Source: Daucus carota subsp. sativus (taxonomy: Eukaryota; Streptophyta; Magnoliopsida; Apiales; Apiaceae). From it: a DNA stretch of 64,000 bases. Location: the NCBI RefSeq assembly GCF_001625215.2, contig NC_030387.2, positions 41,315,606 through 41,379,605 on the forward strand. The letters run 5' to 3'. The translations under genes were made by a program, and so were the position numbers. Position 1 is the stretch's first letter. Each line of letters starts with the position of its first letter. The notes under the pieces are model-generated. The model was not told the origin of the DNA. It saw only the letters and a list, made by a program, of their open reading frames with translations, and made no database searches. Positions 1 to 64,000 of the stretch are shown piece by piece.

Positions 1-1286
1 AGTTAACTCTTTTATCTTCTGCTTGCTAGGAGTTCCAATGCCTTCCTCAAACACGCGCTCAAGTTTTTGAAGTTGCACTGGTGTTGGAGTCCATCTGTGC
101 CTTGTCGTGATCTTGCTGCCACCATATGTCATTAACGGATCACAGTATAAACCTCCGAGGCCTGCTTCAGAAAAGAGCAAGTATCCAAAATATTTACTCA
201 AATGTGAATCAAAGAATAAAAAAAAAAAAATTACTCTTGGCTCACATGCTATTTTAGCATCAAGTCCTTCTATCTACACATAGAAATCCTAATCCAGCAT
301 TTCATACTTTTGAGCATTAACGCCCTTTTTCTTAATCTCAGTACAAACGCTTTAAACTAATCTTACCTGAGAATATTACAAATAACTCATGCAATATACT
401 TCATTTTGCTAGCAGGAAATACCTAAAAACAAACAGGACAATTAGTTACTTCATGAATGCTGCAAGCCTTTCGCAAGAACTTCTTGTTTCCACTACACCT
501 GTAGTAACTGAAATATCCTGGTTGTCGTGGTTTTCTTTTATTGAAAAATCAAATAGGATCAAAAAATGTTGCATTCTATAATCACTGCTGAGTGCTCAAC
601 TGGACATGAATTCACATCTGAATTATGTGTATCAGGTATAAAACAAAGAGTGATGCTAGGTCCATAGAAACATATACAAAAATATGCAGACAATGACTTA
701 GATTCCATATCATTCTCTCTGTTGCATACAGATCTCAAATATGTACATCAGTTGATGATGCAGAACAGGTTTTAAATCACAAAAATATTCAAAAATACAC
801 ATAATTTTTAATAGAACAGCCGAAAAAATTCACAAGAGAGAGTAAAGTTCATGCATCACAAAAACATAATGATACCATCAAGTTAAGGCCTTTATTCACA
901 AACCCTCAAGAAACACTATCAAATAATTAAGTCCTCATCATCATCCGAAAATCCCACAAACCAATTAATCAAACACTAAAACCCCGAAACAAAAATCGAC
1001 AAGACCGCATAATATGAGCAAGGGTAAGCAAGTGAAGAAGAAAGTGAAAAGCATAGGTACCAGCAGTAAGATCCTGTTGAGCAGAAAAAAACCTATGCAT
1101 CTCAGCAAGCTGCTGAGACAGAGTAGCATAAGCAGAGATCTGCTTCCTCAAAACTTCAATCTGCTCATCTGTCATGACCTTCATGCACAACCCATCAACA
1201 TCACCATCAGTATTATAAAGTATATCATTATTATTTTCACTGTGGTTTTGGTAGTGCTGTGCTTCTTGGTTGGTGTTGACTTCCAT
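1..1286 (-). CDS. WOX13: WOX13-type homeobox transcription factor, N-terminal part (cut by window start)
   Basis: Two exons are visible: 1286-1061 and 161-1 (intron 1060-162, GT-AG, phase 1); the rest lies outside the window. The exon 1 end reads [12 protein letters not shown] followed by QQDLTAG, the conserved leader of the WOX13 clade. Exon 2 gives GLYCDPLM, then the homeodomain start [13 protein letters not shown] and [14 protein letters not shown]13-clade proteins are nuclear DNA-binding factors acting in organ development and cell reprogramming. An in-frame ATG lies further up at 1355, but a TATA-like box at 1379-1386 would place the transcript start near 1350. I therefore prefer ATG 1286, which also gives a leader as long as that of Arabidopsis WOX13; 1340 remains possible. 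Family assignment is firm; the start is not. Confidence 0.88.
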
Positions 1287-1378
1287 TGACCTTGTGATCA
1301 GCTCTAGCTCTTCCTCCGTGACTAAATAATCTTTAATCATAACGATGCATAACACCTTGTGGATTCTGAGAGAATGAG

Positions 1379-1386
1379 TTTATATA
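1379..1386 (-). promoter_or_regulatory. TATA-like box of the WOX13-type gene
   Basis: On the minus strand the sequence reads CTATATAAACTC. It sits about 30 bases before the expected transcript start and about 95 bases before the preferred ATG at 1286. It argues against the upstream ATG at 1355 being used. Confidence 0.5.
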
Positions 1387-2450
1387 GTTGTAGTCGGGTA
1401 TTGTATATTGGTATAATTCATTTAGCATAAATAAGAAAAAGTCTTGGGTGGATTATATATGGAATGTCCCTACATTCATGCGGGTCGCGCGCTGGAGAAT
1501 GAGCAGACTTTGGTACAAGTGTGGTGCCAACAAATGGACAACATTTTTCCAAGATAAATTAGTTTATATTTTTATTTGGTTAATAATAACTTCAGCATAT
1601 TGGAAGGTTGGGAGTTGAGAATGGACCTCAAGTCAAAGTTATAGAGCTATTCATCATGATGCAAGAGTATTTGGTTTAATTTTTATAGCTTCGACTGCCT
1701 TTATTATGTTAATCTTTTGAGATTTGGTTGTTTGGTAAAGTTTCTTAATTTCAGAATGATATCAATTAGCATCAATTAATATCAATTGAAGATTTTTGAT
1801 GTGGAAAACATATATAAATGAGTTACCTTAATGATAAAATTTTGTACCCTGACAAAAAAAAAATGATAAAATTTTGTACCAAAATTTATTTTTAAAATTG
1901 TAATTTATGATTTAATATTATTTAATAGTTGGGAGATTTAAAATGTTCGTCTAAGTATTTTTGACTTATTGATAACTTATGAGTTATTGAAGATATAATT
2001 ATAATTATAAAAATAAAAGTGATTTATGATTATTTTTTTTGGAGAGAGTGATTTATGATTAATGGGTAATTTTTATCAAAAAATTAAAAATATTACTAAA
2101 AAAATGTCAAACTAACTAGTGCCTTTAATTTTAAGTAAGTTTATGGCTTATTTTTAAGTTTAAATTAGTTTATGACGTATTAAAGAAACAAATATTTTTC
2201 GTTTAAAGTTGGAAACAACTTTAATTCTTGCCCTTGAATTGCCTCTTTTTTGTCAAATAACAAATATAAAAACACTTTATAATATTTATATTCAAAAAAT
2301 CCCTCCCATATCAACAATAAAATTAAAAAAAAGACATGAAAGTGTCGTAATACAAGTTGATATTATATATAAAATCCTCTCATACAAATATAAATCAACC
2401 AAAAATATTATATGTAGCAGAACTTCAATATCCCCTGCGATATCAAAATC
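1387..2450. other. Intergenic AT-rich stretch
   Basis: This covers the upstream region of the WOX13-type gene and AT-rich spacer. I see no coding potential and no repeat ends. The open frame at 2209-2544 is low-complexity and overlaps the start of a tandem repeat, so I do not treat it as a gene. Confidence 0.5.
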
Positions 2451-2602
2451 TTCTAAATACAAAATTAGTCAAATATCGAACATAAATCACTCCATATTGG
2501 GTTCACCAACAGTTCCTCTTATATATGTAAATATTATCATATAACAAAATTTTCTAAATACAAAACTAGTCAAATATCGAACATAAATCACTCCATATTG
2601 GG
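2451..2602. repeat. 101-bp tandem repeat; second copy split by a transposon
   Basis: Copy 1 runs from 2451 to about 2551 (TTCTAAATAC, CACTCCATATTGGG, TTCACCAAC, then CTTATATATGTAAATATT). Copy 2 starts at 2552 and is interrupted after ATATTGGG at 2602. Its remainder (TCACCAAC, CTTATATATGTAAATATT) resumes at 9494. Copy 1 therefore shows what the insertion site looked like before the transposon arrived. Confidence 0.85.
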
Positions 2603-2896
2603 CAGGGGTGTTCATCAAACCGCACCGCAAAATGCGGTTCTTAATTTATGCGGTGTGGTTGCGGGTTAGGATTTTTACAAACCGCGCGGTGCGGTGTGGG
2701 CTGTGGTTTTATATTTATTTAGTGCAGTTTGAACTGCACCGCATATAATATTATAATATAAAATATATTTATTATATTTATATTATGTATTTATATATAT
2801 TTTTAGTTATATAATTTTGTTTACATACTATTTTAGTAATGAGTTAGTTGATATATAAAAGATAACTAGCGTAAAAGCCCGTTCAAGGCACGGGCA

Positions 2897-3012
2897 TGTT
2901 ATATAACTAACATATACTTTCGAGTTTCGAATATCACATTTTACGATTTGGTATGTTGTATAACTAACATATACTTTCGAGTTTCAAATATCAATGCTTT
3001 ACGATTTTGTAT
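2897..3012. repeat. Tandem duplication of about 57 bp inside the Helitron
   Basis: TAACTAACATATACTTTCGA occurs at about 2903 and again at about 2960, each followed by a similar block ending in TTTACGATTT. The two units differ by a few substitutions. They lie beside the Helitron 3' hairpin. Confidence 0.7.
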
Positions 3013-3909
3013 GTGCTTTTTAAAAAAGTTCAGCAGTATCTTGTGTTTGTTTTACAATATGCTCCTTTATTTTATAGTACGTGTGTGTCAAAACGTGCTG
3101 CTAACCATCAAAATACGTCTCGATATAAAGACAAAAACTTTCTTAGGGTTTTTCCAAATTAGAATCTGATATTAAAATGACAGCAAAAACATAATTTTGA
3201 ATGAGGCCACTCATTTTGAGTTATCCGGATTGAGTTTAAACACAAACTCCTTCTATCCGGTGTATGTTCGAGTATAGAATCAGAAGATAGACTCATTCTC
3301 CTTTGAGAATTTTTTTTTTGACCGGTCCATTATGTAAAAATTCAATGTACGAGTTTAACACAAATAAGTTGAAGGAGCCATCCTTATCTTGCGCATTAAG
3401 ATCCAAAACCCTGTGACAGGATATAGTTTAAAAATTAAATCTGAATGAGTTAAATGAGTAGAAGTAAAGATCATATATATGGTGAAAAATAACAATCAAG
3501 GGAGTCTTGCAGGTGCAACTATTCTTCTAATTTGCTTCTTTCATTCGCTCAAAAATTAAGGTGACATGCTTGATGCATATTGAATTATAATAATTATTGT
3601 ATATTTTTATTCACAGAAAGGAGAGTAAAGTTAATTTCATATAGATAGTTAATAAAGTGTTACCAAGACTCTTTCATTGGCTGCTTGTTTCTACTATTGT
3701 GTCTACAAGCGCAGATTCTTTGTTAAAGGATAATTTACTCACCCCATAAAGCTTGTTAATTCTAAACTTTGATAATTGAAAGTGTCAAGTATGTGTACTC
3801 CTCTATATGCATGTTACTATTTACTTATTTTCTGATAGCCACTTGGGATTACTATATATATGGTTTGATGATGATATATACCACAATCGAAAGCAACACC
3901 CACAAAATA

Positions 3910-4128
3910 AACTTGTACCCGAAGCTTATTATGAGAACACCGCAGGATCTAGTTTTTTCAATGACATCCTTTCCTTAAAGCTTATGAGTATCATAATTGA
4001 CAAATCATTGGAATTCGCATATTCTATAATTGTTGAAGCCACTTGCAACTTTAGCCTGGCTAACAAGATTAGTAAAGGAGGTTTGGTTCTGTTTACTACA
4101 CAGAACTAAAAGGATAGGTTAGTGCCTA
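3910..4128 (+). pseudogene. LysM receptor-like kinase (CERK1/LYK-type) fragment, captured and broken
   Basis: The frame reads NKLVPEA, then IDKSLEFAYS, then EATCNFSLANKIS, which match the stretch between transmembrane segment and kinase glycine loop of CERK1-like chitin receptors (known pattern: VDKSVEF, ATDNFSLANKIGQGG). The glycine loop is reached only after a one-base deletion near 4083: beyond it the other frame gives GSVYYTELKG. The fragment stops there and the rest of the kinase domain is absent. It lies on the strand opposite to the Helitron's own orientation and to the other fragments. It cannot make a working kinase. Confidence 0.72.
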
Positions 4129-4514
4129 TGCAATTCAGTTTTAAGAATGCATACTTAACAAAAACACAGATATAATATATAGCATGGCCCATGAGGACTG
4201 GCTAATGAAGTTAAAAAGGTCTTCTTTGTTGGAAACTAAATTTCATGTTAAAATATTAAACTTTTATATGATAAGCTAAACTAATATATGCTAACTAAAG
4301 TTTCAGGTTGGACTTTTGGATCATTTATCTATTGTTATATGTCCTTGCAAATACATGTTCTCATCTAATTGCAAAAGCTTTGATGTCAATGAACACTCAA
4401 ATTCTTATGTTTACCCTACTACACTCTGAATATTTCATGCGTGATCAAAATAGAAAAGCGGAACATACCTGCGTTGTCATGTGTTTGTATCATTGTCTGT
4501 CGAATTTAATATAA

Positions 4515-4612
4515 GATTCACAAATGATGGGCTTCCAGTGGGAGCCAAATACAACAGGCAATTATCCAATGACCATAACTTGCTTCTCTGAGGCTCCTGA
4601 GGTTCTGAACTG
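4515..4612 (-). pseudogene. Unidentified exon-like fragment in the Helitron
   Basis: One minus-strand frame is open for about 31 codons and reads SEPQEPQRSKLWSLDNC followed by LLYLAPTGSPSFVN, a composition that looks like real protein. I do not recognise the family. It is probably another captured piece, given its position between recognisable ones. Confidence 0.35.
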
Positions 4613-5024
4613 CAACATATAGTGGCAATAATATTCAAGAAATGTTATCATAATCAAAAGACATGAAACAATAAGTTATTATTATTTTGTATTCTCATTC
4701 ACTTTCGCTCTACTTTCAACAATTATTATAATTAGATAGCACGTAGTCTTTCACCGCATTTAATTTAGTTTCATCTACTTATGCTTCTGTTGGAACTTAG
4801 AACTGAGTGATGCTTTTAATATAGGCTTGTCTCTAACTACGAATCAAGCTACATTTGACCTTTTGATGGTCGAATATCATCTGTTTGGATTACCCTACTA
4901 TCGAGGACAGAAATCAAAGACCTGGACCATCTTGGAAGTAAAAGGAAAATGAAGAAAGGACAAGTCAAAAGTAAACGCATAAGATAAATTTGCAATAGAG
5001 ATAAATTTAAAAAGAACTATGAAG

Positions 5025-5490
5025 CTAACCATTTTTGCTTTGGATCAGTGAAAACAGAACATTAATGCATCGAAGATGTTTAAGTGGGAGTACTTTGTTG
5101 GCCAAAAGAAGCAAATGCACAAAATAAGCAATGACATAAATAGTATACATTTCTAAAATTGTCAACCTTGCCTCAAATATATGTCGGCATCAGCTTTGAC
5201 ATAGAATTCATAATCATAAAGTGCATAGGCGGCTTTAAAGAAGGACAACCTGATATAAATGCACAAGTTTGTATGAGTTTCGAATTATGAATTCTCACCG
5301 ACATGAAATTAATGTAAGGACTAATTTATATGGGAGCTTACTATACTCATCTTTGATATCCAAGAGCATGAATTCATTAAATTTTGCCACCTCCCTCACA
5401 TGTTCTGACACATTTGCTTTATCTCCTGTTCTACCGATGATAAATATGATGACGAAGCCAGTGGCTTCTTCCAAGCTGCCAAATCCATTT
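5025..5490 (-). pseudogene. GT31 beta-1,3-galactosyltransferase-like fragment, captured
   Basis: In order on the minus strand: LEEATGF, IGRTGDKANV, FMLLDIKDEYSKLPYK (about 5490-5315); [20 protein letters not shown] then IYLR (about 5250-5180); and VFTDPKQKWL (about 5060-5025). These follow the order of plant GT31 proteins (IGRTKD, LLLDIEEEY.KLPYK, FYVKADDDIYLR, TDPKMKWYE). GT31 enzymes work in the Golgi on glycan chains. The DxD metal-site region reads DAD where the family has DDD. The N-terminal anchor, the C-terminal half and a continuous frame are missing, so this is a non-functional captured piece with intron gaps. Confidence 0.72.
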
Positions 5491-6344
5491 ATAGAAGATG
5501 ATCATTAAACATACAATAGTGTAAAAAAGAGTGTGCAGAGGGGAAAAAAATGCTGATTCTTAGTTGCCTTGAGAGAGAGTAAACAGAAAACTAAGCGATA
5601 AAACTCAATATTCTCTGCTTTAATGATCAAATATTTGTGGGACTTATAATGCGCTCGTATTTAATGATCTGATATCACTTAATAATAGAACAAAACACAG
5701 TTCACTAACAAATTATCCATTATATAAAATAAAAAAAAGATGCATATAGATACCAAAATGATATGTGAATTCTGAAAAACAAAAAACTATTAAATAAAAG
5801 TGAGAATTACGAAGTTTGACAAATATGCCTCTTGAATTTTACTAAGTATGATATAAACATAGGGAGCTTCTAGAAGTCAGGGAGATGGTTTATCCTGGAA
5901 GTAGAGATCAAAGAACCCAGAGAGTACAAGTTCATGTTCTGTTGGCTCTTTGCTACTTTGGCTATCATATGCAGTCCATTGTAAGTGTATCTAATGCAAG
6001 AATAAGTTGTTAGTTTTGTCCTTCAATTCTCAAGTCTAAACACTCTAGTCATTAAAACAGATATCATATACCACCTGATAATATGTTCTCATTGTACTTA
6101 ATATAATTCTATTGACTTATATGTTATAGTTGTCCAAAACCAGATTCCAATATAATGGAGATCGATAACCTATGAACATACCTCTTCCGTAGTGGGTTGT
6201 AGATTCTTTTTGAACATAATTGGATTACCAACCACCACACAGCTCCTCTTATTCTACGAAATCCATCACGAGTCTGCTCGGAACCTCCAGTATCCTTCTG
6301 CCATTACTGAGTCAATAACAAACCAACAAAAATCATGTCTTAAT

Positions 6345-7905
6345 TACCAAGCTCTTGCAAGTTCACATCTGGGGCAAGAAAAGAACCCTCTTTCATCTTG
6401 TTTGTATGGATTTGAATGATTTGCAGGCGGCCATTCTCAGCAGGAAGGCTAATCTGTACTTGTACTTCTAAACGCCCAGGTCTGTAACATATAAGTAGTC
6501 TCTGAGCACAAATTTATGCGTACATGAATTGTATGTGCATATATAAGTAATGTTAAGTAGTTAACAGAACCAAATTGTGCAGGGCATGCATCACCTTAAA
6601 AGAGCTTCGTCAAGCAAATCTTTCCTATTCGTCATTCCGATGAGTAGAACATTATTTAGAGCTTCCACACCATCTATCTAAATATAAATTGATTACCAGC
6701 CAGATAGTGTCATTAGTCAACTCTTAGAGCACAGAAATATCAGTTCTGACATGAACTAAAAGATCCTAAACCAACCTTTGTACGAAGCTGGTTGACAATG
6801 CTATCATGAACTCCAGTACCATCTTTAGTGGAACTTCTGGTCTGCAAAAAGGAATAGAATATACATTGCATGTCAGCACAAACATTTTACAAATTAAATT
6901 AATGACATGTATGTATGATTTCAATTTATAACTGAAACAGAGCCGTAGTAAAGGTTTTTGTAGCCCTATGCCCTCAAGTAACAAATGCAGAAGCAAAATT
7001 ATCTGAAGCAAAGTGAAGACCAGAGAACTATAAAATGTGTGTGTGTGTGTGTTGAGAGAGAGAAACTCTGAGTCGTATAAACATAAATAGGAACTCCAGG
7101 TTCACTGAGAAAAGTTCCCTACCTTACAGATGGCATCGATTTCATCATAAATGATAACATGCAGGTCACTTTCATTCCCTACAAGTAAGATAAGAGGATA
7201 TTTACGATCACGAATACAAAGATGTGCTTATAGCCAGAATTCATCATTACCTCATGATCTTTGGTCTTCTTCAGCATCGACAAATAATTCCCTTACATTC
7301 TTTTCTGTTTCTCCAACAAATTTACTCAAGACTTCTGGTCCATTGACAATCTATAATTAATCGCCAAAAGGTTGGACCTGCCATTAGTAGATGATTACAA
7401 AAACTATTTTTTTATTTGGAGTGGCAAATCGAGAAATTTGTTATTTCAGAAATACCATGCCTAATAATGGAACATAAACTAAAGAAACAAGTAAAAATTT
7501 ATTTTGGAAAATGATTATATCTGAAAGCTGCAACCAAGTTGTCTCAACATCTAAGAAATTGAGTAACATGAGGACAAGAAATTTTGCAGTTGAATTCGCA
7601 CCGGCATCTTTGCTTGGTTATATGAATTAGATATTATGTAACAATTAACAAAGACAGAAGGATTATTCTATACTAACCTTGACAACTCTTATTCCATACC
7701 TTTGGGTCCTTTCCATTTAACATCTTCCCAATCTGATGAGCCTTTAGAGTACTGCCAGTACCAGGAGGTCCATAGAGCAGCATTCCTTTGACATGCTTAA
7801 TGCCAAGTCTGACTGTTCTTGCTCGCGTACGGTAGCTTCGTTCACGGTATGGACATAATCATTTCCCTGATACTCTAGCATTTTTTTTTGCCCTGTTGTC
7901 ATAAC
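6345..7905 (-). pseudogene. NSF (vesicle-fusing AAA+ ATPase) fragment, captured and degenerate
   Basis: Exon-like blocks on the minus strand follow plant NSF D1-domain order: [18 protein letters not shown], then [11 protein letters not shown] (about 7815-7700); [19 protein letters not shown] (about 7350-7255); SDLHVIIYDEIDAICK (about 7172-7130); STKDGTGVHDSIVNQL (about 6840-6775); VEALNNVLLIGMTNRKDLL (about 6672-6600); and [12 protein letters not shown] to LAPDVNLQ (about 6483-6345). Introns are retained. The Walker A reads GPPGTGST, losing the catalytic lysine of GKT, and an in-frame TGA follows the block at 7255. The part just upstream (about 7905-7830) may come from the end of the NSF N domain, joined out of frame. 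NSF itself disassembles SNARE complexes; this copy cannot. Confidence 0.8.
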
Positions 7906-9219
7906 CTGCAAGTCATGACACCTAAAGCCAAATTTTGAGATCTGTATATCTGTAGTGATGCTAAAAAATTGATTTTCACAGTAAAAAAAAAACTATGCTT
8001 ATCCTGGAAAGAAATTCCACTTCAGCAGTTCATTAATCCTTGTTTAATTTTATACATACTTCTACATATCATATCTTTCACTCACATCCTCCCTGGAGGG
8101 CTTATATAATTAACTGTTGTATATAAGCTACAGAGAAATATAAAGAATTAAAGAGTATTCAAGAGTCATATATTTTGCCTAGATTTCACACACCATCTAC
8201 AATGGAGAAATTACCTAGTTAACCAGTAAGAATCATGAATAGATTTGGAACAGACCTAAAGATTGAATGATCATACGCTACATATAGACCATCTTGGGCA
8301 GGTTTGGTATAATAAGCAAGCGCAATTTTAATTGCCCAAAATACAGATAAGCAAAGATTTCTAATAAATAATCATTTGATATGGAGATGAAAACTTGCAT
8401 GCCCATGGAGGAAACAACAGAAGCATTTGAAATTATAATTACACACAAAACACATATAAAACTCCAAAACACAAATTTAAATATAATAACTCGACAATTT
8501 CACAAATGCATCACTTTCACTAACAATGGTTGTTAAAATGATAAAACAAACCACACGAGAATTCCTTTTCATTATTCCCTTCCAACTCTCTACTTCAAAT
8601 ATTTTTACATTTCATTCGATTTAACCAAACAAAGCCTAATAGTAATATCACTTGAATAACCTGAATATGAATGAAAATGAGCTCCTTCTTGAAATTTCAT
8701 TCGTTGAAGCATATGAATTTAATTTTTTTTTATCAAATATTAGGATTTCCAGAACAATATTAAATCAAGACATTAACAGAAGCGACTGAGACCCGAAACC
8801 CGAAAGGCATTCCTAATAAACATAGAGAAACACATAAAGATATGCACAAACACTGGAATAAAACAAAGTTTAACAAATGCATATATTAATGTGAGAAATG
8901 AAGTGGTGCAGAGAAGGAAAAGACCTTCGTCGATTGCGCTTAGCAGTTTCTCGGTCTTGCGCTTCTTCTCCTTTCTCTAAGACCCCAACCGAGGAGAAGC
9001 AGCCCAGCACCAAATAAATCGCAGCCAAGTAGAGACAGCTGAGCTAAAGGAAAGAGTTGGCAGAGAATATATACATGGAAAAACTGCTGCATATCAAGAA
9101 GAAAACGAAGAGACAATGGCATTTCAGAAATTACGTGTAAATCGAGGGTATTTATGTCATTTCATGGGTATTTGTTTTGCTCTTTTTGCCCCTAGTCCCC
9201 TTTTAATATATAGAAGTAG
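7906..9219 (-). other. 5' part of the Helitron without a recognised gene
   Basis: The stretch is mostly AT-rich. The block at 8940-9122 is richer in GC, ends at a donor-like site (AAG followed by GTCTTTTCC at about 8925) and could be the captured leader exon of some gene, but I recognise no protein in it. The outer 100 bases are the Helitron 5' end. Confidence 0.3.
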
Positions 9220-9493
9220 ATAAGAAGTTTGGCGTTAAGACAAATCTATTTGATATACTATATTAACTATCGATTTTACATTTTATTAAAACTTTTAGGT
9301 TCATATTTTTAATCCGCACGAATCGCATAGACTGCACCGCACCACACCGCATTTGTGTGGTGCGGTTTATGCGGTTTTTGAGTTGCACGGTGTGATGGCG
9401 GTTTGAAAATTTAATCAAACCGCATATGCGGATTAGTCTGCGGTTTTGAAGAAAAACCGCACCGTCCGCACCGCGAACACCCCTAATATTAGG

Positions 9494-9880
9494 TCACCAA
9501 CTTTTTTTCTTATATATGTAAATATTATCATATAATTTTTTTGTTAGAGGGATAAAAATAAGTACACAATTTTATGAAAAATATATCAAAAATATAAAAG
9601 AAAATCAACAAAAAATCAATCATAATAAATGATGTCGCAAACAATCCAATAATAGTATACGATTATACGAAGTCAAAAACAGAAATAAGACGTGATAAAA
9701 GAATTAGACAAGAGCTTAATTATGAACAAGTAATTATGACTTATAAAAAAATAATTTTATATTCTATTTTTGTTTAATTAATAGTTATAATTATATTAAT
9801 ACATAATTCATCAATTTAATTTTTAAATATATTAAAAATATTGCTGGCAAAAAATATATTAAAAATAAAATCAATATACT
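9494..9880. other. AT-rich spacer after the hAT element
   Basis: The first 45 bases complete the second copy of the 101-bp tandem repeat. The rest is AT-rich and I see nothing in it. Confidence 0.5.
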
Positions 9881-10400
9881 TATATAAAGGAGAAGCGAGG
9901 GGCGTGTAGGTGGCGCCTCTCACATCGATCCGTTCTATTTTTCTAATTTCTGAAATTTTTGGATAAAAAATATCAATAATTGGAGCTACCTTTTTTAGTT
10001 TCAGATATATTATAAGCAAATTCATGAATCTGATTTTATTTTAGATTATTTATGGAATATAGTAGCTTGAAAGTTTTAATCTGATTTTGTTTTTATATAA
10101 CTGAAATTTTTGGATAAAAAATATCAAAAATTAGAACTACCTTTTTTAGTTTCGGATATATTAGAAGCAAGTTTCAGGATCTGATTTTGTTTCAGATTAT
10201 TTATGGAACATAGTAGCTTGAAAGTTTTAATTTGATTTTGTTTCTATATAAAGGAGAAGCGAGGGGCGTGTAGGTGGCGCCTCTCACATCGCTCTGTTCT
10301 ATTTTTCTAATTTTCTGGAATTTTCGCAAGTTTCAGATTATTTATAGAATATAGCAGCTTGAAAGTTTTAATCTGATTTTGTTTCGGATTATTTAATTAT
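9881..10400. repeat. Compound direct repeats with Helitron-5'-end-like headers
   Basis: A header (TATATAAAGGAGAAGCGAGG, then GGCGTGTAGGTGGCGCCTCT) occurs at about 9882 and again at 10245, about 364 bp apart. Between them a unit of about 150 bp (CTGAAATTTTTGGATAAAAA to GAAAGTTTTAAT) occurs at about 9951 and 10101, and a shortened copy follows the second header. Such headers resemble plant Helitron 5' ends beginning TCTATATAAA, so this may be a tandem array of Helitron 5' ends. Confidence 0.7.
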
Positions 10401-11218
10401 GGAAAAGAGTAACACACACAAGTCTTTCTGCACTTGTAAATACCCCTATAGGTTGTAGGGTTTTGGATCATCTAAACACAACATACTTTGTCTCAATACC
10501 ACAACCCTACCTCTCTCTGGTGATAATTTTCTTGCTCGATTTCTAACTCGGAAGTGCCGTTCTTCTACAATGATAAGTGAAGGCTGTTTATACGGTATTA
10601 AAAAAATAAAGGTTTTTCAAGTAAAAGTAGTTATAGACCGTTATGTGGGAGTCGACAAATCCAAACACGGGAGAAAAATATAGTCTTGACATGATATTGA
10701 TGGATGATATCAATAAATTAACTATTAGTGATGTATGTTTGTTGGTTATTCTTTTATAATATTTTCTTTTTTTCATCGGACATGTTTGTTGTTGTTAATT
10801 TTTTATATGATTTACATTGTACACGGAAAAATATTATTCATCATTATCTGTTTTCTCCGTTCAAGCAACTTTTAAGTGAAGACTGTTCATACAGTATTAT
10901 TGTTACAAGTAAGGGTAGTTATAAACTGTTATCTCACGGATTTAAGTTAGATGTTTTTGTGCACAATCAATCGAAAAAAATTTGGAGGAAGGTGACAATG
11001 TAAGAACATGATTACTTTTTTAAAAAAACACAAATAAAATTAAGATTCGTCGTGCTTTAAATTGTTAATTACGTGTAGAAATTTATTTTCATTTTTTTAC
11101 CATGAATTATAGTCCAATTTTACAATTTTATATATTAGTATTAGCATTTTACAAATATTAATATTGAATCATTAATATATTTTTTATAGGCCGCCGCACC
11201 GCGCGGTTTCTCACCTTT
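10243..11218 (+). mobile_element. Probable short Helitron upstream of RPA49
   Basis: It starts TCTATATAAAGGAGAAGC (10243) and ends near CTTT (11215-11218) after a GC-rich hairpin region GGCCGCCGCACCGCGCGG (11189-11206), in otherwise AT-rich DNA. A known plant Helitron 3' end has the same CCGCCGCA.CGCGCGG hairpin followed by about ten bases and CTAG. Here the CTRR end is altered. Inside, two diverged blocks resemble each other (about 10570 and 10872: AAGTGAAG.CTGTT.ATAC). No coding region is credible. The ends are imperfect, so the boundaries are tentative. Confidence 0.45.
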
Positions 11219-11250
11219 ATAAAATAATAAAAAGACTCGCCTGTACACTG

Positions 11251-11258
11251 GTATAAAT
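11251..11258 (+). promoter_or_regulatory. TATA-like box of RPA49
   Basis: GTATAAAT lies about 80 bases before the ATG at 11336 and about 33 bases after the end of the probable Helitron. It is the only good TATA match in this short leader. Confidence 0.5.
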
Positions 11259-11335
11259 TTAGAGGAGGGAGGACTAATACGAACACTTGGCTAGGGTTTA
11301 TCATTCTCAATCAAGCCTCTTTCTCTACCTCCACC

Positions 11336-14300
11336 ATGGGATCCAAACACAAAGACAAGAAGAAACACAAATCCCATGAAAACCCACAAACCCAATTAGA
11401 TCTTGATGATTTTGAACAAGACAACAACGCAAACAATGATGACAATCTTGTTGAAACAGAGCCCAAAAAGCCCAAGAACAAGAACAAGAAAAAGAAAGAG
11501 ACTCTAGATGTCAAGATTCAGACAATCCACGCTAAGTCCGACAAGATTTCTCCCCTCGTTGGCTACTTTCCGACCACCTTCGACCCATTTAAGGGCTCAG
11601 GTTCGTCGTCTGTGGATGAGAATTCGGAGGTTACTGTGTACCAGAATGTGCAGAGGAGCAGTAGGTACCAGGTGGTTGTGAAGCCTAATGGGTCTGATGT
11701 TAATTTTGTGGGGACTAATTATTCCGGTGAAGCTGCTGCTCCTCAGATATGTACCTATGCTCTCGGGGTTCTCGATAAGGAGACACAGACTCTTAGGATT
11801 GTGCCAATCACTTCTAACAAGGTATATGTTTGTATGGAATTTTGTTTTATTTTATTGAATATGATTGTATGATTTTTCTGTAAAGTTCAACTATTTGAAG
11901 GATTTTGAATGGGGTGGTTATTATTGGTGTCACATTATGAATTCCTGATCAAAACGATGTGTTTATCCTTGGTGTGAATTTGAAACAGAGAAGAGATGTA
12001 GCTTTGGGTATAGTTAATGATGCATTGTTATAGTTAACTTTGTGGGGTATCAATTGGTGAATGATGAGAGATACTTTTGCTTATCGCTTCTAACACGCAA
12101 GAAGTCAAGAACGCGGTTGTTATTTGATGGATTGAAGTGTTTTATACAGAGCTTAGTTTGGGAACCTTGAGCTGTAATTAAGTACTTGACCCATTTTGGT
12201 GTTTTTCTTTTGTTTTTGAATATTTCAGCCAAAATCAGTTAGGGGCAATTTGACAAAAGATCGTCGAATTTTATAGCATTCAAGTCTTACTTTGACATGG
12301 TTTGGTCTTCTCTAGTATTCAACTCATGTCTTAGTTGTAGAATCTGGCTGTACTTTGAGATACTATATGATCATTTATCTTTGCTTAACTGTCTCTGCCT
12401 GTTAGAAATCATTGAGTTTAAATTTAATCTTTGCAATCTCCACTTGACATTCTATGAACATTTTTTTGGTCCTTTATTAGACCTTTAAATATTTCTATAA
12501 GCGAGTGTGCTGTGTGCAAGCTCTGTTTTCATAGGAAATATTTGTTTTTAGTTGAACATCACTCTCTCTCTCTCTCGAGTTTTGGGCATGCACTTTCTTC
12601 AGTTGGTTAGGGACTTAGGATTGAGTGAACGACTTACCTGCCTTTTTTCCTGGTGGCAGATATTTAGGTTGGAGCCCAACTTTGGAGAATCAGACACTAC
12701 TCAAGATGAAGCTCAACAAATTTTGAAGGATGAAGTCAGCAGAGAAGAGAGAACTCAAAACCTAAGACGACTCGACACTATGTTTTCAACAAAGAAGACT
12801 ATAACTAAGGTATTTAGGACGAGAATTATAACTATTAACACCAGATCTCCGTTTGATACAGCACTTGTTTTCGAGAAAAATGTTTTCCTGATCTCTGGTG
12901 TTTGTTTATTCTTAAGAATATTTTTTCTTGATCAGCTGATTATTCGGAAATTGTTTGATTTAGGAATATATATTCCTAATTCCTGTGTTTGTTTAGTTTA
13001 GGAGTGATAAAATATATTTCAGAGGTGGAGAAGTCCTTTGGAAAATGCTATACTAGAGAAAATGGTGTTCCTTTTTCAAGGAGCAGAAAATGTTTTCTAA
13101 GTTCTGAACATCTCTCGCCATTCTTCATTTTTTTAACGATAGTCAAAAAGATAAAATGTACGTGTTCCCCAGAAATTGCGGACCACGTGATTCTGTGATT
13201 CAACTTTCAATGTACTAAGTTTAGTCAGTATTGATATATATTATGAGGAAAATGTGAACTGTAAAAATCTCAAAAAAAAAAAAAAAATCCTGTTTTTATG
13301 TTGGGTTCTGAAAATAATCATGGTACCTACACTACTAAACAAAACAAGCTTTAATTAGACTACGACGTCTTGCTAATAGTATAATTCTTATGGTTTTTAT
13401 TATATTTTTTTAAGGAAAGTAAGGTAACAATATGGTTATCATATACTGCAGAATAAGAAAATAGATTCTTTGCGTCAAAAACAAGATCCTGAATCCAAGG
13501 AGGATTTGGAAAAGTCGTTGAAGGATGTCAAGGTTAACACTGAGGCTATTGATGCTGGAGGCACTAATGTTCGTAACATCCCATTCCATGATATGTCTGC
13601 CTCTACACCCGAGAAGGCATATCCTCTTGAAAAGATCATTGAAAAAGCAGAATGGGACTACCTTGGCGATTTACTCAAAATTACTGAAGGAGCGGGAGTT
13701 ACACCAGACACCTACCCAATCTTTGTTTGTAACAGAGTGAATAAATTGAAAGATATTAAGGTATGCATATTGTTGTCTATTTATGTTTAATATGATATGT
13801 GCCCTCCAAACTATAGGAATTGTACAGTTGTTCTGGTCTTCTCTTTCATATTTCCTCCCTCTTACCAAAACCCTTCAATATTATCATCCATCTCTTTCTT
13901 AAAACCCTTTAATTTTGTCAGACACGGTATGGGTATGGCTTGCGGGCATGGGTACACTCCACACTAAAGTAGTCCAATCCAAAAATAAAATTTGAATCTC
14001 TGTTACTTGTATGTGTGGAGGACTTCAGAATCCTATAGATTATGTGTTATGGGTACTATTATGTTATAATGATAAATTTGTTGGGAATAGATTATCTATT
14101 TAAGTATATTATAAAACATAAAAAATATGTGATTCACCCTTGAATGTCGAGTCCCAGTGTCATGTAAAATTTGTATCCCTATCAAGAATCCTAATACTTT
14201 GACACTCGGATTTGTACTCTTGTTAAACTCTGTAAGCTGATTTTGGGTATCGTAGTTTTTCTTCAAGTTGTATGATTGAGAAAATGTTTTGTGTAAGCAC

Positions 14301-14879
14301 TTGAGAGATCTTGTACTGAACTAACTTATAAATGTTTCTTGACTGTGTTTAGTGCATACTATGATCTGAAAAAGGGGTAAATTAATTGCAGCTAAACAAA
14401 CAACTGGAGCACATCTTACTAGTCTGTTTTTACCTTGCTATCTGAAATTTGATGTGTTTTTTCTTCAGGATGAGTACCAGAGGAGTACGGTTGCTAGTGT
14501 TCTACAGTACATTACGCATCTTATCAAGTACAAAGACAAGCATTCAATGGATCATTACAGGTCTGTGAAACATCACAAATTTCCAAGCATATTGGAAGGA
14601 AAGTTTCGAACCATGTTTAATGAACCAGGTGCAAAAAGACTCGCAGCTGAGAAGCATAAATTTCTTATTAGCCATGTCTTGGTGCTAACTCTTTTTGTTG
14701 ATGGCTATAAGTCTGACACCTCAGATATAGCCAAAGATCTAAAGATAAGTGTTGTAGATTTAAGAAAACATTGGGCAGAGTTGGGCTGCAAATTAGTTCG
14801 TGAGAAATCTACAACATTTGCTACCCTTCCTCTCCCATTGACCTTCCCAGTTATTAGGCAAAAGAAGCGAAAAAGGTAG
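11336..14879 (+). CDS. RPA49: DNA-directed RNA polymerase I subunit RPA49
   Basis: Four exons: 11336-11821, 12660-12809, 13452-13760 and 14469-14879, all phase 0 with GT-AG introns, giving 451 residues. The protein begins with a Lys-rich basic tail (residues 1-60), then SDKISPLVGYFP and a beta-rich N-terminal dimerisation region ending in TLRIVPITSNK. The C-terminal half (DEYQRSTVASVL, FLISHVLVLTLFVDGY, DIAKDLKISVVDLRKHW) is the tandem winged-helix-type region of A49. A49 with A34.5 forms the TFIIF-like subcomplex of RNA polymerase I and supports initiation and elongation on rDNA in the nucleolus. Length and domain order are normal for plants. The short upstream region is squeezed between the ATG and a probable Helitron end. 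Confidence 0.92.
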
Positions 14880-16120
14880 ACTGATGCAGTTGAGAGTTCT
14901 TTTGCCAGAGTATGATTCAAGCTTCAAAGCTGGTTTTTTGTGGGTGTGCCCCTGGAAATTATATTTCTTTTATCTTTCTTTAGGCTTGTCTTTTGAATTT
15001 CAATCATGTTTCATATGAATTCGGTGAAAGTTGGGGAGAACTATGATTATGTGCTTATTGCAGTCTGCAGACAGTAGTGAGATACAAGTGACTTGCACAT
15101 TAAAAATACCAGCAATTACTTCCTATTTATTTGATTCAATTAAGTCAGTCTGATTTATTTCGTTACTTTTTGAAATACTAAACGCATCTTATTTACTCAA
15201 ATACTTGGTTCTAGAAATTAGAATAAAAGTGTAATTTGTTTTCAAAATGATTCCTTATTTTAACACTCACATGTAGTCAATATGTTTGTTTTTTTTTTTT
15301 TTTTAAACTTACTAGCTCAATTCATTCAAATCAACAAGTCATATGCAAGGGCCTCCAACAAACACGCAGGAGGAGACTTTTAGTCTCATACATACAAAAT
15401 TACAATTCATTATCTTAAAAAGTTAAATCTAATGTTTAATAGTAAACCAGATATTCTACCTAATAATATTTTTTCAAAATTTTTATACATAATAATTATT
15501 AATCACTGCTCTTATTTAACAGAGCTTGAATTTTTATTTATTTTTGATAGTAACATAGTTTGACTTCAAAATTTTATAAACCATTGGTTTGTTTTTATTT
15601 TTTTAAAAACAGAGGGAATTTTAACTTAAAACACATAAAAAAAATTTAGAATACCTATTAAAATACATCTGTGCAGATACACAAATTATAGGCTAGTTAT
15701 TAGAAGTAACATTTATGCTGTTTAGTAGACATGCTTTCACGTGAGAGGTTTGTCATCTCTATTCTATACAGGTAGTTACTATTTTCTTATTACAACTTTA
15801 CAAGTAGAAAATGTTCTATGGTCTCCAAATAATGAATCGTTTTCTGACATATATATGGAAGCTGGTAATGAACTTGAGAGAGGAAGTCATGTACAACACC
15901 ATGCAAAGACTAAAAACGATCATGGTCATAGACTTTAATATGATGAATGACAAAATCCAGTAATAAAACATTGTCTTGACATCTTCTACTAATCAAGCTA
16001 ACTAGTAATGACTGCTTTGATACACAGAGTAAGCCCATATGAAAAATGAATGGACAAAACTTATCTAATAATTGGGGCAACTTTTACTTTATGTAGGAAT
16101 GATGTGATTGTCGTCCTTAT
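14880..16120. other. Spacer between RPA49 and PP2C (convergent 3' ends)
   Basis: The first roughly 250 bases are the likely RPA49 3' UTR and the last roughly 100 the PP2C 3' UTR. A poly-T run lies at about 15290-15304. The open frame at 15741-15938 has no recognisable protein. I see nothing else. Confidence 0.45.
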
Positions 16121-19100
16121 TCATGATTTGTTCTTGAACTTCCTCTGTGCTTTCAAGTCCACCACTATCACTGAGATGTTGTCCTTGCTTCCCTTTTGAA
16201 GAGCAAGCATTGAGAGGTATTCAGCTGCTGCTTGAGCAGCAGGATCAACTCCTTGCCCTCTATCAGAATCAGTAACAGGACCGTTCTTCCTATGCCACAG
16301 CAGGATTCTTCTTCTAGCCACTTCACATGCTTCTTCGTTTGTCATGACATCCCACAGACCGTCGCTAGCTAATATAAGACACTCATCCTCTCTAGCTCGT
16401 GGTACAAACATAACTTCTGGCTTAGGAATAATCCATGGTTTTAAATATCTATCACCTGTGAAACTCACTTTCTAGTCATATATCAAGCAAGCTGAAAGAT
16501 AACCATCAAATGCATCTGAAATGTTGAATCACATAATGCATATCAAATAGTTCTCACCCTCAAGGAGAAGAAAGAAGCACAGTAGTTATTTCATGTTCAC
16601 CAGTTAAGAAATCAAAATTACCTTTTAAGTGTATCATGAGCTATGATAGAACAGTAGAATGCTGAAAACAAGTGTGCTAACTTAAATATACATCAACAGA
16701 GATACTGACGCACATTATAAATTGATTGGCTCAAGCCATTTATCTAACTAGCAAGTAACCAGGGGAAACACGGCCAAGGTCTAATGTTAATTAGATAAAG
16801 ATAACTAACAATATAAATCAATCTTTATATCTCATGTGATCATATACGTTTTTTTGTCAGGTATGTGATCACGATCATATACTTAAATTCACGAATTAAG
16901 AGAATTCCAATTAAAATTGAAAAATTCATACATCTGTAATATATTCAAAAAGCCATTAGACCTAGAGTTATTGCACCTTCAATAGTAGACACATCTACTA
17001 TACAGTAAATAAATGTATATAATGTATCTTATGAAAACTGTAATACAATTGAAAGAAAGTATTAAATAACAAATATTAATATACAAGTACATTTCTAATA
17101 CGAATCAAGATATATAAAACTAAAAATATTTAATAGATATTAACATGTAGAGAAAATAGAATATTCTCCCACTACAAATAAATCTTGTGGCTGATTCGAC
17201 TTAGCAAATTAATATGTGCTTACGAATATGAACTGGATTCTTATCAATTTAAATATCATTATAAGGTAGTAAACTAAAATCTGATGAGGATTATAATAAT
17301 TTAAAGGGTTGCGATAATGGCCAAAAATGTTGCTTTGAAAGTGGTCTGGTTATTAAATAGTTATATACTCGAGTTGTGATGTTTTAGTTTTGTCTAAGTT
17401 TGTTGTTATGCTATTTCAGTTTTCATATATCCCTCGATACAATTTCACTACCCCCAAGACCACGAGCCCGAGTCCCTTGCACTAATTTTATATAGGATAG
17501 GACATACTATGACCTGGACCCTCTCAGTACTGTTGGAAAATCAATTGACACGTCCCTGAACTATTCCGGTTTAACTGGTTAGGTACCTGACAAAAGGTTC
17601 TGCATTCCATGTCCTTTAACTTCTAAAATTGTTTGGATTAGGTCCTTCCATTTAAAAGATTCCGATGGACGTCAAACGATGCAGGCAATTTTTTTTCAAA
17701 ACCTGATTACCCGACTTGTAAATTGAAGGAAAAATGAAATTAAAAACAAAAATAAGACATACTAGCTGATATATAGCCGTTAATAGATTGTTGGTATACA
17801 ATATTTATACCATCTTACTCTTGGAGCTTTCTTGACAATTTTTGTGGGGACTCGGGTATCTCGAACAATTCTAGTTTATTTCTTTAAATTCCGCAACTGT
17901 TACGGCTTTTTACTGCGACTGGTGTGTTCTGAGTGAGTAGGTTGACAATGTAACAGGTGGAGGAACTGCCGGATGTAAATTCCGTGGAGCTCGAGTCGTC
18001 AGTGTTAGTTAGCGTTTACAAAAAGAATGAGTATTGCTTTGTATATGTATTTTCAGTAAGTATATGTATTTACAGAAGTGAATGTGTATGCATAGATATT
18101 GGGTGTGTATACAAAGCAGAAAGATGAGAAAGGGATGGTGACCACCACCGCGACGGTGGCTATGGCTGGCTGTGGTGGGTTGTTGATGGATGAAAGTGAG
18201 GTGAGGGTGAGTATGTATGTCGATTGTCAGGGGACAGTGGGGAGAGAGGGGGAGGGAGAATATGACGTGTTGCACTATTTTTCAAGTCACTTTAGTTCTT
18301 ATTTCAATTCATCCGAGTAAATGTTAACCAAGCTACCACACCAGCTAGATTATAACGTCCGTTAAAATCTAACTAATGGAAGGACTTGAACCAGATTTTT
18401 TAAAAGTTTAATTACCTGAAATGCAGAATCTTTTGTTTACGGATCTAGACAATAAAACACGAATAGTTCAGGGATGTATTATTTAATTTTCCCAAACTTT
18501 ATCTAATTATCTAATATAAGGACAATTGTTCAGCTAATACTCTTTCATCCTACGTAATGAGCTAATTTTCCTCAATCTGTCCTTTTAAAGATTTTCTGAG
18601 TCTCCTCGTCAGATTATGCGTACTTGGTTCTTAAACGTCATACTATTTATTTTGTTCCACGTGAAGAATCTTATAATGAATCTTACTAAGTCAGTTGCCA
18701 GAAGATCAACCACCAAGTTCTATCAACAAAAATAAACCAGATTAACACCCACTTTCATATAGATGACATCTATGTCTTTTGGAAAGTCAAAACATGACTT
18801 CCTATAGAACACAGGTAAAAATGCAGTTTGATGTGAAAATATCTAAAGGTTAGACATGTAAATTAATAATCAAGAATCGAAGACATGTGAAATCTGATCA
18901 GTTTCTAACAACAATGGGAAGATCCACAACCACTGTTCACATCACCACAATGGATATTCACAAAAAGCTTACCGATGGATCTTGACATTGCAAGTACACC
19001 AAAAACACGGTGTCCATTCCACTGTATGACCTTGCCGCCAGATGCTTCAATCCTCGCATATTCATCTTCTCGGTTTGGCTGAATAGAAACAAAATTAAGG

Positions 19101-20582
19101 AGAAAAATAATGATAAGAAAAAAAGACCTTTTGCCAACAGAAACCTTCTGTTCTTTCAGCGACAACCGAAAACAAAAAACAAGTACGCCTTACTTTATGA
19201 TCATTTGACAAAGCCATGGCCTCTTTGCCACGATAAAGAACTGCTCTTGAATCACCACAGTTTGCAACTATAATATGGGATGAGCATAATAATGCAACGA
19301 CAGCAGTAGACCCAACAGTTTCTGGGGCAATAGGTTCTAAATTACCATTAGAAGTATCACAATCTCCTCCAGTTTCAGTTTGGCTTACTTTTCCTCCAAC
19401 TTCATCATCAATCTTCTGAAAGCAGCTGGTAAATATTTCCTCCCACTGCTCTTGTTGAGTGACTGCTGTTCTTACTTCACTTTCAAAGTCCTCAATACCT
19501 TCCAACTTCTCTTTCAAAGCAAAATGTATACGCTCACGGCAGTAGTTTGCAACCTGCATGGGGTATCAGATAAGAACTTGTTCACGTATACTTGCTCATA
19601 GGGAAACTGAAATTTCACAAAATAACAATATAAGACCAATCGACGCCCTTGACTGAGTTTCGTAAACATGGAGCTGACAAGTATTTTTTTTAAAGCTACA
19701 GAACAATTTATGAGCTTGGAAATGCCACAACTTCATCATAGATATTACCCGATTTTTCGAAATACAATTTCAATTCGGACATACCTGCGAACCTCCATGA
19801 CCATCATAGACTCCAAAAAAATGACTTGTAATGACACCAGCATTTTGACTCATCCCATTAATAACATGATCACTAAGTAACATTTTAGTTGGAACTTCCA
19901 GAAACTGAGGGATAGCCACTACAGCATCTTCCATCTCTGGCCTCTTACCACAGATAGACACATGACCCCACAGGGGAACATACTTCATATGTACACCCTT
20001 GCTCTCTTCACACCCAGTAATCTTTTCTTTAGGCAACTGAAGAGCAATTACGGATGACTTAAGAGTGAGAATGTTAGAGCTAACGTCATCTGCACTAGCT
20101 GACATCTTGCCCTCCACACTCTGTTTCTCCAAGCTAATAACTTTGGCAAAAATCTGACCATTATCTATCTCCTCGATTTCAACTGCAATTGGCAGACTCA
20201 TTCCTGTACTAGCATTCAGAGCCAGCAATTGCTTGCTTTTTATGCCACTGCAGTCATCTGCCACATCTTCCTTGTTTTGCTGAATCATTGCATCAGTAGG
20301 AACCCAGCTGCTATCTCCATTTAGTATAGTCTCCGATACACTAATTTTCCTTTCACTTTCTACGGTTCCTGACAAAGTTCTCTTAAGACAATTAAAACTT
20401 CTCTCCCTACTGGAAACAGATTCAGCACGCAGCACGGATACAGGATCGGGTAACATGTTTGATGATTCTGTCACTATCTGCACATGTGTTATTTCCACAT
20501 TGCTTGAGATCCCAGAGTTATCACAAATCGAGCTACTTAAGCTAACTGTAACTTCAATAGCTGGAGGGATCTCTTCCATCAC
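16121..20582 (-). CDS. HAB1: Clade A protein phosphatase 2C (HAB1-like), ABA co-receptor
   Basis: Four exons: 20582-19785, 19553-19194, 19078-18973 and 16455-16121, giving 532 residues. A variable N-terminal half (1-200) precedes the PP2C domain. Metal-binding motifs are present: PEMEDAV (216-222), YDGHGG (259-264) and ASDGLWD (about 451-457), then [15 protein letters not shown]. The tryptophan of [11 protein letters not shown] (residue 406) corresponds to the lock Trp that contacts the ABA-bound PYR/PYL receptor, which marks clade A. Such phosphatases keep SnRK2 kinases inactive until ABA arrives. Intron 3 is unusually long (2517 bp) and holds a transposon-like element. A leader intron (about 21386-21187) is likely. 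HAB1 versus HAB2 cannot be decided from the sequence alone. Confidence 0.93.
17533..18497. mobile_element. Long-TIR transposon-like element in PP2C intron 3
   Basis: About 150 bases at the left (17533-17690) match the reverse complement of the right (18345-18497): shared blocks include CCCTGAACTATTC, TTCTGCATT and TCCTTCCATT. Identity is roughly 70 percent by eye. Long, GC-poor inverted ends are typical of Mutator-like elements, but I could not find a clean 9-bp target duplication. The inside holds a short GC-rich block with an open frame (18099-18320) that looks like chance. Confidence 0.6.
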
Positions 20583-22592
20583 TCACACTGGTCCCTCTCA
20601 AACTTCCGAGAAACTCCTATATCTCCCTCGGCCGCTTTAAGCAATTGGTTTGGCACAAAAGGCTTACACTTCGGTATATCAAGTCCTCAATTTGGGATTG
20701 TGACACAAGACACACAAGCTAAACCACCAAAACCAGATCTTAAGCTATGTATGAGCTAACACTTATCAAACTTCAAATTCTTGCAGTTAAATTCCAGAAC
20801 TCAGGATACAAGAAGCATCAAGCATGTAAAACAACATCAAATCAATGGTGTGAATAATCTAGTGATAGGCAAAAGGGAAATGGGTTATCAGATCTAGTGA
20901 TGCGCAGCAAAAAATCTCGAAATAAATGGATCTAAACATCCATATACAAGATCTTTAGGCCTATATAGAATTAGTTCTCTTTAAGATCACCAAATTTTAC
21001 CCCAGAAAAACCTTAGATCCTAGTATCAAAAATGATACAAGAACTAAAATTAACTATCCTTCTAAACCACAAATCAAATAAGAAAACTAAACCCCCTTTG
21101 AATCAAACAAAAACACCTCAAAGATGGTGTCTTTTTAGCACATAAAATCTGGGTCGCATGGATCTGAAGCAACCAATCTCTATCTTCTGCAAAAACAAGA
21201 AAATGAAAAGGAAAAAAAACATCTTTTTAATTTAATATTGTTGTTCTTGAACTACACTGAAAAACATGTAACTTGTAGAACACATACAAATACAATATAG
21301 TATCGACATGAATAAGTACAATTAAAAGAATGATATGCATCAAAATACCAAGAATAAAGAAGAGAAAGAGTTAAGAAAAGGGACTTACTAGCAGATGAAA
21401 ACAAGTAGAAACAGGTGAGGCCTCCACCAAAAGATGATCAGTTTATATGTTTTCTTTCTCCAAGAAAATATGAAAAGAATAAATTGTTGGGAGAGATTGA
21501 GAGAGAGAGAGTTGGTTCTTTGAAATTGTTGTAAAAGTGACACGTAGAGATTCAATTATCTAAGTCCAATGAATGCATCGGGGTTAGGACACAATAAAAA
21601 AAGATTATAAGTTTACACGCTACTCAACTCAACTCTTTACATGGACTTTTCCACCACAGACACAGACAAACAACTCTCTACTACACGTGTCCCTTTGTCT
21701 ACCATTTTTTATCTGCTCTTTCTTTAAAGTTTCTGTGCATTATTTTCAAATTACACACCTTCGTGTAAATATCTTATTCTATAATCGAGAAGTAGTAGAT
21801 TTTTTCTTTAAATAACTAGGTTAAATAGTGATATGGAATAGTGATGAATTATAAGTTAAAAATTATATACTCTCTGTTTTTTATTATGTGAGTCTGTGAC
21901 TTTGACTTTAAATATAAAATGCTGGAATAAAATGAAAATAATTTTAACTAATATCAAATATTATTCTCAAAAAAAAAAAACTAATATCAAATATTGATAA
22001 AAATAGTTTTAGTTATGTAGTTTTAAATACGTCCACATGTTATATCGGATTTTCATATTTTCGTATTTTTATCATGACCATGCACTAATTCTCATCATAT
22101 CATGCAGCCACGAGATAACTTTTATTTCTTATTATTCGGGACGTGTCGAAATTGTAATATATTATATTAAACCTTTTTATTTCACATGTCTCTTATTTAA
22201 TAAAAATATATTTCAAGAAAATAGTTTCCTAAATTCTCAACATTTCTGAATTTCCTAGTATGCTTGATTAAAAATATAATTTCAGATTTGTAAAATTAGT
22301 TATAAAAAAATATTTAAAATAGCAGAACAGAGTAGATTTGAATACAACTGTCTTGGACAAAAAATAGTTTGTATTGAACAATATGGCGCGAGGCAAATAT
22401 AGTTAAGAATGCAGATGACCCCCCTAATCTACAGGCACAAAACAAGGAACATCTTGAAGAATTATAGTAACATTCATTCATGCACAAGAAGACTATTGCT
22501 TCTTTCATCATTTTTTCTAGGTGGTGGAGCTAGAGGTTGTGCTGCCGCAGAAAATTGTCAAGTTTGGGCGGTGCACAACCGAAAGCAACACC
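20583..22592. promoter_or_regulatory. Divergent promoter region between PP2C and the USP-kinase
   Basis: The PP2C leader occupies about 20583-21480, with a likely leader intron: donor CTA/GTAAGT at 21387/21386 and acceptor TGCAG ending at 21187. The rest serves as upstream region for both genes. Two ABA-response core motifs are present: ACGTGTC on the minus strand at 21539-21545 and ACGTGTC on the plus strand at 21685-21691, the latter inside CACGTG (21684-21689). Confidence 0.55.
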
Positions 22593-25500
22593 ATGTCTAA
22601 CTCTAATCATAATTCTGGAGAAGGAATTTATATAACCACCGCCATCGCCGTTGACAAGGACAAGAATAGCCCTCATGCTGTTCGATGGGCCGTCGATAAT
22701 CAGTTGAAGAAGAATGCCTCTGTCTTTCTTGTTCATGTCCAGACGCATGTTTCACATCCGAGTAAGTTCCCCTTTTTTCCTCTATTATGGACATTTATGT
22801 ATAATAATTATGTTGATGATAATTATGAAAATGTGGACTAGCTAGCTGTACATTATTGTCATGTTTACAAATTACCATATGATTCCGGGAAAGCAATAGT
22901 CCAAATTTGTGTGAAATGTTTGATTATGCAGCAGATGATGTCTCTAAAGATGGCCGGGCACCCACAGAGGCTGAAATGCAGCAGATCTTCCTCCCGTATC
23001 GTGGTTTTTGTGCTCGAAAAGGGGTAAGAACCTTGATTGATTGAAATAAAAACCTGAAAAATGGTTTTGTTTGATACCACTGTTATATTTTTAATCACCA
23101 ACTCATACTTTTCTGAAAAAAGCATAAATGTTGCCTCGTCTCATGGTTGGCGATGTTTTACAGATTAGAGGGACAGAGATCGTCGTGACGGACACTGATG
23201 TTACAAATGCACTGGTAGATTTTGTTGTAAGAAATAGCATCAGCACTCTCGTTGTTGGCGGTTCCAACCGCAGTGCTCTGACAAGGTCTGTTCACTTCTC
23301 ATATATTTTTAACTTGCTTTCCTTAACTGTATGATCAGTAGGTTATAGTGACCTGTGCCTTGAACAAAGTCTTTGAATGGCAAGATTTGATTGTTTTCCC
23401 CAGGGCATTTAGAAATCCAGATGTGCCAACTTGCTTAGGAAAAATTGCACCAGATTTCTGCTCAGTGCATGCTGTATCCAAAGGAGGAAGAGTTCAGAAC
23501 ATTAAAACAGCCACTCGGGCTGCCAGACCTCCCACGAGCTCCAAGCCATTGTCTCAATCAGGATATTCATCAGACAGGTAAGCCATTCTGAAATGACAAG
23601 TCGTCTAAGACGAGGAAATATTGTTCTGAAACTGTTTCATGCACTTCTGCAGCAGTAGCTCTTTTAGCCAGTCGAGCTGGAAAAGCGGATCAGAAAAAAC
23701 ATCATTTGATAAAAGCAGCAGCGACGGTAGTTCGTACACAAACAAGAGCAATGATTTTAATATGATGCATCCGCTAGACAGGCACTCAGGCAGCAAATCA
23801 CCATTCCCACCTTCAGTGAGCAATCTCAACTACATGGTTCGCACCAAGCAAATGGGTAGTCCCAACATCTCATTTGACAGCAGTGAGTATTCCGGGCTAT
23901 CTAGCTTCCAATCAGCCGACTTTTCCATGGACAATTCAGACCGATCCCTGACATCAGGAACTTCCAAGACAAATAGCTATTCTTCCTCTCCGTTAGGAGT
24001 AAGTCCAATATGAATATTTTCCAGGTCTTCTGAATGCTCAGTCACTATCTAACTAAATCTTAAGCAATCTGTCATTACTGATCAGTTGGCCTTTCGATCG
24101 AAGGTTGACTAAAATGAGTAAAGTAAATACGATGACTAGGTTTATAATTTGGCGAGTTGATATATTACAGGAAGAAATAGAAAACGAGATGAAGAGATTA
24201 AAACAAGAATTGAAGCAAACCATGGAAATGTACAACTCGGCGTACAATGAGAGTATGACTGCAAAACAAAAGGTCAGAATTTGGCTTAATTTGTATCACC
24301 TTTTTGCTCTCTTTTGTCAAGGCCAACGAGAGAAGTTCTCATGTTGGCTATGGTTCCAGGTGAGAGAGATTGATGAATGGAAGTCAACGGAGACTCGTAT
24401 GATAGCACAAAAAAAGCGATCTGAAGAAGATGCATTAGTTCTTATGGAGATGGAGAAGCGAAAATGCAGGGCAGCCATGGAAGCGGCTCAAAAGGCTCAC
24501 CGTCTAGCAGAATTGGAGACTCAGAAACGAATCACTGCAGAACGTTTGGCTGCGTATGAGGCAGAAGAAATGAAAAAAGCAATGGATGCATTGACTCGAA
24601 GTGGTGTACGCTATAGAACTTATACTATTGAAGAAATCGAAGAAGCCACCAACAGGTTCTCTGAGTCGGCAAAGATTGGCGAAGGAGGATATGGACCTGT
24701 TTTCAAAGGTTACCTCGATCACACTGCAGTTGCCATTAAGGTCTTAAAGCCAGACATTGCTCAAGGAAAAGAGCAATTTCAAAAGGAGGTAATAATCCAC
24801 CAGCGAATACATATATACTCCCTCCGTCCCCTTTTACTTGTCCCTTTTGAAAAAATAACGCATCTTAAGAAATTGTTAGGTGGATATCTTGTTTTCATAC
24901 ATATCCCTAATAAATGTAATGAATTAGATAGAGTTGTGTATATATATATGCTAGTCAAACATTGGAAGTTGTTACATTTTGAAAAAACATACAAAAAGTT
25001 GCTTTGAAAAGAGAAGTGGACAAGTAATTTGGGACAAATTTTTTTTTCAAAAAAGACATGTAAAAGGGGACGGAGGGAGTATCATATTAACAAGAATTCA
25101 AAAGGATACTATTGTTCTGTCTTAAAAACTGTCTGATATTGCCTTCTGTAATGCAGATTGAAGTGTTGAGCTGCATGAGACATCCAAACATGGTTCTTCT
25201 ACTAGGAGCCTGCCCCGAGTACGGATGCCTTGTGTACGAATACATGGAAAATGGTAGCTTAGAAGATCGTCTATTTAGAAAGCACAACACTCCTCCAATC
25301 TCTTGGAGAACCCGTTTCAAGATTGCTGCAGAAATTGCCACCGCCCTCCTCTTCCTTCACCAGTCAAAACCAGAGCCCCTCGTGCATCGGGATCTTAAAC
25401 CTGCCAACATTCTCTTAGACAGGAATTACGTGAGCAAGATTAGTGATGTTGGCTTAGCAAGGATGGTTCCACCATCTGTGGCCGATAGCGTTACCCAATA

Positions 25501-25858
25501 TCATATGACAGCAGCTGCTGGAACATTTTGCTACATTGATCCAGAGTACCAGCAAACTGGAATGTTAGGCACAAAATCAGATCTCTACTCATTAGGTGTG
25601 ATGCTATTGCAGCTTATAACAGGAAAGCCTCCAATGGGTATTACTGGCCAGGTCTCAAGCGCGATTGAGAAAGGAGACATATCACAAGTGCTTGATCCAT
25701 CAGTTCCTGACTGGCCTGTCAAAGAGGCGACAGCATTTGCAAACTTGTGTCTACAATGCTGCGAGCTGAGGAGGAAGGACAGACCAGACCTAGCTAAGGT
25801 CATTCTGCCCGAACTGGATCGACTAAGAGAATTTGCCTGTTCTGATGATGAATACTAG
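22593..25858 (+). CDS. Universal-stress-protein plus protein kinase (RLCK-IX type, no U-box)
   Basis: Eight exons: 22593-22761, 22935-23023, 23164-23285, 23404-23577, 23653-23998, 24171-24272, 24360-24788 and 25157-25858, giving 710 residues. Order: USP fold (TAIAVDKDKNSPHAVRWAVD, residues about 12-160), a Ser-rich linker (about 190-310), a coiled coil (about 310-415) and the kinase. Kinase motifs: IGEGGYGPVF (from 440), VAIK (Lys461), HRDLKP (Asp556) and SDVG in place of DFG (Asp574), as is usual for this family. The protein stops just after DRLREFA, where PUB proteins would continue into a U-box, so no E3 ligase activity is expected. A further in-frame ATG lies at 22521. It is probably an intracellular stress-signalling kinase; the substrate is unknown. 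Confidence 0.9.
24818..25079. mobile_element. Stowaway-like MITE in kinase intron 7
   Basis: Inverted ends CTCCCTCCGTCCCC and GGGGACGGAGGGAG are flanked by TA on both sides (24816-24817 and 25080-25081). The element is 262 bp. It fills most of the intron between exons 7 and 8 without touching the splice sites. Confidence 0.85.
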
Positions 25859-26991
25859 AGACAGCTCAAGTTAACAGCCTACTTCAAGCTTTTGAGGAAA
25901 CTGGAATAGTCAGTCTGTTTAGAGCCACATTCTGGGAACCAGACTTCACTCGCATATACCTCTCTCTAGTCTGCATTTTTTGCGAGAATTTTGGGTTGCA
26001 ATCAGCTCCATTGTCTTCATTAGCGTCGACTCACCTCCACTCATAAAACCTGATTGTAACATCCTCATTCAGTCCCATCTGCTAGGCCAATAGTATGTTT
26101 GGGTACATGTATGCAGAGGTTATATCCATCCTACTCCAAGAAATATATAGTTTATATTTTTGATATATTTATCTCTTTGCGAAAGTCTGTATAATAATAA
26201 TAATAGTAATCATAATAATGATAATAATAATAATAACACTTAAAAATAATTAAACTAACAAAATCAATAATAACACTTGAGAATAATTAAACTAACAAAA
26301 TTATTATTTTTAAACCGCATTGTTTAAATAGTTTTTCCTGTAAAACAGGATATGTACACTGCCCCCGGATTGATTCATAGAAACCAGAACACGACTTCAT
26401 TATTAGAGAGTTATATTCCCAGTCAGGGCATCTCTAGTTTTTGCATTATCTTAATGTTGAAATTAAAATAAGGTTCTTTACAAAAAATAAATTAATTAAT
26501 TAATTAAAATAAGGTTTTAAAAAAAAAACTATTTTTGTTAAGTTCAACTCATTTTATACTAGGTCTTAACCCAAAACAAAACATATTTGAAATCAATAAT
26601 GGTAGATTAAATGTGATCGTGCACTTAAACTTCAGACTACAAGCTGGAATGTTAAATAAAATTTATTTCTCCGTGTGCAACAAAAGATTTACAAGTCTAA
26701 GGAACCTACCATCATGATTCCAAAGGGCAAATTCTTGTAATGAAGTGTAGATGCAAAAAGAATGCTGCTGAACTCAATTCTATAATCCTGGAATTGAAGC
26801 TTTACACTCTACAAGGGGCAAAACTGAGTCATTACACTCGTATTCCCTTTATTCTAAAATTTCTAACCCATGTATTGTTATGGGAAGAAGTAAGGTACAG
26901 TGATCGGCCTGAAAAAAAGCTCCCCTTGTCTTGATAACAGGTATTGGAAGGTTAAAGAACAGGAGGAAAATATAGTAAAGAACTCAACTCC
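25859..26991. other. Convergent 3' region of USP-kinase and PDH-E2, with microsatellite
   Basis: An interrupted (ATA)n tract lies at about 26189-26236. It is followed by a tandem copy of about 42 bp (TAATAACACTT.A.AATAATTA, starting at about 26233 and 26268). The remainder is 3' UTR and AT-rich spacer. I see no gene. Confidence 0.6.
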
Positions 26992-29900
26992 CTAAAGCAA
27001 CATCGTCTCTGGATTCTCGATGTATCCTTTAAATGCCTTTAGCCATTCGGCACCGATAGCACCTGCAGATTACCAAACCAAAATTCATCTTCCAGTATTG
27101 TAGAGTAAAACCAATAAATATTTCTTCAGTGGGTCCTACAACATATGGCTCGCAATATAGTATGTCTCACCAATATGGATCAAGGGCTATAGTCCATCGA
27201 AAATAATAACTTGCTACAGGAGTGCTGAATAGACATATACAAACAGCAGCTAAAATTCATAATCTGAAATTCTAAAGAACCTACCATCAATAACACGATG
27301 ATCACAGCTCAGAGTCACAGCCATGAAGGAAGCAAAAGCATATTGATCCGTACCAGCACCAGGTATGACCCTCTTTTCAGCTGCTTGACAATAAGTTTTA
27401 ATAGTTATAGAAGTGAAATTATGTTTAAGCACTTAAAACACACTACACCAAACTCACCAGAACCAACAGCAAGGATTCCTGCTTGAGGAGGATTAATAAT
27501 GGCACAGAATTGCTTGACACCAAATGGCCCCCCCAAGTTTGATACAGTAAATGTGCCTCCCTGCAAACAGTATTACATCAACTTCAACTTCAAGTACAAG
27601 CGTGTACCCATGAGTAACAAAATCTATACCAACCTCATAGTCTTCTGGTTTTAAGTTGTTCTCCTTGGCTTTCTGAGCCAAATGCTTTACTTCATCACCG
27701 ATTTTGGACAAGCCTTTCTTGTCAGCATCCTGTAAAATCAATCCCATGGTTAAAGATTAAAATAATGACTCCAATACATGATGTTATTATCACACCAAGA
27801 TATTATATGGTGGACAAAAATTGGAAAACCAGCTTACCCTAATGACGGGAACAAACAACCCATTATCTGTCTGTACAGCAACATTTATGTTCACATTGTG
27901 GTACCTGTACAGATGCAACAAAGAAGTACATCAGCCTACCATATCTCCACCAAAAATCTTTAGTATCAGTACTGCATGCTTACTGGCGAATATATTCATT
28001 GGTCCATGAACTGTTGCACTGAGGAACTTTTCGAAGTGCCAAAGCAGCAGCCTGCAATTAAGTCAAGTTATATTAAATGTTTTCACTGACTATTGATCTC
28101 ATTTAAAATAGCCATAAGAACTGTTATCAACTCTTGTGGTATTGGATGATATGGTTAAGTAGTTCCACTTGTCTTACTGCTCAAGAGATGCAGGAAAAAC
28201 TAAACAACTAACAAGACTGAAGCAGCTCAGCAACTACTATGTGGGTCTGTCCACTATAACTACAAGTGTTACTTCATTTCAAGAACAACATATAAACTAA
28301 GGCATTATGAAATTGTTATGTTTGCAGCCTTAAAAAGCTTGTGTAGGATAAAAAATAAATATATAATACCTTTATTACAAGATCATTAACAGATATTCTC
28401 TTCCCTCCTGAAGCTTCTTGTAGTGCATTGAGTTTTGCTCTTAAGCTGCAGAAATACCCATACTTTAGCGAAGAAAATGTACGTGCATTTTAGCTTTGTA
28501 CACAAGGTCTGAACACTTACTCCATAAGTTTGTCAACACATGTGTCCACTGTCAAATAGTAATGTGGAATTGTCTGCTTTGAGAGCAATAAACGTGATGC
28601 AGTGACCTGTCAAGTGTTGAGCTGGTAAGTAAGCAAATGTAGAGTAGTGATGATGGATCAAGAAGATCAAGAAAAAGAAAATACTGGGTCTCCCCTCCTG
28701 CATTTGAAATATGATGTACCACAAAAGCCGGATTTATTACTTACTCGAGGACAGAGAAATCTAACTTACCTTTCTTATCTGAGAAAGAGGAATATCTGTA
28801 TAATCCGTAGATGATACAGCTGGCTTCTCACTTTTAGATGCTTTAGGAGAAGCCTCCTTTCCACGAGAAGCTGCATCAAAGTAGTGGAATGTGTAAAAGG
28901 GTAAAGACAACTGTCTCCGGCAAAGGACAAGACCTTCAGTAGAATGAACTATAAAAAATAGATCGAGTCTCTTAAACTCTTAGACAGAGAATATTGATAT
29001 ATTACCCAAATAATCTTCGATATCAGCTTTTACAATGTTTCCATCAGGCCCTGTTCCTTTAATACTTGATAGAGAAACCTGATTCAAGGAAAAAATTCAG
29101 AGTTCTTAATATATGAAACACTGTAAGAAGACATATTAAACACTGAATGAAAGACATGCTAATCTCAATTCTATTAATCTCCCGTTACATTATTCTCTTC
29201 AGCCAACTTTTTAGCCAAAGGACTAGCGAATATTCGACTTCCAGTCTGTTTCTCTGCACTGGGCTTTGATGATTTTTGCTCGGGTGAACTCGTAGGTTTT
29301 TCAACTACATCTTCTTTCGGTGGAGTAGACACAGGAGTTTCCTTCGGGGAAGCTTCGGGTTCTGACATCGAAGGTTTGTAATCCTTAAATTTTGCAATGT
29401 CGCCCTCATCTTCAACAGTTATAGCGATGATCTGCAAAATAACATATCTTATGATTTATTAAGAAAACTGACCACAAAGGACAACATGCAACTAGTAGAT
29501 GTCATTACTAATCAAACAGCAATCCAAGTACAAAAACATTAACACGTATACTGACACAGTAAATTCTACTTCTCTAGCATTCCTCTCAATCTAGATAGCA
29601 AAATTCAAGCAACGTGTGTTCATGTGCTTATAATATGCAAATCTAGATTCTAAAAAAATTAATAGACATCCTTTACAGACTACGATGGTAGACAGCATGA
29701 AGCTTGAAACCAGAATCAGGTTGAATAAGGGGATGTGGTGAATATATAGTAATATGAAGTCAGAAACTCAAACATTACAAGGCACATATATTATATATTT
29801 TTTAATATGATTAATTTAGATGCCACTAAGTTTTCCATTTTAAGTTTAACGACAATCTGGACCAACTATTCAATGTCATCCACTGCCACTCAAACAGTAA

Positions 29901-32900
29901 AAACTTATAGAACCTAAACATATTAATTATTAGGATAGGTTAGTATCACCTCAAGGTAATGGTAGGATGAATCTTTAGGACAAGGGAATTGAGCTAAGGG
30001 GTAACTAAGCAAACCAAGACAATTTAGCATGTTTAGCATATGTCAATTTGACAGATTTATGGCCATTGTAATAGTAGAGCTTAGGTCAAGTAAGAATTGG
30101 TTTGCAGTTGTCAGAGAAGAGGAGGCTGTACGAAAATAAAATGTTCCTTTGTGAGATAAGAACATGAAATATAGGAACACGAAACACTTAACAACAAACA
30201 TAATTGACTCCTCCAACGTCACATTTACCTGATAAGTTTAAAACAGAATATTATCTCAAGCTACAATAATGAACATAAAATACATAGGTTGTTAGCTCTA
30301 ACCTTAAACTTGATAATTACATGCAATCTTTATAACAAATAATAATGCCGCCAGCAATAGAAATTAGTTACAGTGCCAATGAAACTAATATATACCTCCC
30401 CAACTTTAATTTCCTTTGCCCCATCCCCATGTACTATCTTAGCCAAATATCCTTCCTCCATGCATTCCATCTCAACTGTTGCTTTGTCCTAGAAATTTAA
30501 AATTCCAAAAGGTGTACAAAATTATCTTAACTGCATGTAAAACTTTAAAAACATCTCAAACTTTTATAATCAAGACATTAGCACCAATGCACCATACCGT
30601 TTCAACTTCACAGAGAACCTCACCAGTAGAAACTTGATCACCCTCTTTCTTTAACCACCTTGCAATATTACCCTAAATATCAAGGAAAAACTATATATTT
30701 TAGAACAATCTAAGATTAAATATCTACCTCTAAGCTTCAAAAAGATACTTGCCTCTGTCATTGTAGGAGAAAGAGAAGGCATTCCTATCTCTTGGTGTGG
30801 AGGAAGGCCTGAAAGAAAACATGCTTATTCCCCACAAGTTCGAAGATGAAATACAGTACTAAAAAATGGGTGTTCAAAATTAACCAAGTAGAAAACATTT
30901 AGGCAAACCAGTAGTTACATTATTGCTTATTATGATGTAATAAGTCTCAGATAAGGCTGCAAAATGTACCCGCCATACTGGCCAGGAATGCTACTTTACC
31001 ACCATATAATTAAGCGTTTTCCAAGATGGCAAGTCAACTAGTCTAAATGTGAAAGATCACTGGTCCAAGCCCATTTTAGGGGCACACATGCTAGGAATCT
31101 AATGAGATCAACTAACAAAATGATACCATGGGCATGATCCATACCTGAGCCAGTAGAGAAAGTTCTCCTATATTGTCCCAGTGAGCTGGAATTAGAAAGA
31201 TAGAATTACAAACATGTGTAAAGAATCCCAAAAAAATAAAATTTGACATACAATTTACCTCGAGAAACCTCGGGAAAGCACTGAGCCAACTAGTAGACTT
31301 TGCAATTTCATATTGCTTGTTGTAGACTTTATCTGCTTACTTCCTACAGATGTTACCTACACAATTAACTCGCTCCGGTAAGTTTTAAAGAATTCATTTT
31401 CTACTAGATAGGTCTAATGGTAGACTCTTATACAACATTAACAATATAAAGCTTTATTTCATTTGAGAAAATGGCCTCATTACATATTAACTTCTTTCAT
31501 TTTTTGAAGTATTATTTTTAGTATGAATAGTTAATCTGGTGACTGGTGAGCCACTTGAAGAAGCTTTGTTCATTTGCAAGTGACCTTGTCTAAGGATTTA
31601 ATTATTAGGCAAACCTAACATCCTTCAAGAGATACTGTGAGTTATAGACATATTATCACACCATGCAGGATCAAACAACAAAAGAGAAAAGTGCAAAGCA
31701 AAATAGCTTGTCTAATCACCATTGACGGATTTATAGAACTGTGGTTGTAATTAAGGCAATTTGTAGTCGAAGTGTAGTTACTGCAAACTCCATCCATTTC
31801 TTGAGATGCATTACCAATTCGACGAAGCTTCACAATATCTGGAAGAAAAAAGGTACTTAATAAGAAAATTTAATTATAAGGAAAAACACCCAGCACCAGA
31901 TCTCTACCCAACCACATAATTTATTATCACAAGAAGTATCAATCTGACTTACTAATGCCCAAATTTCAAGACAAATCCATGTGAAAAATGATATGGACCA
32001 GTGTATTTTGTATTAATTTCAAAAATAATTGAATAGACAAAAATATTTTCGAAGTACAAGCGCTAACAACAGGGTCTACATATATGAACACGGTTGGTGT
32101 ATATAATAAACATCTAACGCACAACTGACGATTGGCTGAGAAGAAATTTTAACATATGATAATAATTTCACTTTGTAATTGTTGTTCTACGTTAAAAAAT
32201 AAGATTGTCCTATGATGAAACTTATAGACAGGAGAAAAAGATAAAGGAGTCCAAAGAGAAATGAAAATATTACAATATTCTCATATCATTCAAATTAATC
32301 TAAATATGTACACACAAAAATAAGAATACATAATATTGGTTACCATCTCTGCCATTTGCGAAGGAAATTGCATCGCTGGAAAGCCATCGCACCAATAAGG
32401 CATGATCATGCCGTAGTAAACCAGGAGCACTTTTCAGCTGCCGAAATGATAAATAATTAATACCATTATTAGAAAAGTTGAAGCACCTAAAGACAAGGCA
32501 CTATGCATAATCTTATTCTGAAACAACTCCAATCTCAATTCCATAAAAGTGTTGAGCTGAATGAGCAACTTAAACATGATTAGGCAATTAAAACATTTGC
32601 AGCTACCAAATAGTGTTGTAGTCATTTGTGAGTAGTGAATTATTAGTGATGATGCCAAAAATTAGTTGCCCACATATCGGAATTAATAACCTTAGGCGCT
32701 GCTCAATTCACATAGCAAAAGAGGGTCAACAGAAGATTTGACTTGATGAGACTGGAATACATGTGAGTTGGAAATGCATATTCTTCATAAAAACTTAACT
32801 AGAATTGAAATCGATGAATAGGAATACAAAAGCGGGAATGAATGAAAATGAAAAGTGAAATCAAATGAAATCGAGATGAAAAAGAAACATGTAAGATAGA

Positions 32901-32957
32901 AATCTGAATCGGAAGCACCTTTTTAGAGTGACGAAAGATGTGGGCGGCGTAAGACAT
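26992..32957 (-). CDS. Dihydrolipoyllysine acetyltransferase, E2 of mitochondrial pyruvate dehydrogenase
   Basis: Nineteen exons: 32957-32919, 32437-32344, 31838-31782, 31343-31259, 31185-31145, 30808-30753, 30672-30598, 30488-30396, 29431-29189, 29078-29006, 28870-28770, 28606-28521, 28445-28370, 28051-27984, 27904-27838, 27729-27634, 27560-27458, 27380-27285 and 27062-26992, giving 539 residues. A Ser/Arg-rich presequence ([13 protein letters not shown] onward, about 1-110) fits import into mitochondria. One lipoyl domain follows, with lipoyl-lysine in ETDKATVEM (Lys151), then a Pro/Lys linker, the E1/E3-binding domain ([15 protein letters not shown] to KADIEDYL) and the acyltransferase core ending in DHRVIDG (His512, catalytic). 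It transfers acetyl from lipoamide to CoA. Intron 6 has a GC donor. The alternative start at 33014 would disturb the presequence. Confidence 0.95.
30673..30752 (-). other. GC-AG intron in the PDH-E2 gene
   Basis: Exon 6 ends GAG and the intron starts GCAAGT (30752 downward), ending TTTAG before exon 7. No GT donor nearby keeps the frame between MTE and GNIARW, the conserved lipoyl-domain sequence. The donor otherwise matches the consensus well, as expected for GC-AG introns. Confidence 0.8.
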
Positions 32958-34097
32958 GGAATAAGTGAGTCGAATCGTCGTCTTCTTCTTTTCCGGCGAC
33001 TGTAAAAACCTCAACTCGCTTCAATTCAATTGACGTGTTGCTTTTTTTTATAAATAAAAGATATAAAAATGGGTTGGTTTAAGAAGAGAAATAGGGCTGG
33101 ACACAAAAGCTGTTCAGTAGATCTCGCGCACACCTGTCCTTACCATTTACTTTTCTCATTTCTCTTTCTTCTTTTGACTTTTTTTTCCCCAGCTTACCCA
33201 ACTTTATTACTTTTTTTAATTTAATTTAATAGAATCAAGGAATTATTAGGTATTACAGTATTGCACTGATATATACAGTGAATGAAATTCTTATTATTCC
33301 TTTAAATATATGAATACATGTGTGGATTAATCTTTTCTGTATAAGCAACAGATCCGAGTGCACCAAAAGTTTCAAACCTGTAGCATCTCATTTTTACTCG
33401 ATAATATAGTTTTTGATTTAATATTCTCTTCTTCTTTTTTCTGTAAGAATCTCATATTCTCTCCTCTCTTTTTTTATATTGCATATGTTGAACCCTTTTG
33501 ATCAACCCTAGGGTCATCTCATTCATTATTTTCTTTTTTATTCTCAGCGACCTGTATCATGTTATTAAAGGGCCATAATACTGCACTGCCCCCTGCAGGC
33601 ACATAATTACTCTATAAATTTAATTAATATCGATTAATCTCAGCCTTTTTGTCTTAATCTAGCTTTTTAACAGTCAGACCAGCAAAGAGACACTGAATTA
33701 ACCAATGATGGTTGACAAGAGATCCTGCTAGACTGCCTTGTTTTTCATGTAAATACAAAGGCTTTGGGGATCAAAGCATAACAGAGAAATTTTTTGGCTT
33801 AAGAGTCCAGGAAGCTATTGTCAACTATCACCTTAAAGAGTGGGTTAAGCAGCTAAATGTGATATCTTCTACTTTCTTCCCATGTAATATCTATATATCC
33901 ACAAGATTACAAAGGAACAACATGTATCATAGTTCAAAAAAAAAAAAAAAAAAGAGGATTGATAACAATAGTCACGCCTCAACTGCCAAACTAACAGTCA
34001 ATGTTAATCTCCGAAACTACTTAAACACGCCAATGATGGCGGTGCATTGATGAGAACAACAAATGATCATCTTTGTTCCCAAAGTAAATTTGGGTTT
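32958..34097. other. PDH-E2 upstream region and TRB 3' region
   Basis: A TATA-like sequence (TATTTATAAA on the minus strand, about 33048-33057) lies about 95 bases before the E2 ATG. A poly-A run (about 33937-33953) lies on the plus strand in the TRB 3' region. The open frame at 33712-34050 crosses this run and is not credible. Confidence 0.5.
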
Positions 34098-36453
34098 TCA
34101 AAGATTACATCGCTCCCAAATCCCCTTCGCTACCTCTAATATTAACCAGGATTCTTCAGTCAATTCTTTGATATCTTCTGACTCTTTCACTGCTTCAGCT
34201 GCCGCAAATGACTTGTTGTCTGCATCAGCAACCCTGTGGGAAGCAATGCTATTGGCTCCTTCCAATGTATTAGGGTCTAATAGACCAGGCTTTTTAGAAG
34301 TCCCTGCCTTTGCATCCCCCCTCTGTCTTGGTGTAGGTATTCTTGAACCTGTATTTTTTATCTTGAAACGGTGCTCAACCTGCAGCCAAACAAATACAAG
34401 CTGGACAATTAAAAAACAGGCTTTAGGCAGATGAAGATACAAACAATGTGAGACCACCATTGCAGGTGAATGGGTGCATACAAGTTTATAAACAAAACCC
34501 TAGAAGATTTCGAGAAGGAACAGGGCTATTGTGTAAACATTGTGGAACAAGCCGGAATTCATAAATAAAAAAATTAACGAGGGGTGTGTGAGAATTATTC
34601 ATAAATAGGTATCTGACTTAAAAAGAGCCAAGCAACAACTATTGTAATACTTTGACTAAAAAGTCAAGAATCCAAAACTCCTTTACCTTCTCAAGCTTCT
34701 TCTGCGCAGTGAGTCTTCTGACATTTGAACTTAACGCTCTTCTGAAGTTTTGGGGCACCTCATGCTTTTGCTGCAGTTCACATGTAATAGCGAGAAATAT
34801 GTGAATAAACAGAAAGAGACAATAGAAGCCTACAGCTTTCCCAACCCTTATTTTATATCTAAAACTTAAAGTAGCTTGCATTAATACCAGCACAATTATA
34901 AAAATCAGAACTCACTGTAAAAATATATAGAGACATAAATCCTAGTCAAGGACCCTGCTGTCAAGTTTTTCAACTAACAGAATATATAGATAACTTGTAA
35001 GCTTATAAATCCTAAATAGCACTTGAGTTTAATAGCAACTGACTTACATACAAACTTGTGATAATTTTCCCTATAACAATTAAGTGCACTGATAATTTAT
35101 AAATCATGAGCTCAACTGCTCAAGTGAGCTTGCTATTTCACGTGCATTACTAGCACATCAGCACTACCTTATGGTCTCCATCTCTACACCTACAACTAAA
35201 GTACATATAAAGTTCATGTCACATATATTATATGTTTTTGTATCGAACCTCGATAAATCTGGCAATGGTATTAAAATCAGCCCCCCTCAGATCTTTGGTC
35301 GAAGATATTGCTTCAAAAATCAAATTGGAGTACCTGAGACAGGGCATCAACACCAGATCTGTGAAATCTGATAATCATAAAAAAAAATAAAAACTGCGAC
35401 GAACACATTAACAAGGTTCAACTATGATTGCTTTATAAAACTAATGTCTTTCCAGTTTCAATATGTCCCCATTACTTCAAATTGACCAATCAAACTATCA
35501 AAAGTTCTGCAATTTGACTAGCGACTCCCTTTCATAATTCCAAAAATAGCATAAACTAAAAATGCTATGGCCAGTTAAAAAAAAAGGCCAAAAGTGAAGC
35601 AGTAAGACCATAAACGAAGAAACTTGGAAGACACACACCTTTTAGTTGGTATCATAACAGCATTTGCTGGAGTTTTCGCATCATCAGGGACACCATTGGC
35701 ATTGGCATCCACAAGAACAAGGGCAGTACTGGCAGTTTGAGTAGCAGCATTGGTGTTTTGAGCAGCAGGAAGTGCGGCACTGCCATTTGTAATGGCTAAA
35801 ACAGGAGATTTCTCCTTCGAGGCTTGCCCAGCCGCAGTGCCACTAATACCCAAGTTCCGCCACTTATCCTGGTCATTGTAACAAAATTCACCACACCATT
35901 AATAAAATTAAAAAAAAAACAAGAAAAACAAATGTAGCACTGTACACAAACCCTAATTCACAATCACACATAGAATTAAAATTTATTCTGATATTCACGG
36001 GTAAAGAACCACTCGAATCAAAACACAAAAACCACACAATTATCAACACCCCGCAAACAATCATATCCAAATAATTCATAGTCCATACAAAACGAAACAA
36101 ACACATAACCCTTAATCGAAACAATCAATCACAACAAAATTCACAATACAAAGAGTACCGGAAAAATGTGAACAAGGGCAATTACAAAAACTAAAAAAGA
36201 TTGAACCTTGACACCAATGTATCAAAAACAGTGAATCACAAAAAATTATTAAAAAAAAAACAGAGAGAAGCTGGGCAATCAAGAAAAGTGAAAAAGATTG
36301 AACCTTTAAATCAATGTTGGAGCGGTGAGTGAGAGAGGGGGCAAAATCAGGATCTACAAGAATGGTCTTCCACTTGCCCATGCCATGTTTTTTGACACCT
36401 GCTTTCAGGGCTTCTTCTTCATCTGCTGTCCACTTCTGTTTGTGATTCCCCAT
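34098..36453 (-). CDS. Single Myb histone / telomere repeat-binding protein (TRB family)
   Basis: Five exons: 36453-36304, 35868-35639, 35333-35249, 34770-34687 and 34379-34098, giving 276 residues. The N-terminal Myb domain ([15 protein letters not shown] to SNIDLKDKWRNLG, about 5-58) carries the telobox motif LKDKWRN. An Ala-rich linker follows. A central H1/H5-like winged helix ([18 protein letters not shown], then [18 protein letters not shown]) leads to a coiled-coil-prone C-terminus. TRB proteins bind TTTAGGG repeats and telo-box promoters and work with telomerase and Polycomb complexes in the nucleus. Exon 3 could start earlier, but only CAG/GTACTCC at 35333 joins AAA AG in frame to the winged helix. 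The family is sure; the paralogue number is not. Confidence 0.9.
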
Positions 36454-37389
36454 CCACGGATTAATTATAACCTTTTACAATTCGAGATTATAATTAATAT
36501 TTATACAGGGACAGATTTTTACTCCCTCATATTAATTATCCTAACTCTTTTTTTCTCTGTGTATAGAGCAGCTGGGGCTGTGTGTACACACACTCGGACT
36601 TGGCACCGCTCGGACTTGGCAGTTTCGTATGATGTATTGTGATATGGACTATTGAACCTCAACCTCCCATTTACTATTTTTTTTTTTTTATCGTTTTTCC
36701 ATTTTTTATGTATTCTAATTCTAATTTTTCTTTTTTTTGACAGAATATTCTACTTCTATTTCTAATACTAATTTATACGATTCTTCTGCGTTATTAAATC
36801 TAATGACTTTTGTGTATCTAAAATAAAAATTGGACATCTACAAAAGATCCTATAATTTTGAGAATTAAAGTAGAACGCATATGATATCAAATCTAAAGAT
36901 TTTTATGTATGAAAAAAAGTCATATGATTACGACAATTAAAGATGACGATATTTTTAAATTATAATTTTAATATGCAGCACAAATTTTAAATTTGCATTC
37001 TCGATCATTCTGTCTTTGAGATATATTTTATTTATTTGTTTATTTTCATAACTAAACTTTTGTAACCAGTTTCATTTTTGTAAGTATATTTTATAATTAT
37101 TTTCATTTATTTTCTTCTTAAAATTATATTTATTTTATATAACTCTTTTTTTCTTCTTGAGATTATATTTATTTATGTAATTTTAGTAATATCTAATCAA
37201 ATGTAAGGTGATCCGGACATACTCTTTAATAATGAGAACTCGAAAGACTTCAAATTGATATTTTTTAAAGATGTGTTATCTCCAAGTTCATCCAATTCAA
37301 AACTCAACTTTTTTATTAATATTTTAAGGTGACAATCATTTCATACAAATAACATTAAGATGTTCGATTTTTATAAGTTCTACAATATA

Positions 37390-37607
37390 TTCCCTCCATC
37401 CCAAATTAAATGAGCTCGTTGACTTCGGGTACGCACTTTAAAATCCATTGACCGCATAGCTATATTACTTATTTTTAAAATTTTATTTTTTCAAATAAAA
37501 ATTTAAATATGAAATTTTTATTTATAAAAGAAAAATTAAAAAAATAAATTTCGGATCTGTACGGTCAATGCACCTCAAGTTACATGCCCAAAGTGGGACG
37601 GTGGGAG
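37390..37607. mobile_element. Stowaway-like MITE
   Basis: Ends TTCCCTCCATCCC and GGGACGGTGGGAG form imperfect inverted repeats, flanked by TA on each side (37388-37389 and 37608-37609). The length is 218 bp. Confidence 0.75.
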
Positions 37608-38298
37608 TATTTATTAAGGAATTCTCATCAAATGTTATTGAACTCCTCGGATGAAAGAGTCTAGTAATTAATTCACAATGCATGAAATGCACTAAATTTG
37701 ACAAGTTCTTGTGTACTGCACCAGAAGATAGGATCAAATAAGCTGAAGGTATAAGCAACCAGAAGAATTTTATAGGGAGGTGCACGGTCTCCCTTTTTAT
37801 TCATCATAATAGTAATATGGGTTTAAGTGGACGATCATGAATATTCATGATGATGGTGGGATATTATACTAGTTAGTTTTTAAGATTACTCAAGATGCAT
37901 GAAAGATGATCTTTGTAACATCCCACCGATTAGTCAGAGAGTATTTGGGCCTTTATAAGCACAAGCAAGTATACCAATTTGCTAGCATTTTTGATGTGTT
38001 GTTGGATCCGATATGCATCTAGTTGTGAGTTTGGATATTATAAAAAGTTTAATAACGAGAACCCGAAAGACCCTAAATTGATATTTCATGTAAGTTTTAT
38101 AGATGTGTTGTCTTCGAGTTTATTCAATTCAAAACTCAATTTTTTTTTATCTGATGGAAAATTCTTGCGCTCTCATCACCTAACCTTCTGATGGCTCACA
38201 CATTTAATTGTTTGCCAATAAACTTGATTTTACAAGAGTGTAGTTTCCAAAAAAATTTAGTATAAAAAGCTTTCAGCTTTACAATTTCTAATGTCATA

Positions 38299-38602
38299 CT
38301 CCCTCTGTCCCTCTCATTTCTTTACGGTTACTATTTTAGGATGTCCCTCTCATTTCTTTACATTACTATAAATAGTAAGTTTTTCTCATCATTACACCCA
38401 CTATCTTCCCCCACTATCTCATATTTAACAATAAAAACTACTATTACACCCACTACTATCCTCCACTATCTCATATCTATTATTAAATATTGGTAGGTCC
38501 CACAACTTTACCCACTTTTCATCTAACTTTACTTATTTTTCATACATTGTATTGGTCTCCGTGTCCCCCTCCAACGTAAACAACCGAGGGGGACGGAGGG
38601 AG
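38299..38602. mobile_element. Stowaway-like MITE
   Basis: Ends CTCCCTCTGTCCC and GGGGGACGGAGGGAG are flanked by TA (38297-38298 and 38603-38604). The length is 304 bp. Internal blocks (CACCCACTA, CACTATCTCATAT) are shared with the element at 39899, so the two belong to one family. Confidence 0.82.
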
Positions 38603-38924
38603 TATGTTTTAAAATTGAATTGCTAACTAGCTAGTCGATCATCTCTCCCTGTGCTGGACTCGACTAGTGTCCGCTTAGCGATCTGCTTGATTGATGAAAA
38701 ATTCAGAGACGAGAAATCGAATTTCCATGCCTCGATCATTCACGATCTCGCATATCCAGTCTCTTGACTGCATCATCAAAAGCTCCTCAAAATAGACAGA
38801 GCATTCAAGATAAACAATATCCAACCATACGAATTCATAACAAAAGTAGCCATTTTTAGATTCTCATGTCCAATTTGTCAACCAACGAAGTCGTCACAAA
38901 AAGAAACTTTTGAACAGAAGCAGC

Positions 38925-38996
38925 CACGTGTGCGTGAAGATGAAGATGAAATATGCTGAAAGAGGCAAAAAACTAAACAACTCAACCTTCCACGTG
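38925..38996. promoter_or_regulatory. Two G-boxes upstream of the DUF3511 gene
   Basis: CACGTG occurs at 38925-38930 (GCCACGTGTG) and 38991-38996 (TCCACGTGGC), about 250 and 190 bases before the ATG at 39180. Both have the ACGTG core bound by bZIP/ABF and bHLH factors. A paired arrangement is typical of ABA- or light-responsive promoters; the regulation itself is inferred. Confidence 0.5.
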
Positions 38997-39179
38997 GCCG
39001 TACAACAGCAAGTGGTGATCTGACTCAGCAGCTCCAGGCACTAAATAGCACTAGAAAAACAGGGGTAAATATCTCCAACAATCAACCACAAATTCCCCAC
39101 AGCCCCACATTTAATTTTCACCCAGCTCATCCTTTAAAAAGTTAAACAACCACAACTAGAAGAAGCATTTTTAATCTGA

Positions 39180-39551
39180 ATGGATAGCTACAGATCCAAG
39201 TCCTGTAGAGATGGGAGAGAGATGCAGGTGGAGAGAGATGGGCAGGTGGAGAGAGATTCGGCTGTGGTGCCATATGGGATGAACCACGATATGCCCAGGA
39301 GTTACAGTACAAGTCATGCGACAGGAGGGTATAACTATAACAGTAATAATCTGATGATGGGAAAAGACTTACAGATGAAGAAAATGAAGAGCAGCCAGGG
39401 GTTAGGGAAGAGCTGGAGTCTGAATGATCCAGAGCTGAAGAGGAAGAAGAGGGTGGCGGGGTATAAGGTTTATGCGGTGGAAGGCAAAGTGAAAGGGTCG
39501 GTGAGAAAGGGTTTCCGGTGGATTAAGGACATTGTTTATGGGTGGAGGTGA
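39180..39551 (+). CDS. DUF3511 protein, small basic, plant-specific
   Basis: A single exon encodes 123 residues: MDSYRSKSCRDGREM, a variable middle, and the conserved DUF3511 C-terminus (SWSLNDPELKRKKRVAGYKV, YAVEGKVKGSVRKGFRWIKD). The C-terminal third is strongly basic. The family occurs only in land plants and has no known biochemical role. No signal peptide or membrane segment is visible. From memory, Arabidopsis has a DUF3511 gene between the ALA7 and PDH-E2 genes, which agrees with the order here. Confidence 0.88.
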   Translation: MDSYRSKSCRDGREMQVERDGQVERDSAVVPYGMNHDMPRSYSTSHATGGYNYNSNNLMMGKDLQMKKMKSSQGLGKSWSLNDPELKRKKRVAGYKVYAVEGKVKGSVRKGFRWIKDIVYGWR

Positions 39552-39898
39552 AAAGGTCTGCTCGGGGGAGGTGGCTTTTCAATAATAATACACCAAATTA
39601 TTTTCATTTTAAACTCTCTTTTCTTTAATTTTAAATTTTTAGTTTCTTCGAGATGTTTCTTGTTGTGTAACGGGATATGTATCGTAACTATGTGCACTAC
39701 ATCAACTATGTCCTGGAGTATCAAATCTTTGTTTGTTGTTCTGGATTAAACCAAAGTCTCGTTATTTCTGTTCATGTTGAAATTATTATTAGTATTTTAA
39801 TAATAATAATTAAACACACATACGAACTTGTCATCGACGTCGGATGAGGGAGAAAGTAATGAGTAATGACTAACTGATGAGAAGAGTTGTGAGAAGTA

Positions 39899-40216
39899 CT
39901 CCCTCCGGCCCACTCATTTCCTTTTTGGGACGTCCCATCATTTCTATACATTTCAAATATAGTAATTTTTTATAATATAAAACACTACTACACCCACTAC
40001 ATTCTTCCACTATCTCCATTCTATAATAATATAAACAATATTACATCCATTATTTTCCCTCACTATCTCAAATCTATCATTAAATATAAACGGCCCCACC
40101 ATTTTACTCACTTTTCATCTCAATTTACTCACTTTTTACACTTTTTCTTGGTCTCCGTGTCCTTCTTGGTCTCCGTGTCCAAACCAAACGTATATAATCT
40201 ATCGGAACGGAGGGAG
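39899..40216. mobile_element. Stowaway-like MITE
   Basis: Ends CTCCCTCCGGCCC and CGGAACGGAGGGAG are flanked by TA (39897-39898 and 40217-40218). The length is 318 bp. It is the same family as the element at 38299-38602. The phrase TTGGTCTCCGTGTCC is duplicated near its right end (about 40148 and 40166). Confidence 0.82.
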
Positions 40217-40302
40217 TAGTTACTATAAAAGTGTGATATAACAGCTGCTGCTACTGCTGCTTGTGTTTGCTCCTCCCGATGCAAACTATAGAATTGAAAC
40301 AA

Positions 40303-40326
40303 GCGGCGGCGGCGGCGGCGGCGGCT
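40303..40326. repeat. (CGG)n microsatellite
   Basis: About seven to eight CGG units form the only strongly GC-rich tract in this AT-rich spacer. No reading frame of interest crosses it. Confidence 0.9.
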
Positions 40327-41611
40327 GAGTCCACATGAATATTGTATGGACAGAGAATTGTTGGAAGCTCAACCGGTCAACCTAAGACAATTCACTAACC
40401 AAATCACTGTACAAGACTGTTGCATCCACCCCTGCTTATTCAAGTAGTAGTATATACTACACTGCATATTCTCTCCTATCTATAAAAATAGCTTTCTGTT
40501 CTGTTCACTTCTCATTCATTATCTCTCCTATTTTTTCAATTAAATAATAATAAATATAAATAATAAAACAAATATAAAGAGTAGGACGATATTTAATATA
40601 TTAGCTTTTAAAAAATGATTTAAGAACAAATAGTTGATCAGAAGAGTGTTAAAACAAAGCTTCATTAGTTATTCTTTAATTTGATACATATGTTCAAAAT
40701 TAATACAATAAATAACAATAAGTTTAAACAATTAATTAAAAAACTGTGCATAGTTCAAAAAAAAAAATTAAAGCCATTTGCACGAAACATATAAACTTGT
40801 GTCCAATAAAAACGTTCATAATTATCAGATTTCCTGTTGATGCAGATTGCAGAGAGAAGACAACCAAGTAATTCAAATTTCTTGCTAATATTCTGTAAAC
40901 TAGTACATACAATATGTTAACAATTAACTGCTATTCCAGACTGCTGGATATAGAAGACGAACCTACTAAGCTGCCGTCAAGTGTTATCAAGCATACACGA
41001 GTCTGCACAACTAGAACTAGAAAAAACTAGCCGACAACATTACCAGTAAACTGAAATTAATATTACAAAACATCTGGACCTCGCTAGTAAAAGTAAATGC
41101 AATGATACATCTGCAACAATGGTATAAAAATTTCATGAATTCCTTTTTTTGGGGGGGTTGGGAGGGGGGCGTACAACATTTCTCAACAGATGACCCAAGC
41201 GAAAATGACGAACTGCTCGATGACCAAAACAAGAATATTTTGTAAATTAAACCAAAGAAAAATCATTATGATTGGCTACAGTGCCGACATTAAGGGACAA
41301 AGCCACCCCTAGTATTTGCGACACAGTGGGAGGAAAAGCTTGGTGGAGAGGGAGAGCACAGAAGGAATCAAAAAGGCACTAATAATGCTCACCAGATATC
41401 AACAAGACTTATTTAGATGGATCCCGTCTGAACTGAAGAATTGTAATAGGGATAATCCTCATACGAAACTGCAAGCAGGTAGCCACTCTTGTTGCTCATC
41501 ATACCGAATTCATACTATGCAGACCAGAAATAATTCTACAGTTTTAGTACGCAGAAACAGCATATCTTTCAAAATTTACAAACAGCATCAGAGTTCGCAG
41601 GTCAACAGTAT

Positions 41612-46511
<4,900 letters not shown>

Positions 46512-47476
46512 TTAAACAGAGTCGGGAGAGGCAATTGATAGAATAAAATTAGTAAGGAGTTTGGGCTAGGTATAACAATCAAGTAGAATTGAGAAAGAGA
46601 AAGAGAGGATGGTGATAGAATTTTAAGAGAGGATCGGGAAAAGCGGTCCTGGCGACGACCGCAGTGATATGTAGAGAGAGAGGGAGAGAGATTGAGAAAA
46701 GCACAGAGAGATTGTAAAGAAAGCGATGAAGAAAATTAAATTTATTAAGTAATGAGAATTGAAGAGAGAGAAAACATAGAGAAACACAGAACAAGAAGAA
46801 GAAGAAGAGGGTTGATTATCATCTTCGTTTTCGTCTTCGTCATCATACCACCCACCGCCTCCTTAACTTTGATCTCATCGACTTCTTTCTTTTTATCCTT
46901 AATTTTATTTATTATTTTAATATTTAATTACCCCCTCTCCTCTTTTCCTTTTCTACTGCTTTTTCACTTCAAATTACTTGTTCATATGTGTATTACTTGG
47001 TCTATTTCATTTTTATACAAAAGCATCATTTAATTATATATATTTTAAAAATAATAAAATTTTATAATATAAAATTTTAACTATATTCACTATTTCTTGC
47101 ACTACAGCTATTTGATATAATTCCGCTTTTTATTATTTCTCTTTACTAAACTATATTTTTCTAAAACCTCCAAATACCGCCTACAAGTATACTATTTCAT
47201 GGAACGAAATATCAGAATTTTACGCCAATTGAGATCGAGAAATGCAAGTTTGGAATAGCTTATTACGAGATTGATATAGATTTGGTCAAATAATACGAGG
47301 CTTGAAAGAAAGGAAGTTATCTATATATGGTGTGAGCCTGTGATGATACATTTGAAACCTGTACACTCTACTTTCTACCATCCCTTTGAAGCAATGCCTC
47401 TGCTGAACAAATTGGCTAAATGGCAGTGACCCCGAAAACTCTATTCACAGAAGAAAGATATGGACAATCTGTCTAG
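46512..47476. other. CK1 leader and promoter, and flippase 3' UTR
   Basis: The first roughly 330 bases, on the minus strand rich in CT, are the likely CK1 leader. The next part is AT-rich promoter, and the last roughly 200 bases are flippase 3' UTR. I see no separate gene. Confidence 0.5.
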
Positions 47477-50400
47477 TTACATGCTACTGCGTGGAGTTGA
47501 CCAAGAAGGTTTCTTCTGCAACCTCCCTCTTAACTGTCTCATTGTTTCATCGACTCTTGCTGAGAACCCTATCTTTGTTTCCTGCTTAGCTTTCGACCGC
47601 TCTCTTCTCCACATGCTTCGGTCCTCCTTGTCTTGTTTGTAGTACTTGATTTCTTGGATTATATGGTGATCCATGGGGTTGAATGCTCGCTGGAATGATA
47701 TGTGAGCTAGGTATGGGATAATGCAGGCAACCGCTACCAGAAGCGTGGTTAGCCAGTACAGTGGTGCAGGAGCAACAGCTTCTTCCAGTACTCTGAAAGC
47801 ATGAGGTGATAACATGAGGCCGTAGAGATAGAGGAATATGTACCAAGTGACGACGCTTCCCCAGACAACGATGTGTTGGATCCAGGTGAAGTGACTCATT
47901 GTAAAGGCGATCTGACAGTTGACGGCCCAGATTATGCAAGTGAACATAGTGGTACCCATGGCAGCCATGTCTGTAGTCTGCCCATCAGAGCGGAAGGCCT
48001 GGTCGTGAAAGATCCCAATGTTTACAAAAAATATAACAAGGGAGGTGTAGAGACCATTTGCCATCCACCCAAGTATCCGAAACCAGTCAAAGAACAAGTT
48101 TTTCGCTCCTTGCTGATACAATGCTGGGAACTGTATACAGACAACTACTTTATGTAAGTGTGCAAACACTGATAACTGAGGGTAAATGCCTAAATGGGAA
48201 ATTCAAACAGGATTGATGGACAGACCTGTAAGCAGACCTCAGAAGAAACATCTTGTTCCAAGACACCTAGTGAAATGACAGGCAATGAAGTCAGAAGAAC
48301 ATTAAATAGCAACATATACCAGTCATCATAGACAGATTGCCCAGAGAAGCCAGTGAAAGCCTCAAAGTAAAACAGTGTAAGCCCAAAGGCAATGTTCTTG
48401 TAGAAGAAATAACATATCTGCAAGCACAAAGTTGAATTTCAATTAAAATGAACAGGTTTATAAGCAATATAAACACTAGCAAGAGGGAGAAATCATGCTG
48501 TGCAGTATGCAGGATGCCCTAATGTATTGATGGCTGGGTGTGCATGCTTAACCAGACCGTTTATACTACCATACTGCCCTGGTAAAACTTTTAAAAACTT
48601 ATAAATATTACCATCTGAGCTATCCTCTTGTAGCACCAGTGCCCATGGACTACCAGAAGTCTCTCCAGAAACCGGAACTGTGCAATCGAAAAATCACTAG
48701 CCATCACAGCCTGTAAAATGCTGAGAATTTTGTTACTTGTAAACAGGACTATGTTTGATGAGCTTTGAGCTCAATGCAAATTTTCATAATCTACCTGTGA
48801 TTGTGAGTGTGATTCAAGATTGTCCAAAACTTATACAAGTTAAAAGCTTACAATCAAATAGATTTATCAATTATCAAATGGACACTTTTTTTTTGAGTGA
48901 CCAGAGTTCGCTAATTTAAAATATACACAAATTTTGGATTTGAACAAATGCATAAGATTCATTTGTTATTTCTTCTCACAGCCTATTACATGCTTAAGGG
49001 TGGAGATGAGTTCAACAGAAAAAAACCAAAAAGCCATTCGTCATTGTTATCTGAACTCGAAAGGCGTCCTGAAAAATTAAATTATCAAATGTATACTTCA
49101 GAAGCAACCTGTTAGAGATACTACGAACCTGCATTCCTTCCACACCGCTGATGCCTACACCAATATCCGCCTCTTGAATCATTCCAACATCATTTGCGCC
49201 ATCGCCAATAGCTAAAGTTGTCTTTCCAGTACCTTCTTTTACTAATCTTGTTACCTGGAGTGGCAATAAAATACATCATAGGTTTAGTAAACCTATTAAA
49301 AAATTTGTAGCACAAAGGGGACAATGAGAACAAGTTTTACAATGCATAAAGTTATTTCACCAGAGCCTTCTGCTTAGGAGAGACACGACAGCATATGACA
49401 GAAGCACAATCAACTGCTAGATCTAAGAAATAACCCTTCATATCATCCTCCAAGGCATAAGCTAATGTTTTGCCATCAATAATCAAGGCAAATGCAGCAT
49501 GAGGGTCCTTTTCAAGCTTTACCATCTCACATGCATCGGTGATTTGCATCAAGATGTCCTCCTTCACTAGCTGATAGATAACAATCAGAAATTAGACCTG
49601 TATTCGAATGAAATACATTTCTCTCATACATCTTCGAGAAATGCATACCTTTTGGGAATCTTGGGCTATAATGTCAACATTTACTGCTATGCATATTTGT
49701 TTCATGCCCTGTCGAAGCAGACTGCAGGCATATCTGCAGCAGGAAAATGTAACTTCATCACACTTACTGGTGTAGTTTAAGTATTACAAACTATGTACGG
49801 ATTACACACAGCCATAAACATACCCTATGTTGATTGCAGTTTCCATCTTATCACCTGTAAGGACCCAGATTTTTAGACCAGCTTGTGCTAGTTTATCAAT
49901 ACACTGAGGCACCTGGAATCGAAACAATGCAACTGAATCAGAAAGGAACCTGATAACAGTAACTGTACCCAATTATTGCCATGCGACGACTCTCTTACCC
50001 CTTTCTGAAGTTTGTCCTCCACTGCAGTTGCACCGATAAGTATTAAATCTCTCTCCATCGCATCCGATAAATTTTTAAGTATCACCTCCCGGTCACCACC
50101 AATAGAAGTCTTTGCTTTAAGAAACTCTTCATTCCAAGCATTGTATTCAGTTTCTTGTAGCTTCTTATAAGCAAGTGCAAGAGTCCGCAACCCAGATTCA
50201 CCATATTCATTCAGATGCTTCATAGTAGCTTCCTCAAACATTCGTCCACTCTTAGATAAACGGTCACAGATGATGCTAAATAATAAAATAAAAAATGAAG
50301 TCACACACTGAATACAGTCTTGAAAAAGGAGATAAACTAAAAAGGCAACATTATCAATGGACTTCAAGCCTTTAATTTTTATTACATTGTATGTCTGCTT

Positions 50401-52561
50401 TGATCATAAAATACGAGCTAAAGAAAAATGTCTATTTGCCAAAGTAACTAAAGCAATGTACATTGTACAATATATAGAGTAGACAACTGTGCATTCCTTA
50501 TAAATCAGATGTAAAGGGTCCAAAGCAGACCTGTCTGCACCTTTGCACAGCAGAAAAATCTGTCCATCTTCATCCCTGATAATCACAGACATTCGCTTTC
50601 TTTTGCTAGTGAAATCCAGCACATTAAGAATTTTAAACTCCCTGAAATTTTGTCAGGAAACAATAATCAGTCAATGCATTTAGTCATACTCCGGAGCCAA
50701 CCTGCATACATTAAAAGTGAACATCTCTTGACCTTTCAACAATTTCGAGAGAAGAAGGAAGCCTTTCACGCACAAATATGCTTGTTTGACTTCTTTTACA
50801 ATACTCAAAACCAAATTCTCTTACTGCAACAAGAAAAGCTCCTTCATCCGGTGACTCTGCTTCGTAGTCAAAACCTCCAGTCTCCACATTTATCTCTGGA
50901 ATTGCAGTGTGACACAAGGCAAGTATTCGGAAAAATAACAAAATCAAATCTGCGTCGGGTTCTGTAGACCAATTCCCATTCATGATACGGCTGTCCTCGA
51001 AATTAAACCCTTTCATTGCAGGATTCTGATTTTTCACACCCTTAGGAGTTCTGATGCTCTCCATCTCAATCTCTGATTGTCCAAAACAGTTCCTCTTGTT
51101 TTTCCAAAATATATCGCCACTTCTTCTACTACTAATATTGCTTGAAAATTCAGGATCCTTCCCATCAATATTCACTTCCATCTGCTTTGCAGCTGCGACT
51201 TCCACATCACTGGTAGACATGCCATACGAAGTCCCAGCAATGGAACACTTAATGAATTCCATCTGGTTGCATGTCAAAGTTCCAGTCTTATCAGAGAGTA
51301 TTGTATCAACCTGGCCTAACTCCTCATTCAAATTTGAGGTCCGTGCTTGAGCAGGAGTTGCTGTGTCCTCATCGAACATCTGTATGTCCCAGTTAATGAA
51401 TTTTGCTTGAATGACCTTCACAATCTCGATTGATATATAAAGCGAGATGGGTATGAGGTATCCATAAAGGATAACAGCAGTTACAAGATGATAAAATCCA
51501 GACAAGCTGGCCTTGTTGGGATCATATAGGCTGCCCCCATCTGGAGGTAAATACCACCAATCTGGCATCTGGTATTCTGTCTTAACAGCAAAACCTACTG
51601 AGCTAATTATTGAAATGAGCAGAAGGAATGAGAACAGGATGTAAATAATTTTGTCCATCTGTTTCTCAATTCTGCTCCTTTTTGAAGGAGATGTTGTAGC
51701 ATTTTGCATGACTTTGCTGTCATGACCGGTGAAAATCACCACTCCGTAGACATAAGCTGTATTCCTAAGCTTTGAGTCTCTTAGGAGGATTTGACTAGGT
51801 TCTAGAGGATAGAGCCGGTGGTCAATATCTAGATTCCCGACAAAGGTATAAAGGTTGGGGTTGGGGTCTTCACATCTAATTGTTCCAGTGAAATCCTTGA
51901 AAGATTCGTCAACATTGAGGGGTGAAGTTACCTCTAGAGCTCGTTTAACCTTTAGGTTTGTCTCTCCATCTAAGTTCATGGTTTCCACATAACAGATTCC
52001 ATCTTCATAACTAGATGACAGAAAAAATAAGTCTGCGGGAAAGAATTGATCCTTTTCTACTTTAACCACGTCTCCAACCTGAATCTTCTCCCATGGTTGA
52101 TAAGAAAATCCCCCATTTTCTTGACGAGTACTGACTTTCCGCATATTAACCTTCCTATCTTGCAGAAACCTACGCCAGTCCTCGACTGCTTCCTTCGTCA
52201 TACTAAGTCCAACAACAAAGGCCAGAGGAGCAATCATGCTAAATGCAGAGAATGGAGTGACAGGTGTGAGTGACAAAATGGCAGCCAGGAGGAAGTAAAC
52301 ATTGGCAACACGACGGAATTGCTCAAAGGCTGCTTTGGGCAAGAAAGTAATGACATTGTACTTTGTGGTTGATATGTCATTTAAAGGGTACTTAAGTGGT
52401 TTTTTCTGGTGGAGATGTGGCTGGTTGCAATATACAATTCTCGAATAGCCGGAATCTTGAAGCTCTTGAGGAGCCTCAGCATCATCAGGAGGAGACCTAA
52501 AGCACCCAAATGTATACAGAGTGCTTCTAAGGAGTTTTCCCTTGTTCCTGGCCTGTGCCAT
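47477..52561 (-). CDS. P4-type ATPase, phospholipid flippase of the ALA4-ALA7 group
   Basis: Ten exons: 52561-50733, 50641-50531, 50275-49999, 49912-49824, 49733-49649, 49570-49361, 49254-49129, 48710-48612, 48417-48226 and 48130-47477, giving 1223 residues, the usual length. The large first exon holds TM1-4, the A-domain loop DGET (198-201), PISL of TM4 (371-374) and the phosphorylated Asp424 in DKTGTLT. Later exons carry the nucleotide-binding Lys in [25 protein letters not shown] and TM5-10. Ending [13 protein letters not shown] and GFSARVDE match the ALA4-7 tail. These pumps move phospholipids to the cytosolic leaflet of plasma or endomembranes together with an ALIS beta subunit, and influence cell expansion. 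A leader intron (about 53092 to 52630) is possible. Confidence 0.94.
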
Positions 52562-53460
52562 CTCTCAGGCTTCAGCCAATAAAGAATAAAAGTACCACCA
52601 CATAAGCACCTTCCAAAAGTACACAAGAACTGTGGCATCAATAACTAAATTACACCCAAGATTCTTGGAAACTTGAAAGAAAATATAAAGACATCAAACA
52701 AACTCTACAAGAGCATAATCTAAAAACAAGTCAACCCAAGAAGAACCAATTAAACTACATTCCCACATAAAAACAATATTATTAAACAAAAAATATTGAA
52801 AATCAGAATACTTAATTGTATATAATTGTGATTACATGGTGATAAGTTGATAAAGCATTTAAACAAAGAAAAACAAGAAACAAGAGCTACAATGATTAGC
52901 TTAAAGTCTAGGACACAAGGTCAACCAAGAACAACTAAAAGAAATGCTTGCAGAAGAAATGAAGAAACTCAACAACTTGAAACCCAGCTCTATAACACAA
53001 ATAGAGAAAACAAAGTAAACTACATTTGAATATAAGAAAAGAAGACAAATATTGAAACATAGTAGCAAATGAGTAGAGAAAAAAAAGGGGTACCTAAAAA
53101 AATGAAGAGGGTATGTAAATCTTGAAGAGAGGCAGAGCAAGATGGAGTGGAGTGGATAATAAAAGAGCAGTTAAAGAGTAGCAGAAGCAGCAGCAGAGCA
53201 GATATTCAAGGAGACAAAAAATGAATGCTAGTTCGTGTGTTTGTCTGATATAAAAAGAGTCTAGTGTAGGAGTGTATGTGTATAAAATGGGTGTGTGTAA
53301 TAAAGAAGAGGGAGAGTAGGGACTAGCGAGACTGGGAGAGAAAAAGAGGAGGGAGAGAGGAGAGGGGAGGGTTTGGGTTTAAGCAAAAGACGGGGGAGTC
53401 TGTTTTCCGTTTTAAGTCTTCTGGGCCCTCTGCTTCTGCTACCTCTGCTGTACGTTAAAC
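52562..53460 (-). promoter_or_regulatory. Flippase leader and promoter
   Basis: Minus-strand reading shows a CT-rich leader (about 53420-53100), a candidate donor AG/GTACCCC near 53092 and a candidate acceptor CCACAG near 52630, suggesting a leader intron. The open frames here have no recognisable protein. Confidence 0.4.
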
Positions 53461-55157
53461 TCCTTTTTCTATTTCATTTTTTCTTGGATTTGTCTTTGAA
53501 TCAGTGCATATTTTGATTCTTTGTTAAAATTTCAGGCTTTTTTATTTTTTGCATGTATTATAAGATTTATTAAAAATTTATTTTGTAAGTAAAATATATG
53601 TAAATTAATTCGATAAATATTTATGAAATAAATAACAGAGTTATGTTTTTTTTGAAAGCAACAGAGTTATGGTCTTTGACACTTAAAATTCTCGCAGAAA
53701 GTCGAAGTAGACAGCATGAGACAAAAATAAAAAATTTATACAACTCTTAAATATAATATAAAAAATATAAAAAAAGTGACTTTTAATACTTTAGTACAAA
53801 GTTAAGTGTATAGACTCTAATTGTACTCTCTATATTTTATTTTTATATCATATTTTATTTATGTTGGGTTTTATTATAACAGAGATCTAAATTCAAAAGT
53901 CGGATGAATTGAGAGAAAGAATTTATTGATAAAAATAAGTTGAAAAGAGAATGCTCTTAACTTTTTGACTAACATGTTTAAAAAAAAAAACTTTTTGACT
54001 AACATCTAAAAACTTTTAAAATTCTAATTTATTAATGACTCTTTCCCTCTCGAAGATACTCTAATATACTGGAAAAATAAGTCAGAATGGGTTCAATATA
54101 ATGAAAGGAATAAAGACGGAATTGGTTCAACATAGAAGAAAAAATGAATACACGAAGATTCGTTGAGTAATGAGCATCAGGAGACCAGGTGAGATATTAT
54201 TTTTATGTTTGTATTTAAAATGTTAAACTTATCGGTCTTTTTGATTGTATATTTATAAAAATTAACAACATTTCACTTGTCAATAATCTAACAAAACTAT
54301 AATGACATAATTGATATTATTCCAATCATGCTCTAACAACTAACAGCTAATAAATAATGATAGTATTTTTTGGCATACAATTACACACCTAAAAATAAGT
54401 TGTTATTATTATATTTAGTTATTTAAACAATGTGATGTATTGAAAAAAAAAGAAAAAAAAAGAAGCCCTCAAGTGTTTGAAAAATTAGTTCGGTCGTGCT
54501 GGGATCCGATTTTCTGAAAGAAAAATGTGTAATCTGAAATATTATATACCCTATAAACGAGTATTCCGATCAATTATCAACAGAAAATCGATTTTACCAT
54601 GACGGAAAGCGGTCCCGGAAAGCAGAAATGGCATGTGTCGCCACAAGTTTAGTTTAGACATGCTGGTCCCACAGAAAGTCTTCTTCGTTTTGGATAATAA
54701 ACTGCATTTTACATCTTTATATTTATCCCGAATGATAGTGGTCATTTATTTTTAAAATGGATTGTACGTCTCTTGAATCTTAATGTACGCCTTTTTTCTT
54801 TAGACGAAAACTTCAAATATATGAATTATGTGCAATTTGATTACATTTTACAGTTTTAGACAAATATTATATTAACAATTGATTGATCTATACGTAATAT
54901 TTTTTATAGCTGAATTTGATAAATAATTTGACTCGTCAAAGAATGTATACTGTATTAATCACGGGGAGCTAAAAGATTCAGTTACAGTATTTTGCTGTAA
55001 TCACGAAAACAATGAAATTTCTAGGTTATATTTTCCAAATATTTTTTTTTAGCAAAATCAAATAAAAATTTTAAACGAATCAGTTCCATTTCTTAAAATT
55101 CTGAAGAAATTGTTGATTCGAAACTAGACAACAATGAATCTCATATATCTCTTTAAA

Positions 55158-55161
<4 letters not shown>

Positions 55162-55197
<36 letters not shown>
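55162..55197. repeat. (TA)n microsatellite
   Basis: An unbroken run of about 17 to 18 TA units lies in intergenic DNA. Confidence 0.9.
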
Positions 55198-55200
<3 letters not shown>

Positions 55201-55986
55201 AACTGAAAAATTCAATTCCTAATTAAGCATGTATTTCATTTTTGTTTTTTATACTGAATAACATGTATTTCGTTTTTCGTATGATACGCCATGAACTGTA
55301 TTGGCAAGTGTGAGCTACTGTTAAATTGCCTATTTGATACAATTGGAAAGGGGAAGCTCCCTTTCCCAAAACTTTACACCCACTTTGATTAGTTTAGTCT
55401 TATCTTTTACCTATTCTTAACAAATTTCTCAGTAGTAGTTTTTATTTGACTATTCTACAACAAATTTTAATTTTCAACTTTATATTTAGAAAATTGTAAA
55501 CTCTTTTTCAAATTTAAAGATGATAAAAATAATGATGAAGATCACGTATACATGTCCGGAAAATCACATCTTGAAAATATTTTTTTGAGGTATTAATTTC
55601 TCTCTATTTATATAATAAAATATTTTTGAAAATTGTCAAGAAAGAATTTAACGAGGTTAACTACAAATATGGATTGTTGAATTGTATATATTTTATAAGT
55701 TTAATAATTTTTAGTTATGACATGTCAAGTAAATTTTGACATTCCTGGAAGCAAAACTACAGTTTATGATTCTCGTTGAAATTTACAATGGTCTGGCAAA
55801 AAAAAAAGTTTATTTATTTTAGAAGTTTGATAAGGTGAATTCATTATTTGATAATTAACTGTTTGCAATAGCTAAAACAAATAAATTCGAAACACTAGTT
55901 AGACAAAGGTGTTTAATTAAAAAAAGGTTTGAAAAATAAATAGATATTGTAATTTATAAATCTATGCATTTGCGTCGCTTTAAAAT

Positions 55987-56203
55987 TTGTGTTTGGTTGA
56001 TAGATAGGTTTTAACTTCCTACAAGAAGTGCAAGTTATCAAGGGGGGTCTACGTAACTTCCTATCGTAGGCATTTAAAATTCCAAGGAAGTTACACTTCC
56101 CCAATTAATGTCAACCAAACAATTTTATCAAATACTACTTCCTAGATACTACTTCCTAGGAACTTCTACTCTCCACATATCTACATGTCAACCAAACAAG
56201 TAC
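55987..56203. mobile_element. Possible small inverted-repeat element
   Basis: The left end reads GTGTTTGGTTGATAGATAGG and the reverse complement of the right end ACTTGTTTGGTTGACATGTA, sharing GTTTGGTTGA. A third copy of the motif (GTCAACCAAACAA) lies inside at about 56109. Short repeats of CTACTTCCTAG occur near the right end. This fits a MITE-like element, but no target duplication is clear. Confidence 0.35.
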
Positions 56204-58928
56204 TAAGTGATAGATTGATCCCGACTTACATGGGGAAATCCATGCAAATTAGGATAAAGTTACACTCTGTGTCTCGCCTGCATGATTCAAAAGTGTTTGA
56301 TTGATTGCACAAGTATTAAGAGTCTCCACTAGTGAGATTATGAAAGCATATTCAATGTGCAATACAGTACAATGAAAATAGACAAAACATGACCTTTTCT
56401 CCTTCTCTACACTACACTTGTTCTTCTTAGCTACTAACCCAGCTTTTCCCCACTAATACAGTATGTCTCTTTCGCAAATATTATCTGATTAGCTCACTGT
56501 CTTATGCACTAATAGTATTTCAACTTCTTGGAGTTATCTCGTTACAGGTAAACTTATATTCGTATTCGGTACACAAGTCTCTCGCACTAGATCATTATTG
56601 ATAGGTGCGTTTAGGGCATGATCTTATATAGAAATTTGTAGATTTCAATGGCCGTAAATGATTCAATATGCACACTGCTGGTATACTAATCTACAGACTA
56701 AAGAATAAACACCGGAACAGAACATCCATTTATAATTATATGCTTAAGAGATAAACTGAATGTTCATTGCTACTGCTGTTATTTGGTACTGCAAAGTCAA
56801 TATATAATGACTTGCCAAAACATAAGATGACTACAAATAAACTAACTGATAAATGACTAAACTCCTAGACTCCTGGACAAACTCTAATGCTCTATTGCTT
56901 ATTCAAACAGCTCCTAAAAACACTCTGCTAAGATCACGACTAAACCTCCAAACCAGCTAACAAATAAAAACATATCCAACTAAATTAGTTTAAGATTAAT
57001 ATCCAACAAAATTAATGTATGGGTGAATTTAGCTGGTATTAAACTTGCCAAATGTAGTGATAGATGGAGGAGACAATGGAAGTGCGGTTCTCAGTATTGT
57101 TACCCACTCAACATGAAACAAAATGAATTGATGAGGCTCGGTCAACTGTTTACTGTCAGTACTTGGACTGGTGGTTCCTGTTTTCATCCAGATAGCTGGT
57201 TAGTACAATATTCTAGGGCAGTATTAATAGTATAATCTGGTATAATTCATATTCATCCACGAGAATTATTCTCAATAAATCATAATTAATCAAGTTGCAC
57301 GCAATTTCAATAACCCTTTTAATCCAAAACTTCTCTACATGTCTAGTTATCTAGGTATATATATTTTTTCTTAGGGTAATCAGATAACGTCTTAAAATCA
57401 TATCATAAATCCAAAATTATCCCAGTGATGCTAGAACATATCTTCAATTATTTTGCAGAGAAGTAAACCTAATATCATGATAAATTATGATTAAATTATG
57501 AGTTTTGACATCTTCAATGTTAAAAAAGGAATTTTTTTAAAAAAAGGATGAAGTTATTTATAGAACAATTAATTAGAAATTATATCAGAGTCGATTATTC
57601 GCTGTAAAAGTATAGTTTGATGGATTGGCTTATACTAATAAACAAACAGTATTTGTCTACCCTACTAGCCTACATCAAAACAAGTTAATGAATAAAAATA
57701 TACATCCGCTTGGCTGCTTAGGTATTGTATCTGCTTTATTTAATTTATAACGATATATAGAATCTTAAACAACATCACGATTATACTTTCGATTGATTTC
57801 AGTGGTGTTAGACCTAATATAGAACCAATGAAGTTGACTACTTACCAACCTGGGGGCCAAATGGCCAATTTATACGTACACTATCTTTATTGTTTAATTA
57901 TAATCTTAGGAGTAGAAAACAAATCTCATTAGATGAAGACTATTACTAAAGACAAATAATAGGATTCATGACCTAGTCTAAAACCAACTGCCTGATTTTT
58001 TAATTTTGTCTTTATTATTTTGTGTACTTGGCTCGGGGTGTTGTCCAAGTGTTCATTTCACATATTTATAATTTTTAAAATTTTGCAACAACTGCATTCA
58101 CCTTAATGTATGTTACAAAAGACGGAAAAGCCTTCCGTGTGGAGCGAGATTTGAGAAGCACGTCAACCTGATGGTGCTGAATTGTAGAGGTAAATTGGCC
58201 GACAAAATATGTAAATGTGATTACTGATGATTAGTAGCATGATTTAACTCATCATCTATCAAGCACAGAGTTGTCAGAATAACAAACTTATCCAAGAACT
58301 AGAAATGAAACAGTAATTACACCAACTGTTTCTTTGTTGATTCTGTTCTACACACTCGCACACATGGATTGTTTGATTAATTAAATGCGGGAGATTTCTT
58401 TGCATACATATATAGCTAGCCCAACCTTCGTTAATTAATAACCGTAAAGTTAATAATAATCTATAATAAACTAATATTAAAAATATAAAATTTTGATCTC
58501 AATATAATAATGATAAATAGTGATCGTATTATATAACGTTAATTAATTATTAATATCGACAAACTAAATTTTTTACATGTAACTTTGTTGGAGAAGAGTT
58601 ATACATACTAGCTTTCTTTTTGTTAAACGTTTATTTTGGGGTGGAAAGCGGACTACTCCTTGGGGCCAATTGACTCCTTGTTGCTTTGTGTTAATGTGTC
58701 ATCCAGAAGAGTAACGGAGTTGGTAGGCTTAGGTCTAAGCTACGTGTATATATATTTCAAGTGATAATTTAAAATTTTGCTCGTCTCGCAATTAAGCGCA
58801 GCCCTTCCATGACGTTATGTGAAATAAAACACAAGTCAAACAGACCTACGAGTTTTGCCTTACCTGCTCTCTTCCGCCTGCATCATCATCCCGCCATTTC
58901 TCCGATATTCTTTTATGAGTTTGTTTAT

Positions 58929-59115
58929 TGTGTGCTGATGGGCACATACTAAGCGCGGAATTTTATAAGTTTGGAGGATTTTATAGATTTGGAGGATTTT
59001 GATCGGTGTGGTGGTTGTATATGCTGGATCCCCATTATAAAGATAAATAGGAGCCAATAAAAGATGAGTCAAACTTATAAAATTCCGCGCTTATCATGTG
59101 CCTATGGGCACACAC
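58929..59115. repeat. Fold-back element with inverted ends of about 45 bp
   Basis: AGCGCGGAATTTTATAAGTT at about 58951 faces its exact complement AACTTATAAAATTCCGCGCT at about 59072. Both arms continue outward with GGGCACAT..TA / ATGTGCC..GGGCACAC. The spacer is about 95 bp. The right edge GTGCCTATGGGCACACACTAGT also looks like a Helitron 3' hairpin followed by CTAG. Confidence 0.7.
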
Positions 59116-62100
59116 TAGTAAAACCGTTCTTTTATTATATTATTATCTGATATAATTAATTTCTTTTTTCCACATATAAATAATTCTCTACTTATAAATA
59201 ATAAAAAACTGTTTTTTTAAGTTAAATAAAACGCTCCCAAGATATATGATCGGGTCTTTTTCATCGTGGTCACCTGACCCAGATTCAAATCAGTGATAAC
59301 TTGTCAATAAGCCGCCACAAAGTGGAGAAATCAAGTCCACTTGGGCCTAATATATGAGTATCATAATTTCCAATTCATGTTAATATAAGCCCATCAAACG
59401 AATCCTACTAAAATTTCAGTTGATGGGCCTGACACTATCAACAAATTTCTAATCATCCTTGTGGCCTGTGGGGCAATATTAATCACGGAAAACACGTGTT
59501 CGTATTACCAATTCTTGTAGCATAGAGGTAAATTAGTCCTAAAATTTTTATGCAGCATTACCTTCAGCCTTCAGGCAAAATAAACCGTTGGTATTACCAA
59601 TCGGTGGACATGGATCGATGACTAACTTATAAAGTTATAAAATCCCCAACTTCAAAACTAACGTTTGGTCTTTAAAAGCAATGAAGACGTCAAATTTTGC
59701 ATTTGATTTTAGCTGCTCGATAATATATACTAGTGTATCATTACATATTTTTTAAGCTAATTTGTGTTTAAATATTCAACTGAAAGGAAAATATCGATTT
59801 CAAATAACTGGACCTCTAAATAGATTGTAACAAAATTCGAAAGCACTCTCATCAAATATTTCACAGTAGTTGTACTTGTATCTAAGCAGTCAAATGAGTA
59901 CATAAGTTCCATATTTAATAGAAATGAAACGCGATTTGGGAAAGAAGAAAAATCTTGAAAATTCAACGAATCTGAATCAAAACACATAATAACAAAAAAT
60001 ACCAAACTCTTAAAAAGAGGATAAACGTAAGTGATGAATTGAATTCAATTATAGCCCGAATTATTGTTCGAAAGCTTCAGTTGATCAATTGACAGTCCCC
60101 GACGGCCTGATCACTGACTAAATTCTGTGGACGAAAGCGGAGATTGTAAAAGCAAGCGTGGTTCATTGTACATAACACCAACATTTCAATACACCATCTT
60201 CTTCTTTTTTTCTCTTTCTCCAAATTTCCGTTGGTGCTGGATGGTGATGTTTGATGTTCTGTTTATTTAGGTTTCGTTTTCGTGTTTGAATTTTAAAATA
60301 ATATTATTTTTTTTGTGTTTATTTGATTTTCTGGAACATATTTTACAAATTTTCCCATACTTGTTTTTGTTTTTTTGATTAATTTTCTAGAAAATAAAAC
60401 ATTTCTAAGAGAGAGAAAAATTCTTTAAATATGAGATAAATTTCAGAAAAATAAACTCCCTTCTGAGAACAGAAAAATCTAATTATTTTTTTGAAAATGA
60501 ACCGACCCTTAATTGCTCTCATGCTCAATATTTTCTAAATAAACCCACACATTTCACTTCTCAGCTCAATATTGAGCAGAAATCCATAAATCATTTCAAG
60601 ATGTATGAATATTATTTACAGGGACTTGGGTAGGGTATATAATTACGTATACGTTAAGCCTGCTTGGAAGCTGAAATGAAAGGCATCATCTATAGTATAT
60701 AATAGTAACAAGCATGCAAAAGCTTCTCACGTGAAATCATTGCATGTGCTACATATATAGGCTATAGTGGAAATTCGATTATTAATAATAATCTCGCGTT
60801 AATTAATTATCTATATTCTACTTATGCATGAGATGGAGTACTATTTGGTTGAACATATATCAGTGTCAGGTGAGTGCGAACGTATCTATCTTCGGAGTTG
60901 TGTCGCCGAAATTGAAATTTGAGTCGCTACTCCATGATGTGAATCGAATCTTTCATCTCTCGCATATCACCACCCTCCAATCAAATCAAACTATTTCTCA
61001 TTAATTGGGATTATTAAACGTTGAGTTTCTAATCGCTATCATGATTATCATCTTCTTGGATGCCTTTACTTATTTTGTTTAAATTCACAATTCCCACTTG
61101 ATTGTGTCTATCTTTATTTGGAATTTGGGGGTTTATCTCCAAAATGGCTACTCATAATTTAAGTGTTATTTTCACTTAATTATTGTTATTGTTTAGTCAT
61201 ACCTGTTAAATTCTTCGAGAATCATCCGATATAATCTTAAAAAATCTCTCATATTATGAAATTGTAACAACCTCCCCGAATTTAATGACAAATTACGTGC
61301 ACTTTTGAATTTGGTGCACACAAATGCAAAATATTAGTATTATCTTTGGAGATGTATAAACATGGCCATAAAAAAGTGTGATGGGAAGAGATGAAACAGA
61401 AGGGTGCGCGCACGCATGGAAGTATGCAAGTTGCTTTTGGTCATGCAATCAGATCTTATGATTATACAAAGAGGAGTTTTTTAATTAAGTAGCCTATCAA
61501 ATCTTACTTTTTATCTTTTTCTCCTTCGTTTTTAACTCTTTCTTTTCCTTATCGAATCTCATCACACTCATATCCTCCGCGCCACTTTATTCCTTTACTC
61601 TTCTTCACTCTTTTCCCTCATTCTCTCGCCCTAAACTTGTCCACCCATCTCTGCAATCATCAGCCCTTTGGATCCTAGCTAACTACTTCCATACATGTCG
61701 CAAAATAACTTCTCTGTATATACATGCATGAATTGCGAAAATGGTTTAGTGTCAGAATCATTAAAAATCTTAGCGAATCGGTATATTAAAAATAAAGAAT
61801 ATAGATAATCTCTTAAAAATATCAAACTTCAACCATACTTTCTCCTTGTCTATAAAACTATACCTCTACAAATTTGTAAGAAATATGTAGGAAACAAATT
61901 TTATCTAATATCTTACGTGTCCAATTTAACTAATCGCGTTGGAGATGTTCTTATGAGACCAGACTCTATGCATTCACTTCTTCCCAAAATTTAGTATTAC
62001 GAGATCAGTTTCTCTGATTCCGTTCACTCAACAAGTCCAGGAAATAGAATTCATTTTTATAGGACTAGTCTCTCATCCACGATGTATACTAATTATTAGA

Positions 62101-62123
62101 AATTCACAAGCCTAAAAACACTA

Positions 62124-62360
62124 CTCCCTCTCTTTTTTAATATTTGACGCTTTGACTTTGGACACGTATCTTTAAGTGCTTTGATCAAATAGTAAAAATT
62201 ATTTGTTTTATAATTTTTTTTCCTAAATATAAAAAATATACAATCAAAATTTTAATTTACAAAAAAAATCAATCAAAAATAATATTTTTTACTATCCGGT
62301 CAACTCATCTAAAGATGTGTGCCAAAAGTCAAAATATCAAATATTAAAAAATGAAGGGAG
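62124..62360. mobile_element. Stowaway-like MITE
   Basis: The left end CTCCCTCTCTTTTTTAATAT and right end ATATTAAAAAATGAAGGGAG form inverted repeats flanked by TA (62122-62123 and 62361-62362). The length is 237 bp. It lies about 150 bp before the TATA box of the next gene. Confidence 0.78.
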
Positions 62361-62510
62361 TAATTTGATCGAGATTCAGGGTTACAAGACTAGCTTCTCC
62401 TAATTTGAGGCACTATGCGAGCACATAATGTGTGTGTGTATACCACCCTGTCTGAGCTCCTACAGCTGGGCTCATGGGGCATGTGGAAAAAGCAGTTACG
62501 CGTTGAGTCG

Positions 62511-62520
62511 TTATAAAAAG
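62511..62520 (+). promoter_or_regulatory. TATA box of the BIG GRAIN1-like gene
   Basis: TTATAAAAAG stands about 310 bases before the ATG at 62828. A CT-rich leader typical of plant 5' UTRs fills the space between. Short frames in it (such as 62428-62679) are unlikely to be genes. Confidence 0.55.
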
Positions 62521-62827
62521 AAGAGACTAGACATTCTTTCTTTCTGTTCTCCACTCCCTCAGATCCTCCTCCACATCTCTCTCATCTTCTTCATCATCAT
62601 CATCATCCTCACTTATTCTGTTACACTATACCTCCCTCTTCTCATGCTTTGTCCTCTGCCTTTCATTACCTCCTCTTAACAACCAAACACACACATTCAT
62701 CACTCTACTTTCTTTTTGTCTACTTTTCTTCTGCACCTTCTCCCTCCTTAACTACTTCATTTCTCTACTTATTCCTCCCATTATTAAACACTATACACTT
62801 ATCGCCTTAGTTTCCAGGGTAACGTAA

Positions 62828-64000
62828 ATGGACATGTACAGGAAACATAATTATAATTTTCTTCCGGAAGACAACAAGCTCAGATACATAAGAGATCAGA
62901 ATCCTTCCTTCTCATCCACTCTACTCGACCAAATTTATCGTTCTATTGATGAAACCAGCGAGCATCGTGCTGCAGATGTTGATCAAGACTTGGTGTTTTA
63001 CAACCGGACTGTGATGACGGTGAAGAAGAAGAAACAGTACATTCATAGTGATGTGGAGGCCAAGGATGAAGCGGATTTTCAGCGGATAGAAAATTGGATG
63101 GAGAAAAGAAAGAGCGGGGAAAGGATTATCAAAACTCGTGAAAAATCAGCAGACACTGATCTTATGTACCAGAGGAAAAAAGGAGAGAAGTATGGCGGTT
63201 TTATGAATTTGAATTCAAGCTGGAGCTCTTCTGATTCTAGCTCTGGTGGCCTCTTTTCTTCCGAGGCAGAATCGAATTATGGAGTTTCCTCCAGGTCATC
63301 ATCAACAACTACTTTTAGGCCCAAGCCTATCAGAACCAGCACTGACATAAAGAAAATTACACGTGACGAGGAGCGAGATCACGACTCCGGAGGAGTTGTC
63401 AAGAGATCAAAGTTGAAGGCATTGAAGATTTACGGTGATTTAAAGAAGGCAAAGCCGCCAATTTCACCGGGCGCTAAGCTTGCTGGATTTCTCAATTCAT
63501 TTTTCACCGCAGGAGGAAATTCCAAAAAAGGCAAGATTTCAGGAGCTGATTCATCAAATACATCGCCTGCATGTTCAACCTCCAGGTCATGCCTAAGCAA
63601 ATCCCCTGGAAAATTATCCAACAATGGCACGAAAAGGTCAGTGCGGTTCTATCCAGTCAGTGTAATTGTGGACGAAGATTGTCAGCCCTGTGGACATAAA
63701 TCTTTGCAGCACAGTCAAGAAGTAAAAAAAACACCAGTTTCTGATCAAAAAAAGCGTACAAATCAAGAGCTAATGTATCATATCATGCGAAAAGATCAGA
63801 GTGTGGAAGAAGCTGCCAGAGAATTACTCAAGAATTATCAGCGAAAAGTAGAGCGCCAAATGGAAGTGGAAGATGAAGACGATGATGATGCTAGTTATGC
63901 AAGCTCCGATCTGTTCGAGCTGGATAATCTCAACGATGGCATTGATATCATCGGAAGCTACATGGAAGAATTGCCTGTATATGAAACTACTTATCTGGAT
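62828..64000 (+). CDS. BIG GRAIN1-like protein, truncated at window end
   Basis: One open frame of 391 codons runs from ATG 62828 to the last base without a stop. It starts MDMYRKHNYNF and has the family signature NPSFSSTLLDQIYRSIDE near the N-terminus. A Ser-rich middle follows, then KLKALKIYGDLKKAKPPISP with GAKLAGFLNSFFTAG, RSVRFYPVSVIVDED, and an acidic end SSDLFELDNL followed by EELPVYETT. Rice BIG GRAIN1 is a plasma-membrane-associated protein that raises auxin transport and response and enlarges grains. No transmembrane segment is seen here, also usual for the family. Only the last few residues should be missing. The second ATG (62834) is a possible start. Confidence 0.88.
   Translation, partial: MDMYRKHNYNFLPEDNKLRYIRDQNPSFSSTLLDQIYRSIDETSEHRAADVDQDLVFYNRTVMTVKKKKQYIHSDVEAKDEADFQRIENWMEKRKSGERIIKTREKSADTDLMYQRKKGEKYGGFMNLNSSWSSSDSSSGGLFSSEAESNYGVSSRSSSTTTFRPKPIRTSTDIKKITRDEERDHDSGGVVKRSKLKALKIYGDLKKAKPPISPGAKLAGFLNSFFTAGGNSKKGKISGADSSNTSPACSTSRSCLSKSPGKLSNNGTKRSVRFYPVSVIVDEDCQPCGHKSLQHSQEVKKTPVSDQKKRTNQELMYHIMRKDQSVEEAARELLKNYQRKVERQMEVEDEDDDDASYASSDLFELDNLNDGIDIIGSYMEELPVYETTYLD

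Follow-up and report, generated by a model that had tools for sequence, protein, structure and literature searches.

Results

The window analysed here, a 64,000-bp (64 kb) stretch of carrot DNA, contains three nested levels: a Helitron (positions 2866-9220) lies within a hAT element (2603-9485, corresponding to C7:41318208-41325090), which in turn lies within the second copy of a short tandem repeat. This nesting is real and well supported. Matches were sought genome-wide in the host assembly, which comprises 441 Mb in 11 contigs. Rfam yielded no matches at the gathering threshold, and a tRNA scan also returned none. The first copy of the tandem repeat (2440-2540, ~101 bp) is intact. The second copy is broken by the hAT element into a left half (2541-2602), which ends in the target duplication ATATTGGG (2595-2602), and a right half (9486-9535), which begins with the target duplication ATATTAGG (9486-9493). 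The two copies form a direct repeat that is 95% identical over 62 nt and 90% identical over 42 nt. When positions 2603-9493 were deleted in silico, the sequence became collinear with the intact upstream copy, with 3 mismatches in the 62 nt before the join, 4 in the 42 nt after it, and one 1-nt gap. The upstream copy is the hAT-free target, a paralogous empty site of the insertion. Because this copy is intact, the proposal of a preliminary description of this DNA, that a tandem duplication was followed by hAT insertion into copy 2, is supported.

hAT elements carry short YAGGG-type terminal inverted repeats. The element in the window begins with the terminal repeat CAGGGGTGTTC at 2603 and ends in GAACACCCCTA at 9485, where the inverted match agrees at 10 of 11 positions; C or T followed by AGGGGTGTTC was found on both strands of the 64 kb only at these two ends. 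The hAT-like ends and 8-bp target duplication of the preliminary description were thereby confirmed, with the qualification that the two duplicates agree at 7 of 8 positions, not 8 of 8. The YAGGG-type terminal inverted repeats, together with the 8-bp duplication and its empty site, place the element among the hATs. Its left arm (2603-2865, plus strand, 263 bp) and right arm (9221-9485, plus strand, 265 bp) leave a residual non-autonomous element of 528 bp without the Helitron, the length given previously, and Helitron-free elements of the family are common. The left arm had at least 53 matches in the host genome (best 40 of 263 candidates), the main relatives being 76-83% identical, and the right arm had at least 40 (best 40 of 313 candidates). 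Among 16 relative loci examined, all nine distinct relatives in which both ends were found had target duplications matching at 8 of 8 positions, and at 5 loci no such end pair was found. These nine complete relatives (746-1422 bp) differ in their middle from the 528-bp form, could not accommodate the Helitron within their length, and do not contain it. The preliminary description had also suggested looking for a solo 528-bp element. One relative (L050) spans the join 2865|9221 without a gap there, at 79% identity over 336 columns; its match covers only positions 193-528 of the 528-bp form, and no left end was identified for it. No near-identical solo copy was found when each arm was searched separately, the closest relatives of either arm reaching only ~76-88% identity (best 40 of 263 and 40 of 313 candidates). 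Exact-pattern scans for the hAT left end in genome_contigs (0 matches) and for the hAT right end and the Helitron 3' end in viral_contigs (0 and 0) are uninformative on the element family, because these collections hold prokaryotes and viruses.

Between the two arms, a non-autonomous Helitron of 6355 bp (2866-9220) lies on the minus strand, flanked by A and T, with its 5' TC at 9220 and its 3' CTAG at 2866-2869. The 5' end reads TCTACTTCTATATATTAAAAGGGG (9197-9220, minus strand). The 3' end (2866-2895, minus strand) consists of the hairpin GCCCGT/ACGGGC with a 7-nt loop, followed by 7 nt and CTAG, and a 57-bp minisatellite of ~2.1 copies (2896-3014, minus strand) is located just within it. Taken alone, this 3' end is weak evidence, because the hairpin-plus-CTRRT pattern occurred twice in 64 kb, compared with a mean of 0.45 in 20 first-order Markov simulations. 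Given that a similar pattern is present once more in the window, the hairpin by itself was rejected as proof. The identity of the Helitron is proven by a second full-length copy and by a sharp 5' edge genome-wide. The second copy, at an unrelated site on contig C5, aligns over query positions 1-6355 with 224 mismatches in 6330 aligned bases (3.5%). It has the same ends (A|TC...CTAG|T) and flanks without hAT arms, and its 1500-base flanks gave no match to the window. Among the best 40 of 247 candidates, these were the two full-length copies of the block, and only that of the window sits in a hAT element. With respect to the edges, 40 genome matches to the 5' end were compared, and 36 of them start exactly at base 9220; at the 3' end, 10 of 18 matches terminate at base 2866 and the other 8 fall short of the last base. 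The Helitron marks previously assigned to this block, and the existence of other copies sharing its ends, are thus established.

Other members of the family were also found. Four elements of 6395-6405 bp, 96-99% identical, occupy separate A|T sites on contigs C8, C1, C9, and C6. Across 14 relative loci tested, the 5' end pattern was present in 8, and the end CTTTTACGCTAG, following the hairpin or a version of it changed at one or a few bases, in 10. An A precedes the 5' end in 7 of the 8 loci where that end was found, and all 10 loci with a 3' end have a T after it. The exception (L029) has a G in place of the A, and its 3' end was not found; at another locus (L046), neither end was detected by the pattern used. 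TC/CTRR ends with a hairpin, insertion between A and T without target duplication, and same-ended copies at unrelated sites are the properties by which the block is recognized as a Helitron. Its longest stop-to-stop frame is 111 amino acids, and no Rep/helicase gene was found in it; a Pfam search of the three minus-strand frames (X at stops) returned only AAA and Galactosyl_T.

Judged by similarity to host genes, the Helitron is a mosaic of fragments of five genes. Nearest the 5' end is a ribosomal protein S21 gene fragment (8561-8970, minus strand; exon end and following DNA), 87% identical to locus L041. The L041 peptide matches Pfam Ribosomal_S21 (1.8e-16), and the tblastn match of the fragment itself spans 18 residues. 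It is followed by a CAND1-like fragment (8000-8458, minus strand), by position mostly intron, which is 83% and 88% identical to L042. The L042 exons near this match hit CAND2 (E 7.2e-22) and CAND1 (2.2e-20) in PDB; the one Pfam match was to HEAT, below threshold. Exons of the D1 domain of NSF, the vesicle-fusing ATPase, occupy 6236-7961 (minus strand) with their introns and are 86-94% identical to the NSF gene at L038. When joined, they match a vesicle-fusing ATPase in PDB (E 5.9e-80); the Walker A lysine is replaced (GPPGTGST), and an exon is missing from one stretch. A galactosyltransferase fragment with introns (4666-5738, minus strand) is 74% identical to the gene at L040 and was also matched by tblastn. 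Its joined exons match Pfam Galactosyl_T at 6.5e-11, compared with 0.00046, below the cut-off, for the raw frame; no meaningful match was found in PDB. Finally, a LysM receptor-kinase fragment (3657-4336, plus strand), covering the transmembrane region and the kinase start, lies antisense to the Helitron and carries stops and a frameshift. Its identity is 77% with the L039 gene and, over 171 nt, 84% with L048. Its peptide matches LysM receptor kinases in PDB (E 2.2e-5) and no family in Pfam, and tblastn with L039 peptides also matches the fragment. The introns kept in the host gene fragments indicate that capture took place at the DNA level. Across its members, the Helitron family combines fixed ends with mosaics of host gene fragments. 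Because the captured fragments have decayed, the effect of the cargo is most likely neutral. Neither the minus-strand orientation of the Helitron nor the five-gene origin of its cargo was part of the preliminary description.

Discussion

The newest cargo is located near the Helitron 5' end, between retained Helitron ends: the S21-CAND1-NSF block lies between the 5' end (query 1-242) and an old backbone that resumes at query 2982. L029 and another relative (L031) have a common stretch before this junction that is absent from the window and C5 copies, and the NSF and backbone matches overlap there by 4 nt, 3 of which agree in the gene. We tentatively favor a series of successive captures, without putting it at even odds. 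An old galactosyltransferase/LysM backbone (74-84% identical to the genes) would later have been altered in the window/C5 lineage, where a 2.7-kb block of S21, CAND1-like, and NSF sequence, NSF being the freshest (up to 94%), would have replaced a 5'-proximal stretch across a short-overlap joint. Because both Helitron ends are retained, internal template switching or filler repair during replication may be preferred over running past the 3' end; the template-switching step is read from a single junction, at which the overlap is 4 nt. Alternatively, the cargo could have been gained through bypass of the 3' end (read-through) with later deletion, and with no internal template switching; for bat Helraiser, read-through capture is shown (PMC4778049). 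We consider this unlikely for the present cargo, given the 5'-proximal position of the three-gene block and the 3' end common to the window copy and its relatives. Should such junctions hold family-wide, they would be evidence that plant Helitrons also capture by internal template switching, not solely by running past the 3' end. Because its ends are fixed while its cargo varies, and the source genes can still be found, this family is a possible test bed for gene acquisition.

With respect to the order of events, a short (~101 bp) tandem duplication had its second copy hit by a non-autonomous hAT element, which made an 8-bp duplication, and the 6355-bp Helitron lies within that element. The hAT element would have moved by cut and paste with hAT transposase made elsewhere, and the Helitron by rolling-circle replication with Rep/helicase made elsewhere. 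The preliminary description placed the Helitron last; the intact tandem copy bears out the first two steps, and for the last the simplest view is that the Helitron entered once the hAT element was in place. The Helitron could also have entered the hAT element elsewhere, before the resulting 6.9-kb element inserted into the tandem copy. In favor of this, the hAT element retains intact ends, and relatives as long as 1.4 kb have transposed; still, no second Helitron-loaded hAT was seen among the best 40 of 247 candidates, and we regard this sequence of events as improbable.

That a single large hAT captured the gene fragments itself (a Pack-type hAT), with Helitron-like ends arising by chance, accounts for the hAT ends and the 7/8 duplication on either side of the 6.9-kb unit, but for this block it was rejected and has practically no chance of being correct, because the inner block stands alone on C5 with identical ends, Helitron ends are common to the relatives, complete hAT relatives lack the block, one hAT relative (L050) is uninterrupted at the join, and no loaded hAT was found elsewhere among the best 40 of 247 candidates. 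Gene fragments bounded directly by hAT ends were not found in more than one copy; the cargo here is bounded by Helitron ends. The preliminary description had already judged this alternative the less likely one, and the copies bounded by 2603 and 9485 with the same fragments that would speak for it did not appear among the best 40 of 247 candidates.

As a whole, the explanation in which a tandem copy was hit by a hAT element and now contains a Helitron with mosaic cargo is, in our judgment, almost certainly the best one. Since an empty site or a free copy is available for every level of nesting, there is no need to guess at the boundaries or at most of the order, and the locus provides a clean worked example of nesting. 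The arrangement itself is of an ordinary kind, part of normal plant genome turnover. Judged by title, none of the papers listed on nested Helitron and hAT elements describes the present locus; a search on carrot, Helitron, and gene fragments returned a single paper, on a fungus, and among the papers listed for the hAT end letters no title concerned plant transposons.

The hATpin elements of plants are MITE-like hAT elements, and the hAT element described here is likewise MITE-like. Within carrot, a survey of hAT-like MITEs gives 3637 copies with a mean length of 454 bp (PMC8227079). Compared by description only, our element resembles these in being short (528 bp, a similar order) and non-autonomous, and differs in that a Helitron interrupts it and in its divergence of 12-24% from the relatives identified. 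Helraiser has a 3' hairpin acting as terminator, a CTAG end, and gene capture (PMC4778049). The present Helitron has a 3' hairpin, a CTAG end, and captured genes as well; the Helraiser work supports read-through past the 3' end, whereas here the most recent cargo sits internally, close to the 5' end. The non-autonomous gene-capturing Helitrons of maize have TC...CTRR ends, a 3' palindrome, A/T insertion, and captured gene fragments, with 187 Helitrons carrying acquired fragments in one 22-Mb region (PMC2575219, PMC2773423). The carrot element has the same ends, 3' palindrome, A|T site, and gene fragments. Relative to the maize Helitrons, its exact subtype is represented by two copies (best 40 of 247 candidates), and it is distinguished by its carrot host, by the five source genes combined in one element, and by the antisense orientation of one fragment.

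Transposon ends and empty sites at the nest

The window was placed on the plus strand of contig C7 (41315606-41379605) in the host assembly (441,086,747 bases, 11 contigs), and the host-genome searches considered here gave no match on contigs C10 and C11. At the outer level of the nest, a head-to-tail duplication of about 101 bp was found, in which copy 1 (2440-2540) is uninterrupted and copy 2 is split into 2541-2602 and 9494-9535, with the halves 95% and 90% identical between copies. When 2603-9493 was taken out, copy 2 was collinear with copy 1 across the site, with a single 1-nt gap. Copy 1 thus provides a paralogous empty site that fixes the outer boundaries, and it bears out the hAT insertion into copy 2 proposed in the preliminary description.

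The hAT element (2603-9485) ends in an inverted repeat matching at 10 of 11 positions and is flanked by ATATTGGG on one side and ATATTAGG on the other. Its left arm (2603-2865) had at least 53 genome matches (40 of 263 candidates scored), and its right arm (9221-9485) at least 40 (40 of 313 scored). Paired ends were recognized in 11 of the 16 hAT loci examined; these represent 9 distinct elements with lengths of 746-1422 bp, and every element is flanked by a perfect 8-bp duplication. The patterns used found no end pair in the remaining 5 loci. Five relatives aligned in detail carried both arms in the same order without the 6-kb insert, and differed in their middle part. Moreover, when the two arms were joined, the hAT relative L050 (C4:30114946) aligned over positions 193-528, gapless at the join 263|264, and represents the Helitron-free state. 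This alignment takes in just 71 bases of the left arm, and the left end of L050 was not found. No near-identical solo copy of the 528-bp element was seen among the matches listed in the separate arm searches.

The inner Helitron (2866-9220, 6355 bp, minus strand) begins with TC at 9220 and terminates in a hairpin followed by CTAG at 2866, with A on one side of the insertion site and T on the other. A 57-bp minisatellite lies within its 3′ end (2896-3014). No coding frame is long (maximum, 111 aa), and Pfam recognized only AAA and Galactosyl_T in the minus-strand frames.

Helitron copies and relatives

Searching with the whole Helitron yielded at least 64 matches (40 of 247 candidates scored); two of those listed, the window's own copy and one at C5:45165677-45172137, span the full length. 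The C5 copy, with 224 mismatches over 6330 aligned bases and 31 gaps, starts and stops at exactly the bases that bound the window's copy. At an E-value cut-off of 1e-3, its 1500-base flanks matched nothing in the window and hence are not hAT arms, a result that confirms the Helitron as originally delimited. Further copies sharing its ends, the object of a check proposed in the preliminary description, were also found. The first 200 bases had at least 40 matches (40 of 191 candidates scored), and 36 of the 40 listed, including the window and C5, start at the very first base; the last 201 bases had 18, of which 10 reach the last base and 8 end near position 110. Pattern searches in 14 related loci located the 5′ end at 8 of them, 7 with A before it, and the 3′ end at 10, every one with T after it.

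Four loci (L031-L034, on contigs C8, C1, C9 and C6) are complete sister Helitrons of 6395-6405 bp, 96-99% identical. L031 also encodes an additional peptide, to which Pfam assigned no family and which we take to resemble the NOI motif of RIN4-like proteins. Another related locus (L045, C5:39507000-39514000) has the same 5′ end; beyond that, its similarity to the window copy is confined to pieces of query 4058-4883, making it another cargo mix.

Cargo and its history

Query positions below run from the Helitron 5′ end, so that the window coordinate is 9221 minus query. The cargo begins with an S21 fragment (251-660), 87% identical to L041, a locus whose peptide matches Pfam Ribosomal_S21. It is followed by a CAND1-like fragment (763-1221) that is 83-88% identical to L042 and, judged by position, consists mostly of intron; PDB matches of nearby exons (CAND2 best, CAND1 next) gave the gene its name. 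The NSF fragment (1260-2985) is 86-94% identical to the NSF gene at L038, in which the Walker A motif is unchanged; the captured piece is broken, with the Walker A lysine altered and one exon-containing stretch missing. Next come a galactosyltransferase fragment (3483-4555; 74% to L040) and an antisense LysM receptor kinase fragment (4885-5564; 77% to L039 and, against L048, 84% over 171 nt), the latter broken by stops and a frameshift. Because the NSF and galactosyltransferase pieces retain introns, they were captured from DNA.

In the sister Helitrons L031-L034, the 3′ part is present together with the galactosyltransferase piece, and both the S21-CAND1-NSF block and the receptor-kinase stretch are missing; the relative L030 has the galactosyltransferase and receptor-kinase pieces without NSF. 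A stretch before query 2982 is common to L031 and another relative, L029, and absent from the window and C5 copies. On the simplest reading of these alignments, the S21-CAND1-NSF block would have taken the place of that stretch in the lineage of the window and C5 copies. The matches to NSF and to the backbone share query 2982-2985, an overlap that would suit, without proving, switching at short homology. The CAND1-like piece may have an older history, given that the relative L043 pairs the Helitron 5′ end with a CAND1-like piece.

Neighboring genes

The nest is flanked on one side by a minus-strand homeodomain gene (1-1340; Pfam Homeodomain, 3.9e-6), presumably WOX13-like. On the other side, a gene resembling RNA polymerase I A49 begins on the plus strand near 11231 (Pfam, 1.4e-6). 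The likely start of the homeodomain gene is ∼1.3 kb from the nest, placing the nest in its upstream region. Directly downstream of the nest (9881-10385) are a 69-nt repeat (9881-9949 and 10245-10313, 97%) and a 151-nt tandem pair; the start of this region, TATATAAAGGAGAAGCG, resembles, we presume, the end of a repeat family. Long minus-strand open frames at 47477-52564 have a translation that we take to resemble a P4-type ATPase gene.

Order of events

The preliminary description was right in its observation and main interpretation; the order that it read was tandem duplication, then hAT insertion, then the Helitron. At this very site, the order of Helitron and hAT rests on parsimony; an already loaded hAT could have moved into the site. 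The locus is a well-documented yet ordinary plant transposon nest. Maize is described as rich in both nested transposons and gene-carrying Helitrons (PMC2773423).
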